From Metabacillus endolithicus (GTDB lineage: Bacteria; Bacillota; Bacilli; Bacillales; Bacillaceae), in contig NZ_CP095550.1 of the NCBI RefSeq assembly GCF_023078335.1, positions 3,330,001-3,394,000 of the forward strand: a stretch of 64,000 nt of DNA, written 5' to 3'. The notes beneath the pieces are model-generated. The model worked only from the letters and a program-made list of their open reading frames with translations, did no database searches and had not been told where the DNA came from. The position numbers and the translations under genes were made by a program. Of the stretch, positions 1 through 64,000 are shown piece after piece. Within the stretch, counting starts at the first letter, position 1; every line of letters starts with the position of its first letter.

Positions 1-249
1 GAGAAAGCATATGAAGATGTTCGCGATGCATATGCACATATGTTAAATCCTGCAAAAGGTTTATCGGCTGCATTTGTTGATCAATTCCCTGAAAAATTTA
101 AGTCCATGATGCCTGAAGAAATGCCTAAAACAGGTATGGGTGGAACAGCAAATAGCATGAACGCCGCAGACTTTGCTGCATATGGGCTAGTGCTTGCTAT
201 TATTGTTAGTCTTGGCCTTGTTATTCGAAAAAGATTTGCGCAGAATTAA
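1..249 (+). CDS. C-terminal end of a sortase-anchored surface protein (partial)
   Basis: Only the last 82 codons are in the window; the reading frame is open from base 1. The tail has the three parts of a cell-wall sorting signal: an LPXTG-like pentapeptide MPKTG, a hydrophobic stretch (FAAYGLVLAIIVSLGLVI) and a short basic end (RKRF). Proteins of this kind are cut by sortase between Thr and Gly and attached to peptidoglycan. The Met in the first motif position is non-canonical. The sortase gene 65 bases downstream is the likely partner. The ectodomain lies outside the window, so its function cannot be stated. Confidence 0.8.
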   Translation, partial: EKAYEDVRDAYAHMLNPAKGLSAAFVDQFPEKFKSMMPEEMPKTGMGGTANSMNAADFAAYGLVLAIIVSLGLVIRKRFAQN

Positions 250-260
250 AAGGAAATTAA

Positions 261-294
261 CACGGTTTCATAATTTGCGGAACCGTGATTTTTT
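261..294 (+). terminator. Hairpin terminator or attenuator before the sortase gene
   Basis: Stem CACGGTT (261-267) pairs with AACCGTG (281-287) and is followed by ATTTTTT. It ends the surface-protein transcript or only partly attenuates it, since the sortase gene starts 20 bases later on the same strand. Confidence 0.65.
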
Positions 295-313
295 AAAAAT
301 TGAGGTGTATGCA

Positions 314-958
314 ATGAAATGCATTTACCTATTTGCCTTCCTCAGCATATTCATTGTTGGCTGCCAAGGGGCTCAGAGTGTTAATGAAGAAATGGGATCG
401 CACACCGAAACAATACAGACAACTGCAGAATCAGAACAGAAAATAACCCATCAGGACCAAAGTGACGAGATTGATAGTCCGATTATAAAAGACAATAGAG
501 AAGGAATCATACCATTCAAAGTTAGTATACCTTCTATTAATGTGAGTGCCGACATTGAAAAGGTAGGCTTACTTGATAATGGCCAAATGGGTGTTCCAGA
601 AAAATTTGAACAGGTTGGATGGTATAAAGAAGGCGTATTACCAGGTGAGCAAGGTAATGCCGTGTTAGCAGGTCATGTGGATAGTAAAACAGGTCCGGCT
701 ATTTTTTATCATCTTTATAAACTAGAGGTTGGAGATGAAGTTCATGTCATGAATGAAGATGGAGAGAAACTTACTTTTATTGTTTACGATAAGAAGAGTT
801 TTGACACTGAATCTGCACCTGTAGAAAAAATATTTGGTTATTCTTACCGAAGTAATTTAAATCTTATTACATGTACAGGTGATTTTAATCGGGAAAAAGG
901 GACGCATGAGGAAAGGTTAGTAGTATATACGGAATTAGCTAAAGTAGAGAAGCAATAA
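314..958 (+). CDS. Class F-like sortase with lipoprotein signal peptide
   Basis: Transpeptidase that joins sorting-signal proteins to the cell wall on the outer face of the membrane. The 214-residue product has a hydrophobic N-terminus ending in IVGC, which fits a lipobox with Cys17 as lipid-attachment site. A Ser/Thr/Glu-rich linker (about residues 20-62) leads to a sortase domain (about 66-207). The catalytic triad is visible: His121 in LAGHVDS, Cys187 in LITCTGDF and Arg201 in EERLVVY, in the spacing of the class E/F sortases. The ATG at 314 is preceded by GAGGTG; an upstream in-frame start at 194 would overlap the previous gene and break the signal peptide. Most sortases are held by a transmembrane helix, so the lipobox is unusual. 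The adjacent MPKTG protein is the probable substrate. Confidence 0.88.
   Translation: MKCIYLFAFLSIFIVGCQGAQSVNEEMGSHTETIQTTAESEQKITHQDQSDEIDSPIIKDNREGIIPFKVSIPSINVSADIEKVGLLDNGQMGVPEKFEQVGWYKEGVLPGEQGNAVLAGHVDSKTGPAIFYHLYKLEVGDEVHVMNEDGEKLTFIVYDKKSFDTESAPVEKIFGYSYRSNLNLITCTGDFNREKGTHEERLVVYTELAKVEKQ
677..688. other. In-gene segment of the sortase: start of the active-site His region
   Basis: Bases 677-688 code for residues just after the catalytic His121 (HVDS) of the sortase. It is listed only to anchor the active-site position for readers and is not a separate element. Confidence 0.3.
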
Positions 959-971
959 TTTCTTATAAATA

Positions 972-998
972 AAGCTCTAACCATAAGTGGTTAGAGCT
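972..998. terminator. Bidirectional-looking terminator after sortase
   Basis: AAGCTCTAACC (972-982) pairs perfectly with GGTTAGAGCTT further right. It lies between converging genes and T/A-rich flanks are present on both sides. Confidence 0.7.
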
Positions 999-1088
999 TC
1001 ATTTATAAGAATTCTAAATTATATTAATATCAATCGTCATATAATCTATTTAATAAAGCTATGATTTTTGATAAGTACCTGTTGTAGT

Positions 1089-1832
1089 TTACACAATAAA
1101 CGTTTTAATAGCTTCATGTAGATCTTTCATATACGAAGTACCTGCTTTAATACCTAATGTATTGATTAATCTAGCATGAGAAGGGGATAAACCAATCATG
1201 TAAGAATCTGTTCCCATTAACTTTAACTCAGAAACTAGTGTTTTGAATGTTTGAACACCCTCTTTCTTTATCTCCCCAATTCCATGAAAATCGAATAAAA
1301 CACGTTCTACTTGATTTTGGGAAACCTCGGATAACAAACGAATATGATTTAATCTAATCATATTCTCATTTAATTCGCCAAACAACGGAACAAGAACAAG
1401 CCCTTTTGTTAGACATATAAAAGGTGCTGATAATTCGATGATTTTTGTAAGAGATTGTTCAAGCTGCTCTTTCTTTTCTAACAATTCGAAGTTCGTTTCA
1501 GAAAGTCGTTTTCGATGAAGCTCCACAGTGTCCACGAGAGTTTGAATTTGGTTGTCTTGTTCTATACAGATTAAATGGCCTTGACTGTACTCCCAGTTCA
1601 CCTTAATTTGAAAAAGAGCATAAGGTGATTTTTGAGTTTTCATGACAATCTCTGTTGTGATGAGCTTTTCTGAAAGTAAAGATTGAGCTTTTCTCTTGCT
1701 TTCAATATCAACTAAATCTAAGAAGTTCAATGCTTCACCAAAGAGTTCGGAAGCGAAGTCAGAAGCTTCTAATATATTAAACTCTTGATCAATAGTGAAA
1801 TAAGGAAGCGGGATGTGTTTAATTGTAAGCAT
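1089..1832 (-). CDS. PAS-like plus STAS domain signalling protein
   Basis: A 247-residue soluble protein. Residues 1 to about 105 resemble a PAS sensor (YFTIDQEFNILEASDFASELFG). A predicted coiled coil follows (about 108-135, HRKRLSETNFELLEKKEQLE), then a STAS domain (about 137-245) like those of RsbR-type stressosome proteins. The STAS segment FDFHGIGEIKKEGVQTF lacks the conserved D-x-T-G threonine that is phosphorylated in RsbR. The ATG at 1832 has AAGGAGTG upstream; the start lies 5 bases after the stop of the cobalamin-binding gene, so the pair is probably translationally coupled. Its C-terminal half resembles the STAS protein at 32444. The likely role is relay of a signal from its neighbour into a regulatory pathway; the output is unknown. 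Confidence 0.78.
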   Translation of the reverse strand: MLTIKHIPLPYFTIDQEFNILEASDFASELFGEALNFLDLVDIESKRKAQSLLSEKLITTEIVMKTQKSPYALFQIKVNWEYSQGHLICIEQDNQIQTLVDTVELHRKRLSETNFELLEKKEQLEQSLTKIIELSAPFICLTKGLVLVPLFGELNENMIRLNHIRLLSEVSQNQVERVLFDFHGIGEIKKEGVQTFKTLVSELKLMGTDSYMIGLSPSHARLINTLGIKAGTSYMKDLHEAIKTFIV

Positions 1833-1837
1833 GAAAA

Positions 1838-2488
1838 TTACACTCCTTGTATTGAATGTTGCGCGAGCCATCCTTGAAGTTCTGTTAGAGATGGAAATAA
1901 TTTTGTTTTGCTAGAGCAGTGCGAGGTAAAGTCATATGTTGATAGTAGACGACCTCCAACGATAACAGTAGGTTTATGTGGAAGATCCTCTAAGACGTTT
2001 ATATAATTTTTAAGAATTTCTGCATGATACCAAATCGAAAAAGAAAGGCCAATCACACTTGGTTGCCATTTGTCAGCTGCCTTTACGGCATACTCTAAAG
2101 GTAAATTTGCTCCAAGTAATTTTGTTTTCCAGCCATAATCTTCAAACAGTTGTGCGACCATTTTGAGTCCAATATCATGTTGTTCGTTTTCAAGGCATAA
2201 AAACATTGCTTTCTTTGGTTTCAAGTGCAAGAATTGATTGTTTTTTGTATAGTAGTTAAACCTTGCGAGTATGTATTCACAAGTTGATGTAGCTAGATGT
2301 TCATCAGCGACAGTTATTTGATTTGATTCCCAAAGATCACCAATATATTGCATAGCTTTTGTAATGAGTTCCTCAAAAACTTCTTTACGAGTGTTCTCCT
2401 CATTAACTTCGTGAATTAAGATTTCCCATGCTGCATCTTGATTTCCTTCAAGAAGGAAACGGGCAAATTCATGAACCCTCCATGCCAT
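1838..2488 (-). CDS. Cobalamin-binding sensor protein with photoreceptor-type W-x9-EH motif
   Basis: The 216-residue protein has a helical B12-binding cap domain (about residues 5-85) and a Rossmann-like B12-binding domain (about 92-205). Trp53 followed by nine residues and Glu63-His64 (WESNQITVADEH) matches the W-x9-EH signature of the adenosylcobalamin light sensors of the CarH type. ExHxxG (EQHDIG, His104) is the base-off/His-on cobalamin motif. Unlike CarH there is no N-terminal MerR DNA-binding domain, so the signal must pass to another protein; the coupled PAS/STAS gene downstream is the obvious candidate. ATG at 2488 is preceded by AGGTGAG. Light sensing is inferred; a redox or B12-level sensor is the alternative. 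Confidence 0.82.
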   Translation of the reverse strand: MAWRVHEFARFLLEGNQDAAWEILIHEVNEENTRKEVFEELITKAMQYIGDLWESNQITVADEHLATSTCEYILARFNYYTKNNQFLHLKPKKAMFLCLENEQHDIGLKMVAQLFEDYGWKTKLLGANLPLEYAVKAADKWQPSVIGLSFSIWYHAEILKNYINVLEDLPHKPTVIVGGRLLSTYDFTSHCSSKTKLFPSLTELQGWLAQHSIQGV

Positions 2489-2679
2489 GATCTCACCTCA
2501 TTTTTGAAAGGGTCTGATAAAGCTTTCATTCATTAGATAGGTAAATTTTGCTTCGTTATTATCTTATCATATTTTTCCTATAGCTGTTCAGACATGATGT
2601 TTATTAATCTAGGATTCTCTTGGCTATCAGGACATGAACAATACGAATCAATAGTAGAAGAGAAGCGTATTAATCCACT

Positions 2680-2700
2680 TATACCCTATTCTAGGGTATA
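2680..2700. promoter_or_regulatory. Perfect dyad overlapping the probable -10 of the yitT-family gene
   Basis: TATACCCTA, three bases, then TAGGGTATA form a perfect 9-bp inverted repeat. A TATAAT hexamer (2697-2702) overlaps its right arm, and the downstream gene starts at 2774. The position and symmetry suggest an operator for a dimeric repressor. The regulator is not identified. Confidence 0.5.
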
Positions 2701-2773
2701 ATATAGAGATATGATAAGAAGTCAAAAACATTTATATAAAATTACAATGTACAAGTAATAAAGGGGGAATTTG

Positions 2774-3670
2774 ATGACAGAAATACCGATGGAAGTCCAG
2801 AAACAAATGAAAAAACATCAAGGATTATCTAAATCTAAAATTATTAAAAGAACACTTTTTATCTTTATAGGTGCTGTTTTAATGGCAGTCGGCTTGGAAA
2901 TCTTTCTAGTGCCTAATAAGGTTATTGATGGTGGTATAGTAGGGATTTCGATTATATTATCGCATTTGCTTGGTATGAAGCTTGGACTATTTATCTTTCT
3001 TTTAAATATTCCTTTTTTCTTTATAGGATATAAACAAATAGGGAAAACTTTTGCCCTTTCTACGGTATTTGGCATATCTGTTTTATCAGTAGCAACGGCT
3101 TTATTACACCCTGTTCCTGCTTTTACAGAGGATGTTCTTCTAGCAACAGTATTTGGTGGAATCATTCTTGGTATAGGAGTAGGAATTGTTCTAAGGTACG
3201 GTGGATCTCTGGATGGTACGGAAATATTGGCGGTTCTTTTCAATAAAAAGCTACCATTTTCAGTTGGAGAAATTATTATGTTCTTCAATATTTTTATTCT
3301 TGGTAGTGCTGGATTTGTGTTCGGATGGAACAGAGCAATGTATTCCTTAATCGCTTATTTTATAGCATTTAAAACGATTGATATCGTACTTGAAGGTTTG
3401 GATGAATCAAAATCAGCATGGATCATTAGTGATAATTATCAAGAAATTGGTGATGCAATACTAGCTCGTTTAGGTCGTGGGGTTACATTTTTAAACGGTG
3501 AAGGTGCATACACTGGTGATAACAAAAAAGTGATTTTCTGTGTTATTACGCGGTTGGAGGAAGCCAAATTAAAATCGATCGTTGAAGATTTAGACGAGTC
3601 CGCCTTTTTGGCTGTCGCAAATATTGCTGAAGTAAGAGGTGGCCGATTTAAAAAGAAAGATATTCATTAA
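2774..3670 (+). CDS. YitT family membrane protein (DUF161/DUF2179)
   Basis: A 298-residue membrane protein with five to six hydrophobic helices in residues 30-210 and a soluble C-terminal DUF2179-type domain (about 225-290, ending ANIAEVRGGRFKKK). Bacilli carry several paralogues of this family (YitT, YqfU, YpjC, YvjA); the transported substrate is not established. The ATG at 2774 is chosen because AAGGGGG lies six bases upstream; a TTG one codon earlier is the alternative. It is monocistronic, between an upstream dyad and a downstream terminator. Confidence 0.88.
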   Translation: MTEIPMEVQKQMKKHQGLSKSKIIKRTLFIFIGAVLMAVGLEIFLVPNKVIDGGIVGISIILSHLLGMKLGLFIFLLNIPFFFIGYKQIGKTFALSTVFGISVLSVATALLHPVPAFTEDVLLATVFGGIILGIGVGIVLRYGGSLDGTEILAVLFNKKLPFSVGEIIMFFNIFILGSAGFVFGWNRAMYSLIAYFIAFKTIDIVLEGLDESKSAWIISDNYQEIGDAILARLGRGVTFLNGEGAYTGDNKKVIFCVITRLEEAKLKSIVEDLDESAFLAVANIAEVRGGRFKKKDIH

Positions 3671-3676
3671 ATATAG

Positions 3677-3708
3677 AAACTCTATAGTTGCTGACTATAG
3701 AGTTTTTG
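3677..3708 (+). terminator. Terminator of the yitT-family gene
   Basis: AAACTCTATAGT (3677-3688) and ACTATAGAGTTT (3694-3705) form a 12-bp stem with a 5-base loop, followed by TTGTTTTG. Confidence 0.85.
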
Positions 3709-3801
3709 TTTTGAGCAAAATTTTCATTTCATATTAGACTATTTCATTACTTCCTTTCATACCCATAAATAATGGACAAGAATAGGTAAGGGTGGGAGAG
3801 A

Positions 3802-4398
3802 ATGGAGGATTTAATTCTTAATGTATTGGATTGTCTTACAAGTTTTGGATATTTAGGCATTGCAATTGGTCTTATGCTTGAGGTTATTCCTAGTGAGATT
3901 GTACTTGGTTATGGTGGGTACATGATTGTGCTTGGAAAAATTGGCTTCATTGGAGCTATTATAGCTGGAGTGATAGGAGGAACGATTGCTCAACTTTTTT
4001 TATATTGGCTTGGTAGCATAGGTGGTAGACCTTTTCTTGAAAAGTATGGGAAATACTTACTGATTAATAAACACCATTTAGAATTATCAGAAGCATGGTT
4101 TGAAAAATACGGTTCAGGTGTTATTTTTGGAGCTAGGTTTATTCCAGTTGTGAGACATGCAATTAGTATACCAGCGGGAATATCAAAGATGTCCTTATGG
4201 AAATTTACATTTTACACAGTAGCAGCTATGATTCCCTGGACAATTTTCTTTCTGTATTTAGGAATGGAGTTGGGAAATAACTGGATGTATATTAAAGAAA
4301 CAGCACAACCATATTTTCTTCCGCTAACATGTTTTTCTATATTATTGGCAGTTGTATATTACCTTGTAAAAAAATTCAAAAATCCTCATAGCAATTAA
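3802..4398 (+). CDS. DedA family (VTT domain) membrane protein
   Basis: A 198-residue integral membrane protein of the DedA/SNARE-associated family. In this family such proteins act in lipid scrambling, envelope homeostasis and proton-motive-force-dependent transport. The family core is visible: an N-terminal re-entrant segment with Glu (MLEVIPSEIVLGYGG), the motif GARFIPVVRHAISIPAG with its two key Arg residues (about 112-128), and C-terminal helices. The start follows GGTGGGAG. It stands alone between the yitT terminator and its own terminator; no pathway can be inferred from the neighbours. Confidence 0.9.
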   Translation: MEDLILNVLDCLTSFGYLGIAIGLMLEVIPSEIVLGYGGYMIVLGKIGFIGAIIAGVIGGTIAQLFLYWLGSIGGRPFLEKYGKYLLINKHHLELSEAWFEKYGSGVIFGARFIPVVRHAISIPAGISKMSLWKFTFYTVAAMIPWTIFFLYLGMELGNNWMYIKETAQPYFLPLTCFSILLAVVYYLVKKFKNPHSN

Positions 4399-4424
4399 AA
4401 GTTATCCAACTGGATAGCTTTTTT
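4398..4424 (+). terminator. Terminator of the dedA gene
   Basis: AAAGTTATCC, loop AACT, then GGATAGCTT followed by TTTTT; it begins directly at the stop codon. Confidence 0.75.
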
Positions 4425-4480
4425 AGTTGTTAAAGTATTGCTTTTTTTAAAATAGCGGAATATAATAATTCATGCAATCA

Positions 4481-4569
4481 GTTAAATATTATTCAAGTTA
4501 AGTATTATGTAGTGATAAGAGTAATCACTGCTTTTTATTTTCTTAAATACTTAATCTAGTTAAATATTA
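4481..4569 (+). promoter_or_regulatory. Repeated AT-rich operator-like sites and a small hairpin upstream of the exporter
   Basis: GTTAAATATTA (4481 and 4559) and GTTAAGTATTA (4497) are direct repeats, with TTAAATACTTAA (4543-4554) in opposite orientation. The spacing is 16 bases within each pair. Between the pairs AGTGAT (4511-4516) and ATCACT (4524-4529) form a hairpin followed by GCTTTTTATTTT. This resembles a binding region for a MarR- or TetR-type regulator plus an attenuator. No such regulator gene is adjacent. Confidence 0.45.
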
Positions 4570-4597
4570 ATTAATTATAATAAATTGAGGTGTAAAT

Positions 4598-6226
4598 ATG
4601 GAGCACTTAAGTCATAAGGAAAAAGTTACAATTATGATCGCCATTATTGGTGCAATGTTCTTTGCTGCAGTTAACCAAACGATAGTGGGAAATGCGTTGC
4701 CGAAGATTATTGCTGATTTAGGTGGATTGGATTACTATAGTTGGGTGTTTACCATTTATATGCTAACTTCAGCGATTACGACGATTTTAGTTGGGAAATT
4801 ATCCGACATATATGGACGTAAGCCGTTTATTCTAACAGGTATTTTTATTTTTATGATTGGTGCATTCTTATCAGGATTATCTAAGGATATCATTCAGTTG
4901 ATTATTTATCGAGGAATCCAAGGATTTGGTGCAGGTATGATTATGTCAACAGCCTTTACAGCTGTAGGAGACTTGTTTGCACCCCGTGAAAGAGGTCGCT
5001 GGCAGGGGGCAATGGGTGCTGTATTTGGAATTTCAAGTGTATTCGGTCCGACTTTAGGTGGCTACATTGTTGATAATCTTGAGTGGAAATGGGTTTTCTG
5101 GGTGTTCCTACCATTAGGGATTCTAGCGGCTATTCTTATCTGGAGGTTGTTTCCTAAAATGGAGAAAAAGGAAGGGGAATCCGTTGATTATCTTGGTTCG
5201 ATTTTTCTAACTGGGACAATTGTTCCCGCTTTATTGGCTTTCTCATGGGCAGGAACAAAATATGATTGGAATTCCTCACAAATTATTGGTTTATTTGCAG
5301 GAGCAATTGTGTCTTTCGTTATCTTTGTTTTAGTGGAGAAAAAAGCAAAAAGTCCAATTTTACCTCTATATTTGTTTAAAAACAGTATTTTTACGATTTC
5401 AAATGTGATTGGATTTGCAATTGGTGTTGCGATGTTTGGAGGAGTTATGTATATCCCATACTTTGTGCAGGGGGTATTAGGATTTACTGCAACTCACTCA
5501 AGCTTTATAACAATGACCATGACGTTAGGTTTAGTGTTTGCAAGTAGTGTTGGAGGACAAATCATTTCTAAGACAGGGAAATACAAACTTCAAGCAATTA
5601 TTGGCCTAATTGTAACAACTGTAGGGATTTTCTTGTTCACAACAATGGACGCTGAAACATCACAATGGACGTTAATTTCTTATCTTGTTTTAGTAGGAAT
5701 AGGCATTGGTGTAGGAATGACAGTGTTTACTTTAACTGTTCAAAATGCTGTAGAGCAGAAATTTTTAGGAGTTGCAACAGCAACATCACAATTATTCCGT
5801 TCAATTGGTGGTACTGTTGGGGTTGCTTTAATGGGAACAGTTTTAAATCAACGTATGAGCGATAATATGGCTGAATCGTTAAAAGGGGTTCAACAGCAAG
5901 CTGCTTCTGTTCCTCCGGAAATGCAGGAAAACTTACAAGCATTGCAAAATCCACAGCTACTATTAGATCATGAAAAGCTATCACAAATTCAGCAAAGTAT
6001 GCCGGCTGAAATGGTTAGTTTATTTGAGAAGTTCGTTACTATGCTTCAAGACTCATTAAGCTTTGCTCTGTCCGGTGTGTTCATGACGGCAACAATAGTC
6101 ATGATTGCTGCTGTAGTTCTTACTTTCTTCTTAAAAGAAATTCCTTTAAGAAGCTCAAGTGCACAGAATACAGAGCAGCAGAAAGAAGTTCAAGCAAAAC
6201 AATCATTTACAAAGCAACCTGTATAA
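4598..6226 (+). CDS. DHA2-family MFS multidrug exporter (14 TM)
   Basis: A 542-residue drug:proton antiporter of the EmrB/QacA type. Motif A in the loop after helix 2 is present (VGKLSDIYGRKP), as is antiporter motif C in helix 5 (FGPTLGGYI). Fourteen hydrophobic segments fit the length. An extracellular or loop insertion rich in Gln (about 420-475, MSDNMAESLKGVQQQAAS) precedes the last helix, and the C-terminal tail is hydrophilic. GAGGTG stands ahead of the ATG. The gene is monocistronic with an elaborate upstream region, consistent with inducible expression. The substrate cannot be read from sequence. Confidence 0.9.
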   Translation: MEHLSHKEKVTIMIAIIGAMFFAAVNQTIVGNALPKIIADLGGLDYYSWVFTIYMLTSAITTILVGKLSDIYGRKPFILTGIFIFMIGAFLSGLSKDIIQLIIYRGIQGFGAGMIMSTAFTAVGDLFAPRERGRWQGAMGAVFGISSVFGPTLGGYIVDNLEWKWVFWVFLPLGILAAILIWRLFPKMEKKEGESVDYLGSIFLTGTIVPALLAFSWAGTKYDWNSSQIIGLFAGAIVSFVIFVLVEKKAKSPILPLYLFKNSIFTISNVIGFAIGVAMFGGVMYIPYFVQGVLGFTATHSSFITMTMTLGLVFASSVGGQIISKTGKYKLQAIIGLIVTTVGIFLFTTMDAETSQWTLISYLVLVGIGIGVGMTVFTLTVQNAVEQKFLGVATATSQLFRSIGGTVGVALMGTVLNQRMSDNMAESLKGVQQQAASVPPEMQENLQALQNPQLLLDHEKLSQIQQSMPAEMVSLFEKFVTMLQDSLSFALSGVFMTATIVMIAAVVLTFFLKEIPLRSSSAQNTEQQKEVQAKQSFTKQPV

Positions 6227-6249
6227 AGAGAGGATATCCTCTCTTTTTT
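6225..6249 (+). terminator. Terminator of the MFS gene
   Basis: AAAGAGAGGAT and ATCCTCTCTTT form an uninterrupted palindromic hairpin followed by TTTT. Confidence 0.8.
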
Positions 6250-6313
6250 AATTACATAAAGAAAAGTATTAGTGGAAGAATGGTAGTGATTGAAAGAATG
6301 GAGGTGAATACGA

Positions 6314-6475
6314 ATGGATCAAAAAGAACAAGAATTTTATGATAATGAAGTATTTGCTCAAGCTCAAGTTGTTCAGCATCCTAAGGAAAAAAATCATACG
6401 GCTTTAGTTCTAGATCAATCATTTCATCTGTTGTCGGGTAGTGATTTAGCAGCTGATGATTCTGTGAATGAATAA
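6314..6475 (+). CDS. Small hypothetical protein (53 aa)
   Basis: A short hydrophilic, acidic product (MDQKEQEFYDNEVF...). GGAGGTG lies eight bases before the ATG and a strong terminator follows, so a translated gene is likely. There are no membrane segments, cysteines or signal peptide. I do not recognise the family. The Asn, Gln and Asp content is like that of small Bacillus stress or spore proteins, but this is only an impression. Confidence 0.65.
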   Translation: MDQKEQEFYDNEVFAQAQVVQHPKEKNHTALVLDQSFHLLSGSDLAADDSVNE

Positions 6476-6484
6476 TAAAAAACC

Positions 6485-6520
6485 AAAGGCTCAAATGATA
6501 ATCATTTGAGCCTTTATTTT
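6485..6520 (+). terminator. Terminator of the 53-aa gene
   Basis: AAAGGCTCAAATGAT (6485-6499) pairs with ATCATTTGAGCCTTT (6501-6515), a near-perfect 15-bp stem followed by ATTTT. Confidence 0.88.
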
Positions 6521-6576
6521 AGTGAAAGTGGTATAATTTTACATTATAGAGAGAATTCAATTTGGGAGAGGATCGT

Positions 6577-7236
6577 ATGATTAGAGCTGTATTGTTTGAC
6601 TTAGATGGTACAATGTTAAACCGTGATTTATCGCTTCAAAAGTTTATTGAGGATCAGTACATACGCCTAAATGTAAAGCATATACCAATCGACCAATACA
6701 TTAATCGTTTTATAGAACTAGATCAACATGGATATGTATGGAAAGATAAAGTGTATGCTCAATTAATTGAAGAGTTAAAAATAAAGGATCTAACAGCCTC
6801 TCAATTACTTCAGGATTACCTTGCGTTTTTCCCAAGACATTGTACCCCATTTGATAATCTAAAAAAGATGTTAGTCACAATAAAGCAACAAAATATTAAA
6901 CTTGGGATAATTTCAAATGGATTTGGTCAATTTCAGATGGACAATATCAAAGCGTTAAAAATTGATCATTATTTTGATACTATACTGATCTCTGAATACG
7001 AGGGAATAAAAAAGCCAGATCGCGAGATTTTTATGAGAGGGTTATCTAAGTTGGGAGTATCTCCAAAGGAAAGTATCTTTGTAGGGGATCATCCAGTAAA
7101 TGATATTGAAGCTGCAAAAAAAGCGGGGATGAAAACCATCTGGAAGCAAAATACTCATTTTAGCCATGCTCCTGCTGCTGATTATTGTGTTACGGATTTA
7201 TTTGAGATCATTGATATCATTGAGAGAGAAAGGTAG
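6577..7236 (+). CDS. HAD-superfamily hydrolase (HAD-IA)
   Basis: A 219-residue phosphatase-type enzyme. The four HAD motifs are visible: LFDLDGTML near the start (nucleophile and acid/base Asp), IISNGFG (motif II Ser), KKPDREIF (motif III Lys) and FVGDHPVNDIEAA (motif IV acidic pair). The helical cap lies at about residues 18-85. Spacing resembles the YjjG/PhnX-like group that acts on small phosphorylated metabolites or nucleotides. ATG at 6577 follows GGGAGAGG; a TTG at 6562 lies inside that ribosome site and is rejected. The substrate is unknown. Confidence 0.88.
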   Translation: MIRAVLFDLDGTMLNRDLSLQKFIEDQYIRLNVKHIPIDQYINRFIELDQHGYVWKDKVYAQLIEELKIKDLTASQLLQDYLAFFPRHCTPFDNLKKMLVTIKQQNIKLGIISNGFGQFQMDNIKALKIDHYFDTILISEYEGIKKPDREIFMRGLSKLGVSPKESIFVGDHPVNDIEAAKKAGMKTIWKQNTHFSHAPAADYCVTDLFEIIDIIERER

Positions 7237-7307
7237 AGTAGGTAAAGAGGTATAAAGTTTGTTGCACACCTTCTTCAAGTCCCTTCATAAAAAAATACCG
7301 ACAAAAC

Positions 7308-7334
7308 AGGCTGTCCCATTGAATGGGGCAGCCT
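7308..7334. terminator. Hairpin between converging HAD and sda genes
   Basis: AGGCTG-CCCATT (from 7308) pairs with AATGGG-CAGCCT (to 7334). On the minus strand it is followed by GTTTTG, so it most likely ends sda; it could also stop read-through from the HAD gene. Confidence 0.65.
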
Positions 7335-7341
7335 ATGAATA

Positions 7342-7506
7342 TTAATTAATTTTTTTTAATTGTTTTTTTAGGATATTTGGCTTGTTAAGTCCTCTTTCGG
7401 TAATCTCTTTTTCTAGCAACTTAATAAAATCTGGACTTAAATGTAATTCACTAGCTTCCTGAAAACTATTTAATAAAGTTTTATCTGATAGTTTTGTAAA
7501 CCTCAT
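7342..7506 (-). CDS. sda: Sporulation histidine kinase inhibitor Sda
   Basis: The 54-residue product begins MRFTKLSDKTLLNSFQEASE and continues LHLSPDFIKLLEKEI. This is the helical-hairpin pattern of B. subtilis Sda, in which LSDELL, a central loop and a D-F-I-x-L-I/L-E-x-E-I helix are conserved. Sda binds the dimerisation domain of sporulation kinase KinA and blocks phosphorelay firing while DNA replication is active or stalled. AAAGGATG stands eight bases before the ATG. The C-terminus (KKQLKKIN) is more basic and slightly longer than the B. subtilis protein. It follows nrdB on the same strand after 182 bases with no strong terminator, so joint transcription with ribonucleotide reductase is possible. 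No good DnaA-box was seen upstream. Confidence 0.85.
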   Translation of the reverse strand: MRFTKLSDKTLLNSFQEASELHLSPDFIKLLEKEITERGLNKPNILKKQLKKIN

Positions 7507-7688
7507 AATATCATCCTTTACTTTATCGCTCTCTATTTATTTACCACATAGAGTACATAGTTAAACGACTTTATGTAAAAAGATGTAGAAATTTTGTTTA
7601 AGGTTTTTATAAGATATGTGATAAGTAAAGCTGTAATGAGGTAGAAAACAGTTAAATAAACGTTTGTTTAAATTTTATACCTTGGTCA

Positions 7689-8735
7689 TTACAGGTCATC
7701 AAAGCCGTTATCAACATGATTTACCTTCGTATATTGTCTTGATTTTTGTTCGAAGAAATCTGATTTTCCAAGATCTACTTCTTCATATGCTTTGATCCAC
7801 TTTAAAGGGTTTGAGCGATATCCCTCAAATGGGCGATCATATCCCAACTGATTGCAACGGACATTTGCATAAAATTTAATATAGTCCTCAACATCTTGAA
7901 TATTAATTCCATCCATTTTGTTGCCTATAATAAAACGTCCCCATTCAATTTCTAGCTCAGTAGCAGTAATGAATGTTTCTTTGACAAACGACGCAAGCTC
8001 TTCGGTATCATACTCAGGGTATTGTTTTAATACTTCTTTAAAAATTTGAACAAATAAATCAACATGAATTTGCTCATCACGGTTTATGTAGTTAATCATC
8101 GTGCTAGTTGCTACCATTTTTTGATTTCTTGCTAAATTATAAAAGAAGGCAAATCCTGAGTAGAAGAATAGACCTTCTAATATCACGTCATAAACAATTG
8201 ATTTTAAAAGGTGCTCAACTGTTGGCTGTTCAGCAAATGATTGATATCCGTTTGTGACAAACTCATTACGCTTTCTTAATATAGGTTCATTTCGCCAATA
8301 TTCAAAAACTTCATCTTGTTTTTGTTTAGATACTAAGCTAGATAATACATAAGAATACGAATGATTATGAATAACTTCCTGTTGTGCCAGCATGATCATT
8401 AAAGCATTAATACTAGAATCAGTAATATAATCAGATACTTTCCCCGCATAATCCGTTTGAATACTATCTAAAAGGGCAAGAAGACCAATAATTTTTAAAA
8501 ATGCATCCTGCTCATCATTTGTTAAGTTTGGATATTGTTTAATATCTTGAGCCATATTGATCTCAAATGGCGTCCAGAAATTTGCAAGCATTTTTTTATA
8601 ACGAGGATATGCCCAAGGAAACGCAACATCATCCCAGTTTAAAACATTTGAGCTTTCTCCGTTAATAATAGCTGTTGAGCGATTGGGAGCATTTGCATCC
8701 ATAATTTTGCGTTTTGATAATGTGGTGTTTTGCAT
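7689..8735 (-). CDS. nrdB: Ribonucleoside-diphosphate reductase beta subunit (class I)
   Basis: Radical-generating subunit of aerobic ribonucleotide reductase, which makes dNDPs from NDPs with the alpha subunit. The 348-residue chain holds all metal ligands and the radical Tyr: Asp90 (LLALLDSIQ), Glu120 and His123 (QQEVIHNHSY), Tyr127, Glu187 (LEGLFFY), Glu221 and His224 (RDEQIH). The C-terminal NGFDDL tail suits docking to alpha. There is no nrdI neighbour, so the flavodoxin-dependent class Ib arrangement is less likely; nrdF is the alternative name. It is co-transcribed with nrdA, 63 bases apart with a hairpin between, and lies behind the cobalamin riboswitch. Confidence 0.92.
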   Translation of the reverse strand: MQNTTLSKRKIMDANAPNRSTAIINGESSNVLNWDDVAFPWAYPRYKKMLANFWTPFEINMAQDIKQYPNLTNDEQDAFLKIIGLLALLDSIQTDYAGKVSDYITDSSINALMIMLAQQEVIHNHSYSYVLSSLVSKQKQDEVFEYWRNEPILRKRNEFVTNGYQSFAEQPTVEHLLKSIVYDVILEGLFFYSGFAFFYNLARNQKMVATSTMINYINRDEQIHVDLFVQIFKEVLKQYPEYDTEELASFVKETFITATELEIEWGRFIIGNKMDGINIQDVEDYIKFYANVRCNQLGYDRPFEGYRSNPLKWIKAYEEVDLGKSDFFEQKSRQYTKVNHVDNGFDDL

Positions 8736-8767
8736 ACTATTACTCCTTTATTTGAAAAAAGTTTATA

Positions 8768-8792
8768 GAGCGTCTCAAAACATAAGACGCTC
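8768..8792 (-). other. Intercistronic stem-loop between nrdA and nrdB
   Basis: GAGCGTCT (8768-8775) and AGACGCTC (8785-8792) form a perfect 8-bp stem. On the minus strand it is followed by TATAAACTTTTTTC before the nrdB ribosome site AAAGGAG. It may be a partial terminator or RNA-processing site that sets the alpha:beta ratio. Confidence 0.55.
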
Positions 8793-8798
8793 CTCTTG

Positions 8799-11084
8799 TT
8801 AACTAGCGCATGAGTCACATTCTTCAATTGTGCTGGAAGTTGAACGTAAGTAATACGTAGTTTTTAATCCTTCTCTCCATGCTGTTATGTGTAAATCAAG
8901 TAAATCCTTAGCTTTTATCGTGTTTTGTACATATATGTTAAAGGAAATGGATTGATCAATATGATGCTGTCTAGCAGCATTTTGTTTGATGCTCCATTTT
9001 TGATCGATAAAATAGGCTGATTTATAATACCAAGTTGTTTCAGAATTCAAGTCTGGAACAGTAACCGGAATCTTATAATCTTTCTTTTCTTCTGAGTAAA
9101 CCTTTTGGAATATTGGGTCAATACTCGCTGTGCTGCCTGCAATAATTGAAGTTGATGCATTAGGCGCAACTGCCATTAAATAGCTGTTACGTATACCATA
9201 ACTTTGAATATCTTTCTTGAGAGTATCCCAATCTAAATCACTATCACTTGTGGAATAGCCTCTTTTATCGAAATAGGAGCCAGTTTCCCAGTCAGAGCCT
9301 TTAAATACAGGATAAGCACCTTTTTCTTTTGAAAGCTCCATGCTAGCTTGAATCGTTAGATAAGAAATTCTTTCATATAGCTTGTCCGCGTAGGAAACAG
9401 CTTCCTCGTTTTCCCATTTTAATTGCTTAAGAGCAAGAAGATGATGCCATCCGAATGTTCCTAAACCGATTGCTCTATATTTTTCATTTGTTAATCTAGC
9501 TTGAAGAACAGGAATGGTATTAAGATCAATAACATTGTCCAGCATTCTTACTTGGATTGGAATAAGTGTTTCTAAAACATCATCTGTTACAGCTTTTGCA
9601 AGGTTAATAGAGGAGAGGTTACATACAACAAAATCACCTGGTGTTTTTACTGTAATGATTTTTCCATCCTCAGTGAATTGCTCTTCAACTGTTGTAGGAC
9701 TTTGATTTTGTGTGATTTCTGTGCACAAATTGCTGCAATAAATCATTCCCTGGTGTGAGTTGGCATTCTTGCGGTTTACCTCATCTCGATAGAACATATA
9801 TGGCGTACCAGCTTCTAACTGACTGATCATAATTCGCTTCATAATATCAATCGCAGGGACCTTTTCCTTAGATAACTGTTCATTTTGAACACATTCCCAA
9901 TAGTGTTCTCTGAAGCTTCCTTGACCTTTTTGTTCATCAAAATAATCTTCGATGCTAAAGCCCATTACTTTACGAACTTCATGTGGATCAAATAAGTACC
10001 AATCACCACGTGCTTCAACCTGCTCCATAAATACATCAGGAATACACACACCAGTAAATAAGTCATGTGTCCGCATTCTTTCATCACCATTGTTCAGCTT
10101 CGAATCAAGAAATGAAAAGATATCTTTATGCCACACATCTAAGTAAACAGCGATGGCCCCTTTACGTTGACCTAATTGGTCAACGCTAACAGCAGTGTTG
10201 TTAAGCTGCTTCATCCATGGAATAACACCAGATGACACGCCTTTGAATCCACGGATATCACTACCACGACTTCGAATTTTCCCAAGATATGCACCAACAC
10301 CTCCACCAGATTTTGAAAGATTGGCAATATCAGTGTTGCTATCAAAAATTCCTTGTAAACTATCATCGATTGTATCAATAAAACAACTCGATAATTGACC
10401 AACAGGTTTTCCTGCATTTGATAAAGTGGGTGTTGCAACGGTCATGTAAAGGTTGCTCATTGCCCAATACGCTTGTCTTACAAGCTCAAGACGATGATCT
10501 TTGTTTTCATTTGCCATTAATGTCATGGCGATCATGACAAAACGCTCTTGAGGCAGTTCATATGTTTGTTTACTAAAATCACGTGTTAAATAACGATCTG
10601 CTAATGTTCTTAGTCCAATATATGTAAAGAGGTTGTCATTTTCCGGCTTAATAAAGGAACCAATTTGTGAAAGTTCACTTTGAGAATATTGTTCAAGAAG
10701 CCTAGAGCTGTAAAGTCCCTTTGAGACGAGAGTGTTCACTAAATCATAAAAATCTCCATATTTTTGCTTTTTGTCATACCCTCTGTTTTCTGCAGCTTCT
10801 TTATACAATTTTGATAAGTAGATTTGCGCACAAAAATATGTCCATTCCGGCTCTTGTTCATTTATATTTGATAATCCTTCTAGAATGAGTAAATTAGTAA
10901 GTTGATCTGTAGTATAAGACTCTCTTTGTACGATCGTGTTTTGGATTCGTGTTAAGTAGTCATCTATATGTAGAGAAGGGAAGTTTTGATGAATGCTTTC
11001 AATGTATGAAGTTAATTTAGATATGTCAAATGCTTCCTGATCGTTTTTGTTGTTATAAATAATAGGGGATGTTGCGATGCTCAT
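8799..11084 (-). CDS. nrdA: Ribonucleoside-diphosphate reductase alpha subunit (class I)
   Basis: Catalytic subunit, 761 residues. An N-terminal ATP-cone (about residues 6-95) should give dATP feedback inhibition. Active-site residues are in place: Cys234 (GQLSSCF), Asn452, Cys454 and Glu456 (SNLCTEI) and Cys488 (VVCNLSS). The C-terminal YYLRS segment carries the radical-transfer Tyr pair, and the last residues CDSCAS (Cys756, Cys759) are the thioredoxin-exchange pair. GGAGG lies before the ATG. The 5' leader is a cobalamin riboswitch, so B12 should repress this B12-independent enzyme. This normally implies a B12-dependent class II reductase (NrdJ) elsewhere in the genome. nrdE is the alternative name. 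Confidence 0.93.
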   Translation of the reverse strand: MSIATSPIIYNNKNDQEAFDISKLTSYIESIHQNFPSLHIDDYLTRIQNTIVQRESYTTDQLTNLLILEGLSNINEQEPEWTYFCAQIYLSKLYKEAAENRGYDKKQKYGDFYDLVNTLVSKGLYSSRLLEQYSQSELSQIGSFIKPENDNLFTYIGLRTLADRYLTRDFSKQTYELPQERFVMIAMTLMANENKDHRLELVRQAYWAMSNLYMTVATPTLSNAGKPVGQLSSCFIDTIDDSLQGIFDSNTDIANLSKSGGGVGAYLGKIRSRGSDIRGFKGVSSGVIPWMKQLNNTAVSVDQLGQRKGAIAVYLDVWHKDIFSFLDSKLNNGDERMRTHDLFTGVCIPDVFMEQVEARGDWYLFDPHEVRKVMGFSIEDYFDEQKGQGSFREHYWECVQNEQLSKEKVPAIDIMKRIMISQLEAGTPYMFYRDEVNRKNANSHQGMIYCSNLCTEITQNQSPTTVEEQFTEDGKIITVKTPGDFVVCNLSSINLAKAVTDDVLETLIPIQVRMLDNVIDLNTIPVLQARLTNEKYRAIGLGTFGWHHLLALKQLKWENEEAVSYADKLYERISYLTIQASMELSKEKGAYPVFKGSDWETGSYFDKRGYSTSDSDLDWDTLKKDIQSYGIRNSYLMAVAPNASTSIIAGSTASIDPIFQKVYSEEKKDYKIPVTVPDLNSETTWYYKSAYFIDQKWSIKQNAARQHHIDQSISFNIYVQNTIKAKDLLDLHITAWREGLKTTYYLRSTSSTIEECDSCAS

Positions 11085-11227
11085 AAATATTCCTCCATCT
11101 GTTGAATTAGTAACTCAAGGAGAGAGAGATAAAACGACAGAGGAGTGTTCAAGGCAAAAAGAGCTTGAATGATCAGCTATCGTCTCACCTTCTCAGTCCC
11201 CGAAGAAATTGAAACTTCCACAAGATG

Positions 11228-11382
11228 TAGGTAGGTCTCCTGACTTATGCTCGTCCTACTATGAGTCCTTCCCATACCTAATATGTACAGTGGATTTCTC
11301 AATTCGTCACATTTACAGTTGCGGGGACAGTTCTGGAATTGCACCAGATTCCCTTTTCAGCCTTAATTGGCACCTGAATCTC
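11228..11382 (-). promoter_or_regulatory. Cobalamin (B12) riboswitch in the nrdAB leader
   Basis: On the minus strand the hallmarks appear in order: GGTGCC, then AAGGGAATCTGGTGCAATTC, CTGTCCCCGCAACTGTA (the B12-box core), the GGGAAGG segment, and CATAAGTCAGGAGACC close to the 3' end. These are the conserved blocks of the adenosylcobalamin riboswitch. It lies 144 bases upstream of nrdA in the same direction. The expression platform between 11227 and 11094 is not obvious. I see no clear terminator, so control of translation or a long-range helix is possible. Confidence 0.93.
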
Positions 11383-11536
11383 GTAAAATACAATATATAG
11401 TTTTGTGTTTTGGTTAATAAATCAATATATAGTTATAATTAGATATATTTCCATGATATAGCACATATACAAAATAATCAACCAATTGTTTTCGTTTGTC
11501 GAAAATTATCTAGATTGATAGAAACTTGTAAAGAAA

Positions 11537-11569
11537 AGAGGCTGTCAAAATAAATGACAGCCCCTTTCT
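11537..11569 (-). terminator. Terminator of the nhaC gene
   Basis: On the minus strand GGGGCTGTCA, loop TTTATTT, TGACAGCCTC followed by TTTTCTTT, starting at the stop codon. Confidence 0.85.
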
Positions 11570-12937
11570 TTATACACGTTTACTTAAAAATCCATATAAA
11601 ACTGTAAAAATAGGTGATAGGTATAAAAAGAACGCAAATGGTAAAAACGCTAAAACGGGTACACCAAGTGTTTGAGCGAAGAAAGCCCCGCTAACTCCCC
11701 ATGGAATTAAGGGATTAAGTAATGTTCCGGCATCTTCAAGTGTTCGTGATAAATATTTGCGATCTAGCTTGATTTTATCGTAAAGACCTTTAAACGATTG
11801 ACCTGGGATAAGAATTGATAAGTATTGTTCACCTGTTAATAGGTTTACGCCAAACGATGAAGCGGCAGTTGATAAAATAAGCTGTCCCTTTGACTGTATA
11901 CGTTCAATTAATCCATTTAATAGTGTAGGGATAATGCTTAATGTATGAAGTAACCCACCGAAGGCAAAGGCAATTAAGATAAGTGAGATGGACCACATCA
12001 TTGATTGTAGGCCGCCCCGGTTTAACATATTACTAACCTGTTCATTTTCTATAGAATAAGAAGTTCCATTTTGTAAAACTGCAAGAAATTCATTCAGCAT
12101 TAATCCTTGAAAAACGATGGCTGTTATTCCTGCTGTTATAATTCCAATCACTAAAGATGGGATAACCGCGACTCTTTTTATAGCCAGAATAATGACTATA
12201 AGAGGTGAAAACAATGTGATGATGCTAATGTTAACTTGAGATTCTATAATAGAAATCATGTTTTTCATGTCATCTACTGACGTAAAGTCAATAGGTGTGA
12301 TTCGACCTAAAATAAAAAAGATCACGGCAGCAATTAAAATGCTTGGTAAAGTAGTGAATGTCATATGTCTAATATGAGTAAACAAATCTACAGATGAAAC
12401 ACCAGAAGCGAAGTTTGTTGTATCGGACATTGGAGACATTTTATCACCAAAGCATGCTCCAGAAATAATTGCCCCAGCAACCCATTCAATTGGTAAGCCT
12501 GCTGCCATACCTGCTCCCATTAAAGCAACACCAATTGTGCTAACTGTTGTAAAAGAGCTTCCTACTAAACTTGAAATGACCATACATGAAAAAAGGGAGG
12601 TCATTAATAAGTATTCTGGATTAATGACAGTTAAAGCATAAACCATAACTGTTGGAATTGTCCCGCTACTCATCCAAGCACCAATTAATACACCTATAAG
12701 TGCCAATATAATAATAGGTTGAATTCCATTTTGAATTCCTTGGACAATACCTGTCTCTAATTCTTTCCATTTGAATTTATTAAGTAAGCCAATGATTGAG
12801 ATTAGAACTAAACAAATAAGTAAGGCAATATGTGGTTCTGTTTTTAATACAAATAAACTGGCAAATATCGTTGCTAATACTAGTAACAAGATTAGTAACG
12901 ATTGTTGAAAAGTAAAGGTTTTTATTTGATCATTCAT
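11570..12937 (-). CDS. nhaC: NhaC family Na+/H+ antiporter
   Basis: A 455-residue polytopic membrane protein with about eleven to twelve hydrophobic helices. The NhaC signature GACFGDKMSPMSDTTN is near residue 160 and the second conserved repeat region (SFGVNLLTGEQYLSI) is near 355. Such carriers exchange cytoplasmic Na+ for external protons; some relatives exchange malate and lactate (MleN), so the substrate is not certain. GAGCATACC precedes the ATG with only a weak ribosome site. The gene is monocistronic, and a hairpin separates it from the riboswitch region. Confidence 0.87.
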   Translation of the reverse strand: MNDQIKTFTFQQSLLILLLVLATIFASLFVLKTEPHIALLICLVLISIIGLLNKFKWKELETGIVQGIQNGIQPIIILALIGVLIGAWMSSGTIPTVMVYALTVINPEYLLMTSLFSCMVISSLVGSSFTTVSTIGVALMGAGMAAGLPIEWVAGAIISGACFGDKMSPMSDTTNFASGVSSVDLFTHIRHMTFTTLPSILIAAVIFFILGRITPIDFTSVDDMKNMISIIESQVNISIITLFSPLIVIILAIKRVAVIPSLVIGIITAGITAIVFQGLMLNEFLAVLQNGTSYSIENEQVSNMLNRGGLQSMMWSISLILIAFAFGGLLHTLSIIPTLLNGLIERIQSKGQLILSTAASSFGVNLLTGEQYLSILIPGQSFKGLYDKIKLDRKYLSRTLEDAGTLLNPLIPWGVSGAFFAQTLGVPVLAFLPFAFFLYLSPIFTVLYGFLSKRV

Positions 12938-13104
12938 GGTATGCTCCTTTATAGCTTGAACGCTTTTGTGCTTTTTCGTACAAAAGTATTATACCAATCT
13001 AGTTTTTTCTGTCAATCGAAAATAGAGAATGATTAATATATAAAGATATTATGTGTTTTATTTTATTGATATACTATTCTTTTTTTGAAAATTGAAGTGC
13101 ATAA

Positions 13105-13133
13105 AAAAGACCAATGAAATTCCATTGGTCTTA
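13105..13133 (-). terminator. Terminator of hemAT
   Basis: AAGACCAATG and CATTGGTCTT form a 10-bp stem; T-rich sequence (TTTTTTAT) follows on the minus strand. Confidence 0.85.
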
Positions 13134-13142
13134 AACAAAACT

Positions 13143-14453
13143 TTATATTGTTCTAGCCATTACTTTTAGATTTTCGGAAGTTTCAGCAATTGAATTAATG
13201 TTGTTAGAAACATCGTTAATAACATTTGTGAAATTCATTAAATCTGTTTTAGATTGTTCGCTTTGTTGTTTGTTTTTATTCATGATTTCAAGAATGTTAT
13301 CAAAGAATGAGTTCATGTCATTCATTTGGTCAGTTCCTTTAGTTGTTAGCTCGGCAACATGATTAATAGAACCGGAAATACTATCAATTTGGTTATGAAT
13401 ATTTGTGATTAAGCTTGATACACCTTGAACTGAATTTTTTGTTTCTTCAGCAAGCTTACGAACTTCACTCGCAACAACGGCGAAACCTTTGCCATATTCA
13501 CCGGCACGTGCTGATTCAATAGCAGCATTTAGAGCCAGTAAATTCGTTTGTTCTGCAATAGCGGTTACAATTGAAACGACTTGATTAATTTTTTCAGACG
13601 TTTGTTCTAGCGATTTCATTTGTTGTAGAATTTCAACTGTACTTTTCTCGATAGAAGACATAAGGTCATTTTGTTTTTCTAGGTCATTTTTTCCGTTGTG
13701 TGCTTGTCCTTCTGCAGTTGAAGCTGCTTCATAGCGGTCTGCTGAATAAGAAGCAATTTCTTGTGATTGAGCAAGAATTTCCTGAATAAATGCATTTGTA
13801 TTTTCACTTGCCTCAGCAAGCTGGGTTGCAAGTTGATTTACTTCAGCACGTATTTGCTCCTTGGCAGCTTCTGCTTCATCCCGCACTTTGGCATATTCGT
13901 TATCATATGCTTCTAAAACAATTTGCTGCTCTAAATTAAAGAGTTTACTAATACTTTGAACAACGGTAATGATTTCTTGCTTTGAATTAAAATGAGGCTC
14001 CACTGTATCAATGATTGAATTAAGTAGTTGCTGAAAAGCAGCCATATACCATTTTGCTTCAAGACCGATCTTAACGTGAATATGAGCAATTCTTCTCATT
14101 CGTTTTACATCTTCATCATCAAGATTACCGTTAAACATTTTCAAAATATGTGTTTTTAAAGTTTGCTGTAAGCGATCTACTGAGCTATGTTCATTAATAA
14201 TACCCATAAGACCACTATCTGCTTCAAATGAAGAGTAGAATGCGCGTACGATTTTCTCAATATTATTTTCAATATATGGTTGTATTGATAAAGCTGTTGA
14301 CAAATCATCTTTTGTTAGGCCAATCATGCCAATCTGCTTTTTTAATTCAGCTTCTGTTATATTTAAAGCAACTGTCGCTAAGTGTTGATTCTTAAGGCTG
14401 TCACTTAGTGCCGATGTTGTTGTTTTTTTCTCTTTTTTAAACAAAATTCCCAT
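13143..14453 (-). CDS. hemAT: HemAT-type globin-coupled aerotaxis receptor
   Basis: Soluble haem-based oxygen sensor for aerotaxis, 436 residues. The N-terminal globin-like domain (about 20-185) contains [20 protein letters not shown], in which His126 is the likely proximal haem ligand. The C-terminal methyl-accepting domain (about 215-436) carries the hairpin tip [20 protein letters not shown] that contacts CheA and CheW. No transmembrane helices are present, as in B. subtilis HemAT. The ATG at 14453 (MGILFKK) is preferred because GGGG lies upstream; the longer version from 14501 adds 16 residues without a ribosome site. It signals to the chemotaxis system, whose genes are not in this window. 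Confidence 0.93.
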
Positions 14454-14548
14454 CAAACCATTCCCCATTTCAAAATATATACTTATTAGGTATATCGGCA
14501 TGATTAAGGTAAATATGAAGTGATTTGACAGAAATTTAAAAATTAAAA

Positions 14549-14573
14549 TAGTGGAAGAGTATCTCTTCCACTA
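14549..14573 (-). terminator. Terminator of the uspA-like gene
   Basis: AGTGGAAGAG and CTCTTCCACT form a 10-bp stem, followed on the minus strand by ATTTTAATTTTT. Confidence 0.8.
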
Positions 14574-14583
14574 ATGTGTATGA

Positions 14584-15117
14584 TTATTTAGCTATTAATA
14601 CTGGGATGGAAGCACGTTGTGATACTTTTTCACTAACGCTTCCAAAGATTAATTTTTTTAGGCCGCTCATGTCTCGACTACCAACGACAATTAAATCTCC
14701 ATTGTTTTCTTTTGCATAAGTAACAATTCCTTCAGAAGGTTCACCATATGAAACGGCAACGTCTGCTTGTACATGATGACGATCTAAAATTTGCTTTGCT
14801 TCATTTTCTAATGCCATTATTTGCTTACTATTTTTTTCATTTAAGACCGTTTCTCTATCACTACTGTGTTCCTGAGGAATTGGGACAACAGGAATATTCC
14901 CTACTCCGCCAACAGGGTACGAGTGTACAGGTGATAACAATGGAGTGCTAGCTTGATCAACACCTTCTGTAAACAAGTTCTCTTTATGAATATAAATAAC
15001 AGAAAGGTTGGAGTCCATTTTCTTACTCATACGAATTCCTAATTCTAGTGCTTCTTTACTATCATCTGTTCCATCAAAAGCAACAACTACATGTTTTAAT
15101 GAATTCAACTCAATCAT
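14584..15117 (-). CDS. Universal stress protein (UspA family)
   Basis: A 177-residue cytoplasmic UspA-fold protein. Beta-1 with the nucleotide-contacting Asp is VVVAFDGTDDSKEAL, and the C-terminal ATP-binding loop is VVGSRDMSGLKKLIFGSVSEKV. The canonical G-x2-G reads G-x2-D here, so ATP binding may be weakened. A Pro/Gly/Val-rich insertion at about residues 55-85 lengthens the usual 145-residue domain. The start ATG follows AAGGATG. It sits between hemAT and a very small membrane protein; regulation is not evident. Confidence 0.88.
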   Translation of the reverse strand: MIELNSLKHVVVAFDGTDDSKEALELGIRMSKKMDSNLSVIYIHKENLFTEGVDQASTPLLSPVHSYPVGGVGNIPVVPIPQEHSSDRETVLNEKNSKQIMALENEAKQILDRHHVQADVAVSYGEPSEGIVTYAKENNGDLIVVGSRDMSGLKKLIFGSVSEKVSQRASIPVLIAK

Positions 15118-15171
15118 CCTTTCTTATTTGTTCTTTACCCTATTTCTATATATCTAATCAAGCTTTATCTG

Positions 15172-15243
15172 TTAAAAAATTAAATTAAGTAAAAAGCCAA
15201 TAACGACAATGGCTCCAACAATCATAAACAATGTTCTAATCAT
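15172..15243 (-). CDS. Tiny membrane protein (23 aa)
   Basis: The product MIRTLFMIVGAIVVIGFLLN... is almost entirely one hydrophobic helix. GGAGGATG is six bases before the ATG. Single-helix micro-proteins of this kind are common in Bacillus and easily missed. The family is not recognised and the function is unknown. Confidence 0.5.
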   Translation of the reverse strand: MIRTLFMIVGAIVVIGFLLNLIF

Positions 15244-15267
15244 AGTGACATCCTCCATTCCGTAAAA

Positions 15268-15585
15268 TTAAAGTTTCACTTTCATCGCTGGTTGAATGAT
15301 ACGCTGACTTTTCTGTGCAGTATTTGTAGAACATATTTCTTTAAAGTCATTTCCTTTTAAGTGAGGATAAGGTCCATCAATCGCTATATTTATTTCTTGT
15401 CCATTTTTAATCATTAATAAATAAGTGAGTAAAGCTGGAAGATTTGCTGTATTGATTACATGTTTGTTTTTAGTAACTAAGTAGATTTTTCCTTCATATG
15501 ATTTCGCCAGTTGAGTGATCTTCATAACCTGATCAATACGAATTTGTTCTTCGACTTTTAATCTAAAAGTAATTAATTTATTCAT
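15268..15585 (-). CDS. Degenerate HPr-fold protein
   Basis: The 105 residues follow the HPr/Crh pattern from beta-1 (KLITFRLKVE) through helix 1 (VMKITQLAKSYEGKIYLV) to KNGQEINIAIDG, which aligns with HPr's KGAEITISASG. The phosphorylatable His15 position is Arg/Ile (EQIRIDQ instead of GIHARP), and the Ser46 region reads TANLPA instead of LKSIMG. Neither phosphotransfer nor HprK phosphorylation is therefore expected. A basic tail replaces the last helix. GGAGG precedes the ATG. The likely role is as a binding or regulatory relic, not a PTS phosphocarrier. The assignment rests on fold-pattern recognition. Confidence 0.6.
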   Translation of the reverse strand: MNKLITFRLKVEEQIRIDQVMKITQLAKSYEGKIYLVTKNKHVINTANLPALLTYLLMIKNGQEINIAIDGPYPHLKGNDFKEICSTNTAQKSQRIIQPAMKVKL

Positions 15586-15803
15586 ATGAATTCCTCCATA
15601 GAAAGAATGTGTTGGTTATTTTACGGATACATACCTCCATAATTAAATTTAGAAACCTAACAACATAAAAATCCTACTATAGTCCTTATTGGAATCTGCT
15701 GTTGCTGGATGGTAAAAAAACAATGAAAAAAGCCATGGAAATCATTCATCTTTATTGGGAAAAACGGTATATTATAGGTAGTGGAAGAGAAAGGAAGTTG
15801 GGG

Positions 15804-16007
15804 ATGGAAAAAGTAAAATACATAAGCATGCTTTCTGCAGTCTTCACACAGATCGCGGGTATTATCTTTTTATTTATAAACATAACGATCGCAGTTGGAC
15901 TATTTTTAGCTTATTTTATTTCATTGATTGTTTTAGTCGTTGCGTTTATAAAAATAAGACTAGATGAAAAAAAGGAGGATGACAAAAATGATTATGGTGA
16001 CTACTGA
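15804..16007 (+). CDS. Small two-helix membrane protein
   Basis: The ATG at 15804 (MEKVKYISMLSAVF...) follows AAGGAAGTTGGGG; an upstream in-frame ATG at 15702 has no ribosome site. The 67-residue product has two hydrophobic helices (about 8-27 and 30-53) and an acidic/basic tail KIRLDEKKEDDKND. Its 3' end overlaps the YbjQ-family gene by 20 bases, so the two are probably translated from one mRNA. Function is unknown. Confidence 0.6.
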   Translation: MEKVKYISMLSAVFTQIAGIIFLFINITIAVGLFLAYFISLIVLVVAFIKIRLDEKKEDDKNDYGDY

Positions 16008-16305
16008 AACTGTACCAGGTAAGGAAACAAAGGAATATAAGGGCTTTGTGAGGGGAAGTACTGTTCAATCTAAGCACATTGGAAAAGATTTAATGGCGGG
16101 ACTAAAAACCATTGTCGGTGGAGAACTTAAGGAGTACACAGAAATGATGGAAGAAGCCCGACAAAAAGCAATCGGTCGTATGGTTGATGATGCAAAAGCA
16201 AAAGGCGCTAACGCGATTGTTTGTATGAGGTTAGAATCTTCTGCTGTGATGCAAAATGCTTCAGAAATAATTGCATATGGTACAGCTGTAACAATAGAAG
16301 AGTAG
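15988..16305 (+). CDS. YbjQ/UPF0145 family protein
   Basis: A 105-residue cytoplasmic protein of the YbjQ family (once called heavy-metal-binding domain). Conserved blocks are present: TTETVPGKE at the N-terminus, GFVRGSTVQSKHIGKD, AIGRMVDDAKAKGANAIVCMRLES and a closing AYGTAVTIE strand. Members form pentameric rings; the function is unproven. ATG at 15988 has AAAGGAGG eight bases upstream. It overlaps the preceding membrane-protein gene. Confidence 0.9.
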   Translation: MIMVTTETVPGKETKEYKGFVRGSTVQSKHIGKDLMAGLKTIVGGELKEYTEMMEEARQKAIGRMVDDAKAKGANAIVCMRLESSAVMQNASEIIAYGTAVTIEE

Positions 16306-16324
16306 AGTGATGATCATGGATAAT

Positions 16325-16355
16325 AACCCCAGTTGCATAGTGACTGGGGTTTATT
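16325..16355 (+). terminator. Terminator of the ybjQ-family gene
   Basis: AACCCCAGT and ACTGGGGTT form the stem, followed by TATTGTATTTGTTT. Confidence 0.7.
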
Positions 16356-16422
16356 GTATTTGTTTAGGATTATAGCGTATTTATGTTAACTACCTGGTGA
16401 AAAGTTGAGTAGAGCATAATTG

Positions 16423-17749
16423 TGTCTCGATAGTGGGGGGATCGGGACAAAGGAGGGTGTATGCATGGCGAATGTGTCTCGATAGTGGGAGAATCGGGAC
16501 AGAGGAAGTTGTGTGCATGGCGAATGTGTCTCGATAGTGGGGGAATCGAGACAGAGCAAGGGTGTGGGGTGGTGATTGTGTCCCGATAGCGAGAGAATCG
16601 GGACAATGGAAGTTGTGTGCATGGCGAATGTGTCTCGATAGTGGGAGAATCGGGACAGAGGAAGTTGTGCGCATGGCGAATGTGTCTCGATAGTGGGGGA
16701 ATCGAGACAGAGCAAGGGTGTGGGGTGGTGATTGTGTCCCGATAGCGAGAGAATCGGGACAATGGAAGTTGTGTGCATGGCGAATGTGTCTCGATAGTGG
16801 GAGAATCGGGACAGAGGAAGGTGTGCGCATGGCGAATGTGTCTCGATAGTGGGAGAATCGGGACAGAGGAAGGTGTGTGCATGGCGAATGTGTCTCGATA
16901 GTGGGGGAATCGAGACAGAGCAAGGGTGTGGGGTGGTGATTGTGTCCCGATAGCGAGAGAATCGGGACAATGGAAGTTGTGTGCATGGCGAATGTGTCTC
17001 GATAGTGGGAGAATCGGGACAGAGGAAGTTGTGTGCATGATGAATGTGTCTCGATAGTGGGGGAATCGAGACAGAGCAAGGGTGTGGGTTGGTGATTGTG
17101 TCTCGATAGTGGGGGAATCGGGACAGAGTAAGGGTGTGGGTTGGTGATTGTGTCCCGATAGCGGGAGAATCGGGACAAAGGAAATTCTGTGCATGGCGAA
17201 TGTGTCCCAATAGTGGGAGAATCGGGACAGAGCAACTTGTGTGCATGGCGAATGTGTCCCGATAGCGAGAGAATCGGGACAGAGGAAGTTGTGTGCATGT
17301 CGAATGTGTCTCGATAGTGGGAGAATCGGGACAATGGAAGGTGTGTGCATGTCGATTGTGTCTCGATAGTGGGAGAATCGGGACAGAGTAAGGTGTGCGC
17401 ATGGCGAATGTGTCTCGATAGTGGGAGAATCGGGACAGAGGAAGTTGTGTGCATGGCGAATGTGTCTCGATAGTGGGAGAATCGGGACAGAGGAAGTTGT
17501 GTACATGTCGATTGTGTCTCGATAGTGAGAGAATCGGGACAGAGGAAGTTGTGTGCATGTCGATTGTGTCCCGATAGCGAGAGAATCGGGACAATGGAAG
17601 TTGTGTGCATGACGAATGTGTCCCGATAGCGAGAGAATCGGGACAGAGCAACTTGTGTGCATGACGAATGTGTCCCGATAGTGAGAGAATCGGGACAAGG
17701 CAAAGTGTGTGCATGACGAATGTGTCCCGATAACGAGAAAATCTGTACA
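16423..17749. repeat. 26-copy, strictly 52-bp tandem repeat array with a conserved dyad
   Basis: Twenty-six units start at 16423, 16475, 16527 and so on to 17723, every 52 bases without a single indel. Each unit has a 27-bp dyad, TGTCYCGAT-N9-ATCGRGACA, and a 25-bp linker. The dyad occurs in three states: TCT with GGG (wobble on the plus-strand RNA), TCT with GAG (units at 16527, 16683, 16891, 17047) and CCC with GGG. Arm changes are therefore mostly compensated. Linkers fall into two classes, GAGGAAG...GCATGGCGAATG and GAGCAAGGGTG...GGTGATTG. A three-unit (156-bp) higher-order repeat is clear between 16475 and about 17098. The last unit is degenerate. All three minus-strand frames are open because 52 is not a multiple of three; I do not regard them as proteins. 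Confidence 0.95.
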
Positions 17750-17894
17750 AGGATAGCAAATCGTGCCTCAATAAAACAAAGAAGCTAGTTTCCTCCATGT
17801 ACAGCATCACAAATTCTCACTAATAACCTAAATTGCTTAGTCTAAAAACCTTATTAAATTACAACAAATTTTCTGGAAAAGCTAATTTTAATCA

Positions 17895-18515
17895 CTAATA
17901 ACAAATACCTACCCGTTTATAAACAAACTCCTCTTTAAACAGTTGATCATATGCAAAATGAGCAGTATCTTCAACAGATATTTCTTTTCCGTCTAGTGGT
18001 AGAAAATCAGCGGAGTAACGATATTGTTTTGTTAATTCTCCATCAGGAAGGTAAGTTGGACAAATGATTGTCCATTTTAAAGGGCTGCTTTTTAACATAT
18101 TAAATGCAGCTAAATGCTCTTCTGCTGCTCTTGTAGTTCTACGGCGTGATTCAGTTGATTGAAAACGAAAAAGCTCCGGTTGTAGACGTGATTGCAAAAT
18201 TCCTGCAGTGCCAATTGTGATGATTCGTGTAATGTTGTTAGCTACCATTGCTTCAATCATATTTGGAGTGGCAAGAGAAAGAGTTTGTTGACCATCAGTG
18301 TTCAATGCGCTCACAACTGCGTCACTGTCGCTTATAGCTAGCTCTACATCTTTAAAGGTAGTTGCATCACCTTTTATGATCCTTAAATTAGGGGAGGTGA
18401 TTATTTTTTCAGGAGATCGGACAAGAGCTGTTACAGAATAACCATCTGATAAAAGAAAATTTAATATTTCCTTTCCAACACGGCCAGTTGCGCCAAATAA
18501 GGTAATCTTCTTCAT
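17895..18515 (-). CDS. NAD(P)-binding atypical SDR family protein (YwnB/NmrA-like)
   Basis: A 206-residue single-domain Rossmann protein. The nucleotide-binding motif GATGRVGKE is at residues 8-16 (MKKITLFGATG), a basic LVRSPEK after beta-2 suggests NADPH preference, and SDAVVSALNT is the beta-4 loop. It lacks the classical SDR YxxxK pair and so belongs with NAD(P)H-flavin-reductase/NmrA-like proteins such as YwnB. ATG at 18515 follows GAGGTG; the in-frame ATG at 18533 lies in that ribosome site. The substrate is unknown. Confidence 0.87.
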   Translation of the reverse strand: MKKITLFGATGRVGKEILNFLLSDGYSVTALVRSPEKIITSPNLRIIKGDATTFKDVELAISDSDAVVSALNTDGQQTLSLATPNMIEAMVANNITRIITIGTAGILQSRLQPELFRFQSTESRRRTTRAAEEHLAAFNMLKSSPLKWTIICPTYLPDGELTKQYRYSADFLPLDGKEISVEDTAHFAYDQLFKEEFVYKRVGICY

Positions 18516-18594
18516 ATTTTCACCTCTTTCCATTTGTTAATACTATACCGAACTTTTTATATTTAGGAAAATATCCTGTATACATTAAAAAAAA

Positions 18595-18622
18595 TAAAAA
18601 GCTGACATACTAAATGTCAGCT
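18595..18622 (-). terminator. Terminator of the 40-aa gene
   Basis: AGCTGACAT and ATGTCAGCT form a 9-bp stem; on the minus strand TTTTTATTTTTTTT follows. Confidence 0.85.
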
Positions 18623-18625
18623 CGA

Positions 18626-18748
18626 TTAAAGCTTCTTTTTTGCTTGTTCCCAATAGTGAATTTGGGGAAATCGTATATGAACAATATATTCATGAAATAA
18701 AGTGTATCCAACAAATCCAACTTGTTTCCAATCAATCGCATCAAACAT
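18626..18748 (-). CDS. Small hypothetical protein (40 aa)
   Basis: The product MFDAIDWKQVGFVGYTLFHE...WEQAKKKL is aromatic-rich with a basic end. AAAGGAG is nine bases before the ATG and a strong terminator follows immediately, which supports a real gene. The family is not recognised. It lies next to an SASP gene, so a spore-related role is conceivable but unsupported. Confidence 0.6.
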   Translation of the reverse strand: MFDAIDWKQVGFVGYTLFHEYIVHIRFPQIHYWEQAKKKL

Positions 18749-18860
18749 GGTCTCAACTCCTTTTTGTATATTTCAGGAGAGTTTAATGTGTGAAAAGTCT
18801 ACGAAAGATGATGTTTATATACTATATGGTTTTAATGACTTGTTTGATACATACAAAAGA

Positions 18861-18890
18861 AAGAGGCCGGCACGAATGTGCCGACCTCTT
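18861..18890 (-). terminator. Terminator of the SASP gene
   Basis: AAGAGG-CGGCAC and GTGCCG-CCTCTT form a GC-rich stem with loop GAAT; TCTTTTG follows on the minus strand. Confidence 0.85.
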
Positions 18891-18909
18891 AGCCAATTAT
18901 ATGAAATTG

Positions 18910-19128
18910 TTATTGTTGAGTATAACCGCTCATAGATTGCTGAGCCATTGATACTAAACGCTTAGTGATTTCTCCACCTACAGAACCGTTAGCACGTGAA
19001 GTAGTTTCTCCACCAAGGTTAACACCGAATTCAGAAGCGATCTCATATTTCATTTGATCGATAGCTTGAGCTGCTCCTGGTACTACTAGTTGATTAGACG
19101 AATTGCTGTTGTTTGAACTTTGTGACAT
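18910..19128 (-). CDS. Alpha/beta-type small acid-soluble spore protein
   Basis: The 72-residue protein coats and protects spore-core DNA and is degraded by the GPR protease at germination. Family signatures are present: the GPR cleavage region [33 protein letters not shown] with conserved Glu-Phe and Gly-Ala/Ser-Arg-x-NGSVGGE elements, after an Asn/Ser-rich N-terminus. GAGGAG stands before the ATG. The gene has its own sigma-G promoter at 19276-19304 and a long leader (about 140 bases) that contains the tRNA-like element. Confidence 0.95.
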
Positions 19129-19156
19129 TTCTATTCATCTCCTCATAATAGTTTTA

Positions 19157-19229
19157 TGGTTGGGTTAGTTGGAGTTGCACCAACGTATGAAGAAAGCTTG
19201 TCCTTCATAGCCTTGCTCGGCGTAACCCA
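19157..19229 (-). other. tRNA-like cloverleaf in the SASP mRNA leader
   Basis: Read on the minus strand the 73 bases fold into a full cloverleaf. The acceptor is UGGGUUA with UAACCCA (7 bp), then discriminator A and an encoded CCA. The D-arm is GCC/GGC with a 6-base loop. The central arm is UAUGAAGGA with UUCUUCAUA (9 bp, one G-U). The T-arm is GUUGG/CCAAC with a 7-base loop UGCAACU. Order and many bases recall Bacillus tRNA-Gln (from memory). It lacks the two-base U8-A9 linker, the D-loop GG, the TUC motif and a normal 7-base anticodon loop, so it is not a decoding tRNA. It lies between the sigma-G promoter and the SASP ribosome site. Confidence 0.65.
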
Positions 19230-19275
19230 TTAATTTAAGTTGATGTGTTGTTTGTGTTTGTTTGTTGTTACTAAG

Positions 19276-19304
19276 TATTATGGATCTTTTTTTTGATTAT
19301 ATAC
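19276..19304 (-). promoter_or_regulatory. Sigma-G promoter of the SASP gene
   Basis: On the minus strand GTATA (19304-19300) and CATAATA (19282-19276) are 17 bases apart and match the forespore sigma-G consensus gnATR and cAtnnTA. This fits the sigma-G control of alpha/beta SASP genes in Bacillus. The predicted transcript starts near 19268, upstream of the tRNA-like fold. Confidence 0.75.
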
Positions 19305-19521
19305 ATTTTTTTTTGAGAAATTTTCAGTAGATGTTTTTGCTAAATGATTCGAACTGAAAGTTTCTTGGTTGATTGTTTAGTATTATGAGCGGCTTTCATT
19401 GAAAGTATGCAAAAATATAAAAAAGAATTTTAAAAAGTTATAAATCTAACTGAAAGAACCTACATAAAAGCTTCTTTGTTGAGAGATTCTAGACATATGA
19501 GATTGATAAAGGAAATTTGAA

Positions 19522-19767
19522 ATGATGCATTTGTGTCCTTTATGTAATGGACTTGAGGAAAGGATCATACAATGTCCAAATTGTAAAACAGTTATGGAAG
19601 ATAAGGGGAAGGTAACGGATTATTTTGATGATTATAGCGCATATATGGATATTGATATGATGAAGATGTATGACGGGCAATTAACATCTCTTGAAGATCA
19701 TTTGTGTTTGCATTATTTTTATTGTCATAGTTGTCAGCATCAAGAAACAAATATTATTCAGGAATAG
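19522..19767 (+). CDS. Small zinc-ribbon protein
   Basis: An 81-residue cytoplasmic protein with two paired zinc-type motifs, CPLC and CPNC near the N-terminus and CHSC near the C-terminus, separated by an acidic, Tyr/Met-rich segment. Metal binding is likely. No enzymatic motif is visible and the family is not recognised. A GGA element lies eight bases before the ATG. It shares a bidirectional terminator with msmX. Confidence 0.7.
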   Translation: MMHLCPLCNGLEERIIQCPNCKTVMEDKGKVTDYFDDYSAYMDIDMMKMYDGQLTSLEDHLCLHYFYCHSCQHQETNIIQE

Positions 19768-19768
19768 A

Positions 19769-19800
19769 AAACGAGAGGGAGCCAGCGGTCCCTCTCGTTT
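19769..19800. terminator. Bidirectional terminator between zinc-ribbon gene and msmX
   Basis: AAACGAGAGGGA (19769-19780) and TCCCTCTCGTTT (19789-19800) form a 12-bp stem with T-tracts on the plus strand and A-tracts that give a U-tract on the minus strand. Confidence 0.88.
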
Positions 19801-19812
19801 TTTATTTAGATA

Positions 19813-20925
19813 TTATTTTTCGCCAGCAGGACGAATACGTACTTCTGATTCTGTATCAAAGAAGTGAGCTTTGTTCATGTCTAATGCTAAGTCAAGTGAT
19901 TGACCTGGCTTCACATCTGTACGAGAGTCAACACGTGCTACGAAAGATTGACCATCGATTTCAGAATAAAGCATTGTTTCAGCACCCATTAACTCAGCTA
20001 CTTCAATTTTAGCTGTGATTTTAGTTCCTTGAGATGATTCGATGAATACAGGCTCATCATGGATTTCTTCTGGACGTACACCCATTAGAATTTCTTTGTT
20101 TACATAGCCTTGCTCACGAAGGTATTTCATTTTACCTTCTGGTACAGCTACTGATGTAGTACCGAAAGAGAATTTACCATCAGTAAGAGTTCCTTTAAAG
20201 AAGTTCATTGCAGGTGATCCGATGAATCCGCCAACAAATGCATTTTCAGGCTTGTCATAAACTTCTTTAGGTGAACCTACTTGTTGGATGATACCATCTT
20301 TTAATACAACAAGACGAGTAGCCATTGTCATCGCTTCAGTTTGGTCATGTGTTACATAGATTGTTGTTGTTTGTAAGCGTTGGTGTAATTTTGTGATTTC
20401 AGCACGCATTGCTACACGAAGCTTAGCATCAAGGTTTGATAACGGCTCATCCATTAAGAATACCTTTGCATCACGAACGATCGCACGACCTAATGCAACA
20501 CGCTGACGCTGACCACCAGATAACGCTTTTGGTTTACGTTGTAGGTATTGTTCAAGACCTAGGATTTTCGCAGCTTCAGTTACACGACGCTCGATTTCAT
20601 CTTTAGGTAACTTACGAAGCTTTAAACCGAATGCCATGTTATCATATACGTTCATATGTGGATATAAAGCGTAGTTTTGGAATACCATTGCGATGTCACG
20701 ATCTTTTGGTGCAACATCATTCATACGTTTTCCATCAATGAAGAAATCACCTTTTGAAATCTCTTCTAATCCTGCAACCATACGAAGTGTAGTAGATTTA
20801 CCACAACCAGATGGACCAACGAATACGATAAACTCTTTATCTTGAATGTGAAGATTGAAATCTTCTACAGCAGTTACTTTATTATCATAAATTTTATAAA
20901 TATTGTTTAATTGTAATTCAGCCAT
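19813..20925 (-). CDS. msmX: Multi-sugar ABC transporter ATPase (MsmX/UgpC type)
   Basis: Shared ATPase that energises several carbohydrate ABC importers. The 370-residue chain has Walker A GPSGCGKST (about 37-45), the Q-loop, signature LSGGQRQR (about 135-142), Walker B VFLMDEPLSNLDAKLR, the H-loop TVYVTHDQ region, and a C-terminal OB-fold/TOBE domain typical of CUT1 ATPases. The best ribosome site is AGGGAGG. There are no permease or binding-protein genes nearby, as for B. subtilis msmX. A cre-like site lies just upstream, consistent with CcpA control. Confidence 0.93.
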   Translation of the reverse strand: MAELQLNNIYKIYDNKVTAVEDFNLHIQDKEFIVFVGPSGCGKSTTLRMVAGLEEISKGDFFIDGKRMNDVAPKDRDIAMVFQNYALYPHMNVYDNMAFGLKLRKLPKDEIERRVTEAAKILGLEQYLQRKPKALSGGQRQRVALGRAIVRDAKVFLMDEPLSNLDAKLRVAMRAEITKLHQRLQTTTIYVTHDQTEAMTMATRLVVLKDGIIQQVGSPKEVYDKPENAFVGGFIGSPAMNFFKGTLTDGKFSFGTTSVAVPEGKMKYLREQGYVNKEILMGVRPEEIHDEPVFIESSQGTKITAKIEVAELMGAETMLYSEIDGQSFVARVDSRTDVKPGQSLDLALDMNKAHFFDTESEVRIRPAGEK

Positions 20926-20945
20926 TACTAATTCCTCCCTTAATT

Positions 20946-20959
20946 TGAAAGCGTTTTAA
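20946..20959. promoter_or_regulatory. cre-like CcpA site upstream of msmX
   Basis: TGAAAGCGTTTTAA matches the consensus TGWAANCGNTNWCA in all but one constrained position. It lies about 21 bases before the msmX start codon, a position suited to catabolite repression. Confidence 0.55.
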
Positions 20960-21000
20960 CTTGGTTTCATTGTAAGGGATTTCAGTTTAAGAAGTAAACG

Positions 21001-21054
21001 TACAAGTTGCACGAAAATAGGAAGGGGCTTTTGTGCAACTTGTAAACGTTATCT
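21001..21054. repeat. 12-bp inverted repeat and second cre-like site between msmX and the CdaR-type gene
   Basis: TACAAGTTGCAC (21001-21012) is the exact reverse complement of GTGCAACTTGTA (21032-21043), 19 bases apart. It can serve as the terminator stem of the CdaR/PucR gene or as a looped operator. TGTAAACGTTATCT (21041-21054) next to it is also cre-like. Confidence 0.6.
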
Positions 21055-21956
21055 TAATTTTCATGCTGAGCTAAAATAATGGCAAGAAAAATAAAGGCTG
21101 CATTTGAAAAAATGCGAATGTCCAACCCGGTTTTTTCAAGTAGTTTTTCCAAGCGATATTGCAGACTGTTACGGTGAATAAATAGCCTTTTAGCGGTTGA
21201 AGAAGCATTTAAATTTGAATGGAAAAACGCCTCAATTGTGTGGAGGAGCTCTTTATCTTCTATGATTTCTAAGAAATGATTTGATAATATTTCTTTTTTT
21301 AACATAGAAGGGGCTCTCAAGATAAAGATAGGTAACACATCATAAAAGCTAAGCACTTTTTCTTTGTTACTGGAACGATGTATGCTTTGAAAGCAGGCGT
21401 GTTCAAGTGAAAATTTTTCTTTTAGAGAATGATCGTTTTTTTGCAATTGGCCTATGTAAATAAACGGTTCTACATAAAAATCAGTTGTAAGTGTATCACT
21501 TAAGTCCTTTAGTGAATCAATCTCTAATATGTGGTTAGGCTTTTCCTCGATCATAATTCCATGTGAAAGACTTAACCAGATAACAAGATCTGTGTTCATA
21601 ATTCCTTTAACGGCTTCTTCGAAATTTTGTTTATCATCAATTGGCTGCTTAAGGAAAAAATAATAAAAGCGTAAAGAAGTAGTATGATCACTAGAAAGTG
21701 GGGATTCGCGATGTTCATGATCACTGAATAGAAAATCATACCATTTCCGCTGATTGATTGTATATTGATCTTCATCAATAACTTTTATTGATTGAAAGAG
21801 TGAGGATAATAAGTTTATTTCTTCAGAACTTAATTCGGATTTTAAAATTCCAAAAGGTTTACCAAGATCTGTCTGAAACCATTCGAAATTTGTATCATGA
21901 CGATTATAGTTTGTTGTTAGCGCCTCTCCATAGTGCTTCTGTAAATTTTCTAACAT
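21054..21956 (-). CDS. CdaR/PucR-type transcriptional regulator
   Basis: A 300-residue protein whose C-terminus carries the PucR/CdaR helix-turn-helix: FFHSNLNASSTAKRLFIHRN followed by SLQYRLEKLLEKTG. The N-terminal and middle regions are divergent with no recognisable ligand domain. In B. subtilis a CdaR-family gene lies beside the sugar ATPase locus, so a role in carbohydrate gene control is plausible but unproven. AAGGAGCC precedes the ATG at 21956. Transcription runs towards msmX across the inverted repeat. Confidence 0.8.
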   Translation of the reverse strand: MLENLQKHYGEALTTNYNRHDTNFEWFQTDLGKPFGILKSELSSEEINLLSSLFQSIKVIDEDQYTINQRKWYDFLFSDHEHRESPLSSDHTTSLRFYYFFLKQPIDDKQNFEEAVKGIMNTDLVIWLSLSHGIMIEEKPNHILEIDSLKDLSDTLTTDFYVEPFIYIGQLQKNDHSLKEKFSLEHACFQSIHRSSNKEKVLSFYDVLPIFILRAPSMLKKEILSNHFLEIIEDKELLHTIEAFFHSNLNASSTAKRLFIHRNSLQYRLEKLLEKTGLDIRIFSNAAFIFLAIILAQHEN

Positions 21957-22097
21957 ACAAGGGCTCCTTCTTGGTCTTGATCTATGTTGATTTTTTTCTG
22001 TAAAATCAATCTTATATAAAATAAATGGTAAAAGATTACACCTTTATAAACAAGTAAAAGGATTTGAAATATATCATACTGTTTTAGAGCAAATAAA

Positions 22098-22119
22098 AAA
22101 AGCTGCAAGTAGCAGCTTT
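22098..22119 (-). terminator. Terminator of the yhe spore cluster
   Basis: AAAGCTGC and GCAGCTTT form the stem; TTTTTTATTTG follows on the minus strand. Confidence 0.75.
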
Positions 22120-22310
22120 TAATCATCAATGGTATTTGGTGGCTCTTCTTCAACAAGTTTTCTTGCTTCTTCAATATTTGTTGAATCCTCTCTCATATGA
22201 ACAGATCCACCTGATAAGCCTTCATTGATCATTCGATCAATATCGAGATAGGCTTTATCTTTTCCTTCATAATTAATGTCCTGTTTAACAGCTTCATCTT
22301 TATCTCTCAT
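22119..22310 (-). CDS. Small acidic hypothetical protein (63 aa)
   Basis: A hydrophilic, Asp/Glu-rich product (MRDKDEAVKQDINYEG...EEEPPNTIDD) with no hydrophobic segment. The ATG at 22310 is chosen because AAGGAGG lies 11 bases upstream; the ATG at 22334 lies before that site. It is the last gene of a run of minus-strand genes from yheD to yheE and is probably expressed with them. The family is not recognised; a spore-associated role is suggested by position only. Confidence 0.6.
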   Translation of the reverse strand: MRDKDEAVKQDINYEGKDKAYLDIDRMINEGLSGGSVHMREDSTNIEEARKLVEEEPPNTIDD

Positions 22311-22368
22311 ACAAGTACCAGCCTCCTTGTACACTATTTTGTGTCCAAGAGGAACTGATCATTCATTC

Positions 22369-22578
22369 TTACTCATAAACGTGAAATAGCATTAATTCAT
22401 GGATTTGTGTTTGTAACTTTGTTTCATCTTCTTTGAGAGGTGTCACAGATCCCCATTCAATTTGTCCATTTTTATGGTAAATCCCATCATAATGTGAACC
22501 TCTAAAATAAAATGAAATACGCCAGCCAGGTAACTTTGCTTGTTTGAACAATGGTTTGTATTGAAAATGTGTAATCAA
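22369..22578 (-). CDS. yheE: YheE family protein (DUF5342)
   Basis: A small basic/aromatic protein, LITHFQYKPLFKQAKLPGWR then ISFYFRGSHYDGIYHKNGQIEWG, matching the B. subtilis YheE pattern. The TTG at 22578 is preferred (AAGGGAG eight bases upstream) to an earlier in-frame codon without a ribosome site. It lies downstream of the yheC/D genes as in B. subtilis. The function is unknown; it is associated with sporulation by operon context. Confidence 0.75.
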   Translation of the reverse strand: MITHFQYKPLFKQAKLPGWRISFYFRGSHYDGIYHKNGQIEWGSVTPLKEDETKLQTQIHELMLFHVYE

Positions 22579-22642
22579 GCTTATCGCTCCCTTCCTAACC
22601 ATTATAGAAATAATACGGCGAAAATGGGAAAATTCCTTCTAC

Positions 22643-23685
22643 CTATTTATGGTATTTTTCTAATTCAATAAATAATTGTACTAGCTCAGTGATCCGTTGC
22701 TTTTGAATCTCTTGCTCATCAAAAATCATTGGTTTTGAATTCACTTCAAAAAGATAAGGCCAGCCTTCTGGAGTTAGACCGATGTCCAACGAAAATTCAC
22801 CAACAAAGCCAAATTCTTTTGTTATAAGTGTCCCAACTTTGTTTGCGAGCCAGTTGATTTGTTTGATTGAGCATCGCTCCCTAACCTTTTCAAATGGAAT
22901 GATTTCGCCACCATTTGGGACATGTGTTATAATCGAGTTTTTTGAAGCCTTCCGTACACCGATTCCTACAGGTTTGTATTCATTGTCTCGATATAAACAA
23001 ATAACGCGTAAATCATATTTACAGTCTTCGATCTTATCCGTCATAATTTCTTCTTGAAGAAGGTATTTTTCTTTATGTAAATGGCTGCTAACCCATGTCC
23101 TAAAGTTTTCTTCATTGTATGTAAAGGTGGTTGTATTTGATTGGACCGTGTAATGATCTTCTTTTCGTGACAGCTGATAAATGCCAGATCCTTTATGGCC
23201 ATCTTGGGGTTTAGCATAAAGAGAGTAATGAGAATTAAGAAGGTCGGATATATGTACTATATCAGTATGTAGCCATGTTTTTGGTATATAAGATTGCATT
23301 TCTCTATCCTGAGAAAGAGCAAAGTACGTTTCCCATTTGTTGAAAAAACCATAGTTGAAAAAAGGTTTTCTTTGCTGTTCATATAACTTTTTTAGGCTAC
23401 AACCTCGTCTGAAATTTCTTCACTTCGAGACGAGATTTTATTATAAATGATATCAGGAATAGGGAAAGAAATCTTTCCCCATTTCTTCCCTTCAAAAAAA
23501 TAAACATAGCCAGTAACACCATTTTCTTCAACATCATCTGTTGTAAAGACAAAGGATAACCCACCGAATTTAGAAAGTTCACTTTGAATATTTTTAAAAA
23601 CTGTAGCATTACCACGGAAAATATGGTTTTTGCCACCTTTGCTTGCTAGAATTCCTACAAGAGGAACATAATCAGCTTTCTTCAT
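22643..23685 (-). pseudogene. YheC/YheD-family ATP-grasp protein, frameshifted
   Basis: Endospore coat-associated ATP-grasp family member split by one frameshift near 23392-23402. The first part (from ATG 23685, MKKADYVPLVGILASKGGK) ends at a stop after ISDEVVA. The second part continues in another frame with KKLYEQQRKPFFNYGFFNKW and carries the complete ATP-grasp domain ending FEVNSKP, to 22643. A -1 shift restores one protein of about 346 residues. The A6 run after the stop (CCTAAAAAAG) makes an assembly error possible, but the stop precedes the run, so programmed slippage there is unlikely. The gene overlaps the upstream family member by 14 bases, so the four paralogues form one operon. 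Confidence 0.8.
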
Positions 23686-25045
23686 GAACTAATTCCTCTG
23701 GATGAAATATTGCTTTTTTCGATAAGTAAACACCATATTGAAGGGATGCTTTTCTTGTTGTAAGGTCAGCGTCTTTAAGCTCAGGATGTGAAAAGATGGA
23801 TCTTCCAGGCTTTGAATTGGCCTCAAACATCCAAACTCGACCGTCTTGATCTACCCCAAAATCAAAACCAATTTCTCCGATAAAGCCTTTAATATGCTGA
23901 TCAATTTTTTTACTTAGTGTAATAGCTGCCTCGGTTAAGTTATGAAATGTTTTCATTCTCTCCTGAGGGTCATCATAAATTTCTTCAAGTGTTTTAACAA
24001 CTCCACCATTATTTAAATGGGTAGTTACACTGCCACGACCAGCAACCTTTGCAGCTAGTGCGGTAACCTTCCAGCTCCCGTAATCATCTTTATTTGTATG
24101 AATTCGAAAATCAATTGCTTTACCATCAAATCGAATAAGCTTAATTCCTTGCTGTGCAAGATAACTTGATAGAAGTCTGTCTTTAAAAGAAGCTTTTAAG
24201 AAGCTTTCAAGAGATGGATATCTTCTAAGTCTGTTAATATCTTTATCATCTCGGTAACGTGAATAATATGTATTCTCTTCACGTGAATACATAAGCTGAA
24301 ACACTCCTAATCCTAAGCTTCCATTTGCAGGCTTTAGATAAATGCTTTGATACGATGAAAGCATTTCTTCCATCCTACTTATAGAAGGGTCGTGAATGGT
24401 TTCAGGTAAGTAATGTGAAGCCTCAGTATCTTGGATAAGAAGCTGATGAATGGACCATTTATTAAAAAAGCCTGGATTATACCATGGAATTGTATATTCT
24501 TCTGTTAACCGTTTTTTTACAAGTTTAAGTGCTTGATGGTTTTCAATTCTTCTATTTGGTAGTCGGTCATAAACAGCATTAGGAAAAGGAAAGGTTCCTC
24601 TTTTCCAACCGTTTTTTCCATATGTGTAACCTTCAATTGTGCCTTCTTCCCAGTTTATATGATGAGCACCAAACACAAAGGAATAGATGCCGAGTGACTG
24701 ATCAATGGATAAAAACTTAGCAAAGAAAAGAGAACGCTCACCAATTGGGCGTAATGAGGACTCTGTAAAGCCTGCAGTAAAGATGCCAACCAAAGGACCT
24801 AGGTGTAATGTATAGTCATGAATGATAAGGTGAGTCTTTCCTAAGGCAGGAAGCAGCAGCTGTTCTGATAATTCTTTTGGTATCACAATGTTATCTATAA
24901 GTGTCTCATCATACAAAACATCACATGGTAGGGTAATCGTACCGAAAGAAACGAATCCAATCTTACCGAAATGTTGTGCAGTTATAGGTAAAGAAATGGT
25001 TAATTTCTCTGTATCTTTTATTTGAATGGAATAGATTTTATTCAT
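23672..25045 (-). CDS. YheC/YheD family endospore coat-associated ATP-grasp protein
   Basis: A 457-residue protein: an N-terminal YheD-specific domain (about 1-170), then an ATP-grasp domain (about 200-440) with the nucleotide Lys in SIYLKPANGSLGLGVF and the metal-binding Glu/Asn pair in MFEANSKPGRS. Members are linked to the spore coat; the ligase substrate is unknown. ATG at 25045 has AAAGGAG and overlaps the preceding gene's stop by 8 bases. This is the second of four paralogues, two of them B. subtilis YheC/YheD counterparts. Confidence 0.87.
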   Translation of the reverse strand: MNKIYSIQIKDTEKLTISLPITAQHFGKIGFVSFGTITLPCDVLYDETLIDNIVIPKELSEQLLLPALGKTHLIIHDYTLHLGPLVGIFTAGFTESSLRPIGERSLFFAKFLSIDQSLGIYSFVFGAHHINWEEGTIEGYTYGKNGWKRGTFPFPNAVYDRLPNRRIENHQALKLVKKRLTEEYTIPWYNPGFFNKWSIHQLLIQDTEASHYLPETIHDPSISRMEEMLSSYQSIYLKPANGSLGLGVFQLMYSREENTYYSRYRDDKDINRLRRYPSLESFLKASFKDRLLSSYLAQQGIKLIRFDGKAIDFRIHTNKDDYGSWKVTALAAKVAGRGSVTTHLNNGGVVKTLEEIYDDPQERMKTFHNLTEAAITLSKKIDQHIKGFIGEIGFDFGVDQDGRVWMFEANSKPGRSIFSHPELKDADLTTRKASLQYGVYLSKKAIFHPEELVHEES

Positions 25046-26135
25046 TGACTTCAGCTCCTTTGTTATTTCTTTGGTTCATTAAATAATGACAATATGCTAA
25101 TGGAGACTCATAGAGAATATCTTTTAAATGTGGCTTTGTTTCAACAAAGGTTTTTCGACCCGGCTTTGAATTAATATCAAGTATCCATGTGGATCCATCC
25201 TGTGCATAACCTATATCAATTCCTATTTCAAACAATCTATTAAACTTCATATCAAGCAACTTAGGTAAATGGGTAATGATCGTAGAAAGCTCATCTTCAA
25301 GTAAAAATTTTTGTTTCATTGTTAAAGACTTTGACCATTCTTCATATGTGATCGGAGCACCACCACTGTTTAAGTTTGATAAAAACGATCCTTGATACCC
25401 TTTCCGTACCCCTTTTTCTACAAGAATCCACTCTCCATTTCGATTCTTTTGGAGAAGTAAGCGAATATCGAACGGATAACCTTCCTGATCTGTAAGGGAA
25501 AGAATAGGTTGAAGAAGATAGCTTTGCTGCTTTAGAAGTCTTTCACACCAATCGGAAAATTGCTGTAATGAATGAAATGATTGTTTCTTTTTATCGTGAC
25601 CCTTATGATAAGTGATGTTTACTTCATTTGAAGTTTGCCTAACAGCAATAATTCCATTTCCTCTAGATCCAGATATAGGTTTTAAAATGCAACTAGAATT
25701 AGTTCTGATGTGTTTTATAATTTGAGCTGATGTTGTTAGTTTTTCGGTTTCAGGTAAGTAGGAATTGATGAGCTCACTAGCTTTTAAGGCTGAATAAATC
25801 TGCCATTTATCAGGCAATCCAAACCCTAAAAATGTAGTTGAAGGGTTTTGCTTTAACCATTCAACAATTGGCTTGCTTTTTTTGGATGCTTGTTGATTGT
25901 TATAAAAGCAGCGGTCATAAATAAAAGTAGGAATTGAAAAGGAAGCACTCTTCCATGTTTGAGTTATTGAATCATATTTTTCACCGTTAATGGTTAAAGT
26001 AGAAGGATCAATGGAGGTAGGTTCAAAACGAACGCACTCGATATTAAATGAAGCACTTCGTTTGGCAATTTCTGTTGCATATCCATTTTCATGATGTAAA
26101 TGTACAGCTAAAAAACCTAATGTAATTTGGTGCAA
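25038..26135 (-). CDS. yheC: YheC family ATP-grasp endospore coat-associated protein
   Basis: A 365-residue, shorter paralogue without the long N-terminal domain, matching the YheC length. ATP-grasp features are SCILKPISGSRGNGI (about 150) and ILDINSKPGRK near the C-terminus. The start is a TTG with AGGAAGTG upstream. It lies between the longer YheD-like genes and overlaps the following gene by 8 bases. Its role in spore coat or cortex chemistry is inferred from the family and the operon. Confidence 0.83.
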   Translation of the reverse strand: MHQITLGFLAVHLHHENGYATEIAKRSASFNIECVRFEPTSIDPSTLTINGEKYDSITQTWKSASFSIPTFIYDRCFYNNQQASKKSKPIVEWLKQNPSTTFLGFGLPDKWQIYSALKASELINSYLPETEKLTTSAQIIKHIRTNSSCILKPISGSRGNGIIAVRQTSNEVNITYHKGHDKKKQSFHSLQQFSDWCERLLKQQSYLLQPILSLTDQEGYPFDIRLLLQKNRNGEWILVEKGVRKGYQGSFLSNLNSGGAPITYEEWSKSLTMKQKFLLEDELSTIITHLPKLLDMKFNRLFEIGIDIGYAQDGSTWILDINSKPGRKTFVETKPHLKDILYESPLAYCHYLMNQRNNKGAEVNE

Positions 26136-26182
26136 TTTAAGTCACTTCCTTTTCGTTTCCTTTCATTTTTAAAGAGGTAGAT

Positions 26183-27541
26183 TTATTTTTGATCATATAA
26201 AAACTGACAATAGTTTATAACTGATTTAGCAGATGGACGAACTTTGCCTTTTTTCGGATCATCTTCTGCTTTAGAAGGCTTTGTATTCACTTCGATGATC
26301 CAAGGGTGTCCATCATCGTCCAGTGCTAAATCGATGCCAAACTCTCCGAATTCTCCACCTGCTTGAATACATACAACATCAACAATTTCTAAAGAAAGCT
26401 CTGATAAAAGCTTCTTTAAATGAAGTCCTTCTTTTTCTCCAAATAATTCATTAAGCAAGCTTTTTATTTTAAAGATTTCTCCGCCTCTTGCTAAATTAGC
26501 AACAAATTGCTGATCTCCTGACACTCTGGCAACAGCAGAAGAAACTTTCCAATGGTGCAGGTCTTTTTTATGACATAAAAACCGAAAATCTAATGTTCGG
26601 TTTTGATAGTGTTTTAATTTGATCGTTTCTTGAAGGAGAAACCCTTCTTTTTTTAAGCGAGGGTAAAGAGCGGTGAATAATTGATCAAAGCTATCATATT
26701 CTTTTTTGATTTCACCGGAAAAAGTAGTAAAATCAAGAGAGTAGGAGCTGTCTTCATGTTCTATTACTCTAAAAATTCTTTTCCCCTGGCTTCCGTTAAT
26801 AGGTTTAATAAAAAGATCTTTTTTTTCGTTTAGCATATCTTTCAAATTAGATTTAGACTCTAAGAGCATGCTTTCAGGTAAATAAGGAATAAGATGATCA
26901 CTTGCAGATAGAATTTGGTGAATTTCCCACTTATTTAGAAAACGATCATTAAAATATGGTATTTTATTTTCAATAAAGTCAGTTGTGATATCTAAGAAAT
27001 TTTTAGATTTTTCCAGTTTTCTAGAATGAATACGGTTATGAACAACATCAGGGTATGGCAATGTAGCTTTTACCCACTGATTGTCTTGTAAATAGTAGCC
27101 ACTCATTTTTTCCTTATTGTAGGTTGAAAACGAAAACACATAGAAAAAGCAGCCATTTTTTTCAGAAAATAAGGCAAGTTCTTTGCAAAAATCATGAATG
27201 GAGCCAAAATGGACACCTTGATCCTTTTTCTTTATCTCAGTTATCAGGCCAATTACCGGCCCTAGCTTTAGTTGATTACGGTTCTTGAGTTCTCCTTGAA
27301 GAGATAGTGTTTTGTCTGGCAGATGTAGCAATTCATACGTTTCCTTTGAAACGGACAAACTAAAGTTCTCCTCATCTATAAATACGATTGGACAGGACAC
27401 AGTATGCATTCCACAACTAATTTTCAGGGAATGAACTAATTTAGGGAGACCTAAATGAACACGGAGCCCTTCACTCATTTCACATATATTTGGTCTAAAA
27501 GTTGATGGTAACTGTTTTATTTCAATCATACTTTGCATCAT
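26183..27541 (-). CDS. yheD: YheD family ATP-grasp endospore coat-associated protein
   Basis: A 452-residue, first gene of the minus-strand spore operon. The N-terminal domain (about 1-175) carries the family phrase KLGPVIGLITE. The ATP-grasp half has FIKPINGSQGKRIF and the metal-binding WIIEVNTKPSKAED. ATG at 27541 follows AAGGGG; a second ATG lies one codon later. The gene is divergent from yheB, as in B. subtilis. In that species YheD forms rings around the forespore and belongs to the coat layer; the same role is inferred. Confidence 0.87.
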   Translation of the reverse strand: MMQSMIEIKQLPSTFRPNICEMSEGLRVHLGLPKLVHSLKISCGMHTVSCPIVFIDEENFSLSVSKETYELLHLPDKTLSLQGELKNRNQLKLGPVIGLITEIKKKDQGVHFGSIHDFCKELALFSEKNGCFFYVFSFSTYNKEKMSGYYLQDNQWVKATLPYPDVVHNRIHSRKLEKSKNFLDITTDFIENKIPYFNDRFLNKWEIHQILSASDHLIPYLPESMLLESKSNLKDMLNEKKDLFIKPINGSQGKRIFRVIEHEDSSYSLDFTTFSGEIKKEYDSFDQLFTALYPRLKKEGFLLQETIKLKHYQNRTLDFRFLCHKKDLHHWKVSSAVARVSGDQQFVANLARGGEIFKIKSLLNELFGEKEGLHLKKLLSELSLEIVDVVCIQAGGEFGEFGIDLALDDDGHPWIIEVNTKPSKAEDDPKKGKVRPSAKSVINYCQFLYDQK

Positions 27542-27657
27542 AGAAACCCCTTATTTGCTCGCCTAACAGACAAGCTCTATAATGTTCTTAGGCAGATGTT
27601 GATATAGCATCGTATGTTTTTGAAAAAAAAAGGTGATGTTGTGGAAGGTAGATGGTA

Positions 27658-28794
27658 ATGAAAGATGTAATTATGGCAGTGATAATGATTGTAATCGGTG
27701 CGGCTATTGGGGGAGTTACGAACTCATTGGCAATTAAAATGCTTTTTCGTCCTTATAAACCTCTTTATTTTTTAGGGAAAAGGGTTCCTTTTACACCGGG
27801 ACTGATTCCGAAACGAAGAGAGGAGCTTGCTGAACAGTTAGGAAAAATGGTTGTTCAGCACTTGTTAACAGCAGAAGGGATGAAACGGAAATTTTTACAA
27901 TCACAATTTAGAGATCAAGTTATTACTTGGGGAGAAGCACAGATTAGAAAGCTTGTAATTTCTGAAAAAACTCCATCACAACTTATGATCTCATTAAATA
28001 TTAAGCAACCTGAGAAAGTAGTAAATGATACCTTAAGAAATTTTCTTCATAGAAAATTCGAAAAAGTGGTAAAGGAAAACTCCCAAAAGCCGTTAAATGA
28101 GGTACTTTCTAAAAATGTTTTAGATGATGTTTATGTTGCCGTTCCAAAGGTGGCTCAATTTATTGTCGATAAAGGCATTTCATATTTTGAAAGCAAGGAA
28201 GGTAAGCAAAAGCTTGGCAAAATGATTGAAGATTTTCTTGCAACTAGAGGAATGCTTGGTAATATGATTGGAATGTTTTTAGGAAACGAAAGCCTGGTTG
28301 ATAAAGTACAGCCAGAAGTGATTAAGTTTTTGAAAAACGACGAAACGAAAGTTTTAGTTACAACGTTAATTGGGCGCGAATGGAATTCTATTCAAGACAT
28401 GACCTTTGATGAGCTTGATCAAAAATGGGGTATTGTTGAAAAAGGATCCCGCATTCTTGATGCTGTTATTGATACATTGAATGTTGATGAACTTCTATCC
28501 AAGCCAATCTCAACTTACTTAAAACCAAATGAAGAAAAAATCATCAAAGAATGGCTTCCGATGGTAGTCGATGTTTCAACTAAATACCTTATATCTCATT
28601 TAGATGATATTTTACAACAGTTGAAGCTTGAAGATGTTGTGCGGGAACAAGTTGAATCTTTTGCAGTAGAGAGACTAGAGGACATTATTCTCTCAATATC
28701 AAGGAAAGAATTTAAAATGATTACCTATCTTGGAGCGCTACTTGGAGGGATCATTGGGGGATTACAAGCTATAATTGTCATGCTCATACAATAA
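27658..28794 (+). CDS. yheB: YheB family DUF445 membrane protein
   Basis: A 378-residue protein with a transmembrane helix at each end (about 4-24 and 355-376) and a long amphipathic helical middle, as usual for DUF445. The conserved N-terminal [18 protein letters not shown] and [14 protein letters not shown] are present. ATG 27658 is preferred over 27652 because AAGG is nine bases upstream. It is followed by yheA, as in B. subtilis. Molecular function is unknown. Confidence 0.88.
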
Positions 28795-28884
28795 AATAGC
28801 TGGTTTTGTATGCAGAGATGAAAATAGTTTGTTATAGTGGAGAAGGAGCCTACATAGGTTAATACTAGAAAGGAGGCTCATCAT

Positions 28885-29232
28885 ATGCCTGAAAACTTAT
28901 ATGATGTTGCATACAATTTAGAAAAAGCTCTACGTGAAAGTGATGATTTCAAAGCGTTAAAAAATCTTTACGATGAAGTGAACGCAGATGAATCAGCAAG
29001 CAAGATGTTTGAAAACTTCCGTAACATTCAACTAAATCTTCAACAAAAGCAAATGTCTGGACAAGAAATTTCGCAAGAAGAAATTGAACAGGCGCAAAAA
29101 TCTGTTCAACTTGTTCAACAACATGAAAAAATTGCCCAACTGATGGCGGCAGAACAACGCTTGAGCATGGTTGTTACAGAACTAAATAAAATTATTATGA
29201 AACCACTTGAGGAAATGTACGGAAGCTTATAA
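28885..29232 (+). CDS. yheA: YlbF/YmcA family protein YheA
   Basis: The 115-residue all-helical protein belongs to the YlbF/YmcA/YheA family (DUF964), whose YlbF-YmcA-YaaT relatives modulate RNase Y and developmental decisions. Visible are LYDVAYNLEKALRESDDF at the start, the Gln-rich middle QQKQMSGQEISQEEIEQAQ and a C-terminal EEMYGSL. AAAGGAGG is a strong ribosome site. YheA itself is not shown to join that complex. Confidence 0.9.
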   Translation: MPENLYDVAYNLEKALRESDDFKALKNLYDEVNADESASKMFENFRNIQLNLQQKQMSGQEISQEEIEQAQKSVQLVQQHEKIAQLMAAEQRLSMVVTELNKIIMKPLEEMYGSL

Positions 29233-29257
29233 GACATACATAAAAATGTTCGTTCTT

Positions 29258-29288
29258 TAGCAGAATGGGAAAACCATTCTGCTTTTTT
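29258..29288 (+). terminator. Terminator of yheA
   Basis: AGCAGAATGG and CCATTCTGCT form a 10-bp stem with loop GAAAA and a T6 tract. Confidence 0.88.
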
Positions 29289-29420
29289 ATGTTTGTATAT
29301 GATCGAAACACACACCAATCCCAAACATTTCATCACAACACCACCACTCTTGTTCTATTTTTCGAAAGAGGGACATAACCTCATAATAGGTTTTAGACAT
29401 CTGTAGAAGGGGGACTCGCT

Positions 29421-30293
29421 GTGACTTTTTACCGATTACTTGCATTGAATATCGATGGAACTTTGCTTCGTTCAAATGGTCGTCTTCAAGCGTCGACGAA
29501 GGAAGCAATTGATTTTGTGAAAGAAAAAGAGGTCTACGTGACTCTTGTAACAAATAGGCATTTTCAATCTGCCAAAAAGCTAGCGAAAGCATTAAAACTA
29601 GATTCATTTTTAGTCACACATGGTGGAGCATTTATTTCCGAAAATCTAGATGAGCCTTTTTATGAGAAGCGACTATCTGAAGATTTAACATTTAATCTTG
29701 TTCAAGTGTTGGAAAATTTTAATTGCAATATCCGTCTTACACATGAACGCTTTTCAATTGGAAATCGAAAAAAAATTGCTTCAAATTTACTTAGTAAGTC
29801 AATTCTTAATACATCAGATTCCATGTTTTATCCGGTTCAATTTGTGGATTCCTTAGGAGACACTCTTAGAGATGAGCCGGTTTCTGCCACGAAAATCGAT
29901 GTTCATTTCAAATATGATGAAGAAAAAGAAGAGGCAGAAAAATTAATTCAAGAGGCTTTTGATGAGGTTAATCTAAAAACCAACAGCAAATCTAAAAGTT
30001 TTGAGATTGTTAGAAAAGGGGTTTCAAAGGAAAATGGCTTACGTGCCCTTGCTAGTCATTTGAAGATACCACTGCATGAAACTGTGGCTATTGGTGATTC
30101 AGATGATGATATTGAAATGATTAAGTCAGCAGGCTTGGGGGTAGCAATGTGGAATGCTCCGTTTGAAGTGAAGCATGCAGCTGACTGGGTAACACGTTCT
30201 AATAATCAGCAAGGTGTTGCTTATATGGTAAAAGAGCATTTTCGCAAGCAGCAAAGACAGGATTTCTTACGAAAAATTAAAATTGATAAATAA
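29421..30293 (+). CDS. yhaX: Cof-type HAD hydrolase (YhaX-like) with Asn at the nucleophile position
   Basis: A 290-residue Cof/type-IIB HAD protein. Motif I reads ALNIDGTLL, so the nucleophilic Asp is Asn10 while the second Asp (12) remains; I recall the same reading in B. subtilis YhaX but could not check. Motif II is LVTNRH (Thr/Ser), motif III Lys is in IVRKGVSKENG and motif IV is AIGDSDDDIEM. Phosphatase activity may be lost or altered. GTG start with AAGGGGG. The position between yheA and hemZ supports the YhaX assignment. Confidence 0.85.
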   Translation: MTFYRLLALNIDGTLLRSNGRLQASTKEAIDFVKEKEVYVTLVTNRHFQSAKKLAKALKLDSFLVTHGGAFISENLDEPFYEKRLSEDLTFNLVQVLENFNCNIRLTHERFSIGNRKKIASNLLSKSILNTSDSMFYPVQFVDSLGDTLRDEPVSATKIDVHFKYDEEKEEAEKLIQEAFDEVNLKTNSKSKSFEIVRKGVSKENGLRALASHLKIPLHETVAIGDSDDDIEMIKSAGLGVAMWNAPFEVKHAADWVTRSNNQQGVAYMVKEHFRKQQRQDFLRKIKIDK

Positions 30294-30327
30294 CAAGAAG
30301 GGAGAGAGCAGACTCTCCCTTCTTGTT
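30294..30327. terminator. Bidirectional terminator after yhaX
   Basis: AACAAGAAGGGAGAG and CTCTCCCTTCTTGTT form a 15-bp stem (30292-30327) with loop AGCAGA between converging genes. Confidence 0.88.
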
Positions 30328-30329
30328 AT

Positions 30330-30884
30330 TTAAGAATGGTTTCTTTTAATAGCAGGGTATTCTATTAATTTCCCCTCATAAACAAGCTGCAACTCATCGT
30401 TTTTTCGGAAATCGTCAGGAGTAATTAATGCTGGAAGTTTATCCCATAATTTAATTCCTGAGCGTTGAAGAATTTCAGCCACAAACTGTGAGCAAAAATA
30501 GGAATTACTAAATTCTACTGGTTCATTGAGGGAAACGCCTAAAACTCCAAATAGGTTATATAGAAACTTCTTTTTATTTTTAATAAAAACGTTTAACACA
30601 CGTCTCATCTTTTCAACATCACGATTTGACACTTCAAGCTTATAAATGACACAGGTTGTATCAGGGTACTTACTGTAAGTTCCTGTATAAACATCTTCTT
30701 TTACAAATCCACCGTTAATTGGATTACTGGGGTTTTTCCTACCAAAACTGTACATTTCTTTTAATGTTGGATCAAAGGCTATTGAGGCATGATTGTATGG
30801 AGCCTTTGTATATTTTTTGATAGATTTTGTAAATAACGTCCCAGTATCAGTGAGCAATATATAAACATATGTTTTGGCTGTCAT
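30330..30884 (-). CDS. Permuted papain-like (YiiX/NlpC-P60 type) hydrolase
   Basis: A 184-residue protein. The circularly permuted papain-like pattern is visible: His in APYNHASIAFD (about 31) before the nucleophilic Cys in SNSYFCSQFVAEIL (about 140). Relatives act on lipids or on amide and ester bonds in the cell envelope; the substrate is unknown. ATG at 30884 has AGAGGGAAG upstream; the longer frame to 31046 lacks a ribosome site and overlaps the divergent gene. Confidence 0.78.
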   Translation of the reverse strand: MTAKTYVYILLTDTGTLFTKSIKKYTKAPYNHASIAFDPTLKEMYSFGRKNPSNPINGGFVKEDVYTGTYSKYPDTTCVIYKLEVSNRDVEKMRRVLNVFIKNKKKFLYNLFGVLGVSLNEPVEFSNSYFCSQFVAEILQRSGIKLWDKLPALITPDDFRKNDELQLVYEGKLIEYPAIKRNHS

Positions 30885-30966
30885 ATTATTACTTCCCTCT
30901 TTTATATCTTCCCGAAATATTCTATCCTTAATTATACAATAATTCATTTTTTTGGTGGGTGAAAAC

Positions 30967-31881
30967 TTGATTACAACGCTTTGGACTTTATCGATCTTTT
31001 TACTTGTATTAAGTAGTGTGAGCATTGTTTTTATATTCATGAGCAAAAGGGAGCCAGAGAAGGATTTTACCGCTGTATTTTTAAGAGTAAAAACTTGGTG
31101 GGGAATGTTTGCAGTATTTTGTATGGCTACTTTATTTAATCCTGTTGTTTCATTGCTTTCATTAATGGTTTTATGTTTTTTTGCTCTAAAAGAGTATTTT
31201 TCTATGATGAAAACCAGAAAAGCTGATCGACGTTTATTTCTTTGGTCTTATTTAGCGATTCCTGTACAGTTTTATTGGATTTATATCGGCTGGTATGGAA
31301 TGTTTATTGTGTTTATTCCTGTTTATGTTTTCTTATTTTTACCTCTACCCAGGCTATTAGGTAAAGGTACAAGTGGCTTTTTGCGTTCAGTAAGCTCAAC
31401 ACAGTGGGGATTAATGTTAATGGTGTTTGGGTTAAGTCATTTAGCGTATTATCAATTCGCAACACCTGAATACGGAGCAAATTTAGTTCTTTTTCTAGTT
31501 GTGTTAACACAAGTAAATGATGTTGTTCATTATTTGATTTCGATCTATATAGGGAAAAGAAAGGTGGTACCCTCAGCGAATCCTACCATTACATGGGAAG
31601 GGTATGTAGGTGCAACCGTCGTCACAACAACAATTGCATACTTTATTTATCCTTACTTAACGCCTCTCGACTTAAAGTTTGGTATAATATCAGGTGTTTT
31701 AATTAGCTTAAGTGGGTTTTTTGGAAGTTTAACCATTTCAGTTTTAAAGCGTGACTTGCTTATAGGGGACCGTGAAAAATTACAGAACGTACAAAAAAGT
31801 TATTTAACACGTGTTGATAGTTTAACATATACCTCACCAGTATTTTTCCATGTTATCCGTTATTTTTATGAGTTTATGTAA
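30967..31881 (+). CDS. Phosphatidate cytidylyltransferase-like membrane enzyme (CdsA family)
   Basis: About 304 residues with eight to nine transmembrane helices. The CdsA signature region SVLKRDLLIGD followed by RVDSLTYTSPVFFH is at the C-terminus (canonical S-x-x-K-R-x-x-x-x-KD; here KD is replaced, so it is a divergent member). The predicted reaction is CTP plus phosphatidate to CDP-diacylglycerol; a second canonical CdsA may exist elsewhere. TTG at 30967 follows GGTGGGTG; a TTG at 30952 inside that site is the alternative. Confidence 0.75.
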   Translation: MITTLWTLSIFLLVLSSVSIVFIFMSKREPEKDFTAVFLRVKTWWGMFAVFCMATLFNPVVSLLSLMVLCFFALKEYFSMMKTRKADRRLFLWSYLAIPVQFYWIYIGWYGMFIVFIPVYVFLFLPLPRLLGKGTSGFLRSVSSTQWGLMLMVFGLSHLAYYQFATPEYGANLVLFLVVLTQVNDVVHYLISIYIGKRKVVPSANPTITWEGYVGATVVTTTIAYFIYPYLTPLDLKFGIISGVLISLSGFFGSLTISVLKRDLLIGDREKLQNVQKSYLTRVDSLTYTSPVFFHVIRYFYEFM

Positions 31882-31885
31882 ACAA

Positions 31886-31916
31886 AGGGGCTGTCTAAAT
31901 GGACAGTCCCATTTTT
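31886..31916 (+). terminator. Terminator of the cdsA-like gene
   Basis: GGGGCTGTC and GGACAGTCCC form the stem, followed by ATTTTTAC. Confidence 0.8.
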
Positions 31917-31930
31917 ACTTGATCTAGAAC

Positions 31931-32243
31931 TTACTCCTTATATCGTAAATAGTGGTAATTCTCCGTCGGAATTCGTTCTATAACATTTCCTTGCTCGTCC
32001 TTATAAACCTCATACTCTTGATATACTTCAACAGCATATCCATCTTCTTCTTTCAAATCGACAAGCCTGTTTTCAAATTCAGGTAAAGCAACAGACTCTT
32101 CTGTTTCAGTTGTAGCAGTTTCAGCATCATCAGCTGGAACTGGAATACTGACAATGGCTTGTTCCTTCTCGAAAAATTGTGGAGAATCTAGATAACCTAT
32201 CATAGCAACTACTGCAACAATGATAACTGGAGCAATTTTTCAA
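31931..32243 (-). CDS. Hypothetical acidic membrane-anchored protein, N-terminus frameshifted
   Basis: The clear part (to ATG 32203) is an acidic, surface-like protein ending YEVYKDEQGNVIERIPTENY. Upstream in the same frame a hydrophobic segment KIAPVIIVAVVAMIGYL is coded, but that frame begins at a stop. A TTG at 32243 with GGAGG nine bases upstream would give MKKIAPVIIV... if the A5 run (32236-32240) had six bases. Either the assembly lost one base or translation starts inside at 32203, which lacks a ribosome site. A single-helix signal-anchor protein is the likely product. The family is not recognised. Confidence 0.55.
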
Positions 32244-32443
32244 CTGCGATTGCCTCCTATTTTTATAATCTTATTATTATTCTATGACCTTACTGGTGGA
32301 TAATATTATTAATATTTATTTTTCCTAATATCGCTTGTTACTGTATATGAGTAATTGTTACTATTACTAGTGGAAAGAAATTATTAATTCTCATTCAAAT
32401 AGCAAGTAGATATAATAAAGATGTTAAAATGAAGGGGCAAAAT

Positions 32444-32908
32444 ATGAACAAAGAATATGTTGAGCAGCTAGAAACAAAAATCAAAGAATATGAAGAAGTC
32501 ATCTTAGAAATGTCAGCACCAATTATTCCATCAATTGTACCAGATACAATCTTAGTGCCGATTACAGGCATTCTCCTTGAAGAAAGATTTGAAAAAATTC
32601 GAATTAAGATTTTATCGTATATCCAAACACATGATATTGAGACGGCTATTATTGATATGACAGATATTACATTAGATAAAATTGAACAAATTGGTATGCG
32701 AGAATTAGGAAACGAAATACATCAATTAACAGATGCGATTTTTTTAATGGGAGTCGAGCCTTATTATGTTGGTCTTTCTCCACAGCTTATTAAGGAGATT
32801 GTCACGACTGGTGTGCAGATAAAAGCAGAGTCATTTTCTACATTTCAATCAGCATTAAAACATTTAATGAAAAAGAAAGGCTTTGTCCTACAAAAGGCTT
32901 CTGTATAA
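32444..32908 (+). CDS. Stand-alone STAS domain protein (RsbR/RsbS-like)
   Basis: A 154-residue protein with a short N-terminal coiled coil (EYVEQLETKIKEYEEVILEM) and a STAS domain from about residue 27: APIIPSIVPDTILVPITGIL, then IDMTDITLDKIEQIGMREL and YYVGLSPQLIKEIVTTGV. The acceptor-type Thr/Ser is in DMTDIT. It resembles the C-terminal half of the gene at 1089. ATG 32444 follows AAGGGG; an earlier ATG at 32429 lies before that site. It could join stressosome-like complexes controlling sigma-B; partners are not adjacent. Confidence 0.83.
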   Translation: MNKEYVEQLETKIKEYEEVILEMSAPIIPSIVPDTILVPITGILLEERFEKIRIKILSYIQTHDIETAIIDMTDITLDKIEQIGMRELGNEIHQLTDAIFLMGVEPYYVGLSPQLIKEIVTTGVQIKAESFSTFQSALKHLMKKKGFVLQKASV

Positions 32909-33023
32909 AGATAACATTGACCGAGACACTTGTTTTTTTGTACTATCAGAAAGATAAGTTTTTCATGGATGATAGTAAAAGAAACTAAAATAAGTTTTGA
33001 AAAAGATATAGGGTGATTATGAA

Positions 33024-34520
33024 ATGAAAATATATATAAAAGGTATTGAAGATGAACGTTTCCATCGTCCGCTCACATTAATCGGAAATTTATTTTTTGA
33101 AGAAACAGAGCTCTGCTTTATAGAAGATGATCATACTCTTGAAGCAGAGTTTTTTATTCAAGAAGATGATGAGTGTGTTTCAATCACAGGAAATTTATTA
33201 ACAGAGGATGGCAAGCGATACGAGGCAAACAAGGAAAAGCAAATTCCTGTTAATGTAGAAGGGAAAGAACGATTAAGACAAGTGAAAAACACTCTTTCGT
33301 TTGTTTATTTAACTCTTCTTCAGGATTACACAGGTATGATTCAAAAATGGGGAATTTTAACCGGAATACGTCCTACGAAGCTTTACCATAAAAAGCGACA
33401 AGAAGGAATGTCAACAGAAAACATCCACAAAATGTTTAAGGAAGAATATTTGTTGTCAGATGAAAAAATTAATCTTATGAAGCAGATCGTTGAACGACAG
33501 CTAGAAGTTATTCCGGATTTAGATTCCCTGTCTAACGAGGTGAGTATCTATGTTGGCATCCCTTTTTGTCCAACAAAGTGTGCTTATTGTACGTTTCCAG
33601 CGTATGCAATCAATGGGAGACAAGGATCGGTTACTTCTTTCCTAGGTGGCCTTCATTATGAAATGAGAGAAATCGGTCGTTGGTTAAAGGAAAAGAACAT
33701 TAAAATTACAACTGTTTATTATGGTGGCGGAACACCGACAAGTATTACAGCAGAAGAGATGGATATGTTGTATGAAGAAATGGCCGAATCGTTCCCGCAT
33801 CTAGAAAATATTAGAGAAATTACAGTAGAAGCAGGCAGACCGGACACTATAACAAAGGAAAAGCTTGATATTTTAAATAAGTGGAAAATCGATCGTATTA
33901 GTATTAATCCTCAATCCTATACACAGGCAACATTAAAGGCAATTGGACGGCATCATACTGTTGAAGAAACAATAGAGAAGTTTCATTTAGCTAGAAGTAT
34001 GGGGATGAATAATATTAATATGGATTTAATTATCGGCTTACCTGGTGAAGGTGTTGACGAATTTGATTATTCTCTTGCAGAATCAGCAAAGTTGATGCCG
34101 GAGTCATTGACGGTTCACACACTTTCTTTTAAGCGTGCATCAGAAATGACGCAAAACAAACATAAGTATAAAGTGGCAAGCCGTGAAGAAATTACCACGA
34201 TGATGGACCATGCAGTTTCTTGGACAAAAGATCATGGATATACACCATATTATTTATACCGTCAAAAAAACATCCTCGGAAATTTAGAGAATGTTGGTTA
34301 TGCCTTAAAAGGGCAGGATAGTCTTTATAACATCATGATTATGGAAGAACAGCAAACGATTATTGGGATTGGATGCGGAGCTGCAAGTAAGTTTGTTCAT
34401 CCTGTGACAAGGAAAATTACTCACTTTGCCAACCCAAAGGATCCAAAATCATATAATGATGGTTTTGAACATTATACAAATGAAAAAATCTCTATTCTAG
34501 AAGAGTTGTTCTCTAAATAA
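33024..34520 (+). CDS. hemZ: Coproporphyrinogen III dehydrogenase-like radical SAM protein HemZ
   Basis: A 498-residue radical SAM enzyme. The 4Fe-4S cluster motif PFCPTKCAYCTF (three Cys, about 182-189) binds S-adenosylmethionine, YYGGGTPTS is the conserved SAM-contact segment, and the C-terminal half carries the HemN-type accessory domain. A long N-terminal extension (about 1-165) is typical of HemZ. The reaction proposed for the family is oxygen-independent oxidation of coproporphyrinogen III; activity of HemZ itself is debated. It lies downstream of yhaX as in B. subtilis. ATG follows AGGGTGATT. Confidence 0.92.
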   Translation: MKIYIKGIEDERFHRPLTLIGNLFFEETELCFIEDDHTLEAEFFIQEDDECVSITGNLLTEDGKRYEANKEKQIPVNVEGKERLRQVKNTLSFVYLTLLQDYTGMIQKWGILTGIRPTKLYHKKRQEGMSTENIHKMFKEEYLLSDEKINLMKQIVERQLEVIPDLDSLSNEVSIYVGIPFCPTKCAYCTFPAYAINGRQGSVTSFLGGLHYEMREIGRWLKEKNIKITTVYYGGGTPTSITAEEMDMLYEEMAESFPHLENIREITVEAGRPDTITKEKLDILNKWKIDRISINPQSYTQATLKAIGRHHTVEETIEKFHLARSMGMNNINMDLIIGLPGEGVDEFDYSLAESAKLMPESLTVHTLSFKRASEMTQNKHKYKVASREEITTMMDHAVSWTKDHGYTPYYLYRQKNILGNLENVGYALKGQDSLYNIMIMEEQQTIIGIGCGAASKFVHPVTRKITHFANPKDPKSYNDGFEHYTNEKISILEELFSK

Positions 34521-34595
34521 AGAATGTAAACAGCAAGGTTTTGTATATGAAAGGGTTCAGTTTTCGAATACAAAAACTAAATTAGCACACCAATT

Positions 34596-34635
34596 AGCAG
34601 TCCTATTCGCAACTGAATAGGACTGCTTCTTTTTT
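34596..34635 (+). terminator. Terminator of hemZ
   Basis: AGCAGTCCTATTC (34596-34608) and GAATAGGACTGCT (34615-34627) form a 13-bp stem followed by TCTTTTTT. Confidence 0.88.
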
Positions 34636-34810
34636 GTAGATATATATAGGGTTTAATTAAATGGACGGTAACTGTACACTAAATTCAAACCCATTCTAAC
34701 ATGGTGATATAAGTTTTTGTCAGCATGAAAATTTGCAAGCTCATTGTTATTCTATTGGCGTGCAAAAAAGATATGTAACTATCAGGGGATGGGTGATGAA
34801 GTCTGAGAGG

Positions 34811-35048
34811 CGGATAAATAAAACTACCCTCTTGTTTATCCGAGTAACGATAGTTTAAATAAGCGGAGTTTCTCCGGTTATATTGAAGGATGGAACTCTT
34901 TTTGAGGATATAAGCGGAGTTTTTCCGGTTAAGCAAAGTAAAAGGGTCCATTTTCAGCTTTTACGATTAAATAGGCGTAATTTTTCCGTCTATTTAATCT
35001 GTTTTTCGTGTTAATTCCTCATTAAGAGGAATTTTTCCGCTTATTTTA
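34811..35048. repeat. Cluster of hairpin-type intergenic repeats between hemZ and the enoyl-CoA hydratase gene
   Basis: CGGATAAA (34811) and TTTATCCG (34835) form an outer hairpin. Three copies of an imperfect palindromic element follow: AAGCGGAGTTTCTCCGGTT (34861), AAGCGGAGTTTTTCCGGTT (about 34914) and the longer GATTAAATAGGCG...CCGTCTATTTAATC (34965-34999). A partial copy, AAGAGGAATTTTTCCGCTTA, is near 35024. Each can fold on itself around a poly-T or poly-A middle. The rest of the 34521-35220 gap holds no gene that I can support. Confidence 0.7.
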
Positions 35049-35220
35049 GTAGATTATTTTCAAACGATTCTTGAAGATTTTGAAATCGCTTAATCGTATT
35101 TGTATATACCTTGCTGTTTTTTTACCTAAGAATTATTAAGATACTAATACGTTAACAAGCAGGATATCAACCAGCTTTCTTGAATTAATATATTGAAATA
35201 CATTTTAGGGGTGGATGAGA

Positions 35221-35997
35221 ATGACATATCAAACGATTGAGCTGGTCAAAGAGGGGAATTTTGCTACATTATATTTAAACAGAGTTAACTCATTAAACGC
35301 AATGGACGTAGAAATGCTTCAGGAATTAGCTGAGTGCTTAGCTGATGTTGCTGCTTCTAATGTAAAGCTTTTGTTTGTTACTGGAAGAGGTCGTGCCTTT
35401 TCAGCTGGCGGTGATTTAAAAACGATGCTTTCTAACGCAGACGAATCTGGCTTTCAAACTGTGATGAACAATATAAAAAACATTATTGTCAGCTTATACA
35501 CGATGCCTGCGGTAACAGTAAGCTTTCTTAACGGAGCTGCAGCTGGCTTAGGACTAAGTTTTGCTTTAGCATGTGATCAAGTATTTGCGGAGAAAAATGC
35601 AAAGATTGCCATGAATTTTATTAATATCGGTCTTATTCCAGATGGTGGAGGGCATTTCTTTTTAAAGAAAAGATTAGGAGAACACAAAGCCAAGCAAGTG
35701 ATCTGGGAAGGCAAATCAATGACCTCTGATGAAGCATTAAAGGCAGGGATTATTGACATGGCTTATGAAGGAGATACAGAAGAACAGCTTGAATTGGTAA
35801 AAAGAAAATTGGAAGCGCGTCCATTGAAGGCGATGATTTCTTCAAAAATGATATATAGTGAACAAGAAAAACAGCTCTTGCTTGAAACATTAGACCTTGA
35901 AACTGAAAAACAATTAGAAATGAGAAAAACACAAGATCATCGTGAAGGAGTTGCTGCGTTTTTAGAAAAACGCCCGGCTCATTTTATCGGAAATTAA
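35221..35997 (+). CDS. Enoyl-CoA hydratase/isomerase family protein (YhaR position)
   Basis: A 258-residue crotonase-fold protein. The oxyanion-hole segments are visible: GRGRAFSAGGDLKTM (about 60-74) and LNGAAAGLGLSFALACDQ (about 102-119), then INIGLIPDGGGHFFL. Catalytic Glu residues of true hydratases are not both evident: the second position is in PDGG, as in many isomerase-type members. It acts on CoA thioesters in beta-oxidation or degradation; the exact substrate is unknown. ATG 35221 fits the AGGGG site better than 35215. The place upstream of yhzD and yhaONM matches B. subtilis yhaR. Confidence 0.88.
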   Translation: MTYQTIELVKEGNFATLYLNRVNSLNAMDVEMLQELAECLADVAASNVKLLFVTGRGRAFSAGGDLKTMLSNADESGFQTVMNNIKNIIVSLYTMPAVTVSFLNGAAAGLGLSFALACDQVFAEKNAKIAMNFINIGLIPDGGGHFFLKKRLGEHKAKQVIWEGKSMTSDEALKAGIIDMAYEGDTEEQLELVKRKLEARPLKAMISSKMIYSEQEKQLLLETLDLETEKQLEMRKTQDHREGVAAFLEKRPAHFIGN

Positions 35998-36000
35998 TTG

Positions 36001-36085
36001 AATCTGGAGGACTTATCTTCAATTCCTGGAGGTTTATCTTCCATTATAGGAATTTATCAACGATTCCTGGAGGTTTATCTACGAT
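36001..36085. repeat. Four tandem units of about 21 bp
   Basis: Units begin AATCTGGAGGACTTATCTTC (36001), AATTCCTGGAGGTTTATCTT (36021), ATTATAGGAATTTATCAACG (36043) and ATTCCTGGAGGTTTATCTAC (36063). A minisatellite-like array sits just after the enoyl-CoA hydratase stop codon and before the shared hairpin. No coding sense. Confidence 0.7.
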
Positions 36086-36119
36086 TAGACAAAAAACGAC
36101 AAACTACCCAAATTAAAAA

Positions 36120-36146
36120 AGGAACTGCCTCACTAAGGCAGTTCCT
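36120..36146 (-). terminator. Terminator of yhzD
   Basis: AGGAACTGCCT and AGGCAGTTCCT form an 11-bp stem; TTTTTTAATTT follows on the minus strand. Confidence 0.85.
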
Positions 36147-36150
36147 CAAT

Positions 36151-36336
36151 TTATCTTCCAAATAACACGAGCTTCCCAGCTGCAGATGTACAGCGGTGTG
36201 TTTTATCTGTATAATTTTGTTCTTCTAATTTGCGTTGTCCAATTTCTTTTGCTTCATTTTCAGATTGAGCTTCAAAGCTCTCATCTAAAAGTTTTTCCCC
36301 ATTTTTTTCAAAAACCGTTAAATAGTAAGTCACCAT
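36151..36336 (-). CDS. yhzD: YhzD-like small protein
   Basis: A 61-residue protein (MVTYYLTVFEKNGEKLLDES...KTHRCTSAAGKLVLFGR) that matches what I recall of YhzD: a KNGEKLLDE-type N-terminal strand pair and a C-terminal THRCTS-AGKLLLF end. ATG at 36336 has GGGGAGG eight bases upstream; an earlier ATG at 36342 lies inside that spacer. Function is unknown. The gene is located where B. subtilis has it, beside yhaR and yhaO. Confidence 0.7.
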   Translation of the reverse strand: MVTYYLTVFEKNGEKLLDESFEAQSENEAKEIGQRKLEEQNYTDKTHRCTSAAGKLVLFGR

Positions 36337-36455
36337 CTTCATTTCCTCCCCTTGTTGTAAACATTATAATTATATAATTCTTACTTCTATTATACTTTTC
36401 CTGCAGAAATATGAAACATTCTTTTGCCAAATTGAAAGTGTGGAGGATGCTGATA

Positions 36456-36469
36456 CGAATGTATTTTCG
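36456..36469. promoter_or_regulatory. LexA-box-like dyad upstream of yhaO
   Basis: CGAATGTATTTTCG differs from the Bacillus SOS box CGAACRNRYGTTCG only at two symmetric positions. It lies 176 bases before the yhaO start. From memory, yhaONM belongs to the B. subtilis DNA-damage regulon, which would agree. Confidence 0.4.
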
Positions 36470-36644
36470 TACTAAAGAACACTAATGATGTCCAATTTGC
36501 TACTGTTATTCTCATACATAGGAGAACGATAAGTTATATATACATAAATTTATCTTTACAGAACGTGCATTCGTATTTTGGAGATGATACTATATAAGTA
36601 GGGAATATTAATTGTTTACGTGGTTTATAAAGGATGTGACAAAT

Positions 36645-37885
36645 ATGAGTTCAATTAAGTTTATACATGCAGCTGATCTCCATTTGGACAGCCTCGTTTA
36701 TCGGATTAAAGCATATGCCTTCAAATCTTTTTGAAAGAGTGAGAGAAAGTACGTTCTTATCATTTTCTAGAATGATATCACTTGCGATTGAAAGAGAAGT
36801 GGATTTTTTATTACTTTCAGGTGATTTGTACGATGAAGATGAGAGAAGTTTAAAGGCCCAGTTAAAGCTAAAAAGAGAATTTGAGCGATTAGAGCAAGCA
36901 GAAATCCAAGTTTATATTATACATGGAAATCATGATCATATGAGTGGGAAGTGGATTGATCTGAAGTGGCCTGAAAATGTTCATGTTTTTTCAAGTCATT
37001 CTGTTGAAATGAAGGAATATCGTAAAAATGATATACCGCTCGCCTATATTTATGGTTATAGTTACCCAACCCGATCTCTTCAGGAAAATATAACCTCTCA
37101 ATATATAAAAAAGGAAAATCCTTCTGTGTATCATATTGGTATGCTGCATGGGTCGATAGAGGGCAGTCAAGAGCATGATGTGTATTGTCCGTTTAAGCTT
37201 CATGAGCTAATTGACAAAGAATTTAACTATTGGGTTTCTAGGACACATTCATAAGCGTCAGATTTTATATGAAAATCATCAAGTGATTGCTTATTCAGGA
37301 AACATACAAGGACGACATCGTAAGGAAACTGGAGAAAAGGGCTGTTATTTAGTTGAATTGGAAGAAGGAGAAACGAAAAGTACGTTTGTTTCTACTGAAG
37401 AAATCTTGTGGGAAGACGTTGAAATATCAATTGATGGACTTCATCACTTTTCAGAATTACTGAACAAATGCGAGACAGCCATTGAATCCATTCAAATGAA
37501 AGCTCAGCCAACATGTTTAACAATCGCTTTAACAGGGGCAGGTTCTTTAGCCAATACTCTGCAGCAACAGGACATTGCTCAGGATATTATAGATATTTTT
37601 AATGAACGTGCTGAGGAGCATGAAAACTTTGTTTGGATTGTGAAACTTATTAATAAAACATATAAAAAGGGGATTGATGCTCCTAAGCTTTCCACTTTCT
37701 ATACTGATTTGCAAAAAACAGTAGATGACTATCATTCATTTGAAGAAGTGATAAACCCACTTATTAAGCACCCAGTATATAGGAAATATTTTAAAGAATA
37801 CACCTTAGAAGAACAAAAGCAGCTACTGAAGGAAGCGGAGAAATTATTGCAAAACGAACTTTTACAACAAGGTGAAATAAAGTGA
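36645..37885 (+). pseudogene. yhaO: YhaO, SbcD/Mre11-type DNA repair exonuclease, with two frameshifts
   Basis: Metallophosphoesterase nuclease partner of YhaN. The N-terminus MSSIKFIHAADLHLDS (metal motif DLH) is at 36645. One extra base near 36691-36697 shifts the frame into GLKHMPSNLFERVRE, LSGDLYD and IHGNHDH (motifs II and III). A second extra base in TGGGTTTC (37231-37238) moves to LGHIHKRQ (motif V) and on to the stop at 37885. Removing both gives one protein of about 413 residues. Each break is a +1 indel at or near a homopolymer, so sequence error is more likely than decay. It is followed directly by yhaN. Confidence 0.85.
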
Positions 37886-37895
37886 GGTGAACTTT

Positions 37896-40882
37896 TTGAA
37901 AATTGAAGAATTACATATTTATGGTTACGGTAAATTTGAAAATCAGCATTTTTATTTAGGGAAATCCAACCTACTTGTATTTTATGGGGAAAATGAAGCC
38001 GGAAAATCTACAATTATGTCATTTATACATAGCGTTTTATTCGGTTTTCCCACTAAACAACAAGCAGAAAATCGTTATGAGCCTAAACGAGCAACAAGCT
38101 ATGGAGGTTATTTAATTTTAAGAAGTGAAGAGAACAGGCGAATTAAAATAGAAAGAGTACCAGGAAAATTTGGTGGGCAGGTCACAATTGAGCTGGAGGA
38201 TGGAACAACAAAAGATGAAGAATATTTAGGTGAGTTATTATCTGGATTAGATAAAGAAACGTATCGATCTATCTTCTCTTTTGATGTTCATGGCCTACAG
38301 CAAATTCATAAAATGAGTTCAGACCAAGTTGGGAAATTTTTATTTTTATCAAGCATTTATGGTGCCGATGCATTATTTACGATTGAGGACAAATTAACAA
38401 AGCAACAGGAACTCATTTATAAGCCGAATGGTAAGAAGCCAACATTAAATGAAGAGCTAGTAGTATTAAAGGATAGCGCTGCTAAGATGTTAGAAGCTAA
38501 AAGAAAAAATAGTGACTACGAGCAATTATTAAAAGCAAAAGAATCCTTAAAGGAAAAGCTATCTCAAGTAGTAGTTGCAAAAAAAGAAAATATGTCTTTA
38601 CAGAGAGAGTTAGAAAGAATAAAATCTGTTATTCCCCTTATTAAGGAAAGAAACTGGTGCTTAGAACAATTGAAATCCTTGCCTGATACAGAGCATTTTC
38701 CGGAGGATGCCATTCAGCAGCTAGATCAGTTTAATATGTCTATTCAGCCAATTGAGGTCAAATTAAATTCTTCAAAAAGTAACTCAGAGAAAGTGAACAA
38801 AGAGCTGGAAGATTTACTAATAAATGAAGCATATATTCAAAATAAAAAAGCGATTCATGAAGCACGTGAACAATTTGCTCTTTTTGATGAAAAGCAAAAG
38901 AAACAATCTCATTTAATAAAGAGAATTGAACAACTACAGTATGAAATTGAACTTCTTAAACAAAGACTTTATCCACATAGTAGTGATGAGGAGATATTGG
39001 AAATAAATGCAACCATTCCGATGAAGGAAGCAATAAAGAAGATCATACTTGAGGATCAGCAGGCCAAGCAACGAAAGCAGATGTTGGATGAGCAGTTTGA
39101 GCAATCAAGAAATTCAATTGAAGAAACTGAATGGAAAATAAATGAGTTGCATAAAGAAGAGCTACCTGATGATGAAAGAAAGAACTTGGAACAGAAGGTC
39201 GAAGATTATAAAAATGTTAATACCAATCAACTTCAACAAGAACGAGAGAGACTATTAAATGAATTAACAAGGCGTAAGAAAGACCATAAGCAGGAGAAAA
39301 AGCAAGGATCGATGTTAATTTATTTCTTAGTGATTCTTTCCCAAATTGGAACGATATGGTCTCTCATCCAGCAGCATTGGATACTTTTACTTGTTTGTAT
39401 CGCAATAGGTGTTAGTTTCATCCTTCAAGTAAAAAATAAAAAAACGAAAAAAGATCCACTTCTTCTACATTTAACAATGGAGCTTGAGAAAATTGAAGTG
39501 GATTTAAAAAAGGGAATGGCATATGAGTCATCCTCTTCTCAATCGTTACCAGAATTAATTCATCTTCTTAATCATGACCAAAAGATAAAACAAACGCTCC
39601 ACCATGAGCAACTACTTTTTCAACAACAAGAGAGAAACTATGAAAGAATTGTCAAGCAATATGAGGAGTGGGAAAAAACTCAGTTTCAATTAAAACAAAA
39701 GCAAGCTCATTTAGCTCTATTGTTGAAGATTGATGAACATGCATCATCAGAAGCACTTTTAGAGGCGTTTGAGTTGTTGCAACAACTTCAGCATATTATC
39801 CTTGAAAAGAACAAATTTATTGCTGAGGAAAAGTTAATAAAACAGGAATTGTTAAAGTATGAACAAATGGTTAGTGAGATCATAAAGGCTTGTGATATTG
39901 AAGGAAACTCAATCGAACAAACTGTACATGAGTTGTTTAAGCAATTGAGCATAGAAGGAACAAAGAAGGAAAAACAAAAACAGTTATTAGAAAAAAGAAG
40001 AGAGTTGGATGAAGAACTTCGTGAATATGTTCAAAGCACTACATTTTTAAAACAGCAAAAAGAAGATTTTATCAAAAGTAGTGGGTGTGAAACAGAAGAT
40101 GAGTTTCGCAAACAAGCAAAATTGCATGAACAACGAGAAGCAGTAAGAAAGCAAAAGCAATGGATTGATAAACAGTTAGCTACAGAAAAAGACATTGAAA
40201 TTGAAACACTTTCAAACACAAAAATTGACGATATTGAGGTAAGGTTACAAGAGATAGAGGAGGAAATAAACGTACTTGAAGCAAGTGAAAGGGAACTCCA
40301 ACAAGAACAATCCAGTACTCTCATTAAATTAGAAGAGATGGAACAGAGCGGAACATACTCAAATCTAAGGCATTCTTTTGAAAATAAAAAGGCTATTGTT
40401 AAAGAGGAAGCAGAAAAATGGATTGTTAGAGCACTTGCTAAAGATTTGCTACAAAAAACAGTTCAGCGACACAGAGAAGAAAACTTACCTGAGTTAATGA
40501 CATCCATAACCTACTTTTTTACAAGACTTACATCTAAGATGTATCACAATGTATATTTACCAAGTGATAAGCAGTCATTTATCGTGGAACGACATGATGG
40601 AACAAAGTTTTTTGCAGAAGAGTTAAGTCAAGCAACCTCGGAACAACTGTATTTATCGATACGACTAGCGATTATAAAAAATATTAACAAGCAAGTGAAT
40701 TTGCCAATCATTATGGATGATAGCTTTGTTCATTTGATCATCGCAGAACATCAAACACCATTTCTTTATTAAATGAACTTAAAGAAGAGAACCAAGTGAT
40801 TTATTTTACATGTCACGAGCATATGGCAAATACCTATCAGTCTCAGAATATGGTTAACCTATCACAAATAAATGTTAGTTAG
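37896..40882 (+). pseudogene. yhaN: YhaN, SbcC/Rad50-like ATPase, 3' frameshift
   Basis: SMC-like ATPase of about 990 residues: Walker A GENEAGKST near residue 35, a long coiled-coil region from about 190 to 850, a predicted central hydrophobic pair around 475-510 (MLIYFLVILSQIG and LLLVCIAIGVSFILQV), which is unusual for Rad50-like proteins but I recall it in YhaN, and ABC-type LSQATSEQLYLSIRLA with Walker B LPIIMDDSFVHF at the end. The frame breaks at CATTTGATC (about 40733) where one T is missing; the continuation DHRRTSNTISLLNEL ... CHEHM runs to 40882. TTG 37896 (GAGGTG six bases upstream) is preferred over GTG 37887. Coupled to yhaO and followed by yhaM. Confidence 0.85.
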
Positions 40883-41048
40883 TTTGGTTTGTTTGAAAGT
40901 GTTTTGCAGCCGAAAGAATAAAGGAACTATGCTATACTAGCCATACGATTATTAATTGATGATGTTTGAAAAGATTGGCGATCACAGCAATGCCAAAAAT
41001 GTATGAAGCGAAATAATAAAGATGGTCCAACCGAGAGGAGCTTTATAA

Positions 41049-41993
41049 ATGGGAAAAGGGATTTTGCATTATGACGTTGGAGAACAAGTTGAAGTACACC
41101 TACTAATCAAAACGTCCACTAAAGGAATTGCAAGCAATGGTAAAGCTTTTTTAACTTTAATTTTACAAGACACATCAGGGGAAATAGAAGCAAAGCTTTG
41201 GGATGCATCACAGGATGATGAAGTCCTGTATTCCCCGCAAAGCATAGTCAAAGTATTAGGAGATATTCATCATTATCGTGGACGAAATCAGTTGAAAATT
41301 CGCAAGATCCGTCCGAAGCATGACGAAGAGCACATTGAGATTTCAGATCTTCTCGAAACTGCACCTATAGCAAAAGAAGTGATGAATGAGAAGATTACAC
41401 AATACATTTTTGAGATGAAAAACTCAAATATCCAACGTATTACAAGATATTTGTTGAAAAAGCACGGTGCTGCTTTTATTGAATATCCAGCAGCGACAAA
41501 AAACCACCACGAGTTTGTATCTGGTTTAGCCTATCATGTTGTTTCTATGCTTGATTTGGCAAAATCAATTGCTGCTTTATATCCTAGTCTAGATACGGAT
41601 CTTCTTTATGCTGGAGTTATTCTACATGATTTAGGAAAGGTTACTGAATTGTCTGGACCAGTTAGCACAACTTATACAGTTGAAGGAAACCTTATAGGTC
41701 ATATATCCATTATGGTAAATGAAATTGCTAAAGCAGCTGAACACCTTCAAATCGAAGGGGAAGAAGTAGTAGTCCTACAGCACCTCGTTTTAAGTCATCA
41801 TGGAAAGGCTGAATGGGGTAGTCCAAAACCACCTATGATCAAAGAAGCAGAAATTTTACATTATATTGATAATCTTGATGCAAAAATGAATATGATGGAT
41901 CGTGCCCTTGAACGAGTTAAGCCAGGAGAATACACAGAAAGAGTATTTGCTCTTGATAACCGTTCCTTTTATAAGCCAACATTTCATAAATAA
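41049..41993 (+). CDS. yhaM: 3'-5' exoribonuclease YhaM
   Basis: The 314-residue product equals the B. subtilis length. An N-terminal OB-fold (about 10-95, with [19 protein letters not shown]) precedes an HD domain (about 160-280, [27 protein letters not shown]). YhaM trims RNA and single-stranded DNA 3' ends with divalent metal. GAGAGGAG precedes the ATG. It has 166 bases to the yhaN stop and probably its own promoter as well. Confidence 0.95.
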
Positions 41994-42079
41994 ATAGGCA
42001 TAAAATCGCTATTTCGTTCATATTCTCCTACAAAAGAGCTTGTTCAAGTGTACAAGTCTTTAAAAGGGGAGGAAGTATA

Positions 42080-42298
42080 ATGTTCGTTATGCCGTGGTGG
42101 ATTTATTTATGTATTATAGGGATTCTTGTAAGTGGATATATGGCATTTAAAACAGCACGACAAGATAAACAAATTGATGATACGTTCATTGAGCAGGAGG
42201 GTCAAGTGTATCTTGACCGTATTGAAAAGGAACGTCAGAAAAAAAGAGATCTATTAACACAGCAACCGGAGCTACAAGACGATCAAACAGCAAGCTAA
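42080..42298 (+). CDS. yhaL: YhaL sporulation membrane protein
   Basis: A 72-residue protein with one N-terminal transmembrane helix (about 4-24, WWIYLCIIGILVSGYMAF) and a charged tail (DKQIDDTFIEQEGQVYLDRIEKERQ). Size, topology and the position between yhaM and prsA match YhaL. GGGGAGG lies seven bases before the ATG. Function is unknown beyond a reported sporulation link in B. subtilis. Confidence 0.85.
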   Translation: MFVMPWWIYLCIIGILVSGYMAFKTARQDKQIDDTFIEQEGQVYLDRIEKERQKKRDLLTQQPELQDDQTAS

Positions 42299-42313
42299 GA
42301 TATTGCTACAAAC

Positions 42314-42346
42314 AAAGGCTCTCGTCAAAATGACGAGAGCCTTTAA
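42314..42346. terminator. Bidirectional terminator between yhaL and prsA
   Basis: AAAGGCTCTCGTCA and TGACGAGAGCCTTT form a 14-bp stem with loop AAA between converging genes. Confidence 0.88.
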
Positions 42347-42355
42347 TTATTAGAA

Positions 42356-43249
42356 TTATTCTTTTGTTTCTTCTTCTTTTTCTTCTTCTTTTTCTGCTGG
42401 TTCTTCTGCTTCTGCTGCTTTAAAAGTATCCTTTAAATCTTCATCCTTCACTTCTACATTTGATTCTTCAATTGCTTTGTCTAAAGCATTTTGAATTGTA
42501 TCAGGTTGTTGGATTTTTTGGTTGCGTACTTCTTCTTTTAAGGATTCTTTCATTTCTTCAAGTGGTTTCACTGTTTCTGTTACTTTGATGATGTGGAAAC
42601 CATAATCTGACTTAACAGGTGCACTTACTTCACCTTCTTTTAATTTAAAGGCTGCATCCTGGAATTCTTGAACCATTGCACCTTCACCAAACCATCCAAG
42701 ATCTCCACCGTTTTGAGCTGAACCAGGATCTGTAGAATATTCTTTTGCAAGATCTTCAAATGATTCACCCGCATCTAATTTTTCCTTCACTTCTTTTGCC
42801 GTTGCTTCATCTGCAACTAAAATATGGCTTGCTCTAATTTGACCTTCCAGTGTATCGTAGTAAGCCTTAATATCTTCATCTGTAACTTCGGCTTCAGCTT
42901 CAGCTGCTTTCTTTCTAAGCAGATCCACTTTGACCATTTGTTTTACAACATCTTCACCTTGAGTTTGGACAACACTTTCAAATTGAGCACCGTATTGTGT
43001 TTTTAAGTTATCAAATTCAGTTTGAACTTCTTCATCCGTTACTTCATATTTTTCACTTAATACTTTTTCATGAACGAGCTCTGTTAACACATCTGCACCG
43101 AAACGAGCCTTCATTGCATCGTAGAATTCGTCCTTCGTAATATTACCAGCTTTTGTTTCTACAACAACTTCAGAGTCAGCATTATTGTTGCAAGCACTTA
43201 GTGCAAGTATGCTAGTTGCTGCTGCTAATACAATTGCGATCTTTTTCAT
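42356..43249 (-). CDS. prsA: Foldase lipoprotein PrsA
   Basis: Extracytoplasmic peptidyl-prolyl cis-trans isomerase that assists folding of secreted proteins. The 297-residue precursor has a signal peptide ending in lipobox LALSAC (lipid Cys about 20), an N-terminal helical chaperone region and a parvulin domain (about 135-225, IRASHILVADEATA...YSTDPGSAQNGGDLGWFGEG, DYGFHIIKV). The C-terminus is a long Glu/Lys-rich tail (EEPAEKEEEKEEETKE). AGGAG precedes the ATG. It is a single gene. Confidence 0.95.
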   Translation of the reverse strand: MKKIAIVLAAATSILALSACNNNADSEVVVETKAGNITKDEFYDAMKARFGADVLTELVHEKVLSEKYEVTDEEVQTEFDNLKTQYGAQFESVVQTQGEDVVKQMVKVDLLRKKAAEAEAEVTDEDIKAYYDTLEGQIRASHILVADEATAKEVKEKLDAGESFEDLAKEYSTDPGSAQNGGDLGWFGEGAMVQEFQDAAFKLKEGEVSAPVKSDYGFHIIKVTETVKPLEEMKESLKEEVRNQKIQQPDTIQNALDKAIEESNVEVKDEDLKDTFKAAEAEEPAEKEEEKEEETKE

Positions 43250-43618
43250 CTTTACTACAACTCCTAGTTATGAAATTTAAACAGTATCTAGCTTGCTATG
43301 TATTTTAGATAGTACAAGAAATACTATACCATAATGTGACAAGTTCAAAAAGTTTTTTCAGATTAGGAATTCCATGGGAGAATGGTTACCATTATGTATC
43401 TTCTCCAAATAAGAAGAAAGCTAAAATCATTCATAAAGAAAACTCATTAGCTGTGGCTTTGTATATGAAAATTTATTAGTACTATTGAAAGAATAACTTG
43501 TTACAAAGCATACCTAAAGAAAAAAATAAGCTAATTCCTCAAATCTGGGCAAACGTCCAAACAAAAAGCCTGAATTTATATAGGATATAAGTGTAAAGAG
43601 AAAAGGAGGTAATTAGTT
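43250..43618. other. Intergenic stretch between prsA and the yjcZ array
   Basis: Contains the prsA upstream region and, at 43547-43560, the first copy of the GGGCAAACGTCCAA element. I see no supportable gene; a run near 43380-43500 is plain AT-rich sequence. Confidence 0.5.
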
Positions 43619-43702
43619 ATGAGCTTTGGTTATTCAAATAGCTTTGCTTTAATCGTTGTGCTGTTCATTTTGTTAATCATCGTTGGAGCTTCTTACCTTT
43701 AA
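43619..43702 (+). CDS. YjcZ-type sporulation micro-protein 1
   Basis: A 27-residue single-helix protein (MSFGYSNSFALIVVLFILLI-IVGASYL). The family pattern is G-[YF]-x-x-x-F-A-L-I-V-V-L-F-I-L-L-I-I-[IV]-G-A-S-Y/W-L, known as the tiny transmembrane YjcZ family and made late in sporulation. AAAGGAGG lies before the ATG. First of five tandem paralogues. A sigma-K-like -10 (TATAGGATA) and a GGGC element lie upstream. Confidence 0.88.
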   Translation: MSFGYSNSFALIVVLFILLIIVGASYL

Positions 43703-43816
43703 TAAAATGAGATGACCTTGATTGTATGTTCAAGACATAAATCATAGGCAACCATCCAACCATTATGAACAAATATGACCTTTATGATAAAGAAAAAGAT
43801 AAGGGAGGTACTTGTT

Positions 43817-43900
43817 ATGAGCTTTGGATTTTCAAATAACTTTGCTTTGATTGTTGTACTGTTCATTCTGCTAATCATCATTAAAATTTCTTATCTTTAA
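43817..43900 (+). CDS. YjcZ-type sporulation micro-protein 2 (divergent)
   Basis: The 27 residues read MSFGFSNNFALIVVLFILLI-IIKISYL, where the family's Gly-Ala is Lys-Ile (IIKISYL against IIGASYL). The Lys at the helix end is unusual. AAGGGAGG is in place. It carries a degenerate upstream element AGGCAACCATCCAA at 43746 and a weaker -10 than copies 3 and 4. Confidence 0.85.
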   Translation: MSFGFSNNFALIVVLFILLIIIKISYL

Positions 43901-43954
43901 TCGACACTAATGAGATGTCTAAAATAGACACTAGAATAAAAAAATGAAGAAATT

Positions 43955-43996
43955 GGGCAAACGTCCAATCACCTCAAGTCAAATGACCATAGAATA
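43955..43996 (+). promoter_or_regulatory. GerE-like site and sigma-K -10 ahead of yjcZ copy 3
   Basis: AATTGGGCAAAC (43951-43962) fits the GerE consensus RWWTRGGYNNYY in 11 of 12 positions (recalled consensus). CATAGAATA (43988-43996) fits the sigma-K -10 CATAnnnTA, with AC 15 bases upstream. This points to late mother-cell expression. Confidence 0.6.
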
Positions 43997-44024
43997 AAGT
44001 ATAAAAGATAAAGGAGGATTCATT

Positions 44025-44108
44025 ATGAGCTTTGGTTTTTCAAATAACTTTGCTTTGATTGTTGTACTGTTCATTCTGTTAATCATCATTGGAGCTTCTT
44101 ATCTTTAA
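44025..44108 (+). CDS. YjcZ-type sporulation micro-protein 3
   Basis: 27 residues, MSFGFSNNFALIVVLFILLI-IIGASYL. It is almost identical to copy 2 at DNA level except at the Gly-Ala positions, which shows recent duplication. AAAGGAGG and a sigma-K-like promoter stand upstream. Confidence 0.88.
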   Translation: MSFGFSNNFALIVVLFILLIIIGASYL

Positions 44109-44152
44109 ATCTTACAATGTCTTTATGACATTAAGAAAAATATGAAGGAATT

Positions 44153-44194
44153 GGGCAACAGTCCAATCACATTAGAACAAATGACCATATGATA
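44153..44194 (+). promoter_or_regulatory. GerE-like site and sigma-K -10 ahead of yjcZ copy 4
   Basis: AATTGGGCAACA (44149-44160) and CATATGATA (44186-44194) repeat the arrangement of copy 3. The GGGC element again lies 72 bases before the ATG. Confidence 0.6.
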
Positions 44195-44224
44195 TAGGGA
44201 AAGAGATAAAGGAGGTAATTAATT

Positions 44225-44308
44225 ATGAGCCACGGTTTTACAGGAAACTTTGCTTTGATTGTAGTATTGTTCATCCTATTAATTATTATTGGAGCTTCTT
44301 ACCTTTAA
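44225..44308 (+). CDS. YjcZ-type sporulation micro-protein 4
   Basis: 27 residues, MSHGFTGNFALIVVLFILLI-IIGASYL; the N-terminal Ser-Phe-Gly becomes Ser-His-Gly. AAAGGAGG precedes the ATG. Confidence 0.88.
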   Translation: MSHGFTGNFALIVVLFILLIIIGASYL

Positions 44309-44361
44309 TAAAGTCATATAAAGAAAGATTATTTGTATCACCTTGAAAAGGGGGTGTAATA

Positions 44362-44445
44362 ATGAGCGGTGCATATACAGGTGGATTCGCGTTAATCGTT
44401 GTATTGTTCATCTTGTTAATCATTGTTGGTGCAGCATGGTTATAA
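44362..44445 (+). CDS. YjcZ-type sporulation micro-protein 5
   Basis: 27 residues, MSGAYTGGFALIVVLFILLI-IVGAAWL. The N-terminus is Gly-rich and the C-terminus is Trp-Leu. It follows copy 4 after 53 bases and lacks its own GGGC element, so it is probably co-transcribed with copy 4. AAAGGGGG serves as ribosome site. Confidence 0.85.
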   Translation: MSGAYTGGFALIVVLFILLIIVGAAWL

Positions 44446-44457
44446 GATAAACATTAA

Positions 44458-44492
44458 GAAAAGCTAACAGGGTGTCCCTGTTAGCTTTTTAA
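44458..44492 (+). terminator. Terminator of the yjcZ array
   Basis: AAAAGCTAACAGGG and CCCTGTTAGCTTTT form a 14-bp stem with loop TGT, then T-rich sequence. Confidence 0.88.
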
Positions 44493-44651
44493 CTTTTAGA
44501 TATGTATGATTTTTGTATTTTTCCATTATGAAATTACGAGTTCTCGAGGAAAATAAAGACATGCGTTTTTAAGACACTCATACATAACGATTACAAGAAT
44601 GGAGCATGAGATCATTTTAACCGAGGCTACTAAGAAGATAAAACATATGAA

Positions 44652-44831
44652 TTAGGTATACAGAATTTCAATATATGAAGAGATTAACAAAATGGTAATA
44701 AGAACATTTATTGTTCTAAAAACTTTTGTTTGGCGGTCTTCAGGAATCTCGCGAACTAAGCATAAAGCATTTGTAAGCTTGTTTATATAAAACAAGATAA
44801 AGACTGCAAACAAGATAAAGAAGATTATCAT
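44652..44831 (-). CDS. Small two-helix membrane protein (59 aa)
   Basis: The product MIIFFILFAVFILFYINKLT...REIPEDRQTKVFRTINVLIT... has two hydrophobic helices joined by a charged loop (CLVREIPEDRQTK). AAGGGGGATC stands eight bases before the ATG. It is between the yjcZ array and the DUF3267 gene. The family is not recognised. Confidence 0.6.
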   Translation of the reverse strand: MIIFFILFAVFILFYINKLTNALCLVREIPEDRQTKVFRTINVLITILLISSYIEILYT

Positions 44832-45047
44832 TTTGAGATCCCCCTTCCCTCATTATACATATTAGATTACCAGACTATTGGAGAAAAAGATAGCATTGAC
44901 AACTATTACATTTCAAATATATGTAAAGATAACACTGCAAAGGCAAGCCTTAGTAGAAATTACAGACCCATAGTTGCTCTTATTTTATTTCTAAGTTAAA
45001 GCTTTATAACAAATAAAAAAGTGACAAGCCAGAGCTAATCACTTTTT

Positions 45048-45587
45048 CTATTTATTTTGAACAAGAATTTCGTAACCATCCTCAAATTCTTCGATAAAAC
45101 ATAGCTTAGGAGCAAAGAGTAGATGTTTTAAAAGGAGAAAATCCGGAACACAAAGTCCAATATGAAATGCCATTGCAATGCTAAAATAATGCATGTAGGT
45201 AGGCAAATATATACTCCCAAGTATAAAAAGAATGGAGCAAGTGACAAAAGGTGTTAGAAGTGAAGCAATCATTTCATTTTTTTTCATTCCCTGACATGCT
45301 TTTAATTGAATGGTGGGGAATAAATGAAAAAGTTTAATCTTTACTGAAACTCTGCAGCCACAAAGAATTAAAGGAATAATGTGGAGCAGTTTATGAAAAG
45401 GAATCATGCTAATTAATAACAGGATAAACATTGAGAAATGCCCGTCTTTGAGATGTACTTTTGAATAAAGAAGATTAATAGGTAAGTAGGTTAAAATAAA
45501 CGAAAGAATCATCGTTAATAAAGATATTAATATGATCCTGTATAGTCCAATATCTTTTGTAAGATTGATGGTTTTCCAGCAGCTCAT
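45048..45587 (-). CDS. DUF3267 membrane protein
   Basis: A 179-residue membrane protein with four to five helices. The family hallmark HxxxH is present in SMIPFHKLLHIIPLIL (about residues 62-78), suggesting a metal site like that of intramembrane metalloproteases. A second conserved pair (MAFHIGLCVPDFLL) is near the C-terminus. ATG at 45587 (MSCWKTINL) follows GGTGAGACG; an earlier start at 45602 lies upstream of that site. It lies in the B. subtilis yhaK/yhaJ position. Proteolytic function is only inferred. Confidence 0.75.
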   Translation of the reverse strand: MSCWKTINLTKDIGLYRIILISLLTMILSFILTYLPINLLYSKVHLKDGHFSMFILLLISMIPFHKLLHIIPLILCGCRVSVKIKLFHLFPTIQLKACQGMKKNEMIASLLTPFVTCSILFILGSIYLPTYMHYFSIAMAFHIGLCVPDFLLLKHLLFAPKLCFIEEFEDGYEILVQNK

Positions 45588-45821
45588 CGTCTCACCGTCC
45601 ACATTTGTTAAAACTAAGTACTACCATACTGTACGACGGTGCAAAGAAAAAATCAATATGGAATTTGGAATTGGATCCTTTTTAGATAAAAAGGATCAAT
45701 TTAGATGTTGGTTCATACTTGTTGTTTCATTTTCAATAACAAAAGTATTCGTTAAAACTTTCTTAAAATTCGTTAATACTATAAAATAAAGGACAATAAT
45801 GTACGAGAAAGAGGGTAACAA

Positions 45822-46151
45822 ATGGATTCTATAGAGAAGCGTTTGGAGACATTGGAATATTATCAAACGTTATTCATTAAAATGCTTGATCCGGAAAAAT
45901 TTCCTTTTTATCATATGGTGATGAGTAAAGGATTATCGAAGGAAGAAATTGAAGAAATACATACCATTTGCCATGAGCTTAGTGAAAACCATAATGAACA
46001 AAAAGCGCAAGGGTTAGTGATCTTTACAGACCTCCTTACGCAATTTGCCGGCCAATTAAATGCAAAGCTGGATTTATATGAAACAATCCGTGCTTTGCAT
46101 AAGCAAAAATTATACAGACCTCTTATGGATGATTTTTTGGAATTAATGTAG
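45822..46151 (+). CDS. yhaI: YhaI family protein (DUF1878)
   Basis: A 109-residue helical, soluble protein (MDSIEKRLETLEYYQTLFIK...DDFLELM). Family features are the N-terminal coiled helix and SKEEIEEIHTICHELSE. GAGAGGG lies six bases before the ATG. It converges on hpr, as in B. subtilis. Function is unknown. Confidence 0.85.
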   Translation: MDSIEKRLETLEYYQTLFIKMLDPEKFPFYHMVMSKGLSKEEIEEIHTICHELSENHNEQKAQGLVIFTDLLTQFAGQLNAKLDLYETIRALHKQKLYRPLMDDFLELM

Positions 46152-46161
46152 TGATCGTTCA

Positions 46162-46749
46162 TTAAGTTGATGAAATTAATTGTTCAGACTTAGACTCTTT
46201 TTCTTTTCCTTGGGTATCATTGAATGCATCCTCTATGCTGTGGAATGACTGTTCAAAGATTTCCATAAAGTCTTCGCCATAGATGTTACGAATAATACAC
46301 ATCATTTCCATCATTTCTGGAAACTTCCCATATAAATTTTGAAGTGGTAAAGCACCTTTTAATACAGAGTTTCTGTCTGGACTAAAGTCTTCTAAAAGCT
46401 TTGAAAGTATTTCCTCGCCTTGTTTTGTAAGTTTAATATACGTGTTACGCTTGTCATTAGCTTTTTTGGAAAACTCTAAGTAACCTCTTTCCTCAAGTTT
46501 CTTTGAGAAGTTAAAGGCAGTAGATACATGCATAACTCCGAATTTAGCAATCTCTGAAATTGAAGCTCCGTTTAAATGATCGGCAATCCATAAAATATGG
46601 TGCTCGTTAATATTTAAATCGTATGGCTTTATCCATTGTTGCCAATCCTTTTCAATTGTTTTCCATAGTGCTTTACTAAGCTGTGCAACGCGTTGACTAA
46701 ATAACAAGGCTTCTTTTACTGTAAATTCCCTTTCATTATTATGTTTCAT
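46162..46749 (-). CDS. hpr: MarR-family transition-state regulator Hpr (ScoC)
   Basis: Repressor of protease, peptide-transport and sporulation genes at the transition state. The 195-residue protein has the winged helix-turn-helix of the MarR fold (about 45-110: [53 protein letters not shown]) and an extended C-terminal helix for dimerisation. The region after residue 165 is Asp/Glu/Lys-rich. GGTGACGG precedes the ATG. The place between yhaI and yhaH agrees with B. subtilis. Confidence 0.93.
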
Positions 46750-46877
46750 CAGCCGTCACCCCTGATCTCCCTATTATTATTCTCTATTATGCCAATAAAA
46801 TAAAGATTAATAAAGATATAAATTTACAAAATTTTTAAAAATTTTTGTAAACCCTTTAATATCAATGGTTTAAGAAC

Positions 46878-46917
46878 AAAAAAAGTGTGAAGACAATGCT
46901 TGTCCATCACACTTTTC
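46878..46917 (-). terminator. Terminator between yhaH and hpr
   Basis: AAAAGTGTGA and TCACACTTTT form a 10-bp stem with T-rich flank on the minus strand. Confidence 0.8.
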
Positions 46918-46958
46918 GATGAAATAGAAAAATAATTCATATCCTAAGAGGATATATT

Positions 46959-47312
46959 TTACTTTAAGGTTTGTTCAAGTTGTTTTATTCTGAGGTCAAT
47001 TTCTTCAATTTCTTTCATCAAGTCATTTTTATGTGGTTCAATTTCTTGCTGAAATTGTTCTACTGTTTTTTTAAAGTCAGAAGATACCTCTTTTACGACT
47101 ACTGAGCCATCTTTTACCGTTTTTAAAACTTGTTCTTTCAATGCTTTGCTTTCATTTTTCAGCTGGTGTAAAAGATCTTCGAGTTGCTTTCGATTTAAGT
47201 TTAATTGTCCGCGTAATTCTTTTCCTGAAGAAGGAGTTGAAAGTAATGTGGCAATGCTGCCGATCACTCCTCCAACAACGAGACCAAATAGTAAAGAATT
47301 TTTATTTGCCAT
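46959..47312 (-). CDS. yhaH: YtxH/YhaH domain protein
   Basis: A 117-residue protein with an N-terminal hydrophobic segment (LLFGLVVGGVIGSIATLL, about 6-23), the YtxH-type turn STPSSGKELRGQLN and a long coiled coil to the C-terminus. Members are general-stress, cell-surface-facing proteins of unknown function. GGAGGG precedes the ATG. B. subtilis YhaH occupies the same place. Confidence 0.87.
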   Translation of the reverse strand: MANKNSLLFGLVVGGVIGSIATLLSTPSSGKELRGQLNLNRKQLEDLLHQLKNESKALKEQVLKTVKDGSVVVKEVSSDFKKTVEQFQQEIEPHKNDLMKEIEEIDLRIKQLEQTLK

Positions 47313-47604
47313 TCATATCCCTCCATATTTTATGTAGATAATTAAAACACTCGTACAACCTCTTATCAACATACCCAAAGGTGTCTTCATTAAACATTAT
47401 ACATAGTTACATAAAAGTTAGCATAAATATTTAAAAAGTCCTTCTTTACTTCCTACTATTGTCCACTTCGGTTCGCGCTTCGATGGACAGGTTTTCGTAC
47501 ATTTAGGCTCTTTTTAAGATTTTGCCTCAGGGTAGGCAAAACACAATAAGATCTCACCAAGCCGGCAATTTCAAAAATGCATCAAGATTGAAGGGAGGAT
47601 GAGC

Positions 47605-47799
47605 ATGTCAGGTGTTATCTTTTTATTTTTTGTCATAAGCTTATTACTATTTATTGGTGCTTTTCATTATTTTAAACTTCTACAACAATCAACATCTTAT
47701 CCACCTAAAAAGGTAGTGAAACAAAAGGTGTCTGTACTTGCTACTGGAGGAGTCATCATGCTGTTAATTGGTGTTATTTTAATGTTTTTTAATCAGTAA
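47605..47799 (+). CDS. Small two-helix membrane protein (64 aa)
   Basis: Two hydrophobic helices (about 2-24 and 43-62) with a short basic loop (YPPKKVVKQKV). GGGAGG is six bases before the ATG at 47605; the ATG at 47599 overlaps the ribosome site. It ends before a terminator shared with trpP. Family not recognised. Confidence 0.65.
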   Translation: MSGVIFLFFVISLLLFIGAFHYFKLLQQSTSYPPKKVVKQKVSVLATGGVIMLLIGVILMFFNQ

Positions 47800-47847
47800 T
47801 GGAGATCCGGGTGAAAGATGACTTAGATCTGCGTACTTAAAATAATG

Positions 47848-47887
47848 AAAGAAAAACCCCAATCAAATGTGATCGGGGTTTTTCTTT
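47848..47887. terminator. Bidirectional terminator before trpP
   Basis: AAAGAAAAACCCC (47848-47860) and GGGGTTTTTCTTT (47875-47887) form a 13-bp stem between converging genes. Confidence 0.85.
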
Positions 47888-47895
47888 ATACGTTA

Positions 47896-48422
47896 TTAAG
47901 CAACTGTTAAGTTTTTTGAGCGTTTGAAAATACTTTGAACAATTGGCAGGATAATAATCATGGCTGCTCCATTAAATAAAGTGGCAGGAAGAACAACAGT
48001 TAGAAATAATGTTGTAAATGCGACACCACCTGGTAGTCCAACAATTAATAAGGCGGCAGTTAAAAAGATTGTTCCTGAAACAATTGTACCAATAACAGCG
48101 AGTACAGTAGCTGTGGCAACTTTATTGGCAATTTTCTTTACGATTAAGAATAAGCCGTAAAATACAAATGCTGTAATGATTTTGTCAATGATATTTGGTA
48201 GAAATCCACCAGGGAATGTTGATGTTAACGCAGATAAAAATCCAGTTACGATACCGAGTAAAGTAACATTTTTCATACTTGGAAACATAATGATTCCGAT
48301 AAACATCATCAATAAAATCATGTCAGGCTTCATTCCATTATAGAATGGAGGCATCACCATATGCAAAATGTAGCCCCAATTGCCGCAAATAAAGATAAAA
48401 TAACTAATACTCTCGTGTTCAT
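47896..48422 (-). pseudogene. trpP: Tryptophan transporter TrpP, frameshifted near the N-terminus
   Basis: A small membrane importer of tryptophan, five to six helices. ATG at 48422 (MNTRVLVILSLFAAIGAT) breaks at an A4 run (48365-48368 on the plus strand); one extra base gives FLHMVMPPFYNGMKPDMI and continuation to 47896, about 174 residues, equal to B. subtilis TrpP length. The break sits in a homopolymer and is most easily explained as a lost base. The leader and early coding region carry a TRAP-binding site, which confirms identity. Confidence 0.87.
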
Positions 48423-48461
48423 TTTCTCATCTCTCCTCTTCTAATCTCATAAACTAATCTC
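48404..48461 (-). promoter_or_regulatory. TRAP (MtrB) binding site overlapping trpP translation start
   Basis: On the minus strand nine GAG/UAG triplets appear: 48461, 48456, 48448, 48443, 48438, 48433, 48428 (each listed by 5' base), then 48414 and 48406. Gaps between them are 2, 5, 2, 2, 2, 2, 11 and 5 bases. They cover the Shine-Dalgarno region and start codon, so tryptophan-bound TRAP should block translation, as known for B. subtilis trpP. Confidence 0.82.
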
Positions 48462-48556
48462 CCCAATAGTGAACTCATTTCCTATTGCGAGAGCTTATCG
48501 TTATTATAGCAACAATTACTTATTCCGTACAGGTTTTTTCTTTGAGTGTTAATACC

Positions 48557-48600
48557 AAAAAAAGGGGCTGTCCTCCAAACAAGGAACAAACCCCTTACAT
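48557..48600 (-). terminator. Terminator of serC
   Basis: AAGGGG and CCCCTT, with inner TCC/GGA pairing, form the stem; on the minus strand TTTTTTTGG follows. Confidence 0.7.
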
Positions 48601-48604
48601 CTTA

Positions 48605-49683
48605 TTAACTGTTTTGATTTTTAAATTCTGTCATGAATTTAGCTAATGCTTCACATGCTTCCTTAGGAACAGCATTGTAAGTTGAAGCACGGCATCCACC
48701 TACTGAGCGGTGACCTGCAAGGCCGATAAATTGACGCTCTTTTGCTTCTTGAAGGAATTTTTTTGTAAGTTCCTCGTTCTGAAGTGTGAAGGTAATATTC
48801 ATTAAAGAACGGCTGTTTTTTTCAGCATGTCCTTTGTAAAATCCATTACTTTCATCAATTGCAGAGTAGATGTAGCCAGCTTTTTCTTCATTTATTTTTT
48901 GAATCTGTTTCACTCCACCTTGTTCTTTTACCCACTCAAGTACTAAGGAAAGCATGTAAATAGCAAAAGTAGGGGGTGTGTTATATAATGAATTATTTTT
49001 AGAGTGAGTTGAATATTTTAAGATCGTTGGAACATCTTCTTTTGCTGTTTCTAGAAACTCTTTCTTCACAATAACAACAGTTACACCAGATGGTCCAAGG
49101 TTTTTCTGAGCTCCTGCGTAAATAAGATCAAATTTCTCTACATCAATTTCAGTACAAAGAATATCGCTAGACATATCAGCGATTAAAGGAATAGGCTTTG
49201 TGGATATTCCTTCCACTGAGTACCAAAAATTGTATTGTTTGATGTGATGTGAAGGTAAGCACCATTTTCAACATCATTTAATGAGTAATTTGTTGGGATG
49301 TGTGTGTAATTGTCTTCCTTACTAGAAGCTAAAATACGAGTTTCGCCAAATGTTTTTGCTTCTTTTAGCGCTTTTTCTGACCATGAGCCAGTTGTAATAA
49401 AATGACCTGTTTGACCTGATTTTAGGAAGTTCATTGGAATCATAGTGAACTGTAGGCTTGCTCCACCTTGTAGGAAAAGGACTTCGTAATTGTCAGGAAT
49501 TCCTAGAAGCTCTCTTAATAATGAATTTGCACGATTATGCACTTCTTCATAGTCTTTACTTCGGTGACTTAGCTCCATAACAGACATACCTGTGTTATTA
49601 AAATTTACTAACTCTTTTTGTGCGCGCTCTAGCACGGGTAATGGAATTGCCGCTGGTCCAGCATTAAAATTATATGCTCTCAA
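48605..49683 (-). pseudogene. serC: Phosphoserine aminotransferase SerC, frameshifted
   Basis: PLP enzyme of serine and pyridoxal synthesis. TTG 49683 (AAGGAGGG upstream, MRAYNFNAGPAAIP) runs through FLQGGASLQF and TSNNTIFGTQWKEYP, then loses frame near 49205. The other frame continues PIPLIADMSSDILCTEID, with the PLP-binding Lys in GAQKNLGPSG, to 48605. Only one base is missing between WKEYP and TKP. The joined protein is about 359 residues, normal for SerC. Loss of this step would make the cell a serine auxotroph, so an assembly error is likely. Confidence 0.88.
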
Positions 49684-49960
49684 TGTATTGCCCTCCTTGA
49701 TATGAACGTAAAATAATACTCATATCCTATCATGAATAGAAGGAAATGTAGACTGAAAATTTTCATCTTTGTGAATGTTGGTGCAGAAAACGTTTACATT
49801 TTATTCAAAAAACATTTCTTAATGACTTAGGGTTTGATAAACTCTAAAATAGTAAAGAAGTTTGGGTTGAAAATCACATTCTATTCTTGAATGGAAGTTT
49901 ATATTTGTATAAACATTTCCAAATAGAGTAAGAGTAACTGCATACAAAAAGGAGGTTTTC

Positions 49961-51487
49961 ATGACTCTAAGAAAAAAGCTACTAATTGCTTCAATTAGTA
50001 TAATTTCTTTATTTATGTTCATTATCGTTCTATTGGTTGGAATAATCACGAGTCGAATTCATCATATATATGAGCAAGAGCAGGTTACAACGCAAATTAA
50101 CCAAACACGTAACTTATTAAATAATGAATTAAAATCACTGGATCGTTTGAATTTGGATTATGCTGCATGGGATGACACCATTTCTTTTATTGAAGATAAA
50201 AACGATTTTTATATTCAATCGAATCTTACCTCTGAGACATTTCTACAAAACAATATTGATCATATGATCTTCATAAATAATAGGGGACAGATTGTTTATG
50301 TTAGTCAAATGGATTCTGAAGGAAAACTTATTAAAAATTATATTGATAGCAATTGGATAGATATATATAAACTTAAAAAAGTTCTTCATTCAACAGAAAA
50401 AATAAACGGCTTAATTAAAACTCCTGACGGAATCATGCTATTATCCGCTCACCCGATTTTAAACAGTCAATATGAAGGGCCTTCAAATGGAACACTTATT
50501 TTTACTAGAAAATTAGATCAAAAACTTGTTAGTGAATTAGGCAATATCATAGAGCTTGATCTTTCTTTTTTTCAAGATTCACCTAAGAAATTGTCAAAAC
50601 AAGAGGTGAAGCAATTAGAAAATGAAAATTTATATATTGACGAGGTAAGTGATACTACAATAGCTGGCTACAGTGTTCTAACGGATCTGAAAGGTGATCC
50701 ACTTTCGTATATTGAAGTGAAAAGCGAACGAACCATTTATAAAAATGGCAGGATGTTAATTCTACTGAATCTCCTTTCCTTTTTAGTCTTAGTCACAATC
50801 ATTTGTACTGTACTTTATTTTACTTTTGATAAGATATTCGTTTCGCGAATCTTATCGTTAAAGCGAAGCATTGCAAACATTCGTTCATACGACAATAATG
50901 GAAATAGCGTTGGTAGTCACGGTGATGATGAGATTGGCCACTTAGCCATGCAAATAAACGATATGCTTGCAACACTTGAAAAGTATAATAACAAATGGAA
51001 GAAAAGAGCAAATTTTGATTCCCTTACTAATCTCCCTAACAGAGGATATCTAACAAAAAAAATGAACGATTTAATTTCAGCAGAAGAAGAATTTGCTGTA
51101 TTTTTTATGGATTTAGATGGTTTTAAGGAAGTTAATGATTCTTATGGTCATGAAACAGGTGATATTTTACTGCAACTTGTAGCTGAACGCCTTAAACATA
51201 TCGTTCGTGAGGTAGATACAGTATCTAGGCTTGGTGGAGACGAATTCGTTTTGCTTGTAGATATGAAGAGGGACAAAGAGCAATTAAGAATATTAGCTGA
51301 CAGAGTGATTAAGAAACTAAATGAGCCTTATAAAATCAATAAGATTATGATCACTGTATCAGCAAGTGTTGGGATTGCGCAATCGCCCAAACATGGGACA
51401 GACTATCATTCACTTATTAAGGTGGCAGATGAAGCCATGTATATTGCAAAGAAGGCAGGAAAAAACAATTTTCATTTATTGTCTTGA
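49961..51487 (+). CDS. Membrane diguanylate cyclase (CHASE4-HAMP-GGDEF)
   Basis: Synthesises cyclic-di-GMP from two GTP. The 508 residues have helix TM1 (about 8-30), an extracytoplasmic CHASE4-like sensor (about 40-240, with LNLDYAAWDD), helix TM2 (about 265-287), a HAMP linker (about 290-340) and a GGDEF domain (about 345-508). The active-site motif is intact (RLGGDEF, about 425), with FFMDLDGFKEVNDSYGHETGD binding GTP. No EAL or HD-GYP partner is adjacent. AAAGGAGG precedes the ATG. Confidence 0.93.
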   Translation: MTLRKKLLIASISIISLFMFIIVLLVGIITSRIHHIYEQEQVTTQINQTRNLLNNELKSLDRLNLDYAAWDDTISFIEDKNDFYIQSNLTSETFLQNNIDHMIFINNRGQIVYVSQMDSEGKLIKNYIDSNWIDIYKLKKVLHSTEKINGLIKTPDGIMLLSAHPILNSQYEGPSNGTLIFTRKLDQKLVSELGNIIELDLSFFQDSPKKLSKQEVKQLENENLYIDEVSDTTIAGYSVLTDLKGDPLSYIEVKSERTIYKNGRMLILLNLLSFLVLVTIICTVLYFTFDKIFVSRILSLKRSIANIRSYDNNGNSVGSHGDDEIGHLAMQINDMLATLEKYNNKWKKRANFDSLTNLPNRGYLTKKMNDLISAEEEFAVFFMDLDGFKEVNDSYGHETGDILLQLVAERLKHIVREVDTVSRLGGDEFVLLVDMKRDKEQLRILADRVIKKLNEPYKINKIMITVSASVGIAQSPKHGTDYHSLIKVADEAMYIAKKAGKNNFHLLS

Positions 51488-51489
51488 AA

Positions 51490-51520
51490 AAATAAAAGGG
51501 CCGTCATGGCCCTTTTATTT
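51490..51520. terminator. Bidirectional terminator between the GGDEF gene and hit
   Basis: AAATAAAAGGGCC (51490-51502) and GGCCCTTTTATTT (51508-51520) form a 13-bp stem; it overlaps the last codons of hit. Confidence 0.85.
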
Positions 51521-51937
51521 AATTCCTTCTTTAATTGTGGTAGCAATTTCTTGGAGATCTTCTGGTGTATATTGATCTGCATGTGACTTCCATACAGCAC
51601 CAAATCCGTCTCCCTTACCGTATCTTGGCAGGATATGCATATGATAATGAAAAACAGATTGTCCGGCCTTTTCTCCATTATTGTTAAGTAAATTTAGGCC
51701 ATCAGGCTGGAATTGTTCTTTTATGGAGTTGGCAATTTGGGGAACAACCTCAAATAATTTACTCGCAATTTCGGGTGTTAATTCATAAATGTTTTCTCTA
51801 TGTACTTTTGGAACAACAAGTGTATGTCCTTTCGTTACCTGACTTATGTCTAAAAAGGCAATAACATGTTCATTTTCAAATACTTTTGCACTCGGAATTT
51901 CTCCCTTAACAATTTTACAAAAAATACAGTCACTCAT
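51515..51937 (-). CDS. hit: HIT-family nucleotide hydrolase/transferase
   Basis: A 140-residue Hit/HINT protein. The zinc-binding CIFCKIVKGEIP is at the N-terminus and the catalytic histidine triad HYHMHILPR near residue 100. Members hydrolyse adenosine phosphoramidates and dinucleoside polyphosphates. ATG 51937 (MSDCIFCK) has AAGGAAGTG upstream; a GTG three codons earlier lies in that region. It is divergent from ecsA, as in B. subtilis. Confidence 0.92.
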   Translation of the reverse strand: MSDCIFCKIVKGEIPSAKVFENEHVIAFLDISQVTKGHTLVVPKVHRENIYELTPEIASKLFEVVPQIANSIKEQFQPDGLNLLNNNGEKAGQSVFHYHMHILPRYGKGDGFGAVWKSHADQYTPEDLQEIATTIKEGIK

Positions 51938-52130
51938 ACTTTTCACTTCCTTAAAAAAAATAGTTATTCAACAGCTTTCAACATTATTTGTAAAGTAAGT
52001 ATGTTATGTTTAACTACTAGTTATGAAACAACTATATTTTACCATAAGAGAAAAGAAAAAGAACAGAGTGAAGCGAATGTTCACCCTGTTCCCGAGGAAG
52101 GAAAAAAACTCATGTTATGGGAAAATGTCT

Positions 52131-52650
52131 TTGATAAACACCTCATTTAACATTTAGATTTAAATGCTATCTGATGTGTGAAGTCCATTGTTCAATGCAA
52201 TCATCCCCTTGTTACTAAATAAACGTTCTAACATTTCGGAAACTGTATTTTGACAAACACCTCATTTATAAAATGATGCTATACAGAGCGTTTATTTAAG
52301 AAAATAGCGGCCCGTAGACACCTCATTTCGTGAGAGTTCAATCATCAATGGGTAAAAACAATATAATTGTCTTTGACAAACACCTCATTTAACATTTATT
52401 TAAATGCTATCTGATGTGTGATGACCATTGTTCAATACAATCATCCCCTTGTTAGTTGTTTATATAACATAACAAAAAGTGGAATTGTCTTTGACAAACA
52501 CCTCATTTACAAAATGATGTTACATGCAGGCATCTAATTCAACAGAATAGCGGCCCGTAAACACCTCATTTCGCGAGTGTTTTTCAATGGTAAAGCAATG
52601 ATCCCTTGAGTTAAAAGAAATTGTCTGGGACAAACACCTCATTTAAAGGT
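52131..52650. repeat. Tandem repeat region upstream of ecsABC (ACACCTCATTT array)
   Basis: ACACCTCATTT occurs seven times (52138, 52257, 52318, 52380, 52498, 52561, 52634), spaced 119, 61, 62, 118, 63 and 73 bases. A block of about 240 bases is present twice (from about 52131 and 52371): its parts are TTGTCTTTGACAA (a 5-bp hairpin) with a 120-base flank, a CATTT-TA-AAATG copy and a GCGGCCCGTA copy, in the same order. This stretch between hit and ecsA (51938-52844) holds no supportable gene. Function is unknown; a regulatory or structural role for the ecs leader is possible. Confidence 0.75.
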
Positions 52651-52844
52651 TTTGTTTTTAACAATTAACCCTTCCTCACTAATTATGATGTCCCAGAAAA
52701 CCAAGATTATGCGAAAAAGTTTTCTAAGTTTAGGCAAGTGATTTTAAATTTTGATACTATAAAAAGAAGGCAGTGAAAAAACTCTACAATTTTTACTGCT
52801 AAATTTAAATCAACAAATTAAAAAGTAAAAGGAGAAACGTGATC

Positions 52845-53591
52845 ATGACGCTTCTAAAGGTTGAACATTTAACAGGTGGGTATACTCGAAAACCTGTCTT
52901 AAAGGATATTTCATTTGAGGTTGAAAAAGGTAATATTGTTGGTCTAATCGGTCTAAATGGTGCTGGTAAAAGTACAACAATCAAGCATATTATTGGAACA
53001 ATGGAAGCTCATAAAGGACAAGTCTCCATTAATGGGAATACCTTTGCTTTAGATTCTGCAGCCTATCGTTCACAATTTAGCTTTATACCAGAAACACCCA
53101 TTTTATATGATGAGTTAACACTGTATGAACATTTAGAGCTAACAGCGATGGCATATGGAATTGATAAGGACACCTTCGAAAAACGACTTCAACCGTTATT
53201 AAAGGAATTTCGGATGGAGAAGAGGTTAAAGTGGTTTCCAGCTCATTTCTCAAAGGGAATGAAGCAAAAGGTTATGATAATGTGTGCCTTCTTAGTTGAA
53301 CCTGAGCTTTATATTATTGATGAGCCTTTTGTTGGATTAGATCCATTAGCTATAAATTCATTATTGGAAATGATGGATCAAGCTAAAAAACAAGGATCAG
53401 GTATTCTTATGTCAACACATATATTAGCAACAGCGGAAAGATATTGTGATTCTTTTATTATTTTACATAACGGAGAAGTTCGCGCAAAAGGAACATTACT
53501 TCAATTAAGGGAACAATTTGGAATGAGAGATGCGACTTTAGATGATCTTTATATTCAGTTAACAAAGGAAGATCAAGATGAAGAGCGTTAA
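52845..53591 (+). CDS. ecsA: ABC transporter ATPase EcsA
   Basis: ATPase of the Ecs exporter that affects secretion, intramembrane proteolysis and competence in B. subtilis. The 248-residue chain has Walker A GLNGAGKST (about 38-46), the Q-loop, FSKGMKQKV in place of the canonical LSGGQ signature, Walker B LYIIDEPFVGLD and switch His in MSTHIL. ATG 52845 (MTLLKVEHLTGGYTRKP) follows AAAGGAG. Its end overlaps ecsB by 14 bases, so coupling is likely. Confidence 0.93.
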   Translation: MTLLKVEHLTGGYTRKPVLKDISFEVEKGNIVGLIGLNGAGKSTTIKHIIGTMEAHKGQVSINGNTFALDSAAYRSQFSFIPETPILYDELTLYEHLELTAMAYGIDKDTFEKRLQPLLKEFRMEKRLKWFPAHFSKGMKQKVMIMCAFLVEPELYIIDEPFVGLDPLAINSLLEMMDQAKKQGSGILMSTHILATAERYCDSFIILHNGEVRAKGTLLQLREQFGMRDATLDDLYIQLTKEDQDEER

Positions 53592-54804
53592 TGAAATATG
53601 GCAGACACGAGTAAATCAACATATAAATGAAACGAGAATGTACTTGAAGTATATGTTAAATGACCACCTTCTTTTCGTTTTTATATTTTTAGGAGCGGGT
53701 GGAGCTTTAACTTATCAAAGATGGCTTGAAACATTATCTCCTGATTTTCCGGCTATCGTCATTATGACATTAACTTTTGCGTTTATCGTCATAACGTCAA
53801 GTGTTAGAACATTGTTGAAAGAAGCTGACATTGTTTTTTTACTGCCGATGGAATTTAAACTAAGAGGATATTTTCAAAAAGCTTTTAGATACAGTTTTAT
53901 TTCACAAAGCTTTCTCGTTATTGTTCCTTTAATATTATTTACACCCTTGTATTTTAAGGTAACAGATGCAAACGGAAAGACCTTACTTATTTGTTTGGGA
54001 CTCTTACTACTCGTCAAGTTTTGGAATTTAAGGGTAAGCTGGGCGATGAGTTTTTATACAGAAGCTTCAGCAAAATGGAGTGATCTGATTGTTCGATTTG
54101 TATTAAATGTATCTGTGATTTATTTTATTTTCTCTCAGGATACACTTTTCTTAATTATTCTGTTTGTTATTATGACAGGGTATGTTTTATATTTTTCAAA
54201 CAATGTAAAACAAAAGGCATTAAAATGGGAGCAGCTTATTAAAAGAGAAGAAGGAAAGAAGCAATCTTTTTATAAGCTTGCAAACTTATTTACAGATGTG
54301 CCTAAGCTTAAGAAACAGGCTAAGCGTCGGGCTTATCTTGATTGGATGGTCAAGCAAGTAAAGTATCATCAGGAAAATGTATATGAGTATTTGTATGTGC
54401 GTGCATTAATTCGATCAGGCGATTATTTGGGCATTATTGTTCGGTTAACAATCATCGGAAGCATAATCTTGTCATTCTTAAATGAACAGTTAACAGGCTA
54501 CATCGTTGTATCCGTTCTGTTTATATTTTTAACAGGCATTCAGATCATGAGTTTATATAAACATTTTGAGTTATTAGAGTTGACTAACTTATATCCAAAT
54601 GCTGAAAAGAAAAGATTATCAAGCTTCTTAAAAATAATGTTTACAGTATTTTTGGTTCAAACGGTGATTTACTCACTCATCACATTCCTTTTTGCAACTG
54701 TTTCTATTTTTGTCGGAACCCTTATTGCAACAGCTTTATTTTCCTATCTTTTTGTTTTTATTTATATGAAAAATAGAATAAAGAAAAATGAAAAGGATGT
54801 TTAG
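53578..54804 (+). CDS. ecsB: ABC transporter permease EcsB
   Basis: A 408-residue polytopic membrane protein. About eight to ten helices are visible (for example HLLFVFIFLGAGGALTYQRW, FSHYISQSFLVIVPLILF-type helices and IVSVLFIFLTGIQIMSLY). It matches the length and order of B. subtilis EcsB. The start codon lies inside the ecsA 3' end. Together with EcsA and EcsC it forms the Ecs system, whose cargo is not settled. Confidence 0.9.
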   Translation: MKSVNEIWQTRVNQHINETRMYLKYMLNDHLLFVFIFLGAGGALTYQRWLETLSPDFPAIVIMTLTFAFIVITSSVRTLLKEADIVFLLPMEFKLRGYFQKAFRYSFISQSFLVIVPLILFTPLYFKVTDANGKTLLICLGLLLLVKFWNLRVSWAMSFYTEASAKWSDLIVRFVLNVSVIYFIFSQDTLFLIILFVIMTGYVLYFSNNVKQKALKWEQLIKREEGKKQSFYKLANLFTDVPKLKKQAKRRAYLDWMVKQVKYHQENVYEYLYVRALIRSGDYLGIIVRLTIIGSIILSFLNEQLTGYIVVSVLFIFLTGIQIMSLYKHFELLELTNLYPNAEKKRLSSFLKIMFTVFLVQTVIYSLITFLFATVSIFVGTLIATALFSYLFVFIYMKNRIKKNEKDV

Positions 54805-54806
54805 GT

Positions 54807-55509
54807 ATGAGCTACGAATTACAAGCTGCTGAAGAAGCAAAAAATGTGGAAACAGAAGCTATTGAGAAAAGCATCGTTTTGGGAGCGTTCATCTAAGAAA
54901 GCACAAAACAAAATGAACGGAATGATTCCAGAAAAAGTACACCATACTGTTACCGAGAGTATTAAAAAGATGGTCGAGGCAACATTACTAGGATCTAATA
55001 TCACAACATTTCCTAAAAATGTTGAGGACCTAACATTTGAGCAACGAGAAAACTTGGTGAGAAAATCAATTGGAATGTACAAAAAAACAGCTGCGATTGA
55101 AGGGGCTTCAACGGGTGCAGGTGGACTTCTTTTAGGCTTAGCAGATTTTCCGTTATTTCTTAGTATTAAAATGAAGTTTCTTTTTGAAGTTGCAAACCAT
55201 TATGGATACAGTACGAAGGAATATGAGGAAAGATTATTTTTGCTTTATGTGTTTCAACTAGCCTTCTCTAGTGATACACATAAAGAATACACTCTTACAA
55301 TCATTGAAAATTGGGAAACAAAAAAATTAGAAATCAAAGACTTAGATTGGCGTATCTTTCAACAAGAATATCGCGACTATATAGATCTTGTAAAACTAAT
55401 GCAAATACTTCCAGGAATCGGCGCTGTTGTTGGTGGTGTAGCCAATTATCATCTCGTACAACAGCTTGGGGAATGTGCGATGAATAGTTATCGGTTGAGG
55501 ATTTTTTAA
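54807..55509 (+). pseudogene. ecsC: EcsC, frameshifted near the start
   Basis: A soluble or membrane-associated third component of the ecs operon. ATG 54807 gives MSYELQAAEEAKN, then a stop. Dropping one A from the A6 run (54839-54844) restores EEAKMWKQKLLRKASFWERS and the full frame to 55509, about 234 residues with two short hydrophobic segments (ASTGAGGLLLGLADFPLFLS and PGIGAVVGGVANYHLV). This homopolymer break is a likely sequencing error. It follows ecsB after two bases. Confidence 0.87.
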
Positions 55510-55560
55510 GTGACTGTCACTTCCCGAAGTTTGTCGAATGAATACAATAGTATACACAAC

Positions 55561-55590
55561 AAAGGCAGGCCTAACACAGCTCCTGCCTTT
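55561..55590. terminator. Bidirectional terminator after ecsC
   Basis: AAAGGCAGG and CCTGCCTTT form a 9-bp stem followed by CTTTATT, between converging genes. Confidence 0.8.
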
Positions 55591-55601
55591 CTTTATTATT
55601 G

Positions 55602-56809
55602 TTATCCTTGTTCTATAGCGGATGGATTTTTGACGTGATCAATTTGGTATTGAATAGCAGCTTTACAAAGTGTTTTAGCAGCAATAAGTAGAGCCTTCTC
55701 ATCAATATCAAATTTAGGATGGTGATGAGGATATACATTTTCTGCGTTCACAGGCTTAGCTCCAGTAAAGAAAAAAGTTCCTTTCACATTTTGTAGATAA
55801 TAGGCAAAATCTTCCCCGCCCATTTGAAGCGGCTTTCCTCAACTTCATAAACACCTGGTACGCTTGGTGCAGTTTGTTTTAAAAATTCTGTTTCTTCCTC
55901 ATGATTAACGACCGCTGGGTATCCTCTGAAATATTCATACTCATAATCTGCATCGCTCATAAGACAAGTTCCTTTTACAACCTTTTCAATTTCACGTTCA
56001 ATTTGTGTACGAACATCTTCATCAAAGGTCCTGGCTGTACCAATAAGCTTTGCTGAATTTGCTATAATGTTAAAGGCATTCTCTGCAACAAATGAACCAA
56101 CTGTTACTACAGCCGATTGAATTGGGTCTACTCTCCGGCTAACAATTTGTTGTAAACTTGTTACCACTTGAGATCCTATTAATATTGCATCCTTTGTTTT
56201 ATGAGGTTGTGCACCATGTCCGCCTTTTCCACGAATAGTAATTTCAAAGCGGTCTGCAGCAGCCATTAAGGGACCAACACGATACTGAATTTTACCGACA
56301 GGTTCAGTAGCCCATAAATGTGTACCAAAGATCACATCAACACCGTCTAAGCAGCCGTCTTGAATCATGGATTTTGCTCCACCTGGTGCGTATTCTTCTG
56401 CATGTTGGTGAATAAGGACAATATTTCCGTTAAGCTGATGACGATTTTCATGAAGTGTTTTTGCTAACACAAGTAATGTTGCTGTGTGCCCATCATGTCC
56501 ACATGCGTGCATCACGCCAGGAACAGTTGATTTGTATTCAACATCTTTTTCATCTTGAATTGGCAGGGCATCAAAATCGGCTCTTAGTGCAACAGTTGGA
56601 CCTGGGAGATCACCTTTAATTGTTGCTACAACCCCGTTACCACCAACACTCCCACGTACGTTAACACCAAGTTTTTTATAATAATTTAAAATATATGCAG
56701 ATGTTTTTTCTTCTTTAAAAGAAAGCTCTGGATGCATATGTAAATATCTGCGAATGGTAACCATTTCTGAAAAATAACTGTCTAGAGTAGACCAGAGATG
56801 ATCAAGCAT
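55602..56809 (-). pseudogene. M20 amidohydrolase (YhaA position), frameshifted
   Basis: Metal-dependent amidohydrolase of the M20D family (N-acyl-amino acid or aminoacylase type). ATG 56809 (MLDHLWSTLDSYFSEMVTIR) shows HACGHDGHTA (metal ligands), HQHAEEYAPGG, and the lid domain GKGGHGAQPHKT. The frame breaks near 55826-55832 where one base is missing after EVEESR; the rest MGGEDFAYYLQNVKG ... HHHPKFDID continues to 55602. The full length is about 402 residues. It follows ecsC, like B. subtilis yhaA. Confidence 0.87.
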
Positions 56810-56987
56810 CGTATTCCCCCTTGATAGAGATTGTTAGTATCTATGAGTTTTCACATATAAAAAGCCATGTGAAATCATATGTTTACAAAGTAAAATGTAT
56901 TAAAATAGATTCGTATTAATATTAGATAGATTGTATTGAAAAATTTTGAAAATTTCAAGAAAATAATTTGGAGTAGGAGGGATAATA

Positions 56988-57632
56988 GTGAAAACAAAAA
57001 ATATCGTTATTTTATTAATGATATTATTTATAGGATTCATTACTTTAGTAATGTTGAATGCTACAAATAAGTTCGAAACTACAATTGGAGAAACGTTATA
57101 TTCTTTTCATGATCATGGGATAGCCACAATATTTGAAGCAATAGGCATGCTTGGATCAACCACCGGAATTATTGTGACATTATTTATTTTTATGATTGTA
57201 TTTGCTGTTGTGGAAAAAGGTTTGATAACTTCATCGCTTCTATTTGTTGCTGTTCTATTTGGGAATATTATAAATAAAGCATTGAAGGCTGTCATTGGGA
57301 GAGAGCGCCCAACTTTTCCCCAACATATTGAAGATGGATATAGCTTTCCTAGTGGTCATGTAATGGTTGGACTTCTTCTGTTTGGAACAATCTCTTATAA
57401 ACTGTTGAAAAAAACAAATGATCAGAAAATGAAACAAATTATTTTAGTTTGTACAAGTTTAATAGTTCTTGTAATTGGGTTGAGCCGACTTTTGGAAGGA
57501 GAGCATTTTTTAACAGATGTAATTGGGGGAATGATTGCTGGTTCTCTTTTGCTAATAGGAATTATACAATTAGATTTTTATTTACATAAAATAGTCATTA
57601 ACAGAAAATCAAAAGGCGACATCTCAATTTAA
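56988..57632 (+). CDS. PAP2 family phosphatase (YodM/BcrC-like)
   Basis: A 214-residue membrane lipid phosphatase with six helices. The three PAP2 motifs are visible: KAVIGRERP (motif 1), YSFPSGHVMVG (motif 2) and LSRLLEGEHFLTDVIGG (motif 3), with catalytic His in motifs 2 and 3. Substrates may be undecaprenyl pyrophosphate or phosphatidylglycerol phosphate. The GTG at 56988 has GTAGGAGGG nine bases upstream. Alone in its transcription unit. Confidence 0.88.
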   Translation: MKTKNIVILLMILFIGFITLVMLNATNKFETTIGETLYSFHDHGIATIFEAIGMLGSTTGIIVTLFIFMIVFAVVEKGLITSSLLFVAVLFGNIINKALKAVIGRERPTFPQHIEDGYSFPSGHVMVGLLLFGTISYKLLKKTNDQKMKQIILVCTSLIVLVIGLSRLLEGEHFLTDVIGGMIAGSLLLIGIIQLDFYLHKIVINRKSKGDISI

Positions 57633-57670
57633 GATTCAGTATAATAGAATAAATAAAAAGTAAAATAAGA

Positions 57671-57705
57671 AACCAACTCCAGCGCATTATCGAGTTGGTT
57701 TTTTT
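57671..57705. terminator. Bidirectional terminator between the PAP2 and DUF3231 genes
   Basis: AACCAACTC (57671-57679) and GAGTTGGTT (57692-57700) form the stem followed by TTTTTT. Confidence 0.85.
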
Positions 57706-57708
57706 ATT

Positions 57709-58263
57709 TTATTGAACAGGTGAACCAGGTGGGTAATAGTAAGGAGGAACTTTAATCCAACCACGCTTACGCATTAACGTTTTTAATGTTGTTCCAAAAG
57801 CTACCCATTCTGTATAGAAATTTAGCCAGAGTAAGCCAACATCATTACGGATAGCATCAGCTTGTCCTTTAGCACATGCTTGCATACACAGGACTAATTT
57901 AAATGAAATCCCATTTGAAAGTTCATCGTCTGTCAGCTTAACACCTAATGGAACTTCCTTTGGGTTTGACTCAGGTTTCGCAGACGTGACATCTGGTAAA
58001 GGCACACCTTCTTTTTTCATAAAGTCACTTAACCTTTTTACCTGAGATTCACACAATTTTACCGCATCAACAAGCATTTCTCTTACCTCATCATCTGAGG
58101 TCGTGTTTAATCCAACTTCTTCATACCGAATAAACTCTTCTACCATTGTTAAATATTTCCAAAGATCACCAACCTCAATGACATGTAGAGGAGAGTGAGG
58201 TTCATCTATTTTATCAATCGTTGTTTTTAATGTATTCCATACAGCTTCAAATGGATTAGGCAA
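57709..58263 (-). CDS. DUF3231 family protein
   Basis: A 184-residue helical protein. The middle of the chain resembles the DUF3231 domain found in Bacillus proteins of spore or stress context (LLWLNFYTEWVAFGTTLKTL at the C-terminus and DDELSNGISFKLVLCMQACA). The domain often occurs twice per protein; here one copy fits. TTG 58263 (11 bases after GGAGG) is preferred over the GTG 58275 that sits inside the ribosome site. The chemistry is unknown. Confidence 0.72.
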   Translation of the reverse strand: MPNPFEAVWNTLKTTIDKIDEPHSPLHVIEVGDLWKYLTMVEEFIRYEEVGLNTTSDDEVREMLVDAVKLCESQVKRLSDFMKKEGVPLPDVTSAKPESNPKEVPLGVKLTDDELSNGISFKLVLCMQACAKGQADAIRNDVGLLWLNFYTEWVAFGTTLKTLMRKRGWIKVPPYYYPPGSPVQ

Positions 58264-58431
58264 CTTCTTCTTCACCTCCTATTGTTTTTTAGTATGACTT
58301 TATATTTTACAAAAGATGTAAAAGAATTTGATTTTTTAATAGCTTCTTTTCTACGGTAGTTATTTAAAGGAATAAACTTATTGCATCTAGAATATTAGAT
58401 AGACAGAACTAAAAACGAGGGGAGAAAGAAA

Positions 58432-59415
58432 ATGAAGTATAAAACACTAGGGAAAAGTGGCTTATTAGTTTCTGAGCTATGCTTAGGCGCCATGACATTT
58501 GGAAAAGAAGTAACAGAAGCAGATTCTATTCGTATGATTCACAACTTTCTTGATCAGGGTGGTAACTTTATTGATACTGCAGATGTTTATGTTGGTGGAG
58601 AATCAGAAAAAATAGTTGGTAATGCCATTAAAGAACGCCGTTCGGAGGTTGTCTTAGCTACAAAAGTTAGAATGAGGGTTGGTCCACATCCTAATGACTT
58701 TGGATATTCAAGACGGAGAATTCTTGAAGGCGTAGATCAAAGTTTAAAAAGGTTGAATACGGACTATATTGATCTTTATCAACTTCATGTTTGGGATAAC
58801 TTAACACCAATTGAAGAAACAATTCGAACATTGGATGACCTTGTTAGTTCCGGCAAGGTGAGATACATAGGCTGTTCAAACTTTCTTGCATGGCAAATGA
58901 TGAAAGCTTTATCATATAGTGATTTTCATAATATGGTCAGATTCATTTCCATTCAGCCACAGTATAGTTTGATTAACCGGGAAATGGACCGTGAAATTTT
59001 ACCTCTTTGTAGAGAGGAAAATGTTGGGGTAATTCCTTGGGCACCGATTGGTGGAGGATTTTTAACAGGAAAGTATAAACAAGGTGAGTCTCCTACAACC
59101 GGCAGACTCTCTGAAGGTGTGGGTGAGTCTAGCTGGGAGAACCGAGATAATGATAAGAACTTTAAGATTTTACAAACAGTTCAGGAGATCGCTCAAGCAG
59201 TAGATAAAACACCTGCACAGGTTTCTCTAAGGTGGCTTCTACAAAAAGAAGAAATCACATCACCTATCTTCGGTGCCAGCAGCCTGGAGCAGTTTAATGA
59301 AAATATGGGAAGTGTTGATTGGGAGTTAACAGCTGAACAATGGAATCAACTAGATGAGGTAAGTAAGCTTCCTAGCGAATATCCGACAAGATTTCTTGAG
59401 AAATTCCAGAGATAA
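58432..59415 (+). CDS. Aldo/keto reductase
   Basis: An NADPH-dependent AKR of 327 residues (TIM barrel). The catalytic tetrad is Asp48 and Tyr53 (FIDTADVYVGG), Lys78 (VVLATKVR) and His119 (LYQLHVWD). The C-terminal NADP segment is SPIFGASSLEQFNENM. It belongs to the AKR11/13-like group of Bacillus reductases. Ribosome site GAGGGGAG. Substrate unknown. Confidence 0.92.
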   Translation: MKYKTLGKSGLLVSELCLGAMTFGKEVTEADSIRMIHNFLDQGGNFIDTADVYVGGESEKIVGNAIKERRSEVVLATKVRMRVGPHPNDFGYSRRRILEGVDQSLKRLNTDYIDLYQLHVWDNLTPIEETIRTLDDLVSSGKVRYIGCSNFLAWQMMKALSYSDFHNMVRFISIQPQYSLINREMDREILPLCREENVGVIPWAPIGGGFLTGKYKQGESPTTGRLSEGVGESSWENRDNDKNFKILQTVQEIAQAVDKTPAQVSLRWLLQKEEITSPIFGASSLEQFNENMGSVDWELTAEQWNQLDEVSKLPSEYPTRFLEKFQR

Positions 59416-59416
59416 T

Positions 59417-59462
59417 GAAAAAGGATCCTGTTAAACGATTTTGTTTAAAGGATCCTTTTTCT
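59417..59462. terminator. Bidirectional terminator between AKR and permease genes
   Basis: AAAAAGGATCCT and AGGATCCTTTTT form a 12-bp stem with a long loop and T/A tracts on both sides. Confidence 0.82.
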
Positions 59463-59490
59463 CTTTTTCTTTTGAACTGATATCTACAGC

Positions 59491-60878
59491 CTACAATAAA
59501 AACATAGCTACAATAGTCGTTGCGACTAAACCAATTGAAACAGGAAGAAGGTTTCGTCGCGCTAATTCAAACGGATCCACTCCACAAATCGCCGCTGCTG
59601 GAATGAGGGCCCAAGGAATAATGGTTCCGCCTCCAACCCAAATAGCAGTTACTTGACCTAATGCTGTTAATGTAGCCGTACTGACTCCTATTGCCGTTGA
59701 AAACAGTTGTGCAATTGAACCAGCGAGAGATATACCTGAAAAGCCTGAACCATCAAGTCCTGTTAGTATCCCTACACCTGTTAATGTGACAGCTCCAACT
59801 TCCGGTGTTAAAGGAACAATATTTGCAAGAGCGACACCTAAATCATTGACAATTCCTTCAGAGGTTTCTGGAAGATAATGACCAACAATGTCGTAATATC
59901 CCGCATCACCTAAGTAAAAGAATGCAGCAATTGGAATAACTGGCCCAAATACTTTAAATCCGAATTGAAAGCCTTCTATTAAATAATTTGTCGATTCCTC
60001 AAGTCCCCGTTTCTTATGAGCTAAACAGGTTGTGAAAATTAAAATAAGTAAGGCTGTTCCACCTATTAATGCCGTGGCATCTCCACCCTGCAGATTTAAT
60101 GTAATCATTAAAATAACATCAATTACAAAAATGATTGGGATCATAATGGCAAGCCATTTTTTTGTTGTTGTTGATAACAAGCTGTGATCTGTCTCTTCAG
60201 TAGGAGATGATGTTGAAACGGTTGGAAAATCTTTCCCTAGTCTTATGTCTCTTTTTAAAAGAAAGAAAGCAGAGATTGTCGTTACAAGTCCCATTGTAAA
60301 AACAAGTGGGATACTTGCTTCAATCACATCTCCAACTGGAATTCCGGCTGCTTCAGCGGTAAGCTTAGGAGCTGCCTGAATAATAAAGTCCCCAGAAAGA
60401 GCAATTCCATGACCGAACAAATTTATTGCTATTGCCACACCGAGTGCAGGTAATCCGGCCCGAATGGCCACTGGTAACAATACAGCACCTATTAATGCAA
60501 CTGCTGGTGAAGGCCAAAAGAAAAAGGAAATGATCATCATTAAAAGTCCAATTGTCCAAAAGGCAGTGGTTGGATTTTTAATGATTTTTGAGAATGGTAA
60601 GATCATAACTTCATTAATGCCTGAAATGGTCAAAATCTTACTCATTGCGACAATAATTGAAATAACGAGTATTGTTGGTAATAGTTGTGTGATAGCAAAG
60701 GTAAAGCTATTAAAAAGACTTGTTATCGAATCACTAACAGAAAGTGTTGAAAAAGCAGCTAATGAGAGTATACCTACTATACAAACAATCGTTGTATCAC
60801 GTCGGAAAAGCATAAAGCCGATAATCCCAACTATAAACAGTAGATAAACCCAGTGAATGAGTGTTATTTCTACCCCAT
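59491..60878 (-). CDS. Ion-transporter-superfamily permease (YhfA-like), start frameshifted
   Basis: A large membrane protein with about twelve helices (IHWVYLLFIVGIIGFMLF onward) of the GntP/CitMHS-like ion-transporter superfamily; B. subtilis YhfA holds a similar place near hmoB. Best start is ATG 60878 with GAGGAG seven bases upstream, but the frame (ATG GGG TAG) stops at once. If the G4 run (60873-60876) had five bases, MGVEITLIHWVYLL would follow in frame. The body from that point to 59491 is intact (about 462 residues). The substrate is unknown. Confidence 0.72.
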
Positions 60879-61084
60879 TATGATCACTCCTCAGCAAACG
60901 CCTAAATGGTTTCTCTACACTTTATGAGGAATGAGGATAAGATGTGAGAAGGAAATCAAGGGATGAATTATACACTTATTTGATTGTAGATGTAGAAATT
61001 TAGGATCATCTGTGTAGAAATAAGATGTCATTTCCAAGGAAATATTGTCAAAATGACACAGGAATTGAATAAGTTATAGGACAA

Positions 61085-61114
61085 GAGGCTGACCTGCTAC
61101 TTTGGTCAGCCTCC
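61085..61114 (-). terminator. Terminator of hmoB
   Basis: GAGGCTGACC and GGTCAGCCTC form a 10-bp stem; on the minus strand CTTGTCC follows with only a weak U-tract. Confidence 0.65.
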
Positions 61115-61122
61115 CTGAATGT

Positions 61123-61632
61123 TTATTCGTCGTTATTAACAATTGAATAAGTCGTTACATATGAAGGGCGTGGGAAAATGGATTGTCGGTCAATTCCTTC
61201 TTCTGAACCTCTTTTTTTATGTGCGTGCTCGTATGCTTTGGAGTTCTGCCAATCCTTAAAGTGTTTCTCACTTTCCCATAATGTTAAGATAATATAAGTA
61301 TCACTGCTTTTTGGTCGCAACACACGGATAGCAGAGAAGCCTGGCTCGTTTTCGATCATCCGGGCTCTTTCACTGAACCGTTTTTCAAATAGTGGCCTTC
61401 CTTCATCTGAGACAGGAATATTGTTTAAAACAGCAAATGAACCATTTTTAATGTTACCAGTTGAATCTAATACCTCATAAGTTTTTGGTTCCTTAAAAAT
61501 CGTTTCGCCATCTGATTCGTGAAAAAGTACTCCAGTGTCCTGGTTAGCCATGAGTAGAAGGGTATGGTCGGCGTGGCTTTTTTCTAATTTTGCTAAATAA
61601 TCAACAGTGCCATATGTGATGTATAGCTTCAA
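61123..61632 (-). CDS. hmoB: Heme-degrading monooxygenase HmoB
   Basis: A 169-residue protein with a C-terminal antibiotic-biosynthesis-monooxygenase (ABM) fold (about 70-160, FAVLNNIPVSDEGRPLFEKRF, WESEKHFKDWQNSKAYEHAH), as in B. subtilis HmoB (YhgC). It opens haem to release iron. His in AYEHAH is the candidate axial ligand. TTG 61632 follows GAGGTGAAACG. It is divergent from pbpF, the same arrangement as in B. subtilis. Confidence 0.88.
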   Translation of the reverse strand: MKLYITYGTVDYLAKLEKSHADHTLLLMANQDTGVLFHESDGETIFKEPKTYEVLDSTGNIKNGSFAVLNNIPVSDEGRPLFEKRFSERARMIENEPGFSAIRVLRPKSSDTYIILTLWESEKHFKDWQNSKAYEHAHKKRGSEEGIDRQSIFPRPSYVTTYSIVNNDE

Positions 61633-61762
61633 TTCGTTTCACCTCAAGTAAAGTTTATTTAGTTATATTATATCAACTGTTTTTTATATATTTCCATTTT
61701 TAGTGTTTTCAACACATATACCTTCCTATTATTAACAATACTAAGCTAAAAGGGGTGATGAT

Positions 61763-63906
61763 ATGAAAAAGAAACTTCTTTTATCAAGCATTGCATTAGT
61801 TAGTGTCGTAATCTTTGCTCTATTAGGTTATCTTTTTATTATCTTTATGGGGAATTATGTCATCGATGAAGAAAAATTAGTCATGAATACAGCGTCAAAG
61901 CTTGTTGACGTTGAGGGAAAGGAAATTACAAAGCTTTACATTGAAAATAGAGAGCTTGTCAATATTTCTGAAGTTCCAGAATATGTTCAAAAAGCTTTTA
62001 TTTCAGTTGAAGATCAAAGATTTTATGAGCATCATGGGATTGATGCAAGAGCAATAACGCGTGCTCTCTATAAAGATATTTTAGCCGGTGGAAAAGTAGA
62101 AGGCGGTAGTACTATTACTCAACAACTAGCCAAAAATATCTTTTTGACAAACGATAAAACACTACTTAGAAAAACAAAGGAAGCAATTATTGCAGTTAAT
62201 TTAGAAAAACGGTATAGCAAAGCCAAATTACTAGAAATGTATTTAAATCAAGTATATTTTGGTCATGGAGCATACGGGATAAAGGCTGCTGCAAAGCTGT
62301 ATTTTGATAAAGACGTTTCAGATTTGAGTCTTGAAGAAGGAGCGTTGTTAGCAGGAATTCCAAAAGCACCATCAACATACTCACCAATTGCCAATCCCGA
62401 AAAAAGTAAGCAAAGACGGAATGTTATTTTAAGCTTAATGGGAGATCAAAACTATATCACATATGATGAAGTTGTTAGAACTCAGGGTAAAACGGTTAAG
62501 ATCAATGTAAATAAAAAGCAAGAAAGTCCATGGCTTACTACTTATGTTGATATGGTTTTTGATGAAGCGAAAGAAATGTATGCCATCTCGAATGAAGAGT
62601 TGTTAAGAGGTGGATATACGATTAAAGTACCTTTACAACTTAGCTTGCAAAAATCTGCGTATGATTTATTTCAGGATAAGGAGTATTTTCCTGGAACAGA
62701 TGATTTTGCACAAGGAGCTTTTATTTTACTTGATAACAAAACAGGTGGAGTTATAGCAGCAATAGGTGGTCGTGATTATGTACCAAAAGGATTAAATCGA
62801 CTAAATGCGAAACGACAGCCTGGCTCAACATTTAAACCAGTTGCTGTTTATGCCCCGTCAATAGAAACAAAATTATTTAAACCATACTCGTTACTAAAAG
62901 ATGAACAGTTAACATATGGTGATTATTCCCCTAAAAACTATGATAATCAGTATGAAGGAGAGGTATCTATGTTTGATGCCCTTGTTTCATCAAAAAATGC
63001 TGCTGCTGTTTGGACGTTATCAGAATTAGGGATAAAAACTAGTAAAGAATACTTAAAGTCTCTCGGAATGGGGATTAAAGATGATGGCCTTGCAATTGCC
63101 CTTGGTGGACTGTCTGAAGGGGTAACACCTATTCAAATGGCGAATGCATATCGAACCTTTGCTACAAATGGCAGCTACAGTGAACATCACTTTATACAAG
63201 AAATAAAAAATAGAGATGGCAAAGTAATAGCAGAGCATCATTCAAAAACGAAAGATGTGTTTTCACCACAAACAGCTTGGGATATGACACGTATGCTGCA
63301 GCATGTTGTTACAGAAGGAACAGCACAAAATGGTCATTTTAAAGGAGAGTTAGCAGGTAAAACAGGAACAACTTCTTATCCAAATGTTCCTGGAGCCTCA
63401 AAGGATGCCTGGTTTGTTGGATACACGGAAAATGTAGTTGGAGCTCTTTGGATGGGCTATGATCAAACAGATACAGAACATTATTTAACACATGGAAGCT
63501 CTTATCCAACTAAGCTTTTTAAAGACATTCTAAATGATGCTAAATGGGATCAAGATGTAGCCTTTGCTATGCCTGAAGGTGTACAGGACCTAGAAAGCCT
63601 ATAAGAATAAAAGAGATTGACCAAGTTGAAGCGAGATATACGTTCAAACCACTAGGGTTAATTACATTAACGCTTGAGTGGGAGCCTTTAAAAGATGATC
63701 GGGTAGAATACCGAATCTATGAGCATTCAGATGGGAATTCAACAGAGTTAATAGGTACGGTTAAGGGGGCAGGTGTCTATGAGATACCATTTGCTAATGT
63801 GTTTTCAGATTCCTCTTATTCGGTTGCTCCTTTTAACACGCAAACGAATGAAGAAGGAATTCAAACGAAATCACGGAAACCTACTTTATTTAGTTCAAAT
63901 AATTGA
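61763..63906 (+). pseudogene. pbpF: Class A penicillin-binding protein PbpF, C-terminal frameshift
   Basis: Bifunctional murein synthase. N-terminal membrane anchor (about 8-30), glycosyltransferase domain (about 60-240: SVEDQRFYEHHG, GGSTITQQLAKN), transpeptidase domain (about 300-600: catalytic SxxK PGSTFKP, SSKNAA, and KTGT in AGKTGTT). The frame stops at 63604 after VQDLESL, but the next frame continues PIRIKEIDQVEARYTFKPLG to a stop at 63906, giving about 714 residues as in B. subtilis. One base is gained or lost near 63598. hemE is expected just downstream. AGGGGTG precedes the ATG. Confidence 0.9.
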
Positions 63907-64000
63907 GTTAAAGGAAAGCTAAACTGATTTCGTCTTTTTTTTGACATTTGCATATCTAAGCTATACAACAGGAAATGAAACCGTTATAGTTGAAAGGGCA

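Follow-up and report, generated by a model that had tools for sequence, protein, structure and literature searches.

The system closest to the RNA described here is yjdF, presented in the accessible part of its report as a translational leader homologous to tRNA-Lys (PMC9142559). In Bacillus cereus, the available text of another study reports a pseudo-tRNA, tRNAOther, from a single strain, where its one locus borders a genomic island (PMC3399842), and the sspB promoter is used as a sigma-G reporter in the available portion of a further paper (PMC5942855). A tRNA-like leader of a SASP mRNA was not found reported in the titles and abstract openings of the open-licence papers searched, and most subscription papers, with much older SASP work, lie outside that scope. 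Proteins of the alpha/beta SASP type form a protective coat on spore DNA, and mascRNA-type RNAs are tRNA-like processing signals.

The leader of an alpha/beta-type SASP gene in Metabacillus endolithicus holds a tRNA-Gln-like element, located in the 64,000-nt stretch of DNA analysed here (the window; NZ_CP095550.1) (Table 1). The original prediction had claimed a 73-base minus-strand cloverleaf with CCA, placed between a sigma-G promoter (GTATA-N17-CATAATA) and the ribosome site of the SASP gene. The cloverleaf was recovered exactly at 19229-19157 with every arm as stated, and its placement held, with the promoter upstream and the Shine-Dalgarno (SD) sequence and SASP ATG downstream. It is both the minimum free energy (MFE) and the centroid structure of a 77-nt segment (-26.1 kcal/mol, z -4.5), with none of 200 dinucleotide shuffles folding as well, and a longer 171-nt stretch containing the element gave a z of -3.6. 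The element is separated from the SASP ATG by 28 nt, SD included, and no terminator was seen by eye between element and SD at this locus.

Table 1. Features of the SASP leader in the window (window coordinates).
Feature	Position	Strand	Detail or basis
Sigma-G-type -35, GTATA	19300..19304	-	sequence
Sigma-G-type -10, CATAATA, 17-nt spacer	19276..19282	-	promoter test on related leaders
A/C-rich lead-in 5' of the element	19230..19270	-	predicted transcribed (start inferred from the -10)
tRNA-Gln-like element, whole	19157..19229	-	73 nt; element model R2, 76.6 bits
Acceptor stem, 5' strand, TGGGTTA	19223..19229	-	pairs with 19161-19167
D-arm, GCC-GAGCAA-GGC	19210..19221	-	3 bp
Central arm, no anticodon loop	19186..19209	-	9 bp, 6-nt loop
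T-arm, GTTGG-TGCAACT-CCAAC	19168..19184	-	5 bp, 7-nt loop
Acceptor stem, 3' strand, TAACCCA	19161..19167	-	7-bp acceptor
Discriminator A and encoded CCA	19157..19160	-	
Shine-Dalgarno, GAGGAG	19139..19144	-	sequence
Alpha/beta-type SASP gene, 72 aa	18910..19128	-	Pfam PF00269, E 8.8e-23; ATG at 19128

The assignment of GTATA (19300..19304) as the -35 relies on the sigma-G consensus. Promoter, spacing and folding were compared across 133 leaders (of 147 parsed, those of 50-110 nt with a CCA end and passing an acceptor start filter, a choice that favours CCA). The promoter lies upstream of the fold, and not downstream of it as the original prediction had named among adverse outcomes: a sigma-G-like promoter test scored 5/5 in 100 of the 133, against 0.1% of dinucleotide shuffles, and found no promoter in 32. 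In the 101 leaders scoring at least 4, the element begins 19-73 nt after the -10 (median 42) and the pooled lead-ins are 43% A and 29% C. From the CCA to the start codon there are 26-109 nt (median 32), and in 130 of the 133 leaders this distance is 40 nt or less, too short a gap for a promoter to fit between element and gene. From the promoter position we infer that the element would be transcribed within the SASP mRNA.

Leaders of another kind were seen at sspA-type SASP genes (L066, L071, L077, L079, L081, L082, L084, and L287), which share a highly similar stretch, GAATGAAGCCATGTG...CATTCTATACTCACAAGGAGG, and follow a gene that by its look we take to be thiI. The stretch reads as a sigma-G promoter at the SD, so that sspA-type mRNAs would be almost leaderless, unlike that of the element-bearing gene, and a switch considered for these thiI-linked leaders was dropped on the same reading. 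Similar SASP genes also occur at G000:C1:4926205-4926387 (main contig) and G000:C2:135416-135598 (smaller second contig), where the matches cross a TAA stop.

The reading of the element as a working tRNA was rejected, as the original prediction had expected. ARAGORN made no tRNA call in the window or in 30 related loci; at gathering thresholds Rfam left the element unmatched in the window, and it is not among the 139 places in the genome that Rfam matches to tRNA; at E<=1 in five relatives the sole match on an element was to tRNA and scored 25.0 bits, where the cut-off is 29. The 9-bp central arm with its 6-nt loop differs from a functional anticodon arm (5-bp stem, 7-nt loop), and the D-loop GAGCAA and T-loop UGCAACU are likewise not those of a functional tRNA. 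The TUC loop, D-loop GG and anticodon loop said to be lacking are all absent; however, position 55 is the main departure of UGCAACU from the canonical T-loop consensus UUCRANU, and U54, C56, and A58 are retained.

Kinship to tRNA-Gln was assessed by comparing 128 elements (of the 147 parsed, those of 55-90 nt ending in CCA, which favours CCA) with the tRNAs called by ARAGORN in 30 tRNA loci of the M. endolithicus genome. The closest isotype was tRNA-Gln for 126 of the 128 whole elements, which bears out the proposed likeness to Bacillus tRNA-Gln, and for 127 when acceptor and T-arm were taken alone. For the D and central part it was closest in just 21 of the 128, and thus the middle has diverged. 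An arm CGGA...UCCG retained at L158 and L099 resembles the arm of B. subtilis tRNA-Gln. In the M. endolithicus genome, model R2 ranks the element above four matches of equal score, one of which was tested (L344) and is a tRNA-Gln, followed by an isolated tRNA-Gln and then by the short element of another SASP. The isolated tRNA-Gln (L348:1501-1576 (+)) has the 3' end GCTA, not GCCA. In a genome of another order (L314:1901-2614 (-)), an alpha/beta SASP gene is closely preceded by a tRNA cluster (... His, Gln, Cys) whose last gene but one is tRNA-Gln, offering a plausible, if unproven, picture of how capture of a tRNA-Gln could begin.

Compensatory changes in SASP leaders, sought in the original prediction, are present, and the fold is conserved and covarying. 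With 16 sequences aligned by MAFFT alone, an alignment that does not lean towards the model structure, double changes occur in 10 of 24 pairs, and there are 27 double-change cells against 9.9 when shuffled (0/500), where cells count sequences, not events. In a model-fitted alignment, which does lean that way (97 matches, 91 of them distinct), 94.3% of cells are paired, double changes affect 21 of 24 pairs, and there are 365 double-change cells against 101.6 when shuffled (0/500); the number falls to 50-65 when the partner is slid by a single base, and to 42-65 over all slid versions. The central arm is the helix richest in double changes in both alignments, and in the model-fitted one compensatory changes occur in all four helices and in many families; the acceptor, for example, changes from GGGUUA/UAACCC to GGACC./.GGUCC in L255, L257, and L267. 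Sequence comparison thus clearly points to a conserved, tRNA-Gln-derived cis RNA family with a structure kept by selection.

The acceptor stem belongs to the MFE structure in 131 of the 133 leaders for the element alone and in 97 with 40-nt flanks; it is lost with these flanks in 36 overall, including six of the 19 MFE structures that were printed. With a 25-nt lead-in, its pairing probability exceeds 0.8 in 61% of leaders. The mean unpaired probability of the SD has a median of just 0.50 over the 133 leaders, so that the SD is not wide open. A switch in which the element sequesters the SD was rejected, as in the 19 printed leaders a paired SD partners with the coding region or the lead-in; at L114 the spacer between SD and AUG pairs with the 5' strand of the element.

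Core positions were counted in 80 alignment rows whose selection did not depend on the CCA pattern. The T-loop has 7 nt in all 80, with U54 and A58 invariant and C56 in 78, and position 55 is G in 69 and U in 11. RCCA is retained in 75. The D-loop varies from 1 to 11 nt, with GG in 12, and the central arm from 11 to 30 nt. The CCA is lost in five rows, two of them second copies of tandem pairs, and is also missing in L034, L250, L357, and L360; it is thus not strictly needed. Tandem pairs of tRNA-like elements within one SASP leader were seen at L264:258-393(+), L271:160-300(-), and L277, and in L264 and L271 the first copy ends in GCCA and the second has no CCA.

In reduced forms of the element, the CCA, the acceptor stem and the T-arm with its UGCAANU loop persist. 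One such form, of 49-51 nt and lacking the central arm, belongs to a second SASP paralogue in Metabacillus; a three-arm drawing is its MFE structure in 4 of 11 sequences, and it has zero double changes because it hardly varies. Model R3, built from this form and searched in 299 genomes, gave nine loci besides those of the M. endolithicus genome, 9/9 of them before SASP genes (L363 being L031 again); by reading, seven are four-arm elements, L363 among these, and two have a 43-nt form (family f37, L361 and L362, identical 43-mers) with space just for acceptor, T-arm and ACCA. The two-helix fold of the 43-nt form is its MFE structure, but 18 of 200 shuffles equal it, so that its case lies in kinship and place, not in energy. 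In the short forms the stack of acceptor and T-arm comes to ~10-11 bp. Variants like these show which tRNA half is worth retaining.

A DNA search of 60 genomes (that of M. endolithicus and 59 relatives) gave matches in 20/20 other Metabacillus and 14 of 39 others, and at all 30 loci returned, own included, the element lies directly upstream of a SASP gene. A pattern scan from T-arm to CCA over 84,980 species genomes matched 82 contigs, 81 of which have a SASP within 330 nt downstream (phmmer), the sole exception being a Paraburkholderia record; a SASP is downstream in 78/78 other model-aligned loci. Automatic parsing yielded the 147 distinct elements with several loci mis-parsed, so the SASP count came from a separate parse, and L111, L171, L245, and L286 were read by hand. 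Holders among the 80 pattern matches listed with a name include Metabacillus, Priestia megaterium, Cytobacillus, Anoxybacillus, Parageobacillus, Rossellomorea, Niallia, Heyndrickxia, Neobacillus, and others, together with, from the B. subtilis group, halotolerans, mojavensis, spizizenii, tequilensis, and inaquosorum. In Bacillus spizizenii (L289) the element precedes the gene for MANQNSSNDLLVPG..., presumably sspB (sspB-type), and two other SASP leaders found in that genome are, by eye, without it. The much-studied sspB leader may therefore hold a regulatory RNA.

By a hand tally of checked loci, some form of the element occurs in at least 23 of 47 labelled families of the order. Fetched and checked loci were used for this purpose, as the raw model matches in 346 of 397 genomes are not an element count: tRNA-Gln-like matches (74-75 nt, several copies) score ~42-43 bits with model R1. 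Among the matches listed for model R2 in 398 genomes of the class, those outside the order are all 74-75 nt long and score no higher than 49.6 bits, and the ten such loci tested are all tRNA-Gln. The element was absent from 30 SASP loci (of 51 places) in 19 genomes, 15 of other orders and four of the same order without an earlier match; the strong match among those loci belongs to a genuine tRNA-Gln within a tRNA cluster, and a 20th genome of that set gave no SASP match. Searched with R3, the 299 genomes of the class yielded no match beyond the order, and viral contigs contained no exact pattern match. Within the sensitivity of the models used, the family looks confined to this order.

Several further features lie near the element or in related loci. 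A divergent small gene (window 19522-19767 (+), MMHLCPLCNGLE...), zinc-ribbon-like by eye and without a Pfam or NCBIfam match, has counterparts (CPLCNG) that lie upstream at 78 of the 115 distinct element loci whose flank is long enough, when all forms are pooled (100/144 before duplicate removal). At L361 such a gene is nearby with another SASP gene between, and at L362 none lies within the flank; L361:2711-2777 (+) also matches the Rfam Bacillaceae-1 RNA (55.9 bits), near the SASP gene with the 43-nt element and not on the element. Elsewhere in the window, a 52-bp tandem repeat of 25 copies (16421-17732) contains long overlapping ORFs that look spurious, and a cobalamin riboswitch (11213-11392 (-)), weakly matched by the element models at 18.6-19.9 bits, is the only Rfam match at gathering.

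The element probably controls the processing, retention or translation of the SASP message in the developing spore. The acceptor/T-arm half is the part of a tRNA by which RNase P, RNase Z, the CCA enzyme and EF-Tu grasp it in cells, and the reader of the element would most likely take this half. We tentatively prefer, at somewhat less than even confidence, a mechanism in which the tRNA machinery, RNase P first, recognises this half and leaves a structured 5' end. Embedded in an mRNA, the element has no 3' end, which would exclude EF-Tu and the CCA enzyme as readers, and as an encoded CCA blocks RNase Z in B. subtilis, RNase P would be the natural reader. Its cut at U+1 of the element would yield an mRNA with a paired 5'-P end that would be poorly accessible to RNase J1. 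The four-arm form has the features of an RNase P substrate (a ~12-bp acceptor/T stack, a T-loop and 3' RCCA), cleavage itself being a prediction; the conservation of T-loop and RCCA while D-loop and central arm vary supports the acceptor/T-arm reading, and the upstream promoter with its A/C-rich lead-in counts for RNase P.

Other observations count against recognition by RNase P. The stack of the short forms falls below the 12-bp ruler of the enzyme, the CCA is occasionally lost, position 55 is mostly G, and the GGGUUA acceptor is conserved beyond what RNase P alone would demand; the weakly supported short-form folds, and the retention of the acceptor with flanks in 97 of 133 leaders, also weigh against this explanation. 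A bolder proposal, which we consider possible but doubtful, is that the SASP mRNA is capped by a captured tRNA, with RNase P making the 5' end and the tRNA-derived end protecting the forespore mRNA. If true, a developmental mRNA would owe its 5' processing and its longevity to the pathway that matures tRNAs.

The main rival reading, rather unlikely in our estimation, is that the element is a constitutive tRNA-like translation enhancer that would bind the ribosome beside the SD (e.g., at the E-site/L1 region) and raise SASP initiation. SASPs are very abundant proteins, and a distance of 26-40 nt between element and AUG in nearly all leaders would suit such a role. In the accessible results of the yjdF study, cis-tRNA leaders, whether yjdF or grafted tRNAs, increased translation in vitro by 2- to 6.3-fold when placed upstream of an SD (PMC9142559). 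Those same results show a yjdF D-loop GG mutant near background, whereas GG is rare in the D-loops here, and an ACCA change of a cis-tRNA that mattered little, whereas RCCA is kept here; however, the cis-tRNA effect was uncorrelated with D- and T-loop sequence, which softens the loop objection (PMC9142559). Short forms without a central arm also fit poorly with a ribosome contact that depends on the L-shape. As for a decaying, functionless tRNA-Gln pseudogene, the clear kinship to tRNA-Gln and the lack of an ARAGORN call would agree with it, but compensatory changes in four helices across many families and the fixed SASP linkage leave it a negligible probability, and a neutral pseudogene is rejected by the covariation in both alignments.

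Mimicry-based control, of which E. coli thrS is an example, suggests a different role, in which the element would be a docking site for a protein or a component of the aminoacyl-tRNA system that switches SASP translation or decay in sporulation or outgrowth. This would account for an acceptor GGGUUA and a T-loop conserved beyond base pairing, and for the pair U1-A72, a feature of tRNA-Gln kept in 89 of the 91 distinct sequences of the model-fitted alignment. We nevertheless judge it improbable, as synthetases and EF-Tu need an anticodon or a free 3' end, both absent from the embedded element, and in none of the 19 printed folds was the SD itself seen to pair with the element. It is also conceivable, at a very low probability, that excision of the element from the SASP transcript releases a small tRNA-like RNA that acts elsewhere, in the manner of mascRNA; the complete tRNA-like end with CCA and the tandem elements, which occur in three genomes of one genus, would fit, yet the central arm is free to change in sequence and length, leaving little for a target in trans, excision would remove the leader, and the strict SASP linkage points to action in cis.

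Measured against known systems, the element shares with the T-box riboswitch a place in a Bacillota mRNA leader and a concern with tRNA, but the T-box reads a tRNA whereas the element imitates one; a T-box is marked by a specifier loop, a T-box sequence and a terminator/antiterminator, and the window has no Rfam T-box match and, by eye, no terminator between element and SD. Like pre-tRNA substrates of RNase P and mascRNA-type signals, it has a short lead-in, an acceptor/T-arm half, a T-loop and RCCA; unlike them, it runs directly into an SD and ORF and lacks an anticodon loop, and its cleavage is predicted. Unlike the SASP-leader element, tRNAOther has no stated link to a SASP mRNA in the available text (PMC3399842). 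Rfam 15 at gathering gave no match on the element in 20 relatives; yjdF in particular was not matched on it at gathering in the window and those relatives, or at E<=1 in five relatives. As in the accessible description of yjdF, a tRNA-homologous RNA is fixed 5' of the SD in a Bacillota mRNA, and a non-decoding cloverleaf carries D- and T-like loops (PMC9142559). The element differs from yjdF in being closest to tRNA-Gln rather than tRNA-Lys, in keeping RCCA, in its linkage to SASP genes, in the rarity of D-loop GG (12/80), and in the single nucleotide between acceptor and D-arm in the window element, where yjdF has a purine-rich J1/2. yjdF binds azaaromatic ligands and pairs its T-loop with the SD in the off state; no such pairing was seen in the 19 printed MFE folds here. 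The element has the properties of the broad class of tRNA-like cis-acting mRNA leaders, being covarying, tRNA-homologous and set between promoter and ribosome-binding site, with transcription predicted from the promoter. Post-transcriptional control in the forespore thereby becomes testable in Bacillus subtilis by ordinary leader mutants. The kind is thus already known, as tRNA-homologous mRNA leaders exemplified by yjdF, and the SASP element would be its second family, tied to one kind of gene.
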